A stretch of 64,000 bases of DNA from Gyrodactylus bullatarudis (lineage: Eukaryota > Platyhelminthes > Monogenea > Gyrodactylidea > Gyrodactylidae). The notes under the pieces were generated by a model. That model did no database searches and was not told the DNA's origin. It saw nothing but the letters and a program-made list of their open reading frames with translations. A program made the position numbers and the translations under genes. Where the stretch lies: assembly GCA_012064415.1 (NCBI GenBank), contig SSNU01000087.1, positions 132,489 through 196,488 of the forward strand, in the 5' to 3' direction. Positions within the stretch are counted from its first letter, which is position 1; every line of letters begins with the position of its first letter. Shown piece by piece: positions 1 to 64,000 of the stretch.

Positions 1-291
1 AATAGGTATTAATACAGATAAAACCTTCGATTGACCTATTATATTTGACCATATATATTGGTATATCCCATTACATATGAATACTTCTCTACCCCAAATA
101 TAAATAGTGATCATATTTTTATGAGGAATAAATGCATGATTATTTTTTCATAACCGCAGATATTTTGAGGCCCTAGTGATCATATTCCTATTGTTTTTGG
201 ATATACCTCGAATATCACCTATTATACTTCATCTGACACCTATTGTTTTTGACCATTTAACTCACCCTACCTATTTTTTTGTAATTACCAC
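1..291. other. No feature recognised
   Basis: A+T-rich sequence without a convincing reading frame, terminal repeat or RNA motif. It lies outside the 3' boundary of the first PLE fragment. Confidence 0.5.
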
Positions 292-1040
292 TATAAAAAA
301 TAGTAAATGTCAAAGAAGATCAGAATAAAATTTTAGCTAAAAAACACCAAAACTCTCCAATAAGTAGCAACAGTGGAGAGAAAAGTGAAAAACTCACATA
401 GACGAAAGTAGTTGAAGATTATAAGAATAGTTTTTTCGAACACCTAAGTTTAGTTCATATCTATTGATGAGGAATTTCTCCTTCACCCAAACGTCTGTAC
501 TGTCTTTACTTGCATTTCTGTATAAACTTGAAAAGTTTGAGATTGAAGCTTCGTGCGTCTCCTCCCTTAGATGTCTGGTCACCGCTGTGTCTTTCTTAAG
601 ATGATCGTTCACTCTAGTTGAAAACTTCCTGATTGTACAAAATTGTAGCTCCACAGTCACATTGGAATTAATAAATCAATTAAGTTTTCTCTTCAGGTCT
701 CAGTAAATCTTAATGAATTAGGTAAAAAAATCTCTGAGTTTTGAATACGATTTTCCATTGTATGTTGATATAATGCTGATTGATGAGATCAGTTAACTTT
801 CTGCTCAAATCATTGCTAAAACCATCTCCTTTGAAATTAAGTTTCATAAAAATTTGGTCTTCTCCACTTCATCTGTGTTTTCAACGACATCTCTATCATC
901 TGACAAGTTGATAAATTTGTGGACAGCAACTTCATTGACAAAAACTCAAACCTCAACATAAGTTGATATTAACAACTCCTTTTAGCTGTAAATCATCTAA
1001 TGGATCGAACTCAAAACTCTCTAGTAAACAAATTTCTGGC
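292..1040 (-). pseudogene. PLE lineage 1 fragment (thumb + GIY-YIG, decayed)
   Basis: A 3' fragment of a Penelope-like retroelement on the minus strand. The best-preserved part is an 88-codon frame (394-660) with the second half of a GIY-YIG nuclease domain. Its visible landmarks are R-x-x-DHLKKDTAVTRHL, SISNFS and VWVKEKFLIN, which match the intact-looking 352-codon copies at 4.0 and 15.2 kb. Upstream (661-about 960) the RT thumb is readable only across frameshifts. The piece at 1010-1040 matches, inverted, a stretch near 8.35 kb that lies in another PLE relic. The C-X-C part of the nuclease is damaged and the RT catalytic region is absent, so this copy is dead. The family assignment is secure; the outer edges are approximate. 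Confidence 0.8.
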
Positions 1041-1854
1041 ATAATGGAGATATAATACGAAAAATAATTATAATTATCGACAAGTTGCTAGAAACCATAT
1101 AGACTATGCTGCATCACTCCTCCCCTTTTATGCAATCGGTTAGGAAAATTAGGAATACGACTTTTCTCATTATTGATTAGAAATTTAAAAAATTGGACGC
1201 ATCCAACTTTAAAACCGTCTAGTTGTAACCCAGAATAATATTTCAGTATGAAATCCTAGGAAAGTGCTAAACTTTGAATTCCGCATTTAATGGTACTAAT
1301 TTTTTATTTCAAAACGAAGATTTTTCAAATTGTCTTATTTCTGAAGCTAGAATTCTAAAAATCATATCAAACGATAGATCTTTATATTGATAAATCTATT
1401 ACATAGAAGATTTTTCTTAAATATATTTATTTTCAGCTATTTATATGATACACAACAGGAATCCAATTTGAAAATCCAAAATTTACTGTGCTTAAATTTG
1501 ATTGGTTGAAATCATGGTTTAGGTACTTTATCTATATATCTTTTTTCTAATTTTCCAAATATATTTTTTAAGTTTAAAAAGTGACCACAGAGTTTACTTT
1601 TAGAAATTTGTATATAGTTCTGAATAATTTTTTCTAAAAATCTCTAAAATTTAAATGTGTTATTCATTGAAATCGGGAAATAAAACTCACATTATAAATA
1701 TATATCTATTATTCTATTAGTCTGCTTATGAGCTCAAATATTTATTTTTCTAGTTTGAGAGCAGCACTGTGAGATAAAATTTTTTTCAAAAAATGAAGTT
1801 TTTATTTTCGAATCAGTGAAAAATGATCTAAAATTAGTTTTATAGTAAAAGCTA
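1041..1854. other. No feature recognised
   Basis: A+T-rich DNA with frequent stops in all frames. I see no coding, repeat or RNA signal here. Confidence 0.45.
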
Positions 1855-2000
1855 TTAAAACTTAAGCAAATATTAGAATTCTCAGCCATGGTCATCCAAA
1901 ACTATCAACGGTGATTGTCTTCACACGCCTTCTTCAGTGGTAAAACAAGTTTGTCAAAAACAAAATACTATTTATTAGGGTAATACAAAATTTTATTTTT
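1855..2000 (-). repeat. Decayed copy of the hammerhead-A repeat
   Basis: This is an inverted, diverged copy of the sequence around 5880-6000. Both share the CCACTGAAGAAGGCGTGTG block, the ATCACCG block and GGATGACCATGG. The ribozyme-like core lies at 1891-1941. The GAAA box reads GATA here, so the motif is expected to be inactive. It shows that the 5.9-kb motif belongs to a dispersed repeat. Confidence 0.6.
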
Positions 2001-2646
2001 CCTGAAAAATATGGTATGTTTTTACCGTGAAAAACACATTTTTGAAAATCAAGAAGAAAATTTTTCATGTTCTGATAAACAAAAATCCCATTTTTCCTAA
2101 AATCATCAAAATTTATCTAATTTTCTGGGACTTTCTTCTGACATGTGAAAGAAAACTCTATTTTTACTATTTTTTCAAAATGTTGCAAAAGATTTTCAAA
2201 AATCTCAATTTTATTCTTACTCGTAGTGAAATTGAAATGAAATGAAATTTATTGAGCAATTTATAAGTTCTGCTTTACATTCATCGTTTTCATATAAAAA
2301 TAGTTATCGTGTACAAAAATAACGATAATAAGTTAAAGGAAAATAGAAGAAAAACATTTTTATGTGTGTGCAATAATAATTAAAATAGTTTGCAAAAAAT
2401 CTGTTATAATCTAAATCTTCTTTTCATGATATTTGGTAACTTTTCAAATAAATTTCTGCTTCTCGTGAAAATTGCCAGATTTTTGATTTATCCTTGTATT
2501 CTGTATCAATCGCGGAGTCCAGGAAGACTTTGAGGAGTGAGGCACTTTTTGATGAGTAGAATACTTTTGATTTCTCTTCGAAATATTATTGATTCGGAGA
2601 CTGAGTTTTTTCCTGTATGATTCAGACAGTTTACGTCGGAAAATTT
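2001..2646. other. No feature recognised (A+T-rich)
   Basis: A 72-codon plus-strand frame at 2027-2245 is low-complexity (K, F, I, N) and looks fortuitous. A minus-strand stretch around 2470-2640 reads as a basic peptide but matches nothing I recognise. Confidence 0.4.
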
Positions 2647-2849
2647 TGGCAATTTTCTAAAGCTTCACGGACCATTCGGGCTTCTCAGGATTGCAGTATC
2701 CTGCACAAAATTCAACAACGGATCATGCCATCATTTTGAAGAGAAAAACTTTCATGAACTCGTTTTTAATGCATTTATGAATTTGTATGTATCTTGATAT
2801 GAAGGATTTCTTTATAATGTTCTGTAAAGTCAAAAAGTTATGAATTGTA

Positions 2850-3140
2850 CAGCACCTATACTTACAAAGATTAACTAGAAATATTTCGTTCTAGGTGCTT
2901 AGGTCGTATATCCCACAGGAACGTCTTATTTGGTAATGGATTAGCCCATGTCGCTGAATGTTACAGCTTACTAATGGATCCCACCGAGACTGGTACGAAA
3001 GAAACTTACAAAGCATTTAGAAATAATTTAAGTGTACATATATGGTAGACATATACGCGTGTTTCGTATCCATTACCAAATAAGACGTTCCTGTGGGATA
3101 TACTACCTAAGCACCTAGAACGAAATATTTCTAGTTAATC
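2850..3140. mobile_element. Palindromic MITE (family M1)
   Basis: Two near-perfect inverted arms of about 72 bp (2869-2940 and 3069-3140) flank roughly 130 bp that contain no gene. The arms share the run TTTCGTTCTAGGTGCTTAGG and CCCACAGGAACGTC. Related partial copies are seen near 11.77, 12.23, 14.0, 35.8, 36.58 and 53.3 kb. The left end probably extends outward through ACTTACAAAG, because that sequence adjoins the arm in several copies. No transposase is encoded, so it would have depended on another element. The superfamily is unknown. Confidence 0.8.
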
Positions 3141-3169
3141 AAAAAGTTATTATATTTTAACTCTCAAGT

Positions 3170-3761
3170 CACGAGTTGTGACTTTAGGATCGATTTTTTT
3201 TAATTTACAAGTAAATTTCCTTGTTATGGGATCGTTGTAAAAGGTGTATGAAGAAAGTTTTACTTTCATTGATGCTTAGGCCTAAGGCTTTTAAATCATT
3301 TGAAAGAATTTTTAGAGACGTGTTAATGAAATCAACGTCTATAAAGTCATCAAAACTATAGACAATCTTCATATCATCACCATATTTGGAGATCTTAGCT
3401 CCAGTGACATTTATTTGAGAAAAGACAATATTGAATAGTAGAGGACCTACTTATAAGTATATTAACACTAATTTTATAAGAATCTTTAGTGTTTCTATTT
3501 TTGAGTTTACTTAATAATTTGTTAAGAAAAACTCACAAAGGTATTATTTTGATAAAAAGAGCTTGAATCACAATGGATGAATGCTTGGGTGTTTATTGGA
3601 GCAGAATTGTTGAAAGTTGACATGAAGATATTTTGTAAGGCTAAACATGTCATATTATTTTTGTTATTGTGAGAGAATTTTTTTTATGAGAGAATTTAAA
3701 ATATATTTCAAGATAGAAATATCCTTGTTTGGGTTTTATCCTAATATTACGAATAAGTAAT
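3170..3761 (-). pseudogene. Non-LTR retrotransposon RT fragment (YGDD)
   Basis: Minus-strand translation gives GPLLFN followed by a stretch ending in KYGDDMKIVYSFDDF. This matches motifs B to C of a CR1/Jockey-type reverse transcriptase; the catalytic box YGDD lies at 3373-3384. The same family at 24.35 kb has YADD in the same context (AKIFKYADDIKIVFSFDD). Further along (about 3690-3735) a KPKQGYFYL-like stretch again matches the 25-kb copy. Stops and frameshifts interrupt the frame and most of the RT is missing. A decayed, internally deleted copy. Confidence 0.75.
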
Positions 3762-3836
3762 TCACGTAGTTTTTCAAACACGTCCGAAAATCCACTTAAA
3801 TTCATAATTTAGAAAATTGAAAGAAGATATATTAAA

Positions 3837-3871
3837 ACCAAATGTACACTTCTTGAAGTATCATCAGTGGT
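3837..3871 (-). ncRNA. Hammerhead-like motif (type B), degenerate
   Basis: On the minus strand ACCA, then CUGAUGA, eight bases, GAAG (expected GAAA), a UGUACA palindrome and UGGU. The ACCA/UGGU strands can form stem I. The stem II segment barely pairs and the GAAA box is mutated. Its position in the PLE 3' region matches known PLE hammerheads. Activity is doubtful. Confidence 0.4.
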
Positions 3872-4032
3872 AATTCTTCAAAAATGATATAAGTTAAAAG
3901 TTCATTCAAAATAATAATTTACAAATCATGAAAAAAATAGTAAAAGTCAAAGAAAATAAGAATAAAATGCAAGCTGAAAAAACACCAAAACTCTCCAATA
4001 AATAGCAACAGTGGAGAGAAAAGTGAAAAAGC

Positions 4033-5091
4033 TTACATTGGCCAAGGTAATTGAAGATTATAGGAATAGTTTTTTTGAACACATAGATTAGGTTTATATA
4101 GGTTAATAAGAAATTTTTCTTTCACCCATACATCTATGCTGTCGTCATTGGGGTTTTTGTATAAAACGGAAAAATTAGAAACTGAAGCTGTATGATCTTC
4201 TTGTCTAAGGTGCCTAGTAACCGCAGTATCCTTCTTCAGATGATCCTCCGCTCTGGTAGATAATTTCCTAATAGTTATACCTATATATGAGGCTCCACAA
4301 TCACATTGGAATTTGTAAACTAATAGAGTTTTCTTCTCTGGCTTCAGCAAATCCTTATGAATCAAACTAAATAATCTCTGAGTTTTAAATACAATTTTCA
4401 ATTGTATGTTATTATAATGTTGATTGATGAGATCATTTAGCCTTCTTCTAATATCATTACTGAACCCATCACCTTTGAAGTTGAGCTTCATAAAAATAGT
4501 TGTTTTCTCCAATTCATCTGTTTCGACAAGCTCATTTCTATCCATAGATACATTCATGAATTTGTCAACAAATTTACCGGGATAACCATTTTCCTTCAGA
4601 CTTAACTTCACGTTCTCTATTTCGTTAGACCATTCCTCAGGGCTTGCTATCTTTCTTATCCTCTTACTTAGACCAATTACTAAGCCAACTTTATGAGAGA
4701 TAGGACTGAAACTGGCATAATGTAGATACTTCCCGGTGTCAGTCTTCTTCTTATAAATATTTCTCAGAATTGATCCATCTTCTCTTCTAGTCAATTTGAC
4801 ATCTAAGAAACTCAAGATACCATTAGATTCTCTTTCCATAGTAAAAACTATATTCGGATGAAACGAATTCATCTTGGAGAAAAAATCATCTACTGATACG
4901 TTAGGTTTCATTAAAATAAAAGTGTCATCAACATATCTGATGTAAACATCAGTGTAAGAATTGATTGTTTCAGACATTTTATTTAATTCTAACCAACCTA
5001 GGAAGATGTCTGCTAAAAGAGGACTAAGAGGTGAACCCAACCTTTCTGGATGAATACTTTGTTTTGAAACGATAATGGAACGTTTGTACAT
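4033..5091 (-). pseudogene. PLE RT palm/thumb + GIY-YIG nuclease ORF
   Basis: A 352-codon open frame encoding the C-terminal part of a PLE protein, which would reverse-transcribe RNA at a nicked target. GSPLSPLLADIF (19-30) is RT motif B. YVDD (53-56) is the catalytic motif C, and LSFLDVKLTR (93-102) is motif D. A thumb follows, then a GIY-YIG nuclease module from about 258 (VYKFQCDCGASYIG) with arginines at 276 and 280 and a candidate catalytic Glu near 326. The apparent ATG is not a true start: the first 18 residues are out-of-frame sequence caused by a frameshift just before motif B. Motif A and the N-terminus are absent. Identical to the frame at 15154-16212. Confidence 0.85.
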
Positions 5092-5127
5092 CAGATCCTA
5101 ATGAGATCAGTGATTTCATTACTTTGA

Positions 5128-5330
5128 TTTCATTCCTAATATTTTCTCTTAATTTTTTTCAATTCTATCGTTTTCAAGATTGTAGAGGTTTCTGATCTGT
5201 CTTTGTAAATTTTCTATCATTTCAACAGATCGAGACACAGATAAGCATTTGTTGAGTTCATTTTTGAGAGAGATGTTTTTCTTGTATACTAGGTCATCAA
5301 AATTAACTCTTTCTTTCTTTATTGTAGATA
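5128..5330 (-). other. Possible PLE N-terminal coiled coil, broken
   Basis: The minus strand reads as a leucine- and charge-rich peptide (DDLVYKKNISLKNELN, then VEMIENLQRQIRNLYNLEN) ending at a stop just before the duplication edge. It resembles a coiled coil of the kind found upstream of PLE RT domains. I cannot match it to a preserved N-terminus elsewhere in the window, so the assignment is tentative. Confidence 0.3.
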
Positions 5331-5485
5331 GTGAGTATATTCTTGAATATTACTCAAGAAAATTATTAATATTTAGTATATTTTCATTAATATTCGTAAC
5401 AGCTTTTATTATGTTAAAATCAGTAAATTCAAAGTATTTGTTCGTGTCTGTTTTATTTTGAAAGATTTCGATATCAGAAAAAGTC

Positions 5486-5716
5486 CTAAGTGATCTTTAC
5501 TTGGGAAAATATTTTGAATATCAAATTATTATTTGCTTCAATTAGTATACAATCAAGGATGTTGTTTTGTCTAGTGGGCATATTGATTATTTGGGATAAT
5601 CCTATATTAAATAAATATGATTCTAAATGAGTCTTGGGTTGATTCCAGTCTTCATGTGGAAGATTGAGATCACCAAGTGTGATTAATTTTAGGGCAGAGG
5701 AAGAAAAAATATTCAT
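5486..5716 (-). pseudogene. Non-LTR AP-like endonuclease fragment
   Basis: A 76-codon minus-strand frame contains LITLGDLNLPHEDW, then GLSQIINMPTRQNNILDCIL. This is the conserved middle of the apurinic-type endonuclease that nicks DNA for CR1/Jockey-type retrotransposons: the GD(L)N box followed by the PTR..N.LDLIL block. The Asp and Asn of the GDLN box are present. The N-terminal Glu and C-terminal SDH regions are missing. It may belong to the same family as the RT pieces at 3.4 and 24.4 kb and the ORF1 at 25.5 kb, but no copy joins them. Confidence 0.75.
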
Positions 5717-5839
5717 TTCATCTACTCGAATTCTTTTGGCATTAAATACTATCTCTAGTCATCATGTATTGAATTGACTGTATCAATACTTTATTAACAT
5801 CATAATCCTCTTGTATTATTCTATTCTATCTGATTAAAC

Positions 5840-6050
5840 AAAACTGATATGTATGAGATCATGAAAGTATTCAGACGGCATTTTGTTTTTGACAAACTTG
5901 TCGTTCCACTGAAGAAGGCGTGTGAAGATAATCACCGTCGAAACGTTTGGATGACCATGGCAGAGAATTTTATAATTTACATGAGTTTTAATAAATTTTA
6001 TAAAGTTTTCATTTGTGTAATTTTTGCAATTAAAAACTCATCATAGAGAT
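5840..6050 (+). repeat. Hammerhead-A repeat
   Basis: A dispersed repeat whose other copy is inverted at 1855-2000. Both share GTTTTTGACAAACTTG upstream and GAATT-rich sequence downstream of the ribozyme-like core. The 65-codon frame across it is not likely to be coding. The parent element is not visible; another PLE lineage is the obvious candidate. Confidence 0.6.
5900..5955 (+). ncRNA. Hammerhead ribozyme candidate (type A)
   Basis: The core is CUGAAGA (5909-5915) and GAAA (5940-5943). Stem I is UCCA (5905-5908)/UGGA (5948-5951), extended by GUC (5900-5902)/GAC (5953-5955) across a small internal loop. Stem II is GGCG (5917-5920)/CGUC (5936-5939) plus UG/CA past a bulged C. One extra A sits before stem II. 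Stem III is only the palindrome ACGU (5943-5946), which would have to pair between two molecules. Predicted cleavage follows U5947. Minimal hammerheads of this kind are known in PLEs. Confidence 0.55.
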
Positions 6051-6076
6051 GTTAAAGATGAGTGAGTATACTTCTC

Positions 6077-6180
6077 AAAGCAAACACCGAGTAGAAAATT
6101 TACTTTATTATTATTATGTAAATAAATAAATACATATAGTGCAGCTATCTTGATACTGAATGAATAATTGCCCTTTTGGA
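6077..6180 (+). repeat. Direct repeat flanking PLE-2 tail, left copy
   Basis: About 100 bp starting AACACCGAGTAGAAAATTTA is repeated in the same orientation at 6819-6917. Both copies end in AATAATTGCCCTTTTG. The pair encloses a 5'-truncated lineage-2 PLE tail and could be an unusually long target-site duplication. Confidence 0.75.
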
Positions 6181-6239
6181 ACGGTAATATTGTCGAACTT
6201 CATCTAATATATTACAGTTGTGATCTAGATTCATAAGGA

Positions 6240-6826
6240 AGATTAGAATGATCACATGCGAATAATAAGTGATAAACGTTTTATTTAGCCGGGTCTCTTC
6301 AGACTTAATCCCGGGCTTGAATTATATACTTTTACAATGCAATTATTTCTGCTCTTCCGTTGGTTTAAGAAATCCCTTAGGGGTGGATGGGAGCACAGGT
6401 CTTCCTATATCCATGGACTCATTACTTTTGTCTCTTCATTAGTTTAGGGCCTTTCAAGAATCCATCGATTAGCGACTGACCACTAAATCTCTTACGTTTC
6501 CGCTTAATTGACGGGTTGTCTACTCTTGTGCTAATAGCGGGTTGGCTCATAATTTGATTATCAATTACTGTTGACTTCTCAGGATTTTCACATTTTGTCA
6601 ACTCTATGCTAGTTGCTGTGACTGAACTCTGCACTTGTGTATGGTGATTATTGGCTACAGCCAACTTCTCTTGGTTTTCATCTCGATTTACACTTATGGT
6701 TTGAGTTGAGCTAAATTTTGGTGGGTGTAGGGATTTGGGCTTGAGAATTTTCTCAATTTTCGCTAATTGTTTCCCTTTGATGAACCTATCTCTGCCTGTG
6801 ATACCAAGATTCGATGCGATCAACAC
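6240..6826 (-). pseudogene. PLE lineage 2 C-terminal tail and 3' region
   Basis: A 134-codon minus-strand frame (6422-6826) is the basic tail that follows the GIY-YIG nuclease in lineage-2 PLEs. It opens with IASNLGITGRDRF, equivalent to ILATKLGLTEKSRF in the 43-kb copy, and shares the FSSTQ box with the 43-kb copy. It ends KRKRKRFSGQSLIDGFLKGP and ten residues later stops. QSLIDGFL (codons 117-124, 6455-6478) fits a PCNA-interacting (PIP) box, Q-x-x-[ILM]-x-x-aromatic-hydrophobic. The nuclease and RT are missing. The 3' flank carries a hammerhead-like motif. The tail function is inferred. Confidence 0.7.
6266..6307 (-). ncRNA. Hammerhead-like motif (type C), core mutated
   Basis: Minus strand: UAAGU, CUGAAGA, GACCCGGC, then UAAA where GAAA is expected, an AUAAAACGUUUAU palindrome-like stem III, C17 and ACUUA. 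Stem I UAAGU/ACUUA differs in sequence from the other type C copies but still pairs. The first base of the GAAA box is wrong, so cleavage is unlikely. Confidence 0.5.
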
Positions 6827-6917
6827 CGAGTAGAAAATTTACTTTATTCAAAATAAATAAATACATATAGTGCAGCTATCTTGATACTGAATAAATAATT
6901 GCCCTTTTGTCTAATTA
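6819..6917 (+). repeat. Direct repeat flanking PLE-2 tail, right copy
   Basis: Second copy of the repeat at 6077-6180. The main differences are a short change in the ATTATT run and single bases. It abuts the broken 5' edge of the PLE tail. Confidence 0.75.
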
Positions 6918-7689
6918 AAAAAATTTCAACTTCCCTGCTTGACTAGTCAGGATTTTATAAAATGAAAGAGGCCATAAAATATGACTGATATCATCTATTT
7001 TTCTTTTTCTAAAGAAGTCCATATGGACTCCTCGGATAGAAAGTGATATTTCATTTGGAATTAGTATATCTAAGAAATTAAAAACATTTGGATAAATAAG
7101 TATTTATTTTACGCTAGTATTTTAAGAATTAGTCGGATGTTGCTTTCAAAAGCGCCAAAATGTTTATTTCAAAAATGATTGGGCGATGCGAGGGTTGAAA
7201 AGCTTTGAACCTGATCGATTAGTAATCTCTTTAAGCAAAATAATCACGCTAAAAAAATGGACCTCCCTAAAAAAGCTACAATGGGGACTCAGTTTGCTCA
7301 TACACTTAGGACTGTGAGGAACGCATCTGTTGTGCCTAAATTGTAACGTATTAACTACACTTTCAACGATAAAAGTGTAACGAAAATATTTTTCCTCTCT
7401 GCGCCTCTCCAGTTAGCATATACGGTCTATGCTTATGCAGTATACAAGTGACTTGCCTAAAGTGTAACGAAAACATTTAACCCTTCTGTGCCCTTTTTTG
7501 GGGCTTGTAATCGTATGTTTGTCTTTTTTAAATTTAGATAGTAAATTCAAAACTTCACAATGTAATTAAATTTTGATATACTTATTTGTAAAGCTATTGC
7601 TTCTTGTAATCGTACATAACCATATGTAATACAAGTGTCGGTCTAATATTTCCAAATAATAATGCATCTGTTTTTAATTTTTCAGGTAA
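6918..7689 (+). other. No gene; short repeat TGCCTAAAGTGTAACGAAAA
   Basis: No coding signal. A short motif (TGCCTAAA-TTGTAACG near 7337, AGTGTAACGAAAA near 7372, TGCCTAAAGTGTAACGAAAA near 7453) recurs and also appears near 11.66 kb. It is accompanied by related TATACGGTCTATGC and TATACGTCTGTAGC blocks, so a small dispersed repeat probably lies here. Confidence 0.4.
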
Positions 7690-8460
7690 AACCCTCGCTC
7701 ATCTTGCAATACAAGTTTTAAGTCTTGGTCCCAAATTTTGTATCCCCAACAGAAAGAAGGTTAAAGTTGAAACAGATATTGGGTTCGAAACATTCTTGGA
7801 ACAACTGACCGATTCACAACAGTTACTAATGATGCTTGGCCATTTTGACGCGCTTAATGAGTTTAGAAAAGATCCAAACTTGCTATTGTGTCATCTTGAT
7901 AAAAGAGCTGAGACAAGAGCGAAAGGTCTTTACAACACGAACAAAAATAAACTAGATTATCTCCAGGAGTAAGGCTATATAGATGAATCCACTGCAAAAT
8001 CAATAATCAACCCACATCAAACGAAATCGGCAGATTTTATCTATTAACAAAAGTTCATAAAGATGTTACGAATGGGTCTCGGGTACCGACCGATACTCGA
8101 AATGTCAGCTACGCCTCAACACAAAATAGTAAAATGTTTAAAGCAAGTAATTGTCTCCGTTGAGGAATGAGCTTTGCAAATATTCTGTCGGAAATTCGAT
8201 TGAGTTTGTCGAAAAACTGAGAAATGTAAATTTCACTTCCTCTAAGATGGTTTCGTTTGATGTCAGTTAGTTGTGATGTCAACAAAATTAATTTCGTGAT
8301 GGACTATAGACTTGTACTTCTGGTTGAGAAAAATACCTTTTCGCTCATCGAGGGGTACGGCAGAAATTTGTTTACTAGAGAGTTTTGACATATTGAACAT
8401 TCCTTCCGTGTTCCTTGACTTGTATAAATCATTATTTCAATAAATGGATATGAAAGTTTC
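7690..8460 (+). pseudogene. PLE N-terminal/palm relic, plus strand
   Basis: The plus strand gives SLGPKFCIPNRKKVKVE, the conserved block near the start of PLE RT proteins (compare SLGPNFCIPKRK at 19.2 kb). A charged helical region follows, then PILEMSATPQHKIVKCLKQ, equivalent to RPILDMSSCPQHNLAKCL in lineage 1. The next readable part, MVSFDVS, fits RT motif A. Several in-frame stops and frameshifts separate these pieces. A GGCAGAAATTTGTTTACTAG block near 8.35 kb is shared, inverted, with 1010-1040. It is too diverged for lineage 1; I assign it loosely to lineage 2 or a third lineage. Confidence 0.7.
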
Positions 8461-9119
8461 AATTTCAAGAAAAGAATGCCTTTACCAGAGAAGCCAGGAA
8501 TAATTTTATGAATGAGAAAATTATAAATTGCTTCAGATGGGTAAATTCGTGCGAAATTTAGATGAAGGAAATCTGACTTTAATCAATCGAGAAATGAATA
8601 TTGAACTTTATAATACACCACAGAACGAATGGTATACTCAATCAATTTGAAACCAAAACTTATTCAAAATTATAAAATTCCAATCAAGTATCAAAAATAC
8701 TTGGTTAAAAAATTGAAAAAGAAAAGATTTATGATAAATTTGATTTAAGGAATTAATAAAATTCATGTTGCATGAAAAATCGTTCCTGCATAGCCTAGCC
8801 TTAGAGTTGGTGAGAAGTGGAGAAAAAATTGGTCAGGAAAATACTCAAATTCTACTGGTTGTTGGTTATCATGCCTATTATTGGTCACCTGAAGAGGAGA
8901 AGAGAGGTATAAATATAATTTTGGTAGGAAATATATTCATCCAGTGAGCCATCATGTGTGTAATTAACTGTAGTTATAATGAATTGTAATGAATGAAAAT
9001 GCTGAGTGTTCTGCTACTTGGGTTGACTTGAATGTTTCGGTACATAATATTAGCTTGAATATTTTGTTAATTACAGATTCGAATACAATTAATACATTGA
9101 ATTGTTAATTAATATTAAT
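8461..9119 (+). other. No gene; possible LTR-like promoter relic
   Basis: No convincing coding sequence. Around 8850-8960 the order TATTGG, GAGAGGTATAAATA, CATCATGTGTG parallels 40.78-40.88 kb (TATTGG, GAGAGGTATAAAAGA, CATCATGTGTG). A CAAT-like box, TATA box and initiator-like block in the same order suggest remnants of one promoter-bearing repeat, perhaps a solo LTR. This is weak. Confidence 0.25.
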
Positions 9120-9720
9120 AGTAGAAAGTTTGCTCGAATATACACATCGAAATTAGAATTAACATCTCTCTGTGTGAGAGTGTAAAAGTCTGTAATTTGC
9201 CTATTCTCTCCGACTTCAGCTCTCAGTCGTTTCCTCAAGGGAGTTAGGAGATGAGTCTGCTTTGAGTCATCTAATGTGTCTTTCGAGGAATTTTTGACCC
9301 TATTATTGGTTTTGTAAACAACCCTAAGTGAATCATGGGGATAGGCTTCATTGAAGGCAGTTGTAATCTTCGTTTGGAAGGTTTTGATTGCAAGATCTCC
9401 TCTGAAGGGTGAGTTAAGTACAGCTTGGCCATCGGTTGTCTCTTTTGCCTTTTCCCTCGGCGTATACAGTTTTTAAAGTCTATCATTGATAAGTTCAATA
9501 GTCGTTTGCTAAGAGGATAAGTTTTCCTATTTCACTTTCCCAAACTCCCTCGGATACAATTCGTCTCACTCTTATGGCTAGGGATGATATTGAACATCGT
9601 TTTGGATTCATTGGAACAAAAGAGTTGAAGTTTAGTTTGGCGTCCTGTAAATGTATTCGTTCTGTAAACCGATCTTTCTTGCGTACCAACGATCCTCCGC
9701 GAAATAAATTATTAAAATAA
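9120..9720 (-). pseudogene. PLE thumb relic with basic tail
   Basis: The minus strand begins near 9690 with SFVPMNPKRCSISSLAIRVRRI and SEIGKLILLANDY. After a frameshift it continues KRGKRQKRQPMAKLYLTHPF and, after another, LRVVYKTN and VKNSSKDTLDDSK. This is the RT thumb of a PLE: the LP/HPF-G-D and VVYKT blocks. Where a GIY-YIG domain is expected the sequence instead reads RKRLRAEVGENRQITDFYTL. NRQITDFY (9182-9205) resembles a PIP box, with Asn in place of Gln, so an internal deletion may have joined the thumb to the tail. At least two frameshifts make it a pseudogene. Confidence 0.65.
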
Positions 9721-11764
9721 TAACGTCATTCAAAGAAATGATAAAAAAATGTGAGTTTGCTAAATTCTTAATATTCTCTAAATTATGAAATCTTGCATTA
9801 TTAAGTGCTTAGAGAAAATCCGAAAAAAGTATATTAGGAAGAGGAACTGACTAAATTATTTTCATTCCTCTTATAATGAGTAATGAGATGAATTTAAGAT
9901 ATTTCTCCTCCAAGCTACTACAGGTTAAATACTATTTAAACTAATTATATACCGTTCCTTTTTAAAGACCCCATATATTTTGTATCTAGTTTAATTTTGT
10001 GTTTACTCAAAAGAATTACATCCATACTATAAATTATATATAAATATAGTCAATCCTTGATAAAATTCGATGAAATCAAAATTTATAAAAATCTTACTGA
10101 ATAAAAGATAAGGCTCGATAAAGGTCGATAAAAAATTAAAGAGTTTTCTGGAAGTAATAATTTGTATGATTTCTAGTTAATATATTCAACATATAATATA
10201 ATATAACGTATAATTAATATAATTAATGTTATTTTATTAATAAATTGAAATGGATTGAGATGAAAAGATTTTCAAGATCAAAATACTAGAACCATTTGGT
10301 CGGTCTATACTGATTGGTTTATGTAATAACTAGGGCAACCAAATGCCTTTTTATGCCTTTTTTTTCCATTGATTAATACAGGTGTATTAAGCCTGAAAAT
10401 GTTATTTAAAAAATCTCCTGATAGCTTTGTTCACGAGTTGGGTCTGCCATTTTTGCCTATTTTCGTCCAAAAAAGCTTGTTTAGCCTTTTTGAATTTACA
10501 TCTTAAATAGCCATTTTTGTATTAAAATAAATAAGAATCCCTTGTCCAATCTCAGATACAATTTGCAATTAATAAAAATATGACAGTATACGCTTGAATT
10601 TGCACTAAGGATACGACTTCAATGAAAAAATTAAATAATAAACAAACGAGAGAGGGCAGATATGATATCTCGAGTCGTTATGTGGGAAATTGATTGTACT
10701 ATGACTACTACTATAATATATTTCATGACATTTTCAATACTAGAGTTTTATTATTTTAGTCAATCGAACAATGAGTGAGTCTGAAACAAATTCTTTATGG
10801 ATTATATCTTATAAGAACTTAGTACAATTCTTGTTGATAAATTCCCACATAAGGAAACAATTGATATTTCAATATATTAAAAATAATGAAGATACAAAAA
10901 ATTTACCAATTTTTAAAGAAATTTAAACTTTATCTAGATACTTACTGCTTTTTATCGGTTGTAAATGCTCTTAATCTGAATTTTTATTTATGGTTTGTGG
11001 TTTTTGATAAAACGATAAAGGAAAACTTATAGGGATATTTCGCTCAAGTAAGTGAAAATATTGAAACATCGATTCTTCTAGGTTTTTCAAATTGATTTTT
11101 TATCAAAATTACTTTATTGTACTATAATGATTAGATAAGAATACAGTCCTATTCATAATTATAATAGTTTATCAAGACTTTTCAATTTTCTTCATTTTGA
11201 ATACAGGATATTGCATAAAATGTAGTTTTAAGATTAACAGACATATCTGATAATTTATAAATTTTTGTAAAAGCCATAGATTTATAATTACATAGAGGCT
11301 TAATTTTATATTAAATAATGATGATATTCAAGTTGATTCATTTAATGTCATTGATTTGAAGAAATTTTGATTTTGAAGAGAATTCGACTCTCTATTCCCT
11401 ATATCTTTTAAATTTGAATGAAAAGAAAACGAGAATTGAGGTAAGTAAGAACTCTTCATAAATCAATGAAATATAATTTAATATTATTAGAATGAAATAA
11501 CTTGCGTCAAAATAATTTGGAGCTAAAACGATTTATGGTTGCGATGCTGTATCATTATCAGCAATGACCTAGGGCAATGTGATTTCTTTTATTCCCAAAT
11601 TCTAAATTTTATGAAAAATAGGGATTAAAATATTCAGACTATTAAATTGAATATATATTGTGCCTAAAGTGTAGCGAAAACCTGAATTGTAATTAAATAC
11701 ACGTTGAAAAAATAAAGTGTTCCTTTTCGGTATACGTCTGTAGCATACACAGTCGATGCCAATT
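9721..11764. other. No feature recognised (2 kb, A+T-rich)
   Basis: Long A+T-rich stretch with no plausible coding region on either strand. The only repeated block I see is GTGCCTAAAGTGTAGCGAAAA near 11.66 kb, shared with 7.3-7.5 kb. Confidence 0.45.
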
Positions 11765-11823
11765 CAATACCAAATAAGACGTTTCTGTGGTATATATTAC
11801 CTAAGCAGCTAGAACGAAATATT
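11765..11823. mobile_element. M1 MITE arm fragment
   Basis: ATACCAAATAAGACGTTTCTG, TTACCTAAGCAGCTAGAACG and AAATATTTC match one arm of the M1 MITE with a few changes. It abuts a lineage-2 PLE 3' end. Confidence 0.7.
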
Positions 11824-11824
11824 T

Positions 11825-12210
11825 CCAAGGTTGCTAACTGAAAGTCATGCTAGGATTAATAACGGACGAACTTAATTTGGTGAATAAAGCTTTATTTTCG
11901 TCGGTTCTCTTCAGACCAAACACCGACTTGTTATAATTATACATATGAAAATTTAGAGAACATTATAAAATCTGTCCAATAGCATTTATTCAGCCGTTCG
12001 CTGAGAGGAATGTCGAAGCTCTCGGGAAATCTTCTAATGTCCGAGGGCCGGGTGGGGCTCTTTTCCTCTTCTTTTTTGTTGTTTGGCAGAAACCGACAAA
12101 TTCCTTTTCCGTGATGTGGAGGGGGCTTGCAATTCTGGTTGGGAGTAAAATCTCTTACGTTCATCATTGTTTTCAGGGATTTTTGGTTGTCAAGGGGATT
12201 TGAACTGTTA
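11825..12210 (-). pseudogene. PLE lineage 2 tail and 3' region
   Basis: Minus-strand copy of the lineage-2 C-terminal tail, closely related to the one at 44.5-45.0 kb. The real tail frame contains ERKR, then APSTSRKRNLSVSAKQQKRR. An indel after GKE shifts the frame, so the PIP-like end survives only out of frame and altered (PRTLEDFP). The 76-codon open frame at 11937-12167 lies in another phase and is not the protein. The 3' flank carries the best type C hammerhead candidate. Confidence 0.7.
11876..11920 (-). ncRNA. Hammerhead ribozyme candidate (type C, best copy)
   Basis: Minus strand, in order: stem I 5' UUUGGU (11915-11920); CUGAAGA (11908-11914); GAACCGAC (11900-11907); GAAA (11896-11899); stem III as the perfect 14-base palindrome AAUAAAGCUUUAUU (11883-11896); C17 (11882); stem I 3' ACCAAA (11876-11881). 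Stem I is a perfect 6 bp that covaries with other copies. Stem II is weak, with one G-C pair at its base. The segment ACCGAC (11900-11905) could also pair with GUCGGU just upstream (11922-11927), an alternative fold. The palindromic stem III suggests dimeric action. Confidence 0.6.
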
Positions 12211-12225
12211 TATTTATTTATTAAA

Positions 12226-12268
12226 TATTTCTAGTTATCCTTTGTACGTATAGGTGTTGCACTATTCC
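12226..12268. mobile_element. M1 MITE end fragment
   Basis: TATTTCTAGTTATCCTTTGT followed by GTTGCACTATTC matches the outer end of the M1 MITE as seen near 35.93 kb. Confidence 0.55.
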
Positions 12269-13611
12269 TTAATTAATAATAAATAAAGCTTGTTATTCAG
12301 CATTGGCTTATCGGCTTTGGGGCAAAGAGGTGTAACCTCAATGAAATATTTATTTTATCGCGAGATATCGGAGAGATACCCGAGTTCAGCAATATTCGTT
12401 ATTTTTCTTGATTTATCGAATGAAAATGATCTAATCATAAACTCTTTCACGAAGAATAGATGTTTCCATCCGAATTTATTAGATGAAATGAAAAAAATGC
12501 TTTGGGTTAGCAAGATCAATTAATAATTGATTGCATATTTATTATTATTCAATTGCCCTTCGTTTCCTCAATATTTTTAAATTGCCGAACTCATCTGAAT
12601 GTTTTAAAAATGAATTTGTGAATAGAAAAATATATGGGATTTTTGTAGGAAGTACTGAGTATCAAAAGGATAATTTTCGAAATCTATTTTAAAAAGTTTG
12701 AAATTTCTTAATATTATTCATAAGTGGCTAGTTTTCTCAATTATAACCACGTTTGAGCTACTTCAAGAAAGGTTTCTGCCCACGATTAAAATTGTCTAAA
12801 ACAGTTTATGAGTTCTGCGCCTTCCTTTCTAGAATTACATGAGAATAATAGTACAGGTAAAAGTCGAGTAAAGTGAGAATAGATAAATTAAAAGGTATAT
12901 TTCCTCGAATAAATAGGGCTAATTTGGGTTGAAAATTATTAGTCGATTGCATGAACCAATAAGAATCGAAGTAAGTTAACGTTATTTGTCACCCTGATTC
13001 AATCTATGCTATTAAAATACATAGGAAATGAGAGTTATATATTTGAGATTTATACAAACAAACTGATCTCATCTTCCTCTAAGAGCTCATGCAGTTCATA
13101 TCACTGAATAATACTGAATAAGAAAACTTTCTATTTGACAGAATCTTATGTTAAAAAGTATACCATTCGGAAGCTGCTGACGGCTATATAATAACTTCCT
13201 TGTAAATTAAATTGAAAAAATCAAATTCAGTAGCACCGATTTTCGAACCTCATTTGATCATTTTCAATTTAACTTATATGATTTCGATAAGATGATTCTT
13301 TATCTTAGCATAAATAGCATCGAAAATTTTTTGATTGTGCAGAAATTATCTCGAAGAAGTTTTGAAATGATTAGATCAGACTGTTTGTAAACTCAGTTAA
13401 AATGAAGTGATTGAGTATTACTTTGTAAATAAGTACATTGCTATTCGTCAAAATAATAAATGCAATAGATATAGACATTAAATTCTTACATCCAATAAGG
13501 GATCTCGAAAATAAGTAAGATTATTATTTATTAAGAAATCTATGATTGTAGCAGAAAAAAACTGAATTTTTCAAATTATTATCCATGAAGAATTTCTAAA
13601 ACATAATTTAG
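12269..13611. other. No feature recognised
   Basis: No coding frame I can support. The block AGGTAAAAGTCGAGTAAAGTG near 12.85 kb resembles the inverted-repeat end of the transposon at 36.6-38.1 kb, so a distant relative's terminus may be present. Confidence 0.4.
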
Positions 13612-13767
13612 GAATTATATATGAAGACATATTTAAAACCAAATGCGCATTTCTTAAAAGATCATCAGTGGTCTCTCTTTGAAAATGATAAAAGTTAAAG
13701 TTTGAATGAAAAATTATAATTTACAAATTTTGAAGAAAATAGTAAATGTTAAAGAATATAAGAGTCA
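13612..13767 (-). mobile_element. PLE lineage 1 3'-end fragment
   Basis: Minus-strand fragment of the lineage-1 3' UTR, closely matching 63.80-63.96 kb inverted. It ends exactly at the left edge of duplication copy B. Confidence 0.8.
13638..13672 (-). ncRNA. Hammerhead-like motif (type B)
   Basis: Minus strand: ACCA, CUGAUGA, UCUUUUAA, GAAA, UGCGCAUU, UGGU. Core boxes are intact, ACCA/UGGU forms stem I and AUGCGCAU is a perfect palindrome for stem III. Stem II has at most one outer pair. Confidence 0.45.
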
Positions 13768-13970
13768 TGGCAATTTTCTAAAGCTTCACGGACCATTCGG
13801 GCTTCTCAGGATTGCAGTATCCTGCACAAAATTCAACAACGGATCATGCCATCATTTTGAAGAGAAAAACTTTCATGAACTCGTTTTTAATGCATTTATG
13901 AATTTGTATGCATCTTGATATGAAGGATTTCTTTATAATGTTCTGTAAAGTCAAAAAGTTATGAATTGTA

Positions 13971-14261
13971 CAGCACCTATACTTACAAAGATTAACTAGA
14001 AATATTTCGTTCTAGGTGCTTAGGTCGTATATCCCACAGGAACGTCTTATTTGGTAATGGATTAGCCCATGTCGCTGAATGTTACAGCTTACTAATGGAT
14101 CCCACCGAGACTGGTACGAAAGAAACTTACAAAGCATTTAGAAATAATTTAAGTGTACATATATGGTAGACATATACGCGTGTTTCGTATCCATTACCAA
14201 ATAAGACGTTCCTGTGGGATATACTACCTAAGCACCTAGAACGAAATATTTCTAGTTAATC
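13971..14261. mobile_element. Palindromic MITE (family M1), copy B
   Basis: Duplicate of the MITE at 2850-3140, with the same 72-bp inverted arms (13990-14061 and 14190-14261). Confidence 0.8.
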
Positions 14262-14290
14262 AAAAAGTTATTATATTTTAACTCTCAAGT

Positions 14291-14882
14291 CACGAGTTGT
14301 GACTTTAGGATCGATTTTTTTTAATTTACAAGTAAATTTCCTTGTTATGGGATCGTTGTAAAAGGTGTATGAAGAAAGTTTTACTTTCATTGATGCTTAG
14401 GCCTAAGGCTTTTAAATCATTTGAAAGAATTTTTAGAGACGTGTTAATGAAATCAACGTCTATAAAGTCATCAAAACTATAGACAATCTTCATATCATCA
14501 CCATATTTGGAGATCTTAGCTCCAGTGACATTTATTTGAGAAAAGACAATATTGAATAGTAGAGGACCTACTTATAAGTATATTAACACTAATTTTATAA
14601 GAATCTTTAGTGTTTCTATTTTTGAGTTTACTTAATAATTTGTTAAGAAAAACTCACAAAGGTATTATTTTGATAAAAAGAGCTTGAATCACAATGGATG
14701 AATGCTTGGGTGTTTATTGGAGCAGAATTGTTGAAAGTTGACATGAAGATATTTTGTAAGGCTAAACATGTCATATTATTTTTGTTATTGTGAGAGAATT
14801 TTTTTTATGAGAGAATTTAAAATATATTTCAAGATAGAAATATCCTTGTTTGGGTTTTATCCTAATATTACGAATAAGTAAT
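14291..14882 (-). pseudogene. Non-LTR RT fragment (YGDD), copy B
   Basis: Duplicate of 3170-3761. YGDD lies at 14494-14505. Confidence 0.75.
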
Positions 14883-14957
14883 TCACGTAGTTTTTCAAAC
14901 ACGTCCGAAAATCCACTTAAATTCATAATTTAGAAAATTGAAAGAAGATATATTAAA

Positions 14958-14992
14958 ACCAAATGTACACTTCTTGAAGTATCATCAGTGGT
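14958..14992 (-). ncRNA. Hammerhead-like motif (type B), degenerate
   Basis: Duplicate of 3837-3871, with the same GAAG in place of GAAA. Confidence 0.4.
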
Positions 14993-15153
14993 AATTCTTC
15001 AAAAATGATATAAGTTAAAAGTTCATTCAAAATAATAATTTACAAATCATGAAAAAAATAGTAAAAGTCAAAGAAAATAAGAATAAAATGCAAGCTGAAA
15101 AAACACCAAAACTCTCCAATAAATAGCAACAGTGGAGAGAAAAGTGAAAAAGC

Positions 15154-16212
15154 TTACATTGGCCAAGGTAATTGAAGATTATAGGAATAGTTTTTTTGAA
15201 CACATAGATTAGGTTTATATAGGTTAATAAGAAATTTTTCTTTCACCCATACATCTATGCTGTCGTCATTGGGGTTTTTGTATAAAACGGAAAAATTAGA
15301 AACTGAAGCTGTATGATCTTCTTGTCTAAGGTGCCTAGTAACCGCAGTATCCTTCTTCAGATGATCCTCCGCTCTGGTAGATAATTTCCTAATAGTTATA
15401 CCTATATATGAGGCTCCACAATCACATTGGAATTTGTAAACTAATAGAGTTTTCTTCTCTGGCTTCAGCAAATCCTTATGAATCAAACTAAATAATCTCT
15501 GAGTTTTAAATACAATTTTCAATTGTATGTTATTATAATGTTGATTGATGAGATCATTTAGCCTTCTTCTAATATCATTACTGAACCCATCACCTTTGAA
15601 GTTGAGCTTCATAAAAATAGTTGTTTTCTCCAATTCATCTGTTTCGACAAGCTCATTTCTATCCATAGATACATTCATGAATTTGTCAACAAATTTACCG
15701 GGATAACCATTTTCCTTCAGACTTAACTTCACGTTCTCTATTTCGTTAGACCATTCCTCAGGGCTTGCTATCTTTCTTATCCTCTTACTTAGACCAATTA
15801 CTAAGCCAACTTTATGAGAGATAGGACTGAAACTGGCATAATGTAGATACTTCCCGGTGTCAGTCTTCTTCTTATAAATATTTCTCAGAATTGATCCATC
15901 TTCTCTTCTAGTCAATTTGACATCTAAGAAACTCAAGATACCATTAGATTCTCTTTCCATAGTAAAAACTATATTCGGATGAAACGAATTCATCTTGGAG
16001 AAAAAATCATCTACTGATACGTTAGGTTTCATTAAAATAAAAGTGTCATCAACATATCTGATGTAAACATCAGTGTAAGAATTGATTGTTTCAGACATTT
16101 TATTTAATTCTAACCAACCTAGGAAGATGTCTGCTAAAAGAGGACTAAGAGGTGAACCCAACCTTTCTGGATGAATACTTTGTTTTGAAACGATAATGGA
16201 ACGTTTGTACAT
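15154..16212 (-). pseudogene. PLE RT motif B-D, thumb + GIY-YIG nuclease ORF
   Basis: Identical 352-codon frame to 4033-5091. Here its natural upstream partner is present: the frame ending at 16212 overlaps its first ATG by one base. Relatives at 17.7 and 59.1 kb read through this point as IRIC/GICC followed by P-x-SFQIK and K-Q-K-D-G/C-I before GSP. Here a Cys codon has become TGA, and the KQKDGI stretch is shortened and shifted. The gene is therefore split by one nonsense change and one frameshifting deletion. The rest, including YVDD and the nuclease, is intact. Confidence 0.85.
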
Positions 16213-16676
16213 CAGATCCTAATGAGATCAGTGATTTCATTACTTTGAATTTCAAAACCTTCGTGTTCATCAATGAAAGATTTAATAACAGATAACGTCT
16301 CCTCAATAGGTATACTAGAAAATAAAGAGTTTACATCTAATGAAATCATTTCGTTTAAAACAATATTTAAATCCTTAATTCTATCCACAAAAGCGAATGT
16401 ATCTTTGACAACATATTTAGCATAATATATATGTATTGGTTTTAATACATCAATTAAACACTTCGCTAAATTATGTTGTGGACATGACGACATATCCAAG
16501 ATCGGCCTTACTGGAAACACCTCTGGAACTACATTATCAACTATTTTATGTGTCTTTGGATGTAAATACAACCTAGACATCCTAGTATGCTTTTTAGCTA
16601 TAAAACCTCTAGTTTGATCAGAAATGACTTTCTTATCATGTAGTCCTTTTGCTATTTTGTACATGTTACGCTCCAT
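16212..16676 (-). pseudogene. PLE RT fingers/palm, motif A half
   Basis: A 154-codon minus-strand frame with the N-terminal half of the PLE RT. FIAKKHTRMSRLYLHPKTHK (25-44) and RPILDMSSCPQHNLAKCL (57-74) are conserved PLE finger blocks. ISLDVNSLFSSIPIEETL (111-128) is RT motif A with the catalytic Asp (114). It ends at a TGA (16212-16214) where the 352-codon frame begins. The first ATG (MERNMYK) is internal, since readable PLE protein (TGQDRSSYYKVIESMERNMY) continues upstream past a stop. Confidence 0.85.
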
Positions 16677-16782
16677 AGATTCTATTACCTTGTAATATGA
16701 CGATCTATCCTGACCAGTATTTATGAATTTACTTTAGTCTGAAAGGAAATCTAACCCTGCCTTATAATAATCTTCCTTAGTC

Positions 16783-18046
16783 CTGGTTCGTTTGACATAT
16801 AAGAAACTCAAACTCTCATTAGACTCTTTTTCCATAGTAAATTTAATACAGTTAAAATTATTTTTAAGGTATAAAATTTTCCTGGGTGTCTTTAAAAATA
16901 GACTCCTGACCTTTGATCATTTAAAATTCTGAATATTCAGACTTTCGGCTATTTAATACGCAAAAGTATCCCTGTCAGCCAGTCAAGAGTTAATAAAATT
17001 GCTCTCCGGATAGCCGAAAGTCCAGTAGTTAGGATAATCAGAGTAATCAGAGACCTCTTGATAAAAAATGTTTGTTTTTCTAGTTCATTCATTATCACTG
17101 GAAAAAAGATCCGAGTGTTGTTTTCACTGATCATTGATTTTTATAAACAAACATGCGTGAAAGAAACATGAATAAAATAAAGATTCCGAAAAAATCTTGA
17201 GTTCCCCCCTTCATTGAAAAAAACAAGGCAAATTTTAGTCGGTAAAGGGTAGACTAGAGATTTTAAGGTGGGGCAGCATTTTATCACTCTAGAAGTAGAA
17301 ATGTGCGTAAACATGAAAAAATAAAAGAAGCCTGTAGATGCGTTTTATTCCTTAGGAGAGCCTTTTCCTATGTTATAACATAACATTATTATAAAATACA
17401 CGTAGACATACAAACTAACAATGTAAACAAATGATCAAAGGTCAGGAGTCTATTTTTAAAGACACCCAGGAAAATTTTATACCTTAAAAATAATTTTAAC
17501 TGTATTAGGATGAAACGAATGCATCGTTAAGAAAAATCGTCAACTGAAACATTTGGCTTCATCAAAATAAAAGTCTCATCAACATATCTTATTTATAAAT
17601 CAGTGAAAGTATTGATAGTATCAAACATTTTATTCAATTCTAACCAACTTAAGAAGATATCTGCTAAAGGAGGACTCACAGGGGATCCCACAGCTATACA
17701 ATCTTTTTGCTTAATCTCCTTGATTTGAAAAGACATAGGAACATTAGTACAGCAAATCCCAACAAGATCTGCTATCTTATTACTCTGTAGTTCAAAACCA
17801 TCAAGTTCATTAATAACATCAAGGGTCTCCTCAATAGGAACATTAGGAAACAAAGAACTAAAATCAAATAAAACCAATATTTTAATCCTTAACCTTAACG
17901 ACAAAAGAAAAAGTATCTTTAACAACATATTTAGCATAATAAGTATGTATTGGTTTCAATACGTTGATTAACCACTTGGCTAAATTATGTTGCGGTTACA
18001 TATCCAAGATCGGCCGTATAGGAAAAACCTCAGGAACGATATTATC
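16783..18046 (-). pseudogene. PLE lineage 1 palm, split by a MITE
   Basis: A second lineage-1 fragment, on the minus strand and directly upstream of copy B. From its 5' side it reads the RPILDM, CPQHNLAKWL and AKYVVKDTF finger blocks (17940-18046), then a 114-codon frame at 17593-17937 with motif A-like FDFSSLFPNVPIEETL and motif B GSPVSPPLADIFL. Motif C follows as YVDE, so one catalytic Asp is replaced. The MEKESNESLSFL block resumes on the far side of the 654-bp MITE (16783-16846). In-frame stops and YVDE make it inactive. Confidence 0.8.
16849..17502. mobile_element. 654-bp TA-flanked MITE inside a PLE
   Basis: Perfect 74-bp terminal inverted repeats (16849-16922 and 17429-17502) begin CAGTTAAAATTATTTTTAAG. 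They are flanked by TA on both sides (16847-16848 and 17503-17504). Removing the element and one TA restores the PLE sequence as seen uninterrupted at 58.93 kb (TTTAATATTAGGATGAAACG). TA targets and CAGT ends are typical of Tc1/mariner-mobilised MITEs. No transposase is encoded. The perfect repeats imply recent movement, after this PLE copy was in place. Confidence 0.9.
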
Positions 18047-18684
18047 TTTTGGCGAGCACCAAAAATGAAGATTTATTCAGGTCTATGTAAAGTTTATGTA
18101 CACAGTATATATGATATATTTTCCCCTCCCCATACATCATATATATTGATTAGACCTAGTGTATATTTCACACACACATTGCAATTCTCCAATTACACGA
18201 ACACACCTCACACAATGGTTTGTCAAAAAGAAGGCTTAGAGTTCAAATAAAAATTAAATAAAATTTTCAAATTCTCATTTGCTTTCTCGTGTTAAAATCG
18301 ACCTCAGAGAAAGGAAATTGCAAATCGAAAGAATACAAGTATAGAAGATTGAATTTTTTATGCTCTTCAAAGTGACATGGGGCTTTATCCTGTGCTAATA
18401 AATGAATTATTATCTATTAAATTTTTTCCATTTGTATTTGTAAATGCAAGCTTAGTAAGTGAAATCCCAATTTCGAAACTATTTTTGTCCCAGGCTTTTT
18501 TCAATTTGAGATCTAATTTGAAACTCATATCTTCACTTTTGATGCCACTTCACTTTTTGCGCACAACATATATACATGATCGGAAAAATTTTCACTCTAA
18601 AAACTTGTTGTTTTATGGTTATTTTGAATGATGCAAAACAGTTCATTCGGTTTAGCAATATATGCAAATATGGAATGTAGTAAT
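18047..18684. other. No feature recognised
   Basis: Two plus-strand frames (17987-18250 and 18377-18631) have no domain signal and atypical composition. I regard them as fortuitous. Confidence 0.4.
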
Positions 18685-18990
18685 TTTGTTTTCTTCAAAA
18701 ACGAAAACCATGCTACTTCGATTTCTGATTTTTCAAATTTTATACAAGAACCTAGGGGATGGCAGCACAAAATTGTGGGTGAAGGAGAAATTCTTCATCA
18801 AAATGTATAAAACCTAATTTATGTGTTCAAATGAATTATTCATTTAATCTTCAACTACCGTAGTTCATGTAAGCTTTTTCTCTTCACTGTTGCTATTTAT
18901 TAAATATTTTTTGGTGTTTCTTCAGTTTGCATAATATTCTTTTTACCATTCATGATCCTAATATGCTTTAACGTTTTACTATTTCTTTAA
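18685..18990 (+). pseudogene. PLE lineage 1 3' end, plus strand
   Basis: The end of the nuclease domain (NHATSISDFSNFIQEP, VKEKFFIK) and the 3' UTR run forward here, with the TGTTGCTATTTATTAAATAT and TTTGGTGTTTCTTCAG blocks found in all lineage-1 copies. Frameshifts break the protein. About 25 bp later the 5' part of another copy starts in the same orientation. Confidence 0.8.
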
Positions 18991-19009
18991 AAATTATAAC
19001 AAGATGGTG

Positions 19010-19990
19010 CTCTTGCAAATTGACACTGAATTCGATGATGCTCTACTACGATTTTTCGTTGAATCAAGTGAATCTTTATTGAACCATAAATATGAATCCT
19101 TATGCATAGAATTTGGGGAAAAGTCTTCGTATTCATGAAAAGAGAATCTTCAACTTCACCGATATTCAGTTATCAAAGGAGCAAAAAGAAATCCTATCCC
19201 TTGGTCCAAATTTTTGTATCCCTAAACGAAAAATGAAATTGAAGATAAAGCAGCCTTTGAACGTTTAGTCTATGAACTGAGTCTAACCAAAAATCGGAAG
19301 GACGACTCTAATACAAAAAAGTTTAAACTTGATATTTTGTCTATCTATAGAAGTTTTGATCGAAAACCTTTAAAATCTAGTTTACTTTCTAAGAAACATT
19401 TTGTAGCACTTAAATCCAATGAAAACATATTCTTAACAAAACCTGACCAGAGTTAAGGGATAGTTATCATGTATAAGGATGATTATTAGGAAGGGTTCGA
19501 TTTCCTCTCAAATGAGATCAAATTTCATAGCACTGGGCAAGATAGATTTTCATATACTAAACAAATGGAATCCATGGAACGTTCCATGAATAAAATAGGG
19601 ACTATTTGACAGAAATATAATTTCTGATAGAACAAGGAATTTCATAGCTAAGAAACATACTGGAATGTCTAGATTATATCTGCATCCAAAAACACATAAG
19701 ATAACTGATGGGATTGTTCGTGAGATTTTCCCAATCCGGCCGATCTTGGACATGTCGTTATGTCCACGACATAATTTAGCTAAATGGTTGATAGATATAT
19801 TGAAACCAGTCCATGAATACTATGCTAAATATGTTGTTAAAGATACTTTTTTGTTTGTTGATAAAATTAAGGATTTAAATATAGGTTCAAAAGAAATGAA
19901 AAGAAAACCCTTACTATTATCAGATCTTTTATTGATGAACATAATGGTTTTGAAATACAGACTATAGAAATAACAGACCTTTTCTTTAAG
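19010..19990 (+). pseudogene. PLE lineage 1 N-terminal and finger region
   Basis: The best view of the lineage-1 N-terminus. FNFTDIQLSKEQKEILSLGP then NFCIPKRK is the conserved PLE opening block. It is followed across frameshifts by SLTKNRKDD, FDRNIISDRTRNFIAKKHTG and a 100-codon open frame (19665-19967) with MSRLYLHPKTHK, RPILDMSLCPRHNLAKWL and AKYVVKDTF. It decays before RT motif A. The copy lies head-to-tail behind the 3' end at 18685-18990. Confidence 0.8.
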
Positions 19991-21399
19991 GTAAACTCTT
20001 TTTATCCGAATATTAAGTTTTTGTGGATAGTATTTTATAGCCTGGTCTAATTGCCGAGTACTCCTTCCTGATTTGGGTTATTGAGAATTCTGATTCTCTA
20101 GAAACTAAACCGTAAAAAATGGTTATTTCTTCAGATGTCCGAAGGACAAGTACCTCGAATCAATGAGGTAAAGTATTTTTTCTCCTAAATTATTTAATAT
20201 AAATACATTATTCAAAGAATCAAAACTTAGCACAGAAAATCCTCAAAATTACCGGAATGGTTTCAAAGAAAACCGATCTAAAAATATGATGAAATAGCCC
20301 AATATAGGAAGATAAAGTAGACTGGCAAAATTTGGTGTAATATTTGAGGATGTCAAACTGACAGGTCCCATTTTGTTTTCAAGAAAAAAATATTGAGGAC
20401 AAGAGCTAGTCAGTGAAGACGTATGCGTTGATAAAAATGGGGAAAGGCTTCATCACTACTGATTCTGAAAATCATCAAGGAACGAATCTTAAGAACCATT
20501 TCTGATGAATTCATGTCCTACAAATTCCTTCAACACGAAGGATACGAACACCAGATAATATGTCATAATTAGTGTTTCAGAGCCAAAAACAGTAAATTAA
20601 TACGATGCGCTTTTGAGTCCTATTTTGCGGATGCTCCGATTTAAACACCAATGGTGAACTTAGAACAGATTTGATATATTACCATCTCTGAATAACCTTT
20701 AAGACTACATTCGACATTCAGTCGACTTGTTTAATTTTGTTGTTCTCACATATTTTGGGAAAATTCAAACCTTTCTACCAAGACACCTCATATTTATTTT
20801 TCATATAAATCTGAAGATTTCTAAAACCTTCACTCAAAAGTGGGCTTAATTTTGCTTTGCAACATTTCTTACCCCATTGATTCTTAATTTCTTGTTTTTT
20901 CCAAGCTTAACGAAGATTTTTCGCCAATAGTTGAATTTGAAAACCTAACAATTTTTCTGTTAAAATTTTATAGAAAAACCTTTATTTTAAAAACTCGATC
21001 GAAAAATGAACAGAAGATTTTTTCGTTTTCCATATCAATGAAGATTTATTTTTCAGAAAGTTTATCTGTAACTATATAAAAATGTATTAATGAAATAACA
21101 AGTAGAGAAGTTCATTACTATCAAAACATGCATGTTTCTTAAGTAAATCTCGTAAAATAACTTGAAAAATTTAGTTCTTATACTTTTTCGATTACTATAA
21201 TATTCATAAAAAAGATGAAGAATTAATTTGAACTATTAATTTTTTTTCAAAAGAAGAACAGGTGAAATGTGAGGTGATTTTTATATTTTAGTTATTTCAA
21301 ATTCAAAGGAGAGATAAAGATAAGTGAGTAATTTAAATTCATCTATTCTAACTCATGATTACTGTACTTTAAAAAATCATCACTGTAGGGATACCGTGC
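19991..21399. other. No feature recognised
   Basis: A+T-rich, with no gene seen. ACACCAATGGTGAACTTAG near 20.65 kb resembles ACACCAATGGTCGCTTGAG near 21.94 kb, so it may be the edge of the fold-back repeat that follows. Confidence 0.4.
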
Positions 21400-22500
21400 T
21401 ACAATGCCTAATTTTCAAATCTTCTCGCCTTTACATGAGCTCATAAACTAAGCAGGTAAACCACGTGGCCTCAATTTCAATTGCCGTACAGAACCTATAT
21501 CAGTAAATCTCTAGATTTACTAGTCAAACGCCTGAATCAATGCAACATTAGTACAAACACTGAATTTTAAATATTAAAGGATAACTTTGTTCTAGAATTA
21601 TGATATAACATGTATTCTTTTAATAGCTTATTTATGTTGTGCGCAATTTAGGAAATTGCAAAATCCTGGAAGATTTCACTTTCTCCTTATTTTGATCCTA
21701 ATCTAACCAAAATAGATAGACAGAATGCTGAAGCCCTAACCCTTGATGTTCTAAATCAGAGGTTAAAATAGCATTCCTAATTTTCTAAGCCAAAATGTTA
21801 TTGATATTTTTATGAGTTGAATTTTCCGCCAAAAATGACTATTGCTAAGGTTCCTTTAGAGTATATTGCTCCCCAACCCATAAACAAGCTACACTGTGCG
21901 TGATTCAGTATTTTCTTCGGTGCGCCCCCATTTGGACACCAATGGTCGCTTGAGCCATCAGGTCTATTCAAATTGGTTCGAATTGGATCTTAGGTTTAAT
22001 TTTTCTTTAATCCGATCAAGTTAAAGATTCTTATCGGTTTTTGGATTTTTTTTTTAGAATATTTTTTTCACATATTTTTGAGTAATTTTCAAATTTAGAC
22101 TCAAATCTAGATTTGATTTTGGCTGATTTCAGCTCGTAAAAATTAAGTAGTGTTTTTTTCGATCAGCACTCTCTTAATATATTTTGGCTTCTAATTAGAA
22201 TTTTAGATATTTCTGTTTCAAATTTAGTTTTTTTTTAAATTCTGGTAATTGTTGCGTGCGAGCACTCAAATCTTTTTGCAATGACTCCAAAGAAAAATTA
22301 AGCTTAAGATCCAATTTGCACCAATTTGAATAGACCTTTTGGTTCTGTACGGTAATTGAAATTGAGGCCACGTGGTTAGTTTATAAGCTCATGTAAAAGC
22401 AGGGAGCAATATATTCTAAAGGAACATTAGCCATAGTCATTTTTGGCGGAAATTCAACTCAGAAAAATTTCAAAAACATTTTGGCTTATGCTATTCAAAC
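21400..22500. repeat. Fold-back repeat with shuffled blocks
   Basis: Three blocks occur on the left and again inverted on the right. Block A (about 21765-21885, with TTCCGCCAAAAATGACTAT) matches 22405-22490 inverted. Block B (about 21432-21500, CCACGTGGCCTCAATTTCAA) matches 22330-22400 inverted. Block C (about 21955-21995, GGTCTATTCAAATTGGT) matches 22300-22345 inverted. Block order differs between the sides, so the structure was rearranged. Left block B runs into CAGTAAATCTCTAGATTTAC, linking it to the fold-back family at 33, 34.5 and 39 kb. Confidence 0.65.
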
Positions 22501-23061
22501 GTTTTATGATGTATCAAATGGTGTTGATTTTCAAAAAATAACATGTGATATAGTCCTAAAATTGTAAATATTTAAAGTGTTCCACATATTGATTCGACCA
22601 GTATATATTTGGCATGTTGCTGATGCTGATGGGTATGCTTAAAATAAAGCTCCAATTCCTAAAATTTCAGCGTTCTCTTTCTTCAATATGCTCTTAACGT
22701 TAGCACAGCTTACAGTTGACATTGAGAATTATCTCACTACAACAAGATTCCTATTTCAATAAATGGATTCAATAGCACATGAATCAATTAGTAACCAGGC
22801 TGGGCAGACATAATTATTATTTGATCTCTCAATAATACTTGGAATATTGGTTCGAAATAAATAAAATTCCAACTGTGAGATGACAAATATCTTTAATTTT
22901 TAAGTGCTATCAGACAATTGTGAGCAAATTTTCTTATTTATCAGGGAAGTTTTTTTGGTTGATTAAAAGTGTTTATTCAAAATCCCATTCATAGAGTGAT
23001 GTCATATACTGAATAGTGCAGTACTTACTAATATTATCTATAATAATTTTGCGTTGATATG
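22501..23061. other. No feature recognised
   Basis: A+T-rich with no coding or repeat signal that I can support. Confidence 0.4.
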
Positions 23062-23975
23062 ATTCACGTAATTTATCAAAAACGTCCGAAAATCTGCTTA
23101 AAATCATATTTGTAGTTAAAGAAGAAAAAGTTTTATTCAACAAATGAACATTTCTATATGGTTCATCAGTAGTGGCACATAAATAATGATAAAAGTTTAA
23201 AATTCATTGAAAATAATATTTTACAAATTTTGAAAGAAGTATAGTAAAAGTTGAAAAATATAAGAATATAATGTGAGCTGAAAAAACACCAAAACTCTTC
23301 AATAAATAGTAACAGTGAAGAGAAAAGTGAAAAAGCTCACATAGGTCAGGGTAATTGAAGATTATAAGAGTAATTTTTCTGAACACACAGGTTTGGTATA
23401 AAGTGATTGATAAAGAATTTCTCTTTCACCCACAAATCTGTGCTGTCATCACCCGCATTTTTATGCAAAATTGAGAAATTAGAAATCGAAGCCTCATGGT
23501 TTTCCTGTTTGATGTGTCTTGTCACCGCTGTATCCTTCTTTAGATGATCATTTGACCTAGTTGACAATTTCCTAATCGTACGTCCTGTATAAGAAGCTCC
23601 ACAGTCGCATCGGAATTTGTAAATCAAAAGAGTCTTTTCTTTAGGCTTTAGTAAATCCTTATGAATCAAACTGAATAATCTTTAAATTTTAAATACAATT
23701 TTCAATTGTATATTATTATAATATTGATCAATAAGATTAACCAGTCGTCTCCTTACATCATCACTGAAACCGTCACCTTTGAAATTGAGTTTCATGAAGA
23801 TGGTTGTCTTCTCTCCTTCATCTCTGTCGACCCTTTCATCTACATCATCAGACATATTGATGAATTTGTCTACAAATCTGTTGGGATAACCATTCTCATT
23901 TAAACGTAATTTTGACGTGGTTAATCGACGTATTGAAGCCAATACATATTTATTATGCTAAATATGTTGTTAAAG
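23062..23975 (-). pseudogene. PLE lineage 1 thumb + GIY-YIG, left palindrome arm
   Basis: Two minus-strand frames carry the RT thumb (23682-23942: LRLNENGYPNRFVDKF, TTIFMKLNFKGDGF) and the nuclease (23346-23669: FRCDCGASYTGRTIRKLSTR, DHLKKDTAVTRHI, VKEKFFIN). A stop near 23680 splits them. The 3' region has a hammerhead-like motif (about 23138-23178) and the ACGTAATTTATC terminal block. Beyond 23900 the thumb is fused to RT finger sequence from the opposite strand, the start of a palindrome. Confidence 0.85.
23138..23178 (-). ncRNA. Hammerhead-like motif (type B'), weak
   Basis: Minus strand: CACUA, CUGAUGA, ACCAUAUA, GAAA, AUGUUCAU as a near-palindromic stem III, then UUGUUG. The core boxes are present; stems I and II are poor. 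An inverted copy is at about 26064-26106. Confidence 0.35.
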
Positions 23976-24218
23976 AATCCTTAACCTTATCGATAAAAGA
24001 AAAAGTATCTTTAACAACATATTTAGCATAATAAATATGTATTGGCTTCAATACGTCGATTAACCACGTCAAAATTACGTTTAAATGAGAATGGTTATCC
24101 CAACAGATTTGTAGACAAATTCATCAATATGTCTGATGATGTAGATGAAAGGGTCGACAGAGATGAAGGAGAGAAGACAACCATCTTCATGAAACTTAAT
24201 TTCAAAGGTGACGGTTTC
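23766..24218. repeat. Long palindrome within the PLE
   Basis: The left arm (23766-23975) is repeated inverted at 24008-24218 around a 32-bp spacer. Both arms encode the same 58-residue stretch on opposite strands (ending TTIFMKLNFKGDGF). At the centre, RT finger sequence (WLIDVLKPIHIYYAKYVV) is joined to the thumb. The right arm resumes after a 1.6-kb non-LTR insertion, at 25841-26128. Confidence 0.9.
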
Positions 24219-24870
24219 GGTAGAAATATTTGAAGTTTTTGATATTGGTTTGCTTCATATCATGATACTAGTGTTTATATGCAATTTCGATGAGTTTATA
24301 AGATTTATATCGATAACATCATCAAAACTGAAGACTATTTTGATATCATCAGCATACTTAAAAATCTTAGCTCCTTCAACATTCATTTTCGAAAAAAAAA
24401 TTAAATAGTAGAGGGCCTACTCTAGAGCCTTTTGGAACTCCTGAAGTGATTAATTTAGGCAATGAATTATTTTTTTCATAAGAAACAAATTGCCTACGGT
24501 TAGTAAGGTATTGTATTAACATATTTAGAAGATAAGAGCATATGCCATATTCATGACAAATTTAATGATTTTATGAATATATATTTTATCGAATACTTTA
24601 GACAAATTCATGTATATGACAATGGATTTTTTTTCCTTTATCAAGAAGGGAGACATAGTTAAGAAAATCAAAGCTGTTTGTTTCGCATGATTTTCCTTTA
24701 CAAAATCCACGTTGATTAGGGTCAATTTTATTTAAATTAATTATGTTGAGAATCTTGACAATAGAATTGATTCAATAATCTTCATGAGAGTATTTTGTAA
24801 TGTTATAGGTCTAAATTCATTACTATTGGGCTTAGGTATAGGAATAACTTCCGCCATCTGTTATAATAAT
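24219..24870 (-). pseudogene. Non-LTR RT domain fragment (YADD)
   Basis: The minus strand reads AEVIPIPKPNSNEFRPITL (RT motifs 1-2), then after a frameshift LINVDFVKENHAKQTALIFL and VIYMNLSKVFDKI (motif A region), then EFQKALE...LIFF and GAKIFKYADDIKIVFSFDD (motif C, YADD at 24345-24356). This is the CR1/Jockey-type order of a target-primed retrotransposon RT. Motif A lacks the usual DFSKAFD wording (NLSKVFD), so one catalytic Asp is lost. At least three frameshifts are needed. The family is the same as the fragment at 3.2-3.8 kb. Confidence 0.8.
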
Positions 24871-25214
24871 GATGGCAACGTTCATTGTGAACAAATAGTT
24901 CAAAATTATTGGAATATAGTTGGTTAACACGGACATGAAAGTTTATTGCAGAAATTCAGATGTTATGTTATCATTTATCATTTTTGATAAATCATTATTT
25001 CTTTTATTTGAGAACTTGAAATATTTATTCAGATAAAAATATCCTTGTTTAGGCTTTTTTTCTCAACTATATATTATTCTTTCTTATACAATAGATTTAA
25101 CATTATGATGTGGATATAAATTGAAATTTTTATTTTGATTTAAACTATTATTTTTAGCAATATATTCAGAGGTAGCTATTGTTTGCTGAAGTATAGTTTT
25201 ATTCTTAGAGGTTC

Positions 25215-25796
25215 TTATTTTGAGCTTTTGGAATGAGTTTTTTTTTGAATAAAAAAGTTTCTATGAATTTTTAAGTTAGTAAGTATTTTTATTGGTCTGC
25301 ATTTACCTGGAATTTTTTTGCCGATTCGAGTTATTTTTATGATATTCTCAATTTTATTTTCAAGTTTATCTAAGTAACCATAAAAATTAGGAATATCATT
25401 TTCGGTTTCAGTCAGGTTATAGATAATGAGGTTTTTTGATTTTTCAGTCCGTTGATTAATCACATTGACCATAGAATTTATTTTTTGATCAACTATTTTG
25501 AGATCATTTAGAGAATATTTGGTGATCTCTTGTTTATTAGCAAAGGGAAAACTATAAAAGGACTCACAAATATTCATTTGTTGCTTGAGTTTGTTTATTT
25601 CTGTTTTCATTGAAGTGTTTTCGTCTGTAATGCAAGCATTGATCTGTTTGAGTATGTTTACTTCGTAAGTGAGATCTTCCATTAGTTCGAGTAATCCTTC
25701 AACAGTAATGTTTTTTGGATATAGATTGTCAGAGATGGATACATCAGTAGAAATGCGATGTCTTTTTTCAGGCAAACAAGTACTTCTTTTTGGCAT
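25215..25796 (-). pseudogene. Non-LTR ORF1-like coiled-coil protein
   Basis: A 193-codon minus-strand frame. Residues about 25-75 form a heptad-rich helix (LLELMEDLTYEVNILKQINA, then KTEINKLKQQMN). A second helical segment precedes NLIIYNLTETEND and ITRIGKKIPGKCRPIKIL. An N-terminal coiled coil plus the NLIIYNL...RPIKI pattern is what I expect of the ORF1 protein of CR1/L1-like elements, which binds element RNA. It lies upstream of the RT fragment in the same orientation; the endonuclease is absent between them. The ATG at 25796 is plausible. The C-terminus runs into a frameshift. Confidence 0.6.
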
Positions 25797-25840
25797 TGAA
25801 AATATTGAGTTTCGATGAAAATTTAAACTTAATGAATCAC

Positions 25841-26128
25841 TTTATACCAAACCTGTGTGTTCAGAAAAATTACTCTTATAATCTTCAATTACCCTGGCCT
25901 ATGTGAGCTTTTTCACTTTTCTCTTCACTGTTACTATTTATTGAAGAGTTTTGGTGTTTTTTCAGCTCACATTATATTCTTATATTTTTCAACTTTTACT
26001 ATACTTCTTTCAAAATTTGTAAAATATTATTTTCAATGAATTTTAAACTTTTATCATTATTTATGTGCCACTACTGATGAACCATATAGAAATGTTCATT
26101 TGTTGAATAAAACTTTTTCTTCTTAAAA
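25841..26128 (+). mobile_element. PLE lineage 1 3' end, right palindrome arm
   Basis: Inverted copy of about 23117-23405: the last nuclease codons, the 3' UTR and the hammerhead-like motif (about 26064-26106), differing at only a few bases. Together with 24008-24218 it forms the right arm of the PLE inverted duplication. About 360 bp of the arm is missing and the non-LTR fragment stands in its place. Confidence 0.85.
26064..26106 (+). ncRNA. Hammerhead-like motif (type B'), weak
   Basis: CACUA, CUGAUGA, ACCAUAUA, GAAA, UGUUCAUU. Inverted copy of 23138-23178. Boxes are conserved, stems are poor. Confidence 0.35.
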
Positions 26129-28389
26129 GGGTAAAGTGCCTGACGACAACCATAACAAATATAACTTCCTTCCTTCCTTAAAAAGGGGGGAAGACTAATT
26201 GGGATACTATTGATCAATACAAAACGAAGAAATCCAAGATTGAATATCAGCTAATGGTCAGAGTATACTGTGCTATGTATTTTGTATTTATATATATTTT
26301 CCTAAGTCGGTGTAAGGTCTGAAAAGAGCAGATAAAATTAACCCTTCCGTAGCCAGTGTAACCTGTAGGGGACATTGTCCTTTTCTCATCCATGATTCTG
26401 TTTTAAAGAAACTAAAAATAGATTATTGACCACTTTTCTGAAAGTAGAACTAATATTCTTCCGAATGAGCTATGACATTTAAAGCTTCAATGTTTTATTG
26501 AGAAGTTATGACCATTTAGAAATGACTCATTTGTGCAAAAGTATTAAATTTTTCTCGACAAATATTAAGGACGTTTTTTTGAAAAAATTGCATATTCGTT
26601 ATCAGCGTATTCTTAAACAATATAAAATTTCCAATCTTAGTCGTAGTCGTAGAGCCTTGAAAAAAAATTCTCTGGCTCTTGAAGGGTTAAAAGCTTATTC
26701 GCCTCAAAACCTCTCGTCTTTCTATTCAGCATGACTGATGGTCAGCAACCTCAGAATATTTTACTTGTTATTGCAATTTCTGATAGAATTTGAATCGATG
26801 TTGATATAAATAAGGTATTTTTTCCTGACCGAAAAATATGACTTGATGAATTTGGAATATGAAGTCCGAATAAAATATAAAAAGCATTTTTAATGTTTTT
26901 AGAATTCTGGCTTTTTACCAGATGAAAGCTTTTTGAGACATTAATATAAGTAGTATTCTTTAATTTAGTAAAGAATTTATCCATATTTATGTATTTAATA
27001 GAACTTTGAATATTCAGTAAGAATTTTTATCTTTACTTTCGTATGACAAAAATTATTTTTATAAGAAATTAAATTTATGAATATAAAATTTCAAAGAGGC
27101 CACGAATAATGCATCATGAGAATTTTATAAATAAGTAATGAATAGCACATATAAAAAATATAATATCAATAAAGATACGATCTCCAACAAAACATCATAA
27201 ATTATGAAAATTTATAGTCAAACAAACGATTAAGCTGGAAGATTTATCCCTTGCACAATTGACCAATGCAAAAATAATTTAAATCATTTTAATTATCTCA
27301 AACTTAGGATCATAATATAGGTTGTATAGTCTTAAGAAGATTGTGCCATATATGTACGTCAAAAAATGTAATTTTGGTATTTTAGGGAATAAAACTAGAG
27401 TTCCAATCAAGCCTTTTTACACACCTAAACTTAAAAAAAATCGTTTAAACAAGATTAGTTAGTATCAAAAAAACTCTGAATCTGAACTACGCTAAACTTC
27501 TAAACTAAAAAATGTATGAGAGCTAAAACGGATGATAAGAACTATTCGGTGTAATAACTCATGAGTGAGAGAACGAAATATATAAACTTTTCGAAAACAT
27601 CTTATTTGTTATAAATGAGTTATTTCTTATTTTTCGAGTTGGAATTTCAGCATTGGCTTATTCTTCATCCATTTTTACTCTATATGCTTCAGTCATCTTA
27701 AATAAAATGAATCACGCGTCGAAGATAAGGACGAAAGTAACTCACAAAGCATTTGGATATAATATAAGTACACTAAACTCTCTAGAAAAAGTATGACTGG
27801 AAAACCCGAAAAAAAATCAATGGTTCACTCATTAGTATCATAAAAAATATAATACATTTATTTGAGATTTGAGAGATTTTAGGGCCAAAGATGGACTAAT
27901 TTCTGGATTGGGATTGAGGTTTTTTGGTTCTTGTACTTGTCTTTGTCATTTTCATGACGGCAAGCACGGTAGACATCTTCGTTAGTTGGTAGATAAATTG
28001 TCCCAAGAGGCTTGGCTTGGCTTATTGACAAATTTAAGTCTGAAATCTCAGCTAATTTTGCTTCTTTTTCAGTTTTACAAGTTGCGTGTTTAGACATGAT
28101 AACGATGAAAGTATAAAACAAGACTGAATTTAACAAAATTTAATTTTTATGACTACTATTAATTATGTTTTGTGCAAATTTAATTATCCACCAAAACTTT
28201 AAATGAAATAAAGATCGATTGAATATCATAGTATTCTTAATAAATCGTTTGGCGAATCTCGAACTAAAATGGATGTAAAAAGTGCTAAAACAAGGCCGAA
28301 CAAAACGAAATGTAGTCTGGATTATATTTTCTGTGGGTATTTTTTTGCATTTTCTCTAGTCTAGTTTTGAGGTTGGATTATTTGTATTA
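26129..28389. other. No gene supported (2.2 kb)
   Basis: Mostly A+T-rich with scattered short frames. The longest, 85 codons on the minus strand (27879-28136), has a near-average composition but no motif I recognise. I leave it unnamed. Confidence 0.4.
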
Positions 28390-28830
28390 TCCCTAATGTA
28401 CATGGATGTTATAAGGCACGTTATCTGACGCCTGACTTTTGCAAGGAATCACAGAAGACCTGTGAACGCCAAACTGGGTTGTTGGAGGGAGCCTCAGACG
28501 TATTTTAGAAGAGCACAAGTTGATGTGGCTCATCTTGAAGGGCAGAAACTCCTGGTGTTGATCGATGCGTACTCGAAATGGACCCAAAAAAATGCTCCCA
28601 CCACTTTTGGCAAGCAATGCTATCGAATCTCTTCACAAGATCTTCCAGTTTGTTAAATATCCAGGCACTCTGATATCTGAAAATGGTACTTATTCTGTGG
28701 CCAAACAAATGATCAAATATGCTGAAATATACAACTTCTCCAAACGCCACCAGGACATCACCAATCATAAGGAATCGTCGAATCCTCGATTGAACACTTT
28801 CCAAAACCAGCATATTTACAATAGTATAAT
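28390..28830 (+). pseudogene. Ty3/gypsy-type integrase core fragment
   Basis: The plus strand reads W-REPQTYFRRAQVDVAHLEG then KLLVLIDAYSKWTQ (28477-28587), which is the start of a retroviral-type integrase core with the first catalytic Asp in the QVDV position. A frameshift near 28585 leads to NAIESLHKIFQFVKYPGTLI and SENGTYS. There the second catalytic Asp (normally in SDNGT) is Glu. The third catalytic Glu region is not recognisable. The flanking RT, protease and LTRs are missing. A dead integrase relic of an LTR retrotransposon. The frames on the opposite strand are shadows. Confidence 0.8.
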
Positions 28831-30479
28831 TTTTTATCTATTTCATTTCTCAAACCCTAAAAATAGAAGAATGCTTACTTATAAGTACGAAGATCAAATT
28901 ATTATTTTAATAAAGAGGGGCAGAGAGGAAAGGGTGATTTTTCACAATAGTTCGTACAGCGAAATTGCTTACCGCCCGAAGATCAACAAGAAAAAAATTA
29001 CCTTCTATCCAAATCTACGTCAAAATAAGTCAGGCTACATGTGGTGTCAAGTATATTAATTAAAATAAACAAAATGGATCAAGTAAAAACATCTTAAAAG
29101 AAAAAGTTTTTCTATATCAATAAAAAATTTTAATCTATTTGAATTTTCAATTTCATTACAAATCAGACTAAAATAAATAAGAGATTGCTAATTTCCTTTT
29201 GATAAAATTATTCGAAAGCATTTAATAGTTTATTTTTCATTTGAATTTATAAATATAATTTGAAGACAATTGAAGTTTGAGTAAGATATTATTGAATAAT
29301 AATAATTCATTTTGATATTTTATTAATGATACACAGTAAACTTTTTGAAACAACTTAATTTAAATTCTCAAAATATGAGAAGAGCAACCAGAATTTTAAA
29401 CCAGAACTTCGAATTTTATTTAAGATTGCTATCCTATCATGAATAATTTTAATTTGTTTCTACAATAATGAGGAAATCGCCTTTCCGCTTCAATTCCTAA
29501 GGAAATTAAATGAAGCTAAAATTGAAATGTGGTTAGTGTTATGAGACAAGCTTTATCATTATCAGCATTGTTTCTTAAAATTGTTATGACAATGGTTTCG
29601 ACCACGAGATCGTTACATTCGTATTTTTGATATTATTGGAAAAATACAAAATTCTAAATCTTCGAAATTAGCACACGTCTTCATCACTATTAAATCTTTA
29701 GTATAAGCATTAAACTGAAAAAGATATATCGTTTTTTTTCACGAAGTACACTTACTTTGATAAAATGTGTGAAGTAGGATTCTGTTCGTAAGACGAATAA
29801 ACATCACGAAATATACTAAGAGATTATTAAATTTTATTTTCTGATTTACCTAATTTTCATTTTCAAAATGGAAAAATACAATTTAAATATTATCAAACTT
29901 GATAAAAACAGAAGATATGGTTGAGTTATTTGTTTCAGAGAACTGTTTACAGGAAGAATAAACATTTTAAGTATACTAACTTACAACTTGAATTGAGGTT
30001 TGTGGATTGTTATTTTTGATTAATAATAAATTATTTAAGTCTTGACAGGCAAAAGTAAGTTCTGTTTGCAGAATCTAACTTTTTTAAATCTCTAGAAGGC
30101 TAAATTTTCTTTACAATATTATTTAACCACCTTTCAACTCCACATTTTAGCCAATAAAATAAAGTATTATTTTAGGTTTGTAGCCCTTGTCCGAAATATT
30201 TTATTTTTATTGGAGGTTTCAATACAAATGGGGTGAAAAAAAAGATTGAAGGAGTAGTATTGTTAGTACAAACTAATATATACGAAAACACAACTAATAG
30301 CCATTCAAAATCAAGATAGAAAAAATATTCTCATTAATAGTGATGATTGAATAAAGCTAAAAAATTTGAACTAACCATACTCATTAATACAGAAAAAGGT
30401 TTTTCAATCACTTAATTACATTGAAATTAAAATAAGATTATTAAACATTATCAAGCTTACAGACACCCGGCAACTGTTT
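28831..30479. other. No gene supported (1.6 kb)
   Basis: The reading frame after the integrase core continues to 29059 with a basic peptide of no clear identity, possibly the decayed 3' part of the same pol gene. The rest is A+T-rich with no repeat ends that I can pair. Confidence 0.4.
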
Positions 30480-31068
30480 AGACTCATCTCCCTAATTGGT
30501 GCTCGAATTTCATGGGAATTGTATTTGAGAAATGAAACCAGAGTGAATCAGTTCGCAGATTATATGACACGAAAACGCTATCACAAGCTTCTGCAGAACT
30601 TGCACTTTTTTGACAACTCGAAAGTTACCCGTGAAGACCAAGCTAAAGACTAATTTTGGAAGATTCGACCATGGCTAGAAATGTTCCAAATTTCGTGTGT
30701 TAGAGGCAAGACTCCTGAGTAATTCAACTCTATTGATGAGACTATGATTCCAACTAAAGGAAAATTTTGTCCTAATCATCAGTAAATCAAAGGAAAGCCT
30801 AATCATTGGGGGATCATATTTTGGACGAGATGTGGTCCTACACGATACTTATATTATTTTGAATCATACCAAGGAGCTTCTAAAATTCAGAAATCAGATC
30901 TTGGAGTAGAAGATGCAGTTATTGGCTTAGTTAAACATTTGCCAGAGAACAAGAACTAAAAAATATTTTCTGATAACTTCTTCTAAAGTATTTTTTTGGT
31001 ACTGGTGTTGAGAAATAAGGATTTCCAATACACAGGAACCATACGATCTAACAGGATACCGTTCACGA
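30480..31068 (+). pseudogene. piggyBac-like transposase relic
   Basis: The plus strand reads nearly in one frame: WELYLRNETRVNQFADYMTR then RYHKLLQNLHFFDNSKVTRE, FWKIRPWLEMF, NSIDETMIPTKGKFCP, IKGKPNHWGIIFW, and finally FSDNFF and YTGTIRSNRIP. These are the ordered conserved blocks of the piggyBac DDD transposase, including the catalytic Asp in IDE and DNFF. Three to four in-frame stop codons (TAA) interrupt it. N- and C-terminal parts and the TTAA-flanked ends are not seen. A lineage-2 PLE tail abuts the 3' edge. Confidence 0.85.
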
Positions 31069-31218
31069 CCAATGAGAGCAAAGGAGTGTCGCAGCTCTCG
31101 GGACTGTGAAGAATTCATCTAATGTCCGAGTGCCGGGTGGTGCATTTTTCCTCTGTTTCCCTCTTCTTTTTTGTTGCTTGGGAGAAACCGACAAATTCCT
31201 TTTCCGTGATATGGAGGC
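31060..31218 (-). pseudogene. PLE lineage 2 tail fragment with PIP-like end
   Basis: Minus strand: RKRNLSVSPKQQKRRGKQRK, then NAPPGTRTLDEFFTVPRA. It is nearly identical to the tail of the 44.7-kb copy. TRTLDEFF (31108-31131) resembles a PIP box with Thr for Gln. The natural stop four residues after FFTV is lost here. Both edges are truncated, the left one inside the piggyBac relic. Confidence 0.75.
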
Positions 31219-32739
31219 GGCAAATGATGTCAACAAAATTAAATTTTCATTCAATAAACCAGCTTGGGCATCAAAGAAATTATTCAAAAAGTATTTGAAC
31301 TCTAGGAAGAAAATGACATTTGGAAGATAGAAGCAGTTTACTTTTCATTTCAGTGCTCACTTTAACCATTTTAAAGAAGTACCTAAGTATGATGTTGACA
31401 CTTGAGAAATGCCCTGAGCAACTTTTTTTGATCTAGGGCTTGTTAATAGTTGTACATCGATGATAAAGGGTCCATCAGTAAAAAAGAAAAACTATATTTG
31501 TCGAAGAAAGCTCAATATTGAATCCTACTATAGATGATTTTCAATAAATTATTTTCTAAACAGTAATATTTTCTTTTTGTAATTCAGAAATTTTTATCTT
31601 CACTGTTTATATACTTCACAAATTGTCTCACTTTACAGAACTATTACTTGAATTCGAATCTCAGACATAATTCATAATTGTGTTGAAGTGAGGGAAAAAA
31701 CTGAAAATAGAAATATTGGGTCATAGTTCTCAAAAATATTTTGAAAGAATAAATAAGATATCGATAATTTGAATATATTTGAAATTTGAAATCATGGTTC
31801 TTCGCATCTCTTTTATCACACATTCGTGATAATTATTTTAAAATCCTTATAGAAATTTATATACAGAGTAAGATTATTAATATTTTTATTAATTTTCTTT
31901 AGTTTCAAAATAATTTACTATAATCACAAAAAAATAGAACACGGTAAAAAGATTTCAGATAAATCCCTTTTTGAGAATATCTCTAACAAGAAAATGCAAA
32001 AAGGTTTATAGTAATTGCCTGTTGAATGCGGCTATGTAATCATCAGAATTTGAAATCTAATTATATGAATAAACCATATATATGGAATGGATAATACACT
32101 TGATATATGATTTCAGGGAAAAACCAGTGAAAATGGAAAAAGTATAGTTCATTTCCCATTTTCATTAAGTTTTCACTTGTTCCCACTTCACCATTGATTC
32201 CTAGGTTCAAAAATTAAAAAAAAAAGTTAAAATTTGATTATGAAGGGTGCTTCAGCCTTGCTCAGCACTTTTTCCCTGCCCGGAATGAATCACTCGGATT
32301 GGCCTGGTAGAGGATTGTGCAGTTTTTCATATTTTTGAAAAACGAGGCGTTATTGTGCCATTGGAGGAAATTCAACAACCTGTTACATGATTTGTGTGCC
32401 AATTTGTACTGAAAGCAGTATTTTTCACAGTATATATATTAGTCTATGGTCCACGCGCTTTTTCAGTTGAATATATTATCTAAATTACAATTAAATTAAG
32501 GTGATAAAGAATAATCCATCAGAGATATTCCTGAAAAAATCTTTTAGGTGCAGTTTGCTTGAACTGACGTGAACTTACCAGATTAAGATGATGAATTAGT
32601 GAAAAATCTCAGCTCAGACTTGCTTTCTATTGCTGAACATATCCTGACTGGCTTACACGTATAACTTGAACGATTTTATTGAATGACAAGATACTTGAAT
32701 ATTATTGTTGAGTGGTTATTGAGATGTGGTTACATATGT
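31219..32739. other. No gene supported (1.5 kb)
   Basis: A+T-rich. CTCACTTTACAGAACTATTA near 31.63 kb resembles the right inverted-repeat end of the transposon at 36.6-38.1 kb. No coding region stands out. Confidence 0.4.
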
Positions 32740-32905
32740 TACCTTACAAATCCTAAACTAGTAAACATATAGATTTACTAGTAAAAAGCTTAATACGTTA
32801 CGAAGTTAGTACAAACACTCAATATACTAACTTTGTACTGGATTAACACATGTATACTCTTAATCATATTTTATAAGTGTATAAGACTTATACTATTCAA
32901 AGTAT
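32740..32905 (+). repeat. Fold-back family F1, partial copy
   Basis: The order TTACCTTACAAATCCTAAAC, AGATTTACTAGT, AGTTAGTACAAACACTCAAT, ACTAACTTTGTACTGGAT and TCAAAGTATCATA matches one arm of the 39.1-kb fold-back. Confidence 0.65.
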
Positions 32906-33001
32906 CATAAGTCTAGTTTGTGTAAATTAATGAAGAATCTTTCAAATGTTTCAGTAGAAAATTTTTCTCAAAGATCAATTCGATTCATTTTAATATTAAT
33001 C

Positions 33002-33200
33002 TTTACTCTGATTAATAAAAATAATATTTTCAATAACACATATATTGATGATACAAAATATATCTCTAATCAAACCAGATTTATAGATGTTACCGTACAA
33101 ATCCTAAATCAGTAAACATCTAGATTTACTACTAAAAAGTGCGAGACATTACAAAGTTAGTACAAAGCACTCAATATACTAACTTTGTACTAGAATACTT
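33002..33200 (+). repeat. Fold-back family F1, left inverted arm
   Basis: About 190 bp that recurs inverted, nearly perfectly, at 34438-34625. The pair would bracket a 1.6-kb segment containing a PLE relic. Confidence 0.8.
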
Positions 33201-33263
33201 ATTGTGTTAAAGTCAGCAATAATTTTCAAATCAAAAAAGTAAAGCTACCTTTATTACTTTAAT

Positions 33264-33645
33264 TTGATAAATTTGTCCAAGAACTTATTAGAATTCCTAT
33301 TTTCCATTAAACTTAACTTCAAATTGTCTATTTACTTTGAACTTCAATTTTCTTCTGAACTTGCTATCCTTCTTATCCTTTTAATCAATTTAAATTTTAG
33401 ACCAACTTTACGTTTAGTAGGAATAAAAATAGCAAAATGCATATATTCGCCATTGTCTTTTTCTAAAAAATATTTGTTTGTGTCTAATCTTTTCTAATTA
33501 GTTTAACGTCTAAAAAACTCAAAATCATAAGATTTTTTTTTCTATGGTAAAATTGATATAAAAATGCATCGAATTGATCTTTAAAAATTGTCTACTGAAA
33601 CATTTGGTTTGATCAGAGTAAAAGTGTCATCAACATATCTTAGAC
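33264..33645 (-). pseudogene. PLE lineage 1 palm relic (YVDD)
   Basis: The minus strand reads RYVDDTFTLIKPNVSVDNF (motif C with both Asp), a decayed LSFLD-like motif D, GEYMHFAIFIPTKRKVGLKF and KRIRRIASSEE, matching the RT-to-thumb passage of the 352-codon copies. Stops and frameshifts are numerous. It sits between the inverted F1 arms. Confidence 0.75.
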
Positions 33646-34337
33646 CTTCCCCGAGAATCGAACCTTATCATTATCCATCTTGATTTCTTTTATTTTCAAT
33701 TATGATTCGAATTAGTTTTATGATAAAAACATAGCCCTTATAGAGAAGAGTCATCATTGTGTATTTGTTATCGTACAAGTCGTGAACCAGGAAATATAAA
33801 AATTTCCTAGTATATTTCGTGAATGTTCCTCGTCCTAGTATAACTCATGAATAGAATTTTTCTAACGTACTGAAATTAGAGTATTTCGTGAATGATTTAG
33901 GGTAGGGTCTCCTCCTCATCCTTAATACCTATATAGAACTCAATCGAGGAGGGGGGTCATGGATATCTTAAAGATGATAGAATCTATTATAGGAGAGTAC
34001 TAATGAATATATTCAAGAGAATCTATTTCAGGCTCATCTTATGCTTTATTTTGGACTTACTCATTCGTGTGATAAATACCAAATTTAGATTTCTTAGAAG
34101 AAAACGATTATTAATTGAACCATACCTGTTGCAAAGAATAGCATTATTAAGCCATTTAAATTCAAAGCATAAAGAAAAAATAGTATTATGATCTTGAGGA
34201 CAATTTTTATGATTTTTTAAACATAAAATCTTGTAAAAATGCAAAGTATGAATGTTTATTTGGACACGTAGTTAAGTTTTAATTCATATATTCATTGGAT
34301 AAAGTACTTTATTGGAGTGTTCAAATCTGCAATTGAT
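33646..34337. other. No feature recognised
   Basis: Two opposing short frames (34003-34191 and 34023-34244) overlap each other and have no recognisable content. Repeated TTTCGTGAAT phrases near 33.8-33.9 kb are the only pattern. Confidence 0.35.
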
Positions 34338-34625
34338 ATGAGCGTATTTTAATTTAAGTTGTTTTGAATGGTATAAATCTTATACACCATGTCATATACA
34401 AATATTATTAAAAGTATACATGTATTAATCCAGTACAAAGTTAGTATATTGAGTGCTTTGTACTAACTTTGTAATGTTTCGCACTTTTTAGTAGTAAATC
34501 TAGATGTTTACTGATTTAGGATTTGTACGGTAACATCTATAAATCTGGTTTGATTAGAGATATATTTTGTATCATCAATATATGTGTTATTGAAAATATT
34601 ATTTTTATTAATCAGAGTATAACCT
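34338..34625 (-). repeat. Fold-back family F1, right inverted arm
   Basis: Inverted partner of 33002-33200 through 34438-34625. The outward part (34338-34437, TATACACCATGTCATATA) matches the inner arm of the 39.1-kb fold-back. Confidence 0.8.
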
Positions 34626-35804
34626 ATCGGTATTCGTCGGGTATCATTCGAGGATTTCCTTTGCTACGAATTTATATTAAAATTTCATAAAAAAATTAAT
34701 GTATAATTTGAAAATACACCTAAAATGTTATGTGTAAATTAAACTTAAACATATCAAACTCGAATTCCAGAAAAGTTAATCGTTTGTAAGGAATAATTGT
34801 AAATAATAATAAATTAAAATTTAAATAAAACTATAATACATTATATTCACTGAACCATTGAACTGAGGAATTCATAATTCTATGAGAAGATTGGTGAAAA
34901 CCATCGTACTTACCTAAAGCACATTGTAAACTATAAATATTTTGGGTATTTTGGTCAAAATTATTTGACCATCTTTGGTCACTGTCTCATAAATTTTGCT
35001 CAACTGAACCTCAACTGAAGAGATTGTCTTTTAGATCAATCTAAATCTATCGTGAAATTTCTTCAATTATCCATGCTTTTGAGTGCTATAAACACGGTTT
35101 TGGTTGAAGCACTATTGAATGGATAATTAAATATAAATCTGCAAAAATGCAATTCCCTCATCCAAAATATACAATGGTATAACAGCTTGGGGCTCATCTC
35201 GAATATTTCCGCTCAAATATTAATCGGTGATTTATTTCTTCCTGAGTGAAATTTTTCATGGTTCTGATGAATGATTCATCCGCTTCTATACTTTGTCCCT
35301 AATAGGTGTCTAGGTATTTTTCAATAATTGAAAATTTCACCAATAAAAAATTGAGACTTTTGATTTTTCGTTTTCCTTTTCATGTAATGTAATCCCACAG
35401 TACAATTTAATGCATTTGTACCTTGTGTGTAATTTAACCATATCATACAATGTAATGCAATTCTCAAAAAATAGAAAGGAAGAACAGAAAACATGTTGTG
35501 TAAAGAATTGAATGAACAGATAATGATTCAAGCAGACATTTTACGTCATAAAATTTATATATTTCATTGCCTTTGATGAATCTTGCATCAGGATAAAAAC
35601 GGGGTCCTTGTTTCATTGTTTTTGAAGTTATTACTTTTCAATCCAATTTTGAAAATATTTCATTAATAATGCGTTAGTGGTCAAAATGTCATATTAGTGA
35701 CTTACATAATCAAGCCCTTGGTAACAATAACGAAAAAACTTCTTTACAAGTAAAATTTATTTTTCTCACACGTGGACACTCTCTTTTATTGAAACTACTA
35801 AGGT
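34626..35804. other. No feature recognised
   Basis: A+T-rich. The 64-codon minus-strand frame (35337-35531) has no recognisable motif. Confidence 0.4.
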
Positions 35805-35975
35805 TGTTTTCTTCCGTACCAGTCTGGGTGGGATCCATTAGTAAGCTGTAACATTCAGCGACATGGGCTAATCCATTACCATATAAGACGTTCCTGTGGG
35901 ATCTATTAACTAAGCACCTAGAACGAAATATTTCTAGTTAATCTTTGTAAGTATAGTTGCTGCACTATTCATTAG
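35805..35975 (-). mobile_element. M1 MITE, partial inverted copy
   Basis: CGTACCAGTCTGGGTGGGAT, GCTGTAACATTCAGCGACAT and AAGACGTTCCTGTGGGAT match the right two thirds of the M1 MITE in inverted orientation. It ends in CTTTGTAAGTATAG and TGCTGCACTATTC, which shows the outer terminus missing from the right side of the 3.1-kb copy. Confidence 0.75.
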
Positions 35976-36579
35976 TTGATTTTATTATTTTTTCGACAAT
36001 TTTGTAACATGATGCAGTCCCTACAGTATACTCTATCGTATAAGCTAGAATTTTTTTTCATTGTGTTCGGGATGTAAAAACATGAATTTTTTAAGGATAC
36101 TTTATTTTCTACTTTACTTTACGGTTGAAATTGATGTATAATATATTAAGGGAAAAGTTAATGTGAGTTAAGTGAATTGTATTAATTCTTAAAATATTTG
36201 GTTAGATCACAATACACTTTTTCTCAACACAGTAGTAAATCTTTTTTCATGTATGAAATTCTCCTGGACATTTTTAATGCTTGTTTTTATTATTAACGTG
36301 TATTGTAATTAAAAATACATTCCAATGCCTGAAAACGTTTCTAAGGAGTAGAAAGGCCTTACTTACAATTTTTCTCTATAACCCTTAAGATCAAATAATT
36401 CTTGATTTGGTGCACAGCTCTGACCAATGAACATCGATAAAATCAAAACATTTCCTCATCATTGACTTCGAATTGATCGGTTGCTTTGATATGCGAAACG
36501 AAGAATAGACCAAGGGGTCAAAATTAATATGCACATTAGAAAGGTTTTTGTATGTTGGATCAGCATAAAAAATGTATTC

Positions 36580-36614
36580 TAGTAACCTTTGTAAGTAAAG
36601 ATGCTGCACTATCT
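36580..36614. mobile_element. M1 MITE terminus fragment
   Basis: TAACCTTTGTAAGTAAAGAT and GCTGCACTATC match the outer end of M1, immediately before the TIR transposon. Confidence 0.5.
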
Positions 36615-36623
36615 ATAAGTACA

Positions 36624-38110
36624 GGTAAAAGCTCTGTAAAGTGACGGGAGTTGTGTGAATGTGGAAGTACACGTTACTTATATACCATTTCTATACCAAA
36701 ACTCATGATTGATCAATAGAAATATGAATTTATAATAAATATTATTCTGATGATGCAATATTATAGTCGCAATCATAATCACTTTTTCACGCCATGAGTA
36801 CACAACGACTCTACACTAACGAAGAGAAACTTAGAATCCTGCATGAAATGAAAGAAAAGAACGAAGGTGCTAGTTTCATGGCTCGTCAGTATAACGTTAC
36901 AATAAAAACTCTAAAAAACTGGCAGAAGAATCACGATAAGATAGCTGCTAACATCAGTTATACGCTGATAGATATCAACGCCCTAAATCAAGAATAGATT
37001 CTCAAGTAGAAGAACTTAAAGAGAATCATGAAGAAATATTGCCATCGAAAGTCAAAGAAATTGTTGATGGTGTTGCTCAAAGTCAAAATCTTGTTAGAGT
37101 GTATGGAGATCAAAAATATGTGGCTAAAATTATAAAAAACCACAATATAAAATGCTGGGAAGAAACTGGCATTCTACCGAAAACAAATGAAAATAACCCA
37201 GAGCTTATCAGATCAACTGTAAATAACTTAGGCCTATTGAAGAATCACTTGGCTATAAGAAAACTTCAAGGTTCATTAGAAATTGTCAAAAATCTTGCCT
37301 TTCTAAAAGAGAACCCTGCTTTAAATTCAACAGTTTATGATTTTGAATAAAAAATATTTCTTATAAGAAACTCTTTTCTCTAGATTATAGATTAGCAATA
37401 CAAATTAGTTTATAAATTCATATCCAAATATGGCATGGTAGGATTACATTCTATAGAAAGTGTGCGTGTGTGACCCACTCTCTGTTCATTGGGATAGTGA
37501 GTGCGTATGTGTTATTAGAAACCCCTATTGTATGTAAAATGAGGAGAACATGGTGATAGTTTTGATTGACATGTTTGTATTCACACCTATGTAATACATA
37601 GTATGTATGTACAAATGGTCAACCCCATGACTAATTATGGGGAGGGGTATGGGATTGGGAAAACGAAAAATGACTTTTTTGATTATTCATCTAAAATCAT
37701 TCAAAATCTGAGACCGATTTAAAAATCGAATTTTAGCCATTTATTTCCAAATAGAAGCTTGAAAATTTCCAAGTTTACTCAAAATCTTATGCTGAATATA
37801 ATGATACAAAATTTAAGTATGACTGACCATTGCTTAAGCTATTTTTGCTACAGCCTTTTCCTGATATGATTGAGAGAAAATTCGAAGTGGAAATGATTCA
37901 GAACAAAAGATTAAGATCATCTACAAAAGTTCATCAACCTGTTGAAAAGTTTGAGATTCTAGTAGCAAAATATATTTGGAACCGTAGGAATATTGTGGGA
38001 GTAATATTGCTAGATTCTGATTGGCCGACAAATGCTCAATTTCTATTGATCAATTCATGAGTTTTGGTGTAGAAATGGTATATAAGTAACAACTCTCGTC
38101 ACTTTACAGA
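36624..38110. mobile_element. About 1.5-kb TIR DNA transposon
   Basis: Inverted ends of about 80-100 bp: AAAGCTCTGTAAAGTGACG, TTACTTATATACCATTTCTA and AAAACTCATGA..TTGATCAA occur at 36626-36722 and inverted at 38030-38109. TA flanks the matching part on both sides (TAaaagctctg, and agcttTTA). The left arm has a 20-bp insert (about 36650-36670). Inside is an HTH-containing reading frame in two pieces. A TA target suggests the Tc1/mariner/pogo clan, but the exact ends need checking. Confidence 0.7.
36794..37350 (+). pseudogene. HTH DNA-binding protein of the TIR transposon
   Basis: The first frame (36794-36997, 67 codons) begins MSTQRLYTNEEKLRILHEMK and carries a helix-turn-helix: EKLRILHEMKEKN, ASFMARQYNV, TIKTLKNWQKN. 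This is the psq/CENP-B-like fold found at the N-terminus of pogo-type and other transposases, where it binds the terminal repeats. One frameshift near 36.95 kb links it to a downstream frame (37039-37350) through RIDSQVEELKENHEEI. That second part is helical and charged, has no DDE catalytic motif, and ends TVYDFE. It could be a truncated transposase or an accessory binding protein. Confidence 0.55.
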
Positions 38111-38112
38111 GC

Positions 38113-39095
38113 TTTTAGCAGTATTCGCTAGAATTTGATGAAACTCCAAAGAGAGGAAATGAGGATCTAAAGTGAAAAAAACGTTTGTACACGATCTACA
38201 CACCCTAGTGTGTTTTGTGAATAGATATTATTCTCACAAAACACACTTAAAACACACTGAAATGAATACATCGGTATTTTGCTATATCTACGCATGTACT
38301 GATTGTAAGATAGACATTTCAATGATATGACTAGACACACACTTGTTCATCTCTATATTTTGTGATTGACTAAACTTAAAAAGGATTTCTTCAATAAACC
38401 ATTGATAATGATTTCATTTTCACAATGTCTACCCGAGAGCTAAATTCACCCAATTTCTACTTGATTCAAAAGCATCAAACGCTTATTCTCTTATGACTAA
38501 AATTGAAATTGATAACACAATCAGGCGATTCAAATGCATTCAGAACATGGTTGAAAAACCCTCATCAACTGACTACAAACTGATGAAAGTCATTAAAGTC
38601 ATTGAAGAAATTGCATTACATATATTTTGTATATCAATAGGAACGCGTCTACCAATCATATTCATTGAGATTGGCCAATTGTTTGAGGTTATAATAATAA
38701 ATATAATTTTAACACGAACGAGGCTTTAAATATACTCCAAAAACTAGAATATTAGATATACATTTTAGTTTAAAAGAAAAAAATTCCAAAATAATACAAT
38801 TAAATTGTGTATTTAATTTGAATATAAGTTTAAGTCTATCTCGCAAATAATTGATACATTTTTAATTATTACATGTATTTAAAAGTAATGAAAACGAGTT
38901 AGTTATCTCTACAGTATTTTATTGGAGAGTTTATTACATTTTTGATAATATGTATTTCATTTTTTTATGTTTGACTACTATTTTTACAGTTTTGGCTTCA
39001 CTTTGATAGAATATTTTACTTTTGACTACATTTTCTTCTATATTTTTACATATTCGACTATAGTAAAATTCTAATTAAAATATTGAGAAATTTTT
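38113..39095. other. No gene; one perfect 14-bp hairpin
   Basis: AGTGTGTTTTGTGA (38207-38220) and its exact reverse complement (38234-38247) form a hairpin with a 13-base loop. The 78-codon frame at 38493-38729 shows no motif. Confidence 0.4.
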
Positions 39096-39832
39096 TGTTA
39101 CCGTACAAACCCAGAATCAGTGAATCTCTAGATTCACTAGTACAGGGTTAGTATAAAGCCTGAAATTCAGTGTCTGTACCAACTTTGTTCTAGAATAATA
39201 CATCATGTATACTTTTTTATCATATTCATATATGACATGGTGTATAAGGTTTATAGCATTCAAAGTATCATATACTATATATAATAGGATAAATGATTGC
39301 CTTGAATTAATTTCTCATTATAAAGTACAAAGGGTATTCACACTCAGACCTTATTAGATAAGATAAGATAAGAAAAAGTTTATTGAGGATTGACACAGTC
39401 ATACATAATGATGAATATTCTGTATACGGCTTAGGTTTTCATTATAACAAAATAATTCCTTTCTATCTATAGCTATTGAGATCTCATTGGGATCCACCCA
39501 AGGATTCATCAAATGATACAAACTTAAGCCATAAACAGAATATTCATCATTATGTATGACTGTGTCAATCCTCAATGAGGACTGAGTATGGATACCACTC
39601 CCCTCATTAATGAGAAATTAATTCAAGGCAATCATATATCCTATTATATATAGTATATGATACTTTGAATGCTATAAACCTTATACACCATGTCATATAT
39701 GAATATGATAAAAAAGTATGCATGATGTATTATTCTAGAGCAAAGTTGGTACAGACACTGAATTTCAGGCTTTATACTAACTCTGTACTAGTGAATCTAG
39801 AGATTCACTGATTCTGGGTTTGTTCGGTAACA
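39096..39832. mobile_element. 737-bp fold-back element (family F1)
   Basis: Almost the whole element is an inverted repeat. The outer arms start TGTTACCG (39096) and end CGGTAACA (39832), and match for at least 230 bp at roughly 97% identity by eye. Inner parts of the arms (for example 39387-39424 against 39540-39578, TTGAGGATTGACACAGTCAT) also pair, leaving a short centre. Sub-palindromes such as GTGAATCTCTAGATTCAC lie within the arms. No gene is present. Relatives occur at 21.5, 32.75, 33.1 and 34.5 kb. The superfamily is not identifiable from this sequence. Confidence 0.85.
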
Positions 39833-41267
39833 GATATATAAATGACTGTAAATACTATTGATCGATTGTGTTTATTTTTGCAGTCAATCGAAGTAAGAAA
39901 TTTTTACTTAAGTTTTTTTTTAAATTATCATCCTAGATTCTCTATGATTCAGGAATGAACTTTAAATCTAAGCTACCCAGAATCTTTGGTACAAAACCTT
40001 AGAAAATTATTCAGCTCATGTAGAAGTTCACCTTCTATTGAATTGAAATTTTGGAAATATCATTATAATTAGTATGGAGAACTAGAGAGACTATCGTTTT
40101 ATAAAGATTATGTATCAAGAGAGAAAGATTTTTATGATTTTTAATAAATTCTTCTATTTTCAACCAAGACTTCATGATTAGAAATAAACATTAAATAGAA
40201 AGAGATTGGAGTCATAAGAGAAAGAGCATGGTCGTTGGTGGGGGATTGAAGTTAACGTAGAAAAAGATTGGAGTCTGGTTATACACACAAACACGTATTT
40301 TGAAAGGATCTCAAGGGGAACGTAGAAAGGAAAAAAGGGAGTCTGATGACTTTCACACTAACATGGTACATTAGAATGACGTAATGCATTGTGATGCATA
40401 TTGTTTATTCAAGCCTTGGCTTACATCCATATTTGGATAGATCCTCATTAAATTTGGAAATCTGAATGCAATATTGATTTATTATTTAATCTAGTTCCTT
40501 TTGAGCTTGATGCATGGAAATTAGCCAGAGTACTAACTATTGCATGATTTTTCGAATGGTGGTATTTGATTTACTGTAGTACTTAAGGTATAGAAATTAG
40601 AGTATCTTTGTTATAAGAATGGTTGAGTATTTATTTTAGGCTCTAGGAACAAGGAAAAAATTCTCTATTCAATGATGTATAAATTACTGGATAGATGCTC
40701 GAAACAATCATATGACGGGTTTATTTTGGTTTCATCATGAGAATAAAAATGGAAAATTATGCTTGAATATTATTGGTTAATCCATACTTCACTCATTATT
40801 TTTGGGGCAGAGAGGTATAAAAGACCTTTGCCATCACACTTTAACCTAACGCGAGTCATCATGTGTGAAATTGACTGTACTTATCCATTTATAAAGTTCT
40901 TTTCTACTTATCGATTTGTCTTGCCGGAGTCCTGCCGAGTATAAAATGTAGGATACACCAATAGATATTTTAAAAATTGTACTACCCTTTATATATTAAG
41001 TTGTGCTTTTTGAATAATTTAAATTTTAGTTGTGTAAATAAATTCTCCTTTAAGAGAGGGAATTCCATATTTACTATTTTATCAATTTCGCAATACTTTT
41101 TTTGCTAACTTCGCAAACAACAAAGACTCTGGAATTTGCAAATCAGAAAAATTTGGCTTTAGTTTAAACTTTGAACTCTTCTATTTCCCTTCATTTGCGT
41201 TATTTTTGCATAAAGCTTGGATAGATTGATGAACTTTTCACTATACATCGAATTTTGGCGATGATAG
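39833..41267. other. No gene; possible promoter relic at 40.77-40.88 kb
   Basis: Largely featureless. The 61-codon frame at 40759-40944 overlaps the TATTGG, GAGAGGTATAAAAGA, CATCATGTGTG series shared with 8.85-8.96 kb, which looks like a promoter-bearing repeat rather than a protein. Confidence 0.3.
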
Positions 41268-41640
41268 GATTCACGTGATTTATCAAAAACGTTCGAAAAT
41301 CCGCTTAAAATCACATTTTTAAATATAGAAAATATCGGTGTTTTTTTCATTAAATGTACTTTTCTTTATGGTTCATCAGTAGTGACACATAAATAATGAT
41401 AAAAGTTTATAATTCATTGAAAATAATATTTTAAAAATTTTGAAAGAAGTATAGTGAAAGTAAAAAAAATATAAGAATATAATGTGAGCTGTAAAAATCT
41501 CTTCAATAAATAGCAACAGTTAAGAGAAAGGTGAAAAAGATCACAAATGCTTGGGTAATTGAAGGTTATATATAAGTAGTTTTTCTGAACAGACAGGCTT
41601 AAAGTAGTTGATGAAGTATTTTTCCTTCACCCCAAATGGT
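41268..41640 (-). mobile_element. PLE lineage 1 3' end
   Basis: Minus-strand lineage-1 terminal region (TTCACGTGATTTATCAAAAA, 41270-41289), a hammerhead-like motif at 41347-41388, 3' UTR and the last codons of the nuclease in decayed form (41540-41640). It runs into unrelated sequence before the nuclease core. Confidence 0.75.
41347..41388 (-). ncRNA. Hammerhead-like motif (type B'), weak
   Basis: Minus strand: CACUA, CUGAUGA, ACCAUAAA, GAAA, AGUACAUU, UAAUG. Core boxes are conserved, but stem II has no good pairing. Confidence 0.35.
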
Positions 41641-41689
41641 GTTTATTTTAATGAATTGAAAAAATATTATGAGAACTTAATGAGGAACT

Positions 41690-41800
41690 CATTGGGAGGA
41701 TTTAGAAATCGGTCGAATATTTAGTAATAAAACTTATATTTCGCCGGATCTCTTCAGACTACTACACCAGCTTGATATATCTAGTAAAATAATACAGTAG
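41690..41800 (-). mobile_element. PLE lineage 2 3' region fragment
   Basis: Minus-strand block with the type C hammerhead-like motif, closely related to 42795-42890. No coding part remains. Confidence 0.65.
41722..41761 (-). ncRNA. Hammerhead-like motif (type C)
   Basis: Minus strand: UAGU (41758-41761), CUGAAGA, GAUCCGGC, GAAA, an A/U-rich palindrome-like stem III (AUAUAAGUUUUAU), U17 and ACUA (41722-41725). Stem I UAGU/ACUA pairs with a sequence different from the 11.9-kb copy (UUUGGU/ACCAAA). Core boxes are intact. Confidence 0.5.
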
Positions 41801-42799
41801 AAAATATCTTGATTCATTCAATATGAAAATCGGAGAGAGGAAGGGGATGGCAAAGATTCTGGTGTCTCTTTCTATCTCATTCGTGTTTTTCTCTGTTGAG
41901 AAGTTAAGCAATGCAAATATTCTTTATCTCCGATAATTTCAGAGGCCGAAAGAATTGATTATTCCGAATTTGTCTTGAATATACAGAGGTTATTGGTTAA
42001 TAAAGCTAAGTGGATTGGGAATCTATGATTTTTACAGAAATCTCGATATTTTCATTTTCGAATTTTCAAAAGATTTTTGGAATCCTACTCATGGTGTTCA
42101 CTTTAACCAGTTGAAGAAAAAATTCTGAAAAAAATTTCTTAAATGAAAAATATGGCCATTTCAATTTGGCGCCAAAATTCCATTCTTTCTAACTTCAAAC
42201 CGAATTTTTTTTTTCAAGATCAAGATTAGACAAGAATATTAATTCTTTTCTTTAACTGGTTAAAGCGGCAAACATGAGTAGGATTCCAAAAAATCTGCTG
42301 AAAATTCGAGATAGCCGTAAAAATCATAGATTCACAACTTCGTATCAACCATCTTTAGTATAGTCTGTATGTCCAGGAACCTCTCAGGATTTGTTCATTA
42401 AATACCTCTAAATTAAATTGAAATTATTGAAAATGCACTAAATATAAAAGAGCTGTACAATTTTTTCCATATATATTCTCTGTATATTGGTGTATCCTAA
42501 ATTTTATAAAAAGTATATTGGTGTGTTGCACATTTCATGGAAATTCCCACTACGAAAATACTAAATAAGGTGTATCCCAGGTAATATACAAATCTATTTC
42601 ACAAATTTGTAAATATCCCTTGTCCCACTACACATTTTTAAATTAATCCATCAAAATTATCAAAGATAAATTGTGTGAGGGTGATAAGAAAAAATACGAA
42701 TTTGATATATAATACAATGAGGGGTCCGTACCGAACAAATTTCAATGAGTCAAAGAGACTAATTTTTTTCAGTTTCAAATGAAAGACTCATTTAAAGGA

Positions 42800-43568
42800 T
42801 TTGGAAGTCAAGTGGATATTTAGTAATAAAGCTTATAATTCACCAGATCTCGTCAGACTATTACACCGGCTAGATATATATAATAAATTTGATTATCAAT
42901 AATATCCTCTGATTGGTTATATCACTCTAGGGCATATAAGGGGAGGGTTTAAGGTTGGTTTGTAGTATCCATGATCATTGTTTCCTTTTCACGTATCTGT
43001 CCATCGTTGGTTGCCCACTTAGACTTTTACGTTTTCTACCTCTTTTGCCAACTGCAGGTGTACCCTGCTTTGTACTGTGAGGACTGTTAATTATGGGCTG
43101 AGATTTAATTAGATTATCAACTACCGCTGATTCTGGATTTTTTCTTTTATTCTCAGTTGGAATTGTTACTGGGGCAGAAGATTGGAGATCATTTAGGGGA
43201 GGCGTAGATTCAACTACTTGCTCATTTTGTTCAATTATCACACCAACTTTGCTTGCATTGGGTTTCTGGGTGGAACTGAAAATTGGAATATTTTCAAGTA
43301 GCTTTGCAGCTCTATCAAGCTTACTTTTGTTTGTAAACCTGCTTTTTTCCGTCAGGCCTAACTTAGTGGCCAGGATTTTTTGCTTACACAGAATTGGGCT
43401 CAACTTTTTTATGAAATGGGCTACATCTTTGTTCAAGGCATCTGCTTTCATCTTTTGAGGATCACTAGGGTTTGCTTGAAATAGGATGCTGAAGTTGTTA
43501 ACATCAGCAGTGTGATTTGTATCTTTCAAGTGCTCCTGTACCGCAGAACCATGATTAATAGTCCTCAC
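42800..43568 (-). pseudogene. PLE lineage 2 nuclease end + PIP-like tail
   Basis: A 197-codon minus-strand frame (42975-43568). Residues 1-70 are the C-terminal half of the GIY-YIG domain (SAVQEHLKDTNHTADVNNFS, then a long helix). From about 65 the tail starts with ILATKLGLTEKSRF and includes IFSSTQKPNAS. It ends VGKRGRKRKSLSG then QPTMDRYVKRKQ. QPTMDRYV (186-193, 42990-43013) fits the PIP-box spacing Q-x-x-M-x-x-Y-V, four residues before the stop. The ATG is internal, and the RT and first half of the nuclease are missing. Confidence 0.75.
42821..42860 (-). ncRNA. Hammerhead-like motif (type C), N7 variant
   Basis: Minus strand: UAGU, CUGACGA, GAUCUGGU, GAAU (expected GAAA), a palindrome-like UAUAAGCUUUAUU, then ACUA. 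The change to CUGACGA falls at the one position of the CUGANGA box that is free to vary. The mutated GAAA box suggests loss of activity. Confidence 0.45.
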
Positions 43569-43890
43569 AGTACAAAGCAGGGTACACCTGCAGTTGGCAA
43601 AAGAGGCATTTGAAACTGAAAAAAATTAGTCTCTTTGACTCATTGAAATTTGTTCGGTACGGACCCCTCATTGTATTATATATCAAATTCGTATTTTTTC
43701 TTATCACCCTCACACAATTTATCTTTGATAATTTTGATGGATTAATTTAAAAATGTGTAGTGGGACAAGGGATATTTACAAATATGTGAAATAGATTTGT
43801 ATATTATAGATTTTTATTACTAAATATCAACTTGACTTCCAAATCCTCTAAATGAGTCTTTCATTTGAAACTGAAAATATCTTCGAAGAA

Positions 43891-44512
43891 GCTCGGCACT
43901 ATTTCCCAAACAAACTAAATTTTATGCTGTATATTTGTTTAGCACAAGGATAAAAAACAATAAGCTTGTAGATCATAAGTCTAGCTAGATTTCGATTTAA
44001 GAATATTAATCTCCCTTTGAAAGTTATCACAAATCAAAATATGGTTGGAGAATGTATGGAGTCCACCTCCAGCGCGAGGATTTAAAATATTCTATCACAA
44101 TATTTCGATCAACTGGGCGATTACTAGAGAAATAATAATTCTTCTGAACCAAAAAATAATAAACATATAATAATTCTTCAAGTAGTGAATAAGGTCACTA
44201 TAATTTCAGACAGCCTCAGTGAGAAACTCAGATAATATTTTAATATCAATGCTATTTTTTTAGATTCAATACTAATAGAATATCTAGCATAAATTGATAC
44301 TTAGTTTTGATTGAACAGAATCAATATTCCATATACTATTCAAGATAGAATTATATAAAAGATATATTTGATCAGGATGGATTACAGATGTATCAAAAAG
44401 CTAAGTCTCTATCATAAAAGCCCTCTTTTACTAATTTTACCATTTTAATGCGAAATACAGAATATTTTTTTCGACATAAGTTGCCTGATTTCCTCGAAAA
44501 TATTCTGAGGTT
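43891..44512. other. No feature recognised
   Basis: A+T-rich with no gene or repeat end that I can support. Confidence 0.4.
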
Positions 44513-45800
44513 GCTGACTGAAAGTCATGCTAGGATTAAGAACGATCGAAATTTATTTGGTGAATTAAGCTCTATTTTCGTCGGTTCTCTTCAGACCAAA
44601 CACCGACTTGTTATATTTAGATATATGAAAATTTAGAGAACATTATAAAAAAAGTCCAATAGCATTCATTCAGCCATTCGCGACCAATGAGAGGAGAGTA
44701 ATGTCTAAGCTCTCGTGACTGTGAAGAATTCATCTAATGTCCGAGTGCCGGGTGGTGCATTTTTCCTCTGTTTCCCTCTTCTTTTTTGTTGCTTGGGAGA
44801 AACCGACAAATTCCTTTTCCGTGATGTGGAGGGGGCTTGCAATTCAAGTTGGGAGTAAGATCTCTTACGTTCATCATTGTTCTCCGGGATTGTGTGGTTG
44901 TCAAGGTGATTGGAACTGTTAGAGATTGCTTCGATGGGGGTTTCACAACTAGAAGGAGAGTCATCATCAACTAATGTTGAGGTTTATGTTATGTTCAATC
45001 TAGTTTCTGGGCCATCGTTTTCCGATTCTCTTATGGGGTATTTTTGGGTTGAAGTGAAAATTTGTTCGTTTTCGGCAGGTGAATTATCAACTGATGTTGA
45101 GATTAGAATTGTATTGACCGAACTCGAGTCCAAGTTTCTTTCTTGGTTGGGAGGGTTGGCATTGTCTTTCTCGGTCATCTTTGAGACTTTCTTTATCATC
45201 TTGGACGGCTTGTGGAACTCAACGCCGGTGAAGCCGAACTTCCTACCCAGTATTTTCTGTGCTCAGAGAGAAAGTAGCTCTTCATTCACTAATTTTGCCT
45301 CTGCGATTTCTAAAATCTTTTGTGTGCGGAATTTGTTTAGCTTTGGGTCCGCGGTGTATCCTATCTTGAAGTTTACAATTCCTGAAGAGTAATTAGTTTG
45401 CCGGATATGTTCTTGGATGGATGAGCCGTCGTTACTAGGGTTGAGATGCTCTTTGATCCTTGCTGAAATCGGTCTTATTGTCATGCCAATATTGGATTGT
45501 CCGCAGGAACATTTGAACTCATAAACCACACCTTTTCTGTTGAGCCATCTGACCGGATCCTTGTTGCGGTCATTGAGCAATTTGATTCGGCAGCAGACGT
45601 ACTTTGTATCCTGGGAAGGTTTCTGTCGTTAGCTTGGAGAGTTTATTCTTCAGGATAGAGTTGGGAACATCCCCTTTGAACGGCAGTTGTAGCAGCAGGT
45701 GTTTGGGGTTAGTTTCCTCTGCTATTTTGTCGTTCTCTTTGATCCGGGCATGTTCTTTTGGGTAACCACATGATTCAAAATTTTTGAAGACCGATTTTTG
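44513..45800 (-). pseudogene. PLE lineage 2 thumb, GIY-YIG and PIP-like tail
   Basis: The most complete lineage-2 C-terminus. From 45800: thumb (FKNFESCGYPKEHARIKEND, LLLQLPFKGDVPNSILKNKL), a frameshift near 45.58 kb, then one continuous phase from 45580 to 44705. It carries GIY-YIG (VYEFKCSCGQSNIGMTIRP, 45263-45580), a linker (KFGFTGVEF, IFTSTQKYP) and a basic tail (ERKRSYSQLELQAPSTSRKR, KQQKRRGKQRK) ending GTRTLDEFFTVTRA at a TAG (44705-44707). Two in-frame stops (near 45265 and at 44984-44986) interrupt it. TRTLDEFF (44723-44746) is PIP-like. Open frames in other phases (44734-44970, 44910-45392) are shadows. Confidence 0.8.
44556..44600 (-). ncRNA. Hammerhead ribozyme candidate (type C)
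   Basis: Same layout as 11876-11920: UUUGGU/ACCAAA stem I, CUGAAGA, GAACCGAC, GAAA, an imperfect palindrome AAUAGAGCUUAAUU and C17. The upstream GUCGGU able to pair with ACCGAC is also present. Confidence 0.55.
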
Positions 45801-45884
45801 TTGTTCTTCCTGAAACTATACGGTAAATTTTCAGGAATTCACTTCTCACTAGACCTCTTTTTGTATCACAAAATAAATTTCGTT

Positions 45885-45940
45885 CGTTCTTAATCCTAGC
45901 ATGACTTTCAGCCAGCAACCACAGCTTATTTTGTTAGATT
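45885..45940 (-). repeat. Inverted copy of PLE-2 3' border
   Basis: CGTTCTTAATCCTAGCATGA then CTTTCAGCCAGCAACC is the reverse complement of 44514-44552. The PLE copy is therefore bracketed by inverted short repeats derived from its own 3' border. The 11.83-kb copy has the same border once. Confidence 0.75.
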
Positions 45941-46911
45941 GTCATTCATTACGAAAATCGTTGATCGTAAAATCCATTTAAAATGCATAATTTGTGTTAA
46001 ATTATAACCTGAAAAAAATTTTAAAATTTACTAAAATGTAATTTACAATTTAAAATTTTGTTTGGGTTTAACTTTTTCTATCATTTTTTGAAAAAAATAT
46101 AAAGATTTTATTAAATGTACAATACCCAAGTTATTAATGAAGATCTAATCAAACCTACCGATTGCTTTCTAATCTTGATAATCTATGATTTCTCCTCTTG
46201 ATTCGATAATCTTCTGTAGGAATTGACTCTATAAATTTATTGAAACCAGTTTTGACTTCAAGAAAATTAGCTAAACTTTGAACTTTCTCGTTTATGTCAT
46301 ATGACGAATTCTCTCCAGAAATCATCTGCCTTTTTATTAAATACTAAAAGTTTCCTCGAGATAAATTTTAAATTACCTACCAATATTATTTTGAGATACC
46401 AAAAATACTCTCAATTACTTTGATGTCTGAAATCTTGACGAGAAAATCAAAAACTTTTATTCTGTATATAAACAGTCTCTTATATATACATAACCACGAA
46501 GCGGAGCGTGATCAATTAGAAAAGATAGATTTTCTCTTTTATATCCCTCATAATTGCGAAAGTTTTGAGTGAAAAGGCTCAACAAAGCTCTGTCATTAAT
46601 GTTTCCTGAAGCTGGTTTGTGAATGATGCTTGTTGATTCGAATAGATAATGTCATCAGGGAAGCTCATTCAATATACGATCGGCTTGTCTACGTTTTCTA
46701 AAGCGAAATCTAGTCTGGATCTTTTCTGAATTTCTGTTTTAATACATACTCCTGTGAGTTCAGCTATCTGTCCTATGGTCAAATTTAATCGAAAAAGATT
46801 CTGAATCACTCGTTTTTATCTCCATCTACTCTATTTATATTAATGGATAAGATAAAAATGATTTTCACACATTATGGAAACACATTACATATTTTGGAAA
46901 TATGTAAGGAA
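45941..46911. other. No gene supported
   Basis: The stretch TATATACATAACCACGAAGC then GGAGCGTGATCA near 46.49 kb can form a small hairpin (CACG...CGTG) and resembles ends of some insect repeats. No coding region is convincing. Confidence 0.35.
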
Positions 46912-46990
46912 GAGATATATTTAAAACCATATATGTATTTCTTAAAGCATCATCAGTGGCATTGCTTTAAAAATGATAAAAGTTAAAGTT
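46912..46990 (-). mobile_element. PLE lineage 1 3'-end fragment
   Basis: A short minus-strand piece of the lineage-1 terminal region containing a hammerhead-like motif and the start of the 3' UTR. Confidence 0.65.
46926..46960 (-). ncRNA. Hammerhead-like motif (type B)
   Basis: Minus strand: GCCA, CUGAUGA, UGCUUUAA, GAAA, UACAUAU, A17, UGGU. Stem I retains pairing through a G-U wobble. Stem II is poor. Confidence 0.4.
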
Positions 46991-47493
46991 TTCTTGATAG
47001 TTATTTAAAACACTTTTTTAACTTTTTAAATATTTTTATATATATCAATATCTTATTTAATGAGATATTTTCAAACTTTTTGGTGCCATTATCAACTTTA
47101 TTCAATTTACTTTTTTGAGTTGAAGAGAATTGATAACTTCGAGATGAAGAGAAAAAAACGAAATTGAAACTTCTAAATCATTTATAGTAACATTTAAAAA
47201 TAATTCGATATTAATAAAAACCAACATCGGATACTTCATTCAAAATAATTATAGACTTTTCTTACTGATACATCTGTATGGAAGATTAATTAGCCTATTT
47301 TTTCAAGAAAAAATCCAAACCTCCATTTCATAATTTAATAATATATATGTTACAGTTAAAGCCATGAATTAGGGAATCATAGAATTAACTAGCTAAAAAC
47401 ATGAACCAGTTAAAATTCAGGTAAAATCATTAATTTCTCTTTCATTCTTCCTGAAATCTACCTGAAATTATAAATCAGAGCATATACTATACA
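46991..47493. other. No feature recognised
   Basis: A+T-rich, no gene or repeat seen. Confidence 0.4.
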
Positions 47494-48400
47494 TATAGAG
47501 TGGTCGACATAAAAAAGTATACAGTTATAAAATATCTTCTAAATTTTTAGAAAACGGCATTATCAAGATGTAATATACATCATTCGATAGGGCAGAAAAT
47601 TCTACACATGAATCTGCTTACACATGTGTATTTACTCTCAGCGTTATTCATTCAAACTAAATTTACTATCAATCATTAAAAATAACAACGACAAATTAAA
47701 GTATACACTTTTATTTAGTGAAATTTCCCTCAGATAATATAACATTGAGGCATCTATTTTGCATAGAGTTATACAGGCTATCTATGGTTTCTTTCGAGAT
47801 TAAACTCCACTCCTCTAAAATTTTAGATATCAAATTCTACCTATTTGAAAATGTTCTTTCATTTTCATAAACTTTTTTGATAAAATCCCCCGAAGATTTT
47901 CGATAGGATTTAAATCTGGGCTTCTTGCAGGCCATGACAATATCTTTATCTCATTTTCCGAAAATCACTTTCTAGTTGATTCAGAACGATCGCATGGAGC
48001 ATTATCCTGTTGGAAAATCAGATCTTCAGCAATGATTTCCTGTTTAAACGCAAGCAAGTGGTCTTCAAGTAAGTTTTGGTAGGAAATTGAATTGAGTTTT
48101 TCATCTATTATAACTAAGCTAGATATTCCTTTGCTTGTTATACATCCCCAAATCATGACACTACCACCACCAAATCCTCGTTTGATCTTTGTTGGTTTGG
48201 GTTGTTTTTTTATCTAACCAGCAAGATGATAGACCATCAGGACCATATAAGTTAATTTTTTTCTCGTCAGAAAATTATTTTAGTCCAATCCTGATTTTTG
48301 ACAATTTTTTCGTAAGCCCATTGCTTTCTTGATTCTTTTTCATTTGAATTGAGATGGGAACCATCTTAGGCTGAAACGATTTCTGAAACTAGGTTCTCAT
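47494..48400 (-). pseudogene. Tc1/mariner-like transposase relic
   Basis: The terminal sequence TAGAGTGGTCGACATAAAA near 47495 resembles the ends of the Tc1 element at 61.2-63.5 kb. On the minus strand the DDE domain reads FSDEKKINLYGPDGL (first Asp), VMIWGCITSKGISS, IFQQDNAPCDRS (second Asp) and LSWPARSPDLNPIENL (third Asp region), with frameshifts between blocks. A 63-codon open piece lies at 47965-48156. The transposase would cut and paste the element at TA sites. The N-terminal DNA-binding part and the other terminus are missing. It stops close to a possible Helitron start at 48.41 kb. Confidence 0.8.
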
Positions 48401-48404
48401 TAGT

Positions 48405-48740
48405 TTGTTATCTATATATATAAAAATGTAAGTGTGATTTTGTGCATTTATAGACGTCGAAACTACTCGACCGATTTTTATGAAATTTGGACATCTCATG
48501 TAAAATTTTCTCTCCTGTGTCATAGTCAGTGCCAATTTTTGATTTGATCAAGATCTTCGTCAGGAAAAACCGAGTTTTGAAAGGTGATTGGTCAAAAAAA
48601 CAAATTGCACGTTTGTATGTAGCTTTTACATCCCAATAGTCATTGCAATGATTATTGCTCTCCTGGACGGTCGAACTATTTCGAGACTCTCTCATATCAA
48701 GTAAATACGCTTTCTAACCTTTTTTTATTCAGGCTGATTT
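48405..48740 (+). mobile_element. Possible Helitron-like fragment
   Basis: TCTATATATATAAAAATG followed within about 60 bp by CGAAACTACTCGACCGATTT and TTATGAAATTTGG resembles the 5' region of Helitron-like elements widespread in insect genomes. No Rep/helicase is present. The 95-codon minus-strand frame across it is probably fortuitous. The identity is from memory of the motif and uncertain. Confidence 0.35.
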
Positions 48741-48766
48741 GGGGATTTTTTCTCTGTATAAATAAT

Positions 48767-49560
48767 TCACGTAAATTTTCAAATTCGTCCGAAAATCCAT
48801 TAAAAATCATATTATAATTGAAGAAAAAGATATATAAACACCAAATACGTATTACTTAAAGGATCATTAGTGGTATCACTTTAAAAATGATAAGAGTTAA
48901 ATAATTGAATGAAAATAATAATTTACAAATATGAAAGAAATAGTAAAAGTTTTAGAAATAATAATAAATACAAGCTGAAAAAAACACCAAAACTCTCCAA
49001 TAATAAGCAACAATGGAGAGAAAAGTGAAAAAGCTCACATCGCGCACGGTAGTTGAAGATTATATGAATAGTTTTTTTGAACACATAGATTAGGTTTGTA
49101 TTGATTGATAAAGAATTTCTCCTTTACCCACACATCTATGCTGTCATCTCCAGGGTTTTTATATAAAACGGTAAATTTGAAATTGAAGCATTGTGGTTTT
49201 CTTGTTTAAGATGTCTAGTAACCGCGGTATCCTTATGTAAATGATCATTCGATCTTGTAGACTATTTCCTAATAGTTCTTCCTATGTAAGAAGCGCCACA
49301 ATCACATTGTAATTTATAAACTAATAGCGTTTTCTCTTCAGGCTTGAGTAAATCCTTATGAATCAAACTGAAAAATCTCTGTGTTTTAAATACAATTTTC
49401 AATTGTATATTAGCATAATGTTGATCGATGAGATTATTAAGTCTTTTTCTTATATCATTACTGAAACCATCTCCTTTGAAGTTAAACTTCATGAAAATAG
49501 TAATTTTATCCACCTCCTCTGTTTCAACTTCCTCATCTATAACCATAGGTTGATTGAGTT
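48767..49560 (-). pseudogene. PLE lineage 1 thumb + decayed GIY-YIG
   Basis: A 94-codon minus-strand frame (49262-49546) carries the thumb (KITIFMKFNFKGDGFSNDIR, IQLKIVFKTQRFFSLIHK) and the nuclease start (YKLQCDCGASYIGRTIRK), then a stop. The rest of the nuclease (DHLHKDTAVTRHLKQE, VWVKEKFLINQ) continues across frameshifts to about 49040. The 3' region ends in the TTCACGTAAATTTTCAAATT block. The hammerhead-like motif at 48840-48874 has CUAAUGA in place of CUGAUGA. Confidence 0.8.
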
Positions 49561-51316
49561 TTTCTCAGTTTCTTCTCAAGATTACCTCAATTTGGTTCTG
49601 TAATATAGAATCTGTATCCTCTTCTATCTAACAAGTAAAATTTCTAACAACTAATTTTTATAAAGCCTGAATGGATCTTCCCAGTTCTTTTGCTTTCAAT
49701 AAAAAATCTAGATTTTTAGTACTCAATCTCATGGTTATTACATTGCTTCATCTCATTTTTATTATAATCTTTGCTGGCACATCTGATAAATGTTGCATTT
49801 TATTGCCAGGATGCAACTTTTCAAAAAAATTTTTTCTTATACTTTTTGTGTCCTCTCATTTAAGACTATCCTGAGCGACGGTGATGATATGAAATTCAAC
49901 GGTATTTTCTTTATATATCTGTTTAAGATTCAAGCCCGCTGATTCCATAGTCTCAGAAATCGGAATGATGATATCGGTTAAAATTTTTTCTACTAAATTA
50001 AAAACATTTTTTCACCAATCTAAAATTTTGATAAAATAAAAATTAATCAATTCTATTTCATTTTTTTGTAAAACTCTTTCGAATTTGGGCTATTAACTTT
50101 TGCTCTAAATTAAGTCATTTATGAGTTATTTAATTTTTAACACTCGATTCATTTTATTTTATTTTGTATCAATTAATTGAGCTCAGCTTTCATCATTAAA
50201 ATTGAAAGACTTTCGTTCCAAGCCTTTCTTTGTTTATCTGAAATCTTTCGACAAACATTGTTTATTGAACAATCCTCTCTAATCCTTATAATTAATCATG
50301 ACAGAGAATTGATAGTACTAAGCCTTTTCCACACGAAATAAATTAAACTTTTTGTCTGATGAACAATACTCCTGACAATTTTAATGTATCAATATTGTTT
50401 AGTTTACAATTTATATTGACCGGGTGTTGCTTTTTTAGGTTATGATGTTAGCTATAAACATGTTTACATTATCGGCTATCGGAAGTTAAAAAAGCTCAGT
50501 AATTCCTATACTCATTTATAATGCTTAATAAAACCTTGATATACAGGTTATGTGTGACGTATTTAGGTTTGCAAAGATTGGTCACTCAATATATTTTTCA
50601 ACAATAAAAATATTTTAAACACCAGTTTGGCTCCCACCTATAGTGCATTTATTAATTACAAACCACTAAATATTTTTCCAAAGATTTCTTAGCGAAGAAT
50701 TTGAATATTACTCAATGAGAAATGAAATAATAGGGCTAAATATTTGGTTCAGATGAAGATTTTCCCCCAATCTTAAGAAATAATTTTAAAATTTTCATCC
50801 AAAGATCTTTTTGAATTACTGAATGAAAAGGTTCTGAAATATTCGAAAATAGGAAATCTATAGTTAGGAAAATATATTTGGAAGATTTAAAATTAAAATA
50901 ATCAAAATTTTCAGACAACGTACGTCATGGTGAAACTCACCATCAAGATCCACTTATTGATAATATTACCATTAGAACTCTCTCAAGGTAGAAGTAAAAA
51001 ATTGAAAAATTAATTTGGACTTTATTGATAAACAGACCTTGAAAATTTCATAAGTGTTGAAATTATTAAAGTTAGATAAAAATGTAAAAATTAATTTGAA
51101 TCGTAGGTGAACTAAAATTTCGAAATATTGCACAGCGGAACGTGTAGAGGCATTCTTGTGTTTGATAAGACATCATTCTTCTATAGTGCTGAGGATTAAG
51201 GATGTTGAAGTGAACCAGAAATGAGATTAAAAATAAATGACAAACAAATCAGAAATAAATATTCTTTGATTGATAATCCCTATTTTTAAAATTAATTTAA
51301 AAGCCAAATTCAATTC
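49561..51316. other. No gene supported (1.75 kb)
   Basis: A+T-rich. Frames at 49671-49874 and 50736-50918 show no domain signal. The first 60 bases may still be decayed PLE. Confidence 0.4.
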
Positions 51317-52289
51317 AAGCATTATTTTAGAAAGATCAATCCTTCTCTGTAGTGGCCGTGAAAGGCTGATTCAATCAGAATTAAAACTCTTGGATGACAA
51401 TCTGGTTTGTTTTGATTCTGTGATTCCCAAAAACACGGTTTTAAATGCAACATATAAAAAAATAAGACTTAGTGATCGAATTAATATGTGAGCCACTTTT
51501 CATATTTATGATTCACAATTTATTTTACATAATATAATTTTCATATTAAGACCATTCAATTTATAGATAAAATCTCTATTGAATGATTGACCTAGATGAA
51601 ATTGATAAAAATTATAACTTTTCTAGTAAAGGTAAATATATTATCTTTCATCGAAATTGAAAATGAAAAAATATGTGAGGCACTTTTCATTGGCACAAAA
51701 ATTCTCATTCTCCTCAAAGAGTTCGAAAATTGAATACTCTAGATCATTTTCCTAAAGTTCTCACCAATTATTTTAATTTTCACACTTGAGTTCATAAATA
51801 TTCTGAAGCTGTTTCTATTATTTATATAACTAAAAATTTCCTATTTATTCGTTTTTTAATGTTTAAGCGGCATCAATCGACATTTCCTGATGATATCTCA
51901 GTTCAATTTTCTATCAACAATAACTAACTGCAATGCTTCTGAGAAAAATATCTCTGCTTATACCATAAATGAAGTTACATCATTTTCGGGGTTCAGTTTT
52001 TTTCTTAGGATCCTTCCCATCTGAGCACCAATGGCAGCTTCATCAGGTTTATCCATGGCAAATTGTTGCTTGTCAGAAAATATGATTTCATCCCGAAAGT
52101 CTCTTTGACATAATTTTTCCTTGATCCATTTAGATTGAAAATTCATTCAATTCAAATAAAGATTTGTCTGACTTTAAAGAAACCGTGTTCAGAGAGCAAA
52201 CCAAGACATTCAACGTACACAAACCGGTTGGCACTAACGAATAAAGTCATGGTCTCATTCATATCCATGAAACCAAAATTTATTCATTG
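51317..52289 (+). repeat. 973-bp inverted repeat, left arm
   Basis: It matches 60029-61001 in inverted orientation (coordinate sum 112,318 throughout) with few differences. Two short frames recur in both arms: one ending NTVLNATYKKIRLSDRINM (51270-51491), and on the other strand 51958-52146 with RDEIIFSDKQQFAMDKPDE. The latter faintly recalls the FSDE block of Tc1/mariner transposases, but no other transposase motif is seen. I cannot name the repeat. Confidence 0.9.
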
Positions 52290-53286
52290 TACAGTGTTAG
52301 AGAATTTTAGATATTTTTTAACAACTTTAGGATTATACTCAAATTTTCACTCAAATCCTGTTCGGCATGATTGATGTTCACATTGTTTTTAAAAAAACAG
52401 TCCTGTTCAGTCTCTTACTACGTTCCTTTGGTAATTTTTTTGTATTTTTGATTTCATAATATGTGAAAGAACATTAGAATATTCGAAGAATGGCTCTTTA
52501 TTTTCCAGACTTAATATTTAAGTAATTTGAACGTTTTGAGCTCTTCGTTTTTGACGAGATAAGCTGGACGAAAAATCCTTATAAAATAAAACAAAAAATA
52601 CGAATAAATATTTTATAAAATTCTAGTTTTACATGCTATTTCAGTTTTTTCAGTGAAAATTACACGATATATAGAAGATTAAAAGCGTCTCACATTTTTT
52701 TTCGTTCTAAATTTCAATGAAAGATAATTGATTTCCTCTCGGTATCATTCGATAGAGTTTTTTTCTACGAATCAAATGGTTCTAATATGAAAATTATAAT
52801 GTGTAAAATATGTTGTGCATCATAAATATAAGGCACATTTTAATTCGACTTCTATATACTGGTGCGAGACCAGTTTTCTTTCCCACTTTTCTCTATTTTT
52901 CCTTTACGCCTTGGTTTAATACCTAAATAAAATTGAAACCCAAGTGAATTTTGACATTTCTGTTTAATATTCAATTCACCAACTGGAAAAATATTTCGAA
53001 TTAATTGGCGCTCTATAATTAGACTTGACGTAAAGTAAGACTTCTTATTTGAAAGATCATTTACATTTTCATTTATTAAAAATATATTAAATGGCAGATT
53101 CTCATTATTAAAAACAAATATAGACAAACTCCCGCTTAGTAAGATTGAAAACTTCAATCATTTAATATACATTTTTTATTGTGGCCAACAAAATGAATAT
53201 TTTGACTTTAAAATCTTGTTTTTTAGCTATATTATATGTTAAAAAGTTAAGAAACGCAAATATCAAAAATTTACCTATTTGTCATC
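52290..53286. other. Partial diverged copy of the 973-bp repeat; otherwise empty
   Basis: 52680-52850 (ATTTCAATGAAAGATAAT, TAATATGAAAATTATAATGT, GCATCATAAATATAAGGCAC) is a diverged copy of 60640-60835. A 101-codon minus-strand frame (52852-53157) follows, without a recognised motif. Confidence 0.4.
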
Positions 53287-53590
53287 ATTTTATTATATGT
53301 GCTTAGTTGATATATCCCAAGGTTCGTCTTAATAGTTAATGAATTAGTCCATGCCCAGAATCTTACACCTTGGGATTCAATCCTCAATCCAATCCTCCAG
53401 CTTCCCATGAATCTCCGTTTACTTCTATATACTCTTGTGTGCTCCCGAAGATATATAGTACAGAATTCACAATTACCGATGGAATCCATTTGTAATCTGT
53501 TCATTTGGGCTAGTTCATTGCCAAATAAAACCTGCGAATATAATAATATCTTGAACAAAATATTTGTAGACTTTCCATTAGACTTTGATT
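53287..53590. mobile_element. M1 MITE, diverged copy
   Basis: Arms GTGCTTAGTTGATATATCCC (53298 onward) and GCCAAATAAAACCTG...AAAATATTTGTAG (53520-53570) correspond to the M1 arms. GAATTAGTCCATG...CTTACA matches the interior next to the left arm. Much older than the 2.9- and 14.0-kb copies. Confidence 0.6.
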
Positions 53591-54883
53591 TTAAAATAAG
53601 CTTATGAGGTTTAATCACTAAGTTAGGTTTTTACGATGGTTTGTCAATGATTTCAGCACAATCAGATAGGCAATAATTTTTCCGAACATTAGCGGAATTA
53701 CTGCTTTGTCTACGAGATCTACAGTTGCTTTTTAAAGAGAAACTCGAAGAACTATTTGAATAATTGATAACTCTCTATTCAATCAATTTTTCATTTCAGT
53801 AAAAATTTAGAAAGGTGAATATTCACATTAAAACTATTTTAATGTTCAAATTCAAATATTATGTGTAATTACTAGGGCATCAAAAAGTCTATTTTAATCC
53901 ATTGATGATATAAATTAGAGGATTAAGAAAATTAAAAAAAATTATTTCACATGATCAAGATCAAAGTTATAAAGTATTAGATAAGGTCTTTAAAAGTTTA
54001 GGGTCCAAAGTGTTAGGTCTTAAAACACAGGTATCAATTTTGAGACTGAACTTAACTAAGTCAAACAAAGAAGACAGCGTGGTTGATTTCAATTAGATAG
54101 ATTTGAGCATAATTTTGTATCTGATACACTTTCACACTATATAAAATGTATGTTATACATCAACAATATACATGCATCAGCTTGTGTATATGATATTGAC
54201 CAATCAGAATCATTCTTTCCATATCAATATTTAATTTTTTCTTGTTTTCCATGTTAAACTGAATATAACATGACAAGACCTAGATTAGTTGTCTGTCAAA
54301 ATGAATAATTGCACCAAGAAGATAGATTTGACTAACATATTATGTTATATTCTGATGAAAAATTAATTAAATATTTGGGCTACTTAGTTTAGCTATTGTA
54401 TGTGAAATTTGATAGGTCTTATCTTAAGACCTAACGTTGAGAAATATCATTTTGAATATCATCTTAAAAAATAATTTCAGCGTTCTGAAACTTAATTACA
54501 AAAAACTTATCACCATTACATTCAAAGACATTTAAAAGAATTTTACACATGAGAAATATACATAAAGTCGACATTATTTTTAGAAAATTACAAGACGCAG
54601 AGTGAGAAATTATTAGAATTTTCGACCTAGTGTAAAAAAATCAGCTAATCAATTTTCGTGGGCGCTCCAACTAAAAGACTCGTGACTTTTTGTTGGATAA
54701 ATACTAGTTTAGAGGCATCAAATCTATTCATGCAGTGATAATAATGATAAGTAGTCTATGATCGTATAATACAAAATAAAGGGAATTTTTATTCATAAAA
54801 TCTATTCAATGCTCACTACTCAAGATTGAAACCAGATAAATCCAAAATCAGTGAAATTTCCAAAATAAAGAAAATAATATCAA
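53591..54883. other. No gene; short inverted motif TTAGGTCTTAA
   Basis: GTGTTAGGTCTTAAAA near 54.02 kb and its near-reverse complement TCTTAAGACCTAACGTT near 54.42 kb could be ends of a roughly 420-bp MITE. Nothing else is seen. Confidence 0.35.
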
Positions 54884-55215
54884 CCAATATTAACAACATT
54901 TCTTAAAAAAAATTTTTTTAACATTTTTTTTAAATCTAAGCAAAAACCGCTAACTATAATTCATGCAAAATGCTAAGACCACTGCAGTTGACTGTACTAA
55001 TTTTGTTCGGGATATCTTCTGCGAGTTCATTAATCTAGGTTGGTGGGAAAGGAATGAAGGTACAGATAGATGAATCCTCTTTTGTTCATCGAAAATATCA
55101 TCGAGGCCATATTATTGCCAATTCGAACATTTGGGTTTTTGATGTATATTTTTTAGAAGAAATAATCCTAATAATATCTTTGAAGCAACAATTAATGCTA
55201 TTTCTGAGATTTATA
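54884..55215 (+). pseudogene. Merlin-like transposase relic, unit 1
   Basis: Short version of the downstream unit. From 55003 it reads VRDIFCEFINLGWW and, in the next phase, KVQIDESSFVHRKYHRGHII then WVFDVYF. The latter is the start of the DDE core of Merlin/IS1595-type (ISXO2-like) transposases, usually VEIDES.F..RKYNRGR...WVFGG, with the first catalytic Asp. The zinc-ribbon part is missing in this unit. A one-base phase change precedes the core. The leader (54884-54973, poly-A/T tract then ATTCATGCAAAATGCT) is repeated at 55229-55320. Confidence 0.7.
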
Positions 55216-55228
55216 GAAAATAATATCA

Positions 55229-55808
55229 ACCAATATTAACAACATTTCTTAAAAAAAATTTTTTTTAAATTTTTTTTAAATCTAAGCAAAAACCGCTAAC
55301 TATAATTCATGCAAAATGCTATCCATACATGATATTAATCTTACTAATGTAACAGCTAACATGTTAGCTATTGCCAGAAATGACAAGAAAGGTTTAGTTG
55401 AGATGTGCCAACGCCTAAAACTAATACCATTACATGCTAATCATGATGATTGTAATGAGGAAATGTATCTCGGCCTGTATTCATCTTGTCTTGATGGTTA
55501 CGTATTCCGCTGCCTATTATGTAAGAAGCGAAAATCTATATGTGTTCGGGATATCTTCTGCGAGTTCATTAATCTAGGTTGGTGGGAAAGGAATGAAGGT
55601 ACAGATAGATGAATCCTCTTTTGTTCATCGAAAATATCATCGAGGCCATATTATTGCCAATTCGAACATTTGGGTTTTTGATGTATATTTTTTAGAAGAA
55701 ATAATCCTAATAATATCTTTGAAGCAACAATTAATGCTATTTCTGAGATTTATAGAGTTCAATAAATATTTTCCCATTAAATCTAATATTTTCCTTTTTA
55801 GTGAATAA
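55229..55808 (+). pseudogene. Merlin-like transposase relic, unit 2
   Basis: Same leader as unit 1, then a 98-codon frame (55316-55612). It contains a zinc-ribbon-like LDGYVFRCLLCKKRKSI and then VRDIFCEFINLGWW. In intact relatives a long helical region lies between these two blocks, so an internal deletion is likely. A phase change leads to a 71-codon frame (55593-55808) with KVQIDESSFVHRKYHRGHII. The DNA from 55543 to 55757 repeats 55003-55215 almost exactly. The second and third catalytic residues are absent from both units. Confidence 0.75.
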
Positions 55809-56215
55809 TTATAGACAAGTTTTATATCTTAGTAGTAGTATTACATTTCTATGAAATATTTTTAATGTTAGTCTACATACTTATCAGTAATCACATAAAA
55901 GTAAATAAAAAACTGGTGCCTCTAAACTGGTATTTGGATGTATGTTTACATTTCTTTCATCTGTTCCGTTAAGCAAAAACGAGGGAAATTCGGGATATTC
56001 GAGTTTTGCTTTTATAAAGATGGCTGATCAACGTCTAAAAACAACAAGAGGACTCTGGCTTTTAGGACGTTGTTTCCTTTTGAAAATTGAAGGCGTCAGC
56101 CAAAATTACAGAAAAATATTTTTCATATCTTCTATTTTTGTTATTCAGAAAACGCGGGTGCAAAAACTTGATTCTTCTGAAGATTCACGAGAAATAATTT
56201 TCAATAGCAAACTGG
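55809..56215. other. No gene supported
   Basis: A 92-codon plus-strand frame (55942-56220) has no recognisable motif. It ends where the next inverted repeat begins. Confidence 0.35.
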
Positions 56216-56950
56216 TGTAGAAAAATTTTCCCTGTCCCAAAATTTTTCTAAGTCCAAAATGATGCGTCTTGCGTACTTATGTATATCAGAAAATCGTGTA
56301 GAGATGGTGAATGTCACTAAAAAATTGTTGTCGAATATAACAAAAACTTTGCCCGGCTACTAATACTCGTAACACTCCAGATAACGGTATGATAGGTGAC
56401 CAACATGAAACTGTCATGATAGATGAAATGCATCTATTCAAGCGAAAGTATAATCTTAGACGGTATTTAAGGAATCAGAGATCATATTCTATCTCGCTTA
56501 TTATTAAATAATTCTGAATTTATTTCCATTGTTTCTCAAAGTGAATGAACTTCTGGTGGGAACACTTGTTGGGAGCAAATACCAATGTAACTTTTGTTTT
56601 TAATAAAGAAACTATTTACTCGAGTAAATCAAAATTGAAGCAGGTGATTTGAGCATATTCTATCTCGCTATAATTCAACATATAATTCTGAATTTTAGAT
56701 CTTAAAGAATGTAATTTTCTAATACTGATAACATTTTGAAATTCTCTAATATCTCTCTTCTAACCAATGATATTTAGAGTTGAATATGGTGTTTTTATTA
56801 ATTTCTTAGGGTTAATAATGATAAGGGGCTTGCATCATCAAACAAAAAGGGATAGAGAAGGATTGTGACTGACATACAAATAGGTAGGCAATACGACTAT
56901 TTTTTGAACTTAGAAAAATGTTGGGGCAGGGAAAAATTTCCTACACTTAT
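56216..56950. mobile_element. Possible MITE with 42-bp inverted ends
   Basis: GTAGAAAAATTTTCCCTGTC and CAAAATTTTTCTAAGTCCAA at 56217-56261 recur inverted at 56905-56947 with several mismatches. The inside holds two copies of a CTATCTCGCT...AATTCTGAATTT phrase (56487 and 56658) and no gene. Confidence 0.5.
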
Positions 56951-57079
56951 TCTACTCCGTTACCAGAAAACTTCTGAATATTTTATAGTTTGAATTAAAT
57001 TAATTACTATTATTAATCAATTTAATCAAGATCACAGATTGCGAGGTATGTTTCATCTAGAAAAGTTTAATATTTCTTA

Positions 57080-57706
57080 CACAGTATAGCAAATTAACAC
57101 TTTTTCTATGAAAATTTCACAATATGCTTGTGAGGTTAAAATAATGAGATTCTTAAATTTTGAAAATTTTTTAGCGTTTGGATTTCGAGAAATATTCGAA
57201 TTTGTGTTCGACTGAATTTAAGGTCTTATTTTTGTTCTAAAAATTTTAGTAAAACTCGCATTAAAATTCTTAAAGAATTGTAATAAACTGCGAAAAATTT
57301 TCTACAATCTCTCTAATTTGGATTTTTTTAGCAAAATAATAAATTTCAAATCTCTTTTTGAAACTGTTAGGCATGGCACAGGAAATTTTCTTTACACTGG
57401 CAATTTATGATAGAAGATTTGAATGAATTTTACCTCCACCCCTGCATATTAGGTTTGAGGCAACAAGTTGTAGAAAATTTTTCGCAGTTTATTACAATTC
57501 TTTAAGAATTTTAATGCGAGTTTTACTAAACTTTTTAGAACAAAAATAAGACCTTAAATTCAGTCGAACACAAATTCGAATATTTCTCGAAATCCAAACG
57601 CTAAAAAATTTTCAAAATTTAAGAATCTCATTATTTTAACCTGACAAGCATACTGTAAAATTTTCACTGTGTATATAGAAAAAATGTGTTAATTTGCTAT
57701 ACTGTG
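57080..57706. mobile_element. 627-bp hairpin MITE with TA flanks
   Basis: Inverted arms of about 235 bp (57080-57315 and 57468-57706) surround a loop of about 150 bp. The ends are CACAGTATAGCAAATTAACA and its complement, flanked by TA on both sides (57078-57079 and 57707-57708). A few mismatches are visible, for example AATATGCTTGTGAGG against CCTGACAAGCATACTG. No gene. CACAGT ends and TA targets fit mobilisation by a Tc1/mariner-type transposase. Confidence 0.85.
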
Positions 57707-57754
57707 TAATCTCAAAAAAAATCAAATCATTCGAATACATTTTAAAATAGCACC

Positions 57755-57900
57755 ACAGTCCTTCATCTTTTCTAGTTCGTTTAATATCTAAAAAACTCAA
57801 TTTATTATTAGATTATTTTTCCATAGTAAACTTAATGTTTTGATGATACTTGCTCATCTTTAAGAGAGGGTCATCTGCTAATACATTGGGTTTCCTCAAT
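57755..57900 (-). pseudogene. PLE lineage 1 palm scrap
   Basis: The minus strand reads a degenerate NPMY..DDPL, then MEK-SNNKLSFLDIKRTRK, which is the RT motif C-D region. It is separated by a junction from the next PLE 3' end, again in head-to-tail orientation. Confidence 0.65.
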
Positions 57901-57937
57901 TCTATTATTTGTAGGTATATAAGAATAGGTAATTTTA

Positions 57938-57978
57938 TTCATTAAGTGTACATTTCTTTATGGTTCATCAGTAGTGAC
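57938..57978 (-). ncRNA. Hammerhead-like motif (type B'), weak
   Basis: Minus strand: CACUA, CUGAUGA, ACCAUAAA, GAAA, UGUACACUU, AAUG. The core boxes are conserved; stems are marginal. Confidence 0.35.
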
Positions 57979-58005
57979 ACATAAATAATGATAAAAGTTT
58001 AAAAT

Positions 58006-58410
58006 TCATTGAAAATAATATTTTACAAATTTTGAAAGAAGTATAGTAAAAGTTGAAAAATATAAGAATATAATGTGAGCTGAAAAAACACCAAAACTCT
58101 TCAATAAATAGCAACAGTGAAGAGAAAGGTGAAAAAGCTCACATAGGCCAGGGTAATTGAAGGTTATAAGAGTAGTTTTTTTAAACACACACAGATTTGG
58201 CTTAAACTGATTGATGAAGAATTTCTCCTTCACCACAAATCCGTGCTGTCATCACCCACATTTTGAGAAATTGGAAATTGAAGCTTCATGATTCTCCTGT
58301 TTGATGTGTCTGGTCACCGCTGTATCCTTCTTCAGGTGATCGTTTGATCTTGTTGACAATTTCCTAATTGTACGTCCTAGATAAGAAGCTCCACAGTCAC
58401 ATTGGAATTT
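58006..58410 (-). pseudogene. PLE GIY-YIG nuclease, frameshifted
   Basis: Continuing from the RT thumb, a stop (TAA near 58410) is followed by KFQCDCGASYLGRTIRKLST, then DHLKKDTAVTRHIKQENHEA. A frameshift near 58.25 kb leads to VKEKFFINQFKPNLC (58006-58236). The C-X-C pair, YLG (for YIG) and the arginine are in place. It would nick DNA or resolve insertion ends if intact. Confidence 0.8.
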
Positions 58411-59235
58411 TTAAATTAAAAGAGTCTTTTCTTCAGGTTTTAGTAAATTCTTATGAATCAAACTGAATAATCTTTGAGTTTTAAATACAATTTTCAATTG
58501 TATATTATCATAATGTTGATCGATAAGATTAACCAGTCGTCTGCTTACATCATTACTGAAGCCATCACCTTTAAAATTAAGTTTCATGAAGATGGTTGTC
58601 TTTTCTCCTTCATCTCTGTCGACCCTTTCATCTACATCATCAGACATATTGATGAATTTGTCAACAAATCTGTTGGGATAACCATTTTCATTTAAACGTA
58701 ACTTTGACTCTTCTATTTCTTTTGGCCATTCCTCTGGACTAGCAATCCTTCTTATCCTCTTTCCTAGACCAATTACTAAGCCAACCTTATGAGATAGAGG
58801 ACTGAAACTGGCATAATGCAGATATTTTCCATTATCAGTCTTCTTCTTGTAGATATTTCTTAGAATTGACCCATCCTCCTTCCTAGTTAGTTTGACATCT
58901 AAGAAACTCAAACTCTCATTAGACTCTTTTTCCATGGTAAATTTAATATTAGGATGAAACGAATTCATATTCAAGAAAAAGTTGTCTACATTTGGTTTCA
59001 TCAAAAAAAAATTATTATTAAATAAAATTTTATTATTTTCTAACCAACCTAGAAAGATATCTGCCAATAGAGGACTAAGAGGTGAACTCATGTCTATCCC
59101 ATCTTTTTGTTTAAAAACTTTGATCTGAAAAGATAGAGGAATATCCGGATAGCAAATCCTGATAAGTTCTGCTATTTCCAGGCTTGGTAACTCAAAACCT
59201 TCCTGATCGTCAATTAAATATTTAATGATAGCCAA
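58411..59235 (-). pseudogene. PLE RT motif B to thumb, YVDD deleted
   Basis: A 274-codon minus-strand frame. It starts inside the helix after motif A (AIIKYLIDDQEGFELPS), then has PDIPLSFQIKVFKQKDGI and SSPLSPLLADIFLGWL (motif B, first Gly replaced by Ser). The expected YVDD block is gone: NNKILFNNNFFLMKPN joins the flanks directly. Motif D (LSFLDVKLTR), HYASFSPLSHKVGLVIGL and the thumb (TTIFMKLNFKGDGF, IQLKIVFKTQRLFSLIHK) are well preserved. Loss of both catalytic Asp residues makes it inactive. Confidence 0.85.
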
Positions 59236-59357
59236 AGTTTCCTAGCATAATATGTTTGAATAGGTTTTAAGATGTCGATTAACCATTTACCTAAATTATG
59301 TTGTGGACATGACGACATGTCCAAGATCGTCCGACTCGGAAAACCTAAATCATCGAT

Positions 59358-59801
59358 TTATTTATGCGTCTTAGGATGTAGATATAATCTAGAAAACCTA
59401 GTATGTTTCTTAGCTATAAAGCTCCTAGTTTCATCCGAAATGATACTTCTATCAAACAAACCCTTGCATATTTTATACATTCCAAATATAGGACGCTCCA
59501 TGGATTCCATTGTCTTATAATAAGAAGATCTATCTTTTCCTGTTTTAAGAAATTTACTTTTATCTGAAAAAAAATCCTCCTTATATATTATCACTATACC
59601 CTTTTCCTTATCAGGCTTAGATAGAAAGATGTTCCTATTAGATTTTAGTTCTTTGAGCGCTGCAAAATGCTCTTTAGTAAGTGAACAATATCTGAGAGGT
59701 TTACAATAAAATATTCTATAGATAGGTAAAATATCAAGCTTAAACTTCTCTTTGTTAGTATCATCTTTACGGTTCTGCGTAAGACCTAGTTCATACATCA
59801 A
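59358..59801 (-). pseudogene. PLE N-terminal domain and fingers
   Basis: A 147-codon minus-strand frame: MYELGLTQNRKDD, FLSKPDKEKGIVIIYKEDFF, DRSSYYKTMESMERPIFGMY and FIAKKHTRFSRLYLHPKTHK. After a stop, SRTILDMSSCPQHNLGKWLI continues to 59236 (CPQHNLGKWL near 59.30 kb). It then jumps to the sequence after motif A, so the catalytic first Asp is deleted. The LSKPDKE-G-vivi block is characteristic of PLE RT fingers. The upstream piece PKRPNEIEDKAASERL (to about 59855) is the truncated N-terminus. Confidence 0.85.
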
Positions 59802-60028
59802 ACGTTCAGAAGCTGCCTTGTCTTCAATTTCGTTGGGTCGTTTTGGAAAAAAAAGAATATTCTCTCGCTCGATCGATCAAATTTAGATATTTTCGATCGT
59901 AAATTTGTGCCATGGTATGAGGTATTCAAATTCTGGTTTTGAATCCTTTGAGAATAAAGGTCAAGAAAATAGAAATTGATCGCAATTTGGAAAAATGCCT
60001 TCAAAGGAGTAGCTTTGATACCCATATG

Positions 60029-61001
60029 CAATGAATGAATTTTGGTTTCATGGATATGAATGAGACCATGACTTTATTCGTTAGTGCCAACCGGTTTGTG
60101 TACGTTGAATGTCTTGGTTTGCTCTCTGAACACGGTTTCTTTAAAGTCAGACAAATCTTTATTTGAATTGAATGAATTTTCAATCTAAATGGATCAAGGA
60201 AAAATTATGTCAAAGAGACTTTCGGGATGAAATCATATTTTCTGACAAGCAACAATTTGCCATGGATAAACCTGATGAAGCTGCCATTGGTGCTCAGATG
60301 GGAAGGATCCTAAGAAAAAAACTGAACCCCGAAAATGATGTAACTTCATTTATGGTATAAGCAGAGATATTTTTCTCAGAAGCATTGCAGTTAGTTATTG
60401 TTGATAGAAAATTGAACTGAGATATCATCAGGAAATGTCGATTGATGCCGCTTAAACATTAAAAAACGAATAAATAGGAAATTTTTAGTTATATAAATAA
60501 TAGAAACAGCTTCAGAATATTTATGAACTCAAGTGTGAAAATTAAAATAATTGGTGAGAACTTTAGGAAAATGATCTAGAGTATTCAATTTTCGAACTCT
60601 TTGAGGAGAATGAGAATTTTTGTGCCAATGAAAAGTGCCTCACATATTTTTTCATTTTCAATTTCGATGAAAGATAATATATTTACCTTTACTAGAAAAG
60701 TTATAATTTTTATCAATTTCATCTAGGTCAATCATTCAATAGAGATTTTATCTATAAATTGAATCGTCTTAATATGAAAATTATATTATGTAAAATAAAT
60801 TGTGAATCATAAATATGAAAAGTGGCTCACATATTAATTCGATCACTAAGTCTTATTTTTTTATATGTTGCATTCAAAACCGTGTTTTTGGCAATCACAG
60901 AATCAAAACAAACCAGATTGTCATCCAAGAGTTTTAATTCTGATTGAATCAGCCTTTCACGGCCACTACAGAGAAGGATTGATCTTTCTAAAATAATGCT
61001 T
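60029..61001 (-). repeat. 973-bp inverted repeat, right arm
   Basis: Inverted partner of 51317-52289. One visible coding change is PKNTVLN in the left arm against AKNTVLN here. A short piece of its inner sequence (GTAAAATAAATTGTGAATCA, 60789-60808) is repeated just outside at 61004-61023. Confidence 0.9.
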
Positions 61002-61479
61002 ATGTAAAATAAATTGTGAATCATAAATATGGGAAGTGACTTACCTATTACAGGTATCACATTATTAGTATTTAAACACTTTAGGGGTTGAATATTACAG
61101 ATATTTTTCTCAGATGAATTTCATATTGTAGATATTTCTAAAAAAATCTTGTGTCTTCTGATGAAATTTCCGATATATAGTGGTCGATTAAATGAATTCA
61201 TTCACCTAAAACTGCGTCTTGCTCATTTATTATAAATACTTTCAAGATGTAAAATATACCATTGAAAAAGAAATTTCTCACGATTCTATATATGATTACT
61301 CTCGAACATATTGGCTCATTGATATTCTTAAAAATACAAATTTATGTTTTTTCATTGAATTAGAAAATGACAAAACATATTTGTTCACTTTTAAACTTCC
61401 TAGTTTACAACTTAATTTTTACATAATTTTTTTCAGATAAACTGTTAGGGACTGACTTTTAAATTTGAACTTGATATTT

Positions 61480-63375
61480 CTAGAATCTACAGGATGACTG
61501 CTAAGAAACGAAATATCCAAGACTTACTGATTCTGACAAAAAATTTGTCAAGAAACACAGAATGGATGGTCTGAGTAAATCGAAGAATTGCAAAACTATT
61601 GGATGTGCGGGATGATAAATTTTTTTTTCCAAAAATCACCCCAAAGGAGAAAATTTTCCAAAAATCACCCCAAAGGAGAAAATTTTCTAAAAATCTCCCC
61701 AAAAATTTCCAAAAGAAAATACTTTTATGAATAACAAGCAATAATTATAATTATAATTATATTGAACACTTAATTTTATTTGTTAGATAAATAACTTATA
61801 TTTCAATAAAAATAGTAAATACAAAATAAAATAGTATAATCATTGTTTCACATTACAAAAATAATTATTAAATAAAAATCATGTTCGATCAATTTCATCA
61901 ATTTGAGAGGTGATAATAAAAAGGAAATGAGTATGAAATACTAGTGTCTGCAAGAAAAACGAAAATCATCTGGTTAAGGAAGATACGAGTAAAGCAAAGA
62001 CTTAGTGTAATCAAGTTTAGATCTGATGTGAGACATGACAGATTTAAGATTAGTCAAATCATCACAATCAGATAATTCATATTTTGATTTAATAGATTTG
62101 AAGGTAGATAATAGGTAATTCAATTCATATTTTGAGTTTCTGAGGTTATAATTATTAACGGAAACGGAATAGGACTCAAATTTTTTTTTTAATTTCTTTG
62201 GTTTCGTAACTGAGACCGACCGTTTGTGAAGACATGTTTCGAATAATAACGAATTTCTCAATGATAATCTCATCAAATTATAAATTTTTCTCCTACCCCT
62301 CCATCACTCTATGAATGAGTCACAAATTACTATACCCCAAATATATTGATTTATGGTTCGTAAAAAATATTAAAACTAATTTTATCAGCTAATTGGTTAT
62401 AATTAATAGTATTGAGGGAGATAATTGTGATGAAAAAGTAGAGGGGAAACTTTAAAATAAGAATAATTACTATTATTTATAATTGATATGAGTAAAAGAG
62501 CTGAAATTTTCATTGGGGTCATTCTTTGCTTTGGGGTGATTTTTGGAAAAATTTTTCCTTTAGGGTGATTTTTGGAAAATAAAATTTTCTTGGGGTGATT
62601 TTTGGAATTAACCCAAAATTATTTATTTTCAAAAAATAAAAAAGGGAAAAAATTGAAAAAATGCGGCCGAAAGAGAGCAATACCTAACTGTCTTATGAAA
62701 AAAATTTCTTATTTAGCAATTCAGAAGAAAGCGACAGCTTCTAAAATAAAAGCTGAATTGTATCTTAATACGTTTGTGAGAACTGTTCAACGCTGTTTCG
62801 AAAATAATCCAAACATCTTTTGGGGTAAGCCTAAAATAATCCCTAATCTGAGTACCGCGGATAAAGAAATAAAGTATTGCTGGGCTTATGAGAAAATTGT
62901 TCAAAACTACGATTGGAGTAAAATTCAATTTGAATGGGCTTGATGGACTCTCGTTTTGTTGGTTAGAAAAATCTTTACCCAAGCCTACCAAAATAAATCG
63001 AAGATTCAGTGGAGGCAGTGTCATGGTATGGGGGTTCATCACAAAAGAAGAAACTGGAAACCTTGTTTTCATAGAAGAAAGACATAATTTAAAAACATAT
63101 CAAAAACTTCCAGAAAATCAACTGCTACAGTTTAAAGAAGAAATAGAAAATTCCGAAATTATTTTTCAACAAGATAATGCTCCGTGTCATCGTTCTTAAT
63201 CAACAAAAACATGGTTTTAAGAAAATGGAATATCTGTATTGCCATGGCCTGCTCGAAGCCCCGATCTGAACCTTATTGAGATCTTGTGGGGAATTTTATC
63301 TCATAAAGTTTACTCCCAAGGAAAAGTATTTTTAAACAGGCCAGAGCTCATCAAGAAGGTTGAGGAAGAGTGAGA
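61480..63375 (+). pseudogene. Tc1/mariner-like transposase, interrupted
   Basis: The N-terminal HTH (LTDSDKKFVKKHRMDGLSKS, IAKLLDVRDDK) lies at about 61525-61620 across frameshifts. After the nested insertion come the second HTH (CGRKRAIPNCLMKKISYLAI, ASKIKAELYL, TVQRCFENN; 62602-62943) and CWAYEKIVQNYDWSKI. A deletion removes the FSDE block with the first catalytic Asp. Then KFNLNGLDGLSFCWL, GGSVMVWGFITKEE, IFQQDNAPCHRS (second Asp; stop at 63197) and LPWPARSPDLNLIEILWG (third acidic residue region) follow. Broken by insertion, deletion, frameshift and stop. Confidence 0.85.
61620..62620. mobile_element. Nested element with tandem-repeat inverted ends
   Basis: Its left end has three tandem units of about 31-33 bp built on TTTTCCAAAAATCACCCCAA (61627-61715). 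The right end has three such units inverted (62515-62614, TTGGGGTGATTTTTGGAA). The interior carries a 100-codon minus-strand frame (61974-62276), basic and serine-rich, without a known motif. Repeated units inside terminal inverted repeats resemble fold-back-type elements. The superfamily is unknown. Confidence 0.75.
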
Positions 63376-63514
63376 AAATTCCTTTTATATGGTATATTTT
63401 ACATCTTGAAGGTATTTTTTATAAATGAGCTAGAAGCAATTTTAAGTGAATAAATTCATTTTGTCGACCACTATATTTCCTACATTGCTATCTCAAAAAC
63501 AGTGTTACATAAAA

Positions 63515-64000
63515 TCTTCTGATGACCAGACATCTAAAACAGGAAAACCATGCTGCTTCAATTTCTAATTTTTCTATTTTATACAAAAACCCAGGGGATG
63601 ACAGCACAGATGTGTGGGTGAAGGAGAAATTCTTCATCAACAGGTATAAACCTAATTTGTGTGTTCAAAAGAACTATTCGTTTAATCTTCAACTACCGTG
63701 GCCCATGTGAGATTTTTCACCTTTTTCTTTTCACTGTTGCTATTTATTGAAGAGTTTTTGGTGTTTTTTCAGCTTATATTATATTTCTATTTCCACTCAT
63801 GACTCTTATATTCTTTAACATTTACTATTTCTTTCAAAATTTGTAAATTATAATTTTTCATTCAAATTTAACTTTTATCATTTTCAAAGAGAGACCACTG
63901 ATGATCCTTTGAGAAATGCGTATTTGGTTTTAAATATATCTTCTTATATAATTCCTGAAATAAAATCTTTATTAGATAAGTACTTTGAACGCTTGAGTTT
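63515..64000 (+). pseudogene. PLE lineage 1 3' end, plus strand
   Basis: A 62-codon plus-strand frame (63522-63710) with the last part of the nuclease (TRHLKQENHAASISNFSILY, VWVKEKFFINRYKPNLCVQK) and the lineage-1 terminus QLPWPM. About 185 bp of 3' UTR and a hammerhead-like motif follow. It starts about 40 bp after the Tc1 right end. The window ends within or just past the terminal region. Confidence 0.85.
63894..63928 (+). ncRNA. Hammerhead ribozyme candidate (type B, best copy)
   Basis: ACCA (63894-63897), CUGAUGA, UCCUUUGA, GAAA, UGCGUAUU, UGGU (63925-63928). All core boxes are intact. ACCA/UGGU forms stem I, UC/GA a two-pair stem II with a CUUU loop, and AUGCGUAU a near-palindromic stem III with one G-U, then U17. 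Minimal, possibly dimeric. Confidence 0.5.

Follow-up and report, generated by a model that had tools for sequence, protein, structure and literature searches.

Many repair proteins grip the sliding clamp PCNA by a short peptide, the PIP box, and the Penelope-like elements (PLEs) of the monogenean Gyrodactylus bullatarudis raise the question of whether a retroelement protein may carry such a peptide at its C-terminus. A preliminary description of 64,000 nucleotides of contig SSNU01000087.1 (the whole stretch analysed, hereafter the window), from a PLE-rich assembly of 77 Mb, had assigned five peptides of PIP-box spacing to the protein ends of a single PLE "lineage 2". All five are indeed encoded, on the minus strand, at the positions listed below, and three of them lie 4-10 residues from the stop (QPTMDRYV 4, TRTLDEFF at 44723 5 and QSLIDGFL 10), on frames that do share the FSSTQ/FTSTQ linker.

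The single set, however, divides into three lineages, termed A, B and C. The region 42990-45580, described as one unit, consists of two elements, namely a lineage-A fragment (~42975-43560) and a lineage-B copy (44705-45628). Moreover, NRQITDFY, which had been placed in lineage 2, belongs to lineage C, which lacks this linker and has a short tail, compared to the long tails of A and B. The PLE features of the window are as follows.

4033..5097, minus strand: tailless PLE lineage 1 (RT end and GIY-YIG), with the motif-free terminus NLQLPWPM-stop; the in-genome contrast
6422..6838, minus strand: lineage-A tail fragment of a different subfamily, with QSLIDGFL at 6455-6478, 10 residues to the stop
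9089..9472, minus strand: lineage-C fragment, with NRQITDFY at 9182-9205; without its customary stop, the frame reads through for a further 30 residues
12017..12180, minus strand: lineage-B tail fragment without the motif (a miss), with a frameshift ahead of the motif
15154..16218, minus strand: second copy of tailless lineage 1, its protein identical to that of the first copy; motif-free
31093..31221, minus strand: lineage-B tail fragment, with TRTLDEFF at 31108-31131, 14 residues to the stop
42975..43560, minus strand: lineage-A PLE fragment (GIY-YIG endonuclease end and C-terminal tail); genome copies match the 216-aa frame only from about residue 20-24 onwards
42990..43013, minus strand: PIP-like motif QPTMDRYV, flanked by the basic clusters GRKRKSLSG and KRKQ-stop
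43039..43606, no strand: inverted pair 43039-43096 / 43549-43606 (58 bp, 96.6%) at the 5' junction of the lineage-A fragment
44705..45628, minus strand: lineage-B PLE copy (endonuclease and long tail), interrupted by two in-frame stops
44723..44746, minus strand: PIP-like motif TRTLDEFF, 5 residues upstream of the stop

The lineage-A window copy is 5'-truncated. Its open frame (42975-43625) starts in the inverted 58-bp fragment, the first ~22 residues being encoded by this fragment and not PLE protein, and the 5' junction consists of the element's own tail DNA, copied in inverted orientation. As no copy in the window is intact, the motif was tested on copies elsewhere in the genome.

Domains and relatives of the motif-bearing lineages

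Domain searches placed PF00078 over the cut-off in L006 and L096 and just under it in L067. PF01541 was over the cut-off in tailless lineage 1 and at 19 places, and was not among the domain matches of L006, L096 and L067. The R-Y-x-D-D motif and the endonuclease residues are invariant in a 33-row alignment, and the best PDB fold match is telomerase RT. Canonical Penelope/Poseidon PLEs, such as PAc of Anolis (PMC11167929), likewise combine RT with a C-terminal GIY-YIG domain.

Tailless lineage 1, from the same window, is devoid of the motif. Database relatives of the PLE protein were drawn from the 7995 scored candidates sharing most words; 120 of 280 were listed, and among the 83 of those with at least 600 aa, the C-termini show the loose motif in three and the Gln form in one. 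By eye, most of the listed relatives stop just past the endonuclease, with LPWP in the closest ones, and, like lineage 1, they show neither a tail nor a motif of this kind; a tail common to PLEs in general was therefore rejected. No tail relative from another species was found among the listed relatives or with the L006 tail region as query, for which 5.8 billion proteins yielded 705 candidates, none at E<=0.001. A profile of 14 C-termini had no match among PDB chains.

In the tree, lineages A and B form one clade, whereas C, tailless lineage 1 and the flatworm relatives meet in an unresolved fork. A single clade for all motif-bearing lineages was dropped on account of this fork, and the motif may have had a single or a repeated origin.

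Selection on the lineage-A motif

In lineage A, the motif exists, lies at the C-terminal end of the protein and is under selection. Tails were read in 70 rows, taken from at least 155 matches (30 loci plus 40 of 80 further matches, the latter chosen for reaching or nearly reaching the tail end); they represent 69 places, L027 and L030 being overlapping readings of the same copy. The pattern Q..[ILMV]..[FY] occurs in 58 of the 70, and of the 12 rows that miss it, eight are frameshifted or truncated. A search for family members without the motif, which the preliminary description had proposed as a check, found Q, [ILM] and [FY] kept in 34 of 35 distinct stop-free tails (Q-x-x-[ILM]-x-x-[FY], which reads QPTMDRYV in the window). 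Gln occupies position 1 in all 35, and the single failure, L089, fails at position 7. Certain long open frames, L008 (678 aa) and L065 (507 aa), have lost the motif via frameshift or truncation; a relative of lineage C, L111 (533 aa), also has a long frame without the motif.

Removal of the eight frameshifted or truncated rows and of rows shorter than 186 aa left 52 rows, 47 of them distinct, for codon analysis. Among these 47 aligned tails, position 1 is Q in 45 and position 4 is I, M or L in all, frameshifted copies being excluded. Position 7 is Y in 25, F in 20, L in one and a stop in one, and position 8 is aliphatic (V 25, L 10, I 9, M 2) with Thr once. Parsimony counting gave 11 nonsynonymous and 14 synonymous changes at the anchors (offsets 0, 3 and 6, that is, positions 1, 4 and 7), or 1.42 and 11.2 per site, respectively, and hence an omega-like ratio of ~0.13. 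By the same counting, the ratio is ~0.51 at the x positions (offsets 1, 2 and 5; 4.03 nonsynonymous changes per site) and 0.64 and 0.71 in the linkers, so that anchors and linkers drift at different rates, the second point on which the earlier proposal had been staked. The flanks have parsimony ratios of 0.28 in the basic patch and 0.09 in the KR after the motif. Since synonymous sites have changed no less at the anchors than in the endonuclease (10.4 per site), the constraint acts on the protein. Taken alone, the contrast of nonsynonymous to synonymous counts between anchors and linkers is modest (p 0.015, Fisher test); these p values and the parsimony counts, which measure selection for lineage A, ignore the relatedness among copies.

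The motif-bearing families have multiplied recently, and 11 groups of near-identical copies (at least 98.5% over at least 440 nt) bear the motif, one of which includes a frameshifted member. Shuffling the tails placed the loose form [ILM]..[FY][FYLVIM] among the 20 C-terminal residues in 0.7-1.2% of cases, and Q..[ILM]..[FY] in 0.2-1.4%; conservation among copies is stronger evidence than this chance estimate.

The motif in lineages B and C

The spacing [IL]-x-x-[FY]-[FYL] is present in 18 of 20 lineage-B tails and 13 of 15 lineage-C tails read, and an aliphatic residue at position 4 has the same counts. Position 1 is mostly N, T, H or S in both lineages, Gln occurring in no B tail that has the motif (0 of 18) and in one of the 13 such C tails (L110). 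Positions 7 and 8 are both aromatic in some B tails (TQQIHKFF, TQKIQKFF, NKSIHDYF and TRTLDEFF) and in 12 of the 13 motif-bearing C tails. The window form TRTLDEFF is a minority form in lineage B: nine close loci read TRTLDEFL seven times, TRTSDEFL once and TRTLDEFF once, the last being the window copy itself, and TRTLDEFL prevails elsewhere. For lineage C, N-x-Q-I-T-D-F-Y was found at 71 genome places and the reversed pattern at none; the exact form is absent in 56 of the 102 C matches reaching the tail, few of these 56 being readable.

Comparison with clamp-binding motifs

The term PIP box, as used in the preliminary description, holds for the spacing, which is PIP-like and conserved, but not for the canonical form. 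The canonical box (Q-x-x-[LMIV]-x-x-aromatic-aromatic) was rejected, as lineage A lacks the aromatic pair at positions 7/8 and, because its position 8 is aliphatic, is not a textbook PIP box, and lineages B and C are almost always without Gln. Among curated PCNA-binding motifs, 34% lack the Q and 43% lack one aromatic, and a Q-to-A exchange in p21 lowers affinity 50-fold (Prestel et al. 2019; PMC6881253, in the part available). With the motifs of p21, FEN1 and POLD3 in that source the PLE motifs share the aliphatic position 4, the aromatic position 7 and, in lineage A, Gln at position 1, in addition to positive flanks and a disordered terminal location. They differ from them in the aliphatic position 8 of A and in the N, T, H or S mostly found at position 1 of B and C. 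The p21 segment RKRR-QTSMTDFY-HSKRR resembles both GRKRKSLSG-QPTMDRYV-KRKQ of lineage A and ITDFY of lineage C (PMC6881253).

The wider PIP-like features, a predicted disordered location and positive flanks, were both found. In the AlphaFold2 model of L006, a lineage-A protein and the sole one modelled, the RT and endonuclease mostly have pLDDT >70, whereas residues 589-694 have ~30, from an alignment of 33 rows in which six have the tail; the tail is thus predicted to be disordered. The basic patch described earlier ahead of the motif is positive in the A and B rows computed (net charge per residue over the 20 preceding residues +0.30 to +0.45; six rows from A and one from B), but only weakly basic in the one C row (+0.10). 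The host PCNA gene is an intact single open frame, in which the PIP-pocket stretches are conserved. Basic flanks, a disordered tail and a conserved host PCNA fit PIP biology as outlined in PMC6881253.

Two other classes of clamp-binding motif were tried and rejected. The CRL4-Cdt2 PIP degron, with TD at positions 5-6 plus K/R at +4, occurs in none of 79 rows, and its parts occur separately, TD in nine and the +4 basic residue in 28 of the 79, near-copies being counted separately. APIM, defined as [KR]-[FYW]-[LIVA]-[LIVA]-[KR] in PMC6881253, was dismissed by eye, as lineage A reads, for example, R-Y-V-K-R, with K where an aliphatic residue is needed.

Candidate functions of the tail end

Judged from sequence, the C-terminus is probably a selected, PIP-like and putatively PCNA-binding peptide in three PLE lineages, and the PIP-box interpretation of the preliminary description is partly supported. 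A partner other than PCNA, such as the Rev1 C-terminal domain, an Mlh1-type site, the 9-1-1 clamp or another nuclear protein, might read the same grammar, for selected and spaced hydrophobic anchors imply peptide binding and leave the partner unnamed, and positions 7-8 of lineages B and C are both large hydrophobics (FF, FL, YF or FY). The Rev1-interacting region, however, is defined by an FF pair, unlike lineage A, whose F/Y mostly precedes V, L or I, and the Gln of all 35 stop-free A tails, together with the basic residues on both sides, fits PCNA best; we therefore consider such a partner unlikely.

It is less probable still that the tail end does no more than direct the protein to the nucleus or nucleolus, or bind nucleic acids, through its basic clusters, the residues between these being passengers. 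The basic clusters on both sides are conserved in lineage A, as this reading would have it (0.28, and 0.09 for the following KR), but the constraint on Q, position 4 and position 7, while their neighbours at offsets 1, 2 and 5 drift, is left unexplained, and so is the spacing retained in B and C with different flanks.

Conserved C-terminal hydrophobic peptides can in general act as intramolecular latches, and the tail peptide could thus dock on its own RT or endonuclease, or dimerise; the pLDDT of ~30 at residues 589-694 speaks against such a structural latch, which we regard as very improbable, although this argument is weak because only six of the 33 alignment rows have the tail. Least credible of all is a functionless chance resemblance held by shared descent: short motifs do arise randomly, and the loose form is present in three of the 83 listed database C-termini, but synonymous sites of the anchors changed as often as those of the endonuclease and nonsynonymous sites did not, so that the codon data disfavour it, and the spacing is retained in the tails of three lineages.

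A putative PCNA tether and known systems

Returning to the PCNA-binding peptide, we infer the binding and each later step as follows. In the tail end, a basic cluster would be followed by x-x-x-[ILM]-x-x-[FY]-[aliphatic or aromatic], whose position 1 is Gln in lineage A, and this in turn by the C-terminus. The PLE protein would nick the target DNA and reverse-transcribe its own RNA, after which the flexible tail would bind PCNA on the target or nascent DNA and hold the complex at nicks or forks. Alternatively, the tail might recruit PCNA clients of the host that remove RNA, synthesise the second strand and carry out ligation; the PLE protein itself has no recognised domain for any of these functions. 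The tie of PLE insertion to forks or repair synthesis, put forward in the preliminary description, is likewise something we infer. Chances seem evenly divided on a clamp-guided PLE radiation, in which several lineages of one genome would have kept or repeatedly gained, under selection, a true C-terminal PCNA tether on a fast-evolving disordered tail.

If true, such a tether would bring peptide-type PCNA tethering to the third class of eukaryotic retroelements and, without the Cdt2 degron form, couple insertion or second-strand synthesis to replication or repair in the host. It would also name a host factor and allow a test at the scale of a peptide, and it would add an independent retroelement clamp user beside L1, whose site is disputed (PMC7617806).

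The preliminary description had mentioned a PIP box in L1 ORF2p. This LINE-1 endonuclease-RT protein is indeed reported to bind PCNA and to require it for retrotransposition (PMC10830420, PMC7617806), but later work took the PCNA contact to lie at a "PUB" wrist site and not in the proposed box, which is internal and folded (PMC7617806, in the part available). The PLE protein is likewise a retroelement endonuclease-RT protein, with a PCNA contact that is putative; its motif differs from the L1 box in being C-terminal, predicted to be disordered and in a different retroelement class. By analogy, L1 is a warning that a canonical-looking PIP box may be judged not to be a PCNA site (PMC7617806).

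A literature search for work linking Penelope-like elements with PCNA returned nothing relevant, and PCNA is not mentioned in the available part of PMC3846280. Among other mobile elements, the Drosophila Pogo transposase has a PIP box, and TnsE and TnpA bind the bacterial beta-clamp (reviewed in PMC5371812, in the part available). These proteins contact sliding clamps mostly via a short motif, as proposed here for the PLE tails, but, unlike PLEs, they belong to DNA transposons, which do without reverse transcription.

Motif-bearing tails in the window

Fragments of Penelope-like elements (PLEs), whose protein joins a reverse transcriptase (RT) to a GIY-YIG endonuclease, are numerous in the window (assembly size, 77 Mb). 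The five C-terminal peptides resembling PCNA-binding (PIP) motifs, which the preliminary description had grouped as a single lineage-2 set, are all encoded on the minus strand where it had placed them, and belong to three lineages rather than one.

42990, minus strand: lineage A, QPTMDRYV
6455, minus strand: lineage A, QSLIDGFL
44723, minus strand: lineage B, TRTLDEFF
31108, minus strand: lineage B, TRTLDEFF
9182, minus strand: lineage C, NRQITDFY
4033-5097 and 15154-16218: tailless lineage 1, C-terminal end NLQLPWPM, without the motif

None of the five motif-bearing copies is intact, so selection could not be shown from the window alone. The tailless pair consists of identical 354-aa frames 11 kb apart and represents a recent duplication or insertion. 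The truncated lineage-A copy carries at its 5' end a 58-bp inverted piece of its own tail (43039-43096 / 43549-43606, 96.6%), which may be left over from an aberrant PLE insertion.

Conservation and constraint in lineage A

A genome search with a 216-aa query gave at least 155 lineage-A matches, the longest open frame among those listed being 855 aa. From these, 70 tail rows were read (69 places, as two loci overlap), 58 of which have Q..[ILMV]..[FY] within the last 30 residues. Of the 12 that do not, eight are frameshifted or truncated, one has a stop replacing Tyr and three carry substitutions. Forty-seven distinct copies were aligned, 35 without and 12 with internal stops. As to family members without the motif, the anchors Q, [ILM] and [FY] (positions 1, 4 and 7) are kept in 34 of the 35 stop-free tails, and in 9/12 stop-bearing ones. 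Across all 47, position 4 is only I, M or L, and position 7 is Y or F everywhere except in L089, which has L, and L010, which has a stop. Twenty distinct matching 8-mers have I (12), M (6) or L (2) at position 4 and F (11) or Y (9) at position 7; positions 2, 3 and 6 vary, position 5 is chiefly D, and position 8 is V, L, I, M or T. Recently multiplied families carry the motif, as seen in 11 near-identical PLE groups with one frameshifted member, L008. Long open frames without the motif occur at loci L008 (678 aa) and L065 (507 aa), where the loss is a frameshift or truncation, and at L111 (533 aa), a lineage-C relative.

Omega-like ratios were obtained by codon parsimony on a lineage-A tree made without the motif columns. 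The preliminary description had considered drift at the linker rate; the three anchors give 0.13, compared to 0.64 and 0.71 for the tail linkers, and the endonuclease gives 0.23. The x positions (offsets 1, 2 and 5) give 0.51, and the flanks 0.28 (basic patch), 0.18 (preceding SG) and 0.09 (following KR). Synonymous change per site at the anchors (11.2) is close to that of the endonuclease (10.4), indicating that the constraint acts on the protein. In a test that ignores relatedness, the 12-residue block differs from the linkers with p 2.9e-6, the anchors alone with p 0.015 and the x positions with p 0.10.

The motif in lineages B and C

Lineage B has at least 150 matches, of which the 20 tails read are a minority; 18 of these keep [IL]..[FY][FL], the misses being L092 (S at position 4) and a frameshifted window fragment (12017-12180). 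Gln at position 1 occurs in 0/18 motif-bearing tails. Among nine close loci read, seven have TRTLDEFL plus a short basic end, and TRTLDEFF, with FF, is the window's own variant. Divergent ends are NQTIDVFLTAPRV, NQTIDVFLTARRA, HQKIDGFLTARRV, TQQIHKFFTANKQ, NKSIHDYFKPNT and SQKIDVFLTVPRV, in addition to one copy reading TQKIQKFFTTP..., with no stop within the piece read.

The lineage-C tail extends ~30 residues past the endonuclease and ends in SRKRMRAEVEVNRQITDFYPPTQ and variants. The spacing is kept in 13 of 15 tails read, counting near-identical copies separately (L045-L048, L036/L037) and including NNQITKYF (L043) and QTLITSYL (L110); L041 (frameshift) and L111 miss it. N-x-Q-I-T-D-F-Y occurs at 71 places, compared to 0 for the reversed pattern. 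Among the 102 matches extending to at least position 91 of the 94-aa query, this exact pattern, alone counted, is present in 46 (33/40 at ≥70% identity, 13/62 below).

Relatives and origin of the tails

A search found 280 PLE relatives, of which the best 120 were listed. Among the 83 listed relatives of 600 aa or more, most terminate, by eye, just beyond the endonuclease; three have the loose motif within the last 30 residues, and one the Gln form. The tail of L006, a lineage-A protein, found no relative at E≤0.001 in the protein database searched. In the tree, A and B are joined (support 100) and C is grouped (100), whereas C, lineage 1 and flatworm relatives form an unresolved fork. The tailed lineages may have one old origin followed by losses, or two gains.

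Structural prediction and possible PCNA binding

In an AlphaFold2 model of the L006 protein (33-row alignment), the RT and endonuclease mostly have pLDDT >70, and residues 589-694 ~30. A predicted three-residue helical turn (D687-Y689; pLDDT ~30) within the motif is no more than suggestive at that confidence. By fold, the model is matched best by telomerase RT, as expected for PLEs. Host PCNA has a single genome match with an open frame of ~260 aa, closest to flatworms (Fasciolopsis 82%, Opisthorchis 82%, Mesocestoides 78% identity). It contains LQAMDSAHVSLVSL, LDVDHLGIP and FYLAPKIEDDAD, which correspond to the PIP-pocket stretches of human PCNA.

On balance, the tail motifs would more likely than not bind PCNA, as the preliminary description had proposed. 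According to a PCNA-motif survey (PMC6881253), Gln is missing in 34% of motifs and only one aromatic is present in 43%, most lie within disordered regions, and positive flanks can shift affinity by four orders of magnitude. Lineage A agrees with this picture in its Gln, its [ILM] and [FY] anchors and its charged flanks on either side, whereas lineages B and C fit less canonically. The Cdt2-degron combination occurs in 0/79 rows, as a protein surviving contact with loaded PCNA would presumably need. A canonical PIP box was proposed for L1 ORF2p, and later work using binding-defective mutants put the contact at another site (PMC7617806), a case that advises caution; motif grammar does not equal binding. 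PCNA-binding motifs on mobile-element proteins as such are known, including L1 and Pogo (PMC5371812). For PLEs we found no relevant report: no publication joining "Penelope-like" and PCNA was retrieved, and a wider query gave one cancer paper, preprints and most subscription journals lying outside the search.

Other conserved features of the tails

A dyad, TCAAC-N4-GTTGA(TAAT), lies in frame within the lineage-A and -B tail coding sequence at many loci (S-T-x-V-D-N).

44967-44980 and 45087-45100: TCAAC-N4-GTTGA dyad, lineage-B tail

Lineage-B loci checked have two copies 120 bp apart. Lineage A has one, with GTTGATAAT in 46/47 copies and TCAAC in 40/47; at V, D and N, no synonymous changes were inferred. 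TCAAC-N4-GTTGA has 174 both-strand matches across 364 kb drawn mostly from loci selected for PLEs, compared to 0.77 expected by base composition. It is able to form a 5-6 bp hairpin and holds a GATA-type TGATAA core. These observations suggest a nucleic-acid-level element.

A second conserved lineage-A block, E-K-S-T-x-V-D-N-x-I-x-[ST]-Q-P-x-I, precedes the motif Gln by 47 to 28 residues; its mean entropy is 0.66, compared to the higher 1.17 of the PIP-like block. Moreover, S/T-Q sites, which resemble ATM/ATR-type targets, recur in A, B and C tails. FSSTQ/FTSTQ follows the endonuclease in lineages A and B, and most tails of all three lineages contain an SQP, as IxSQP in A, YSQPE in B and SSQPP in C.
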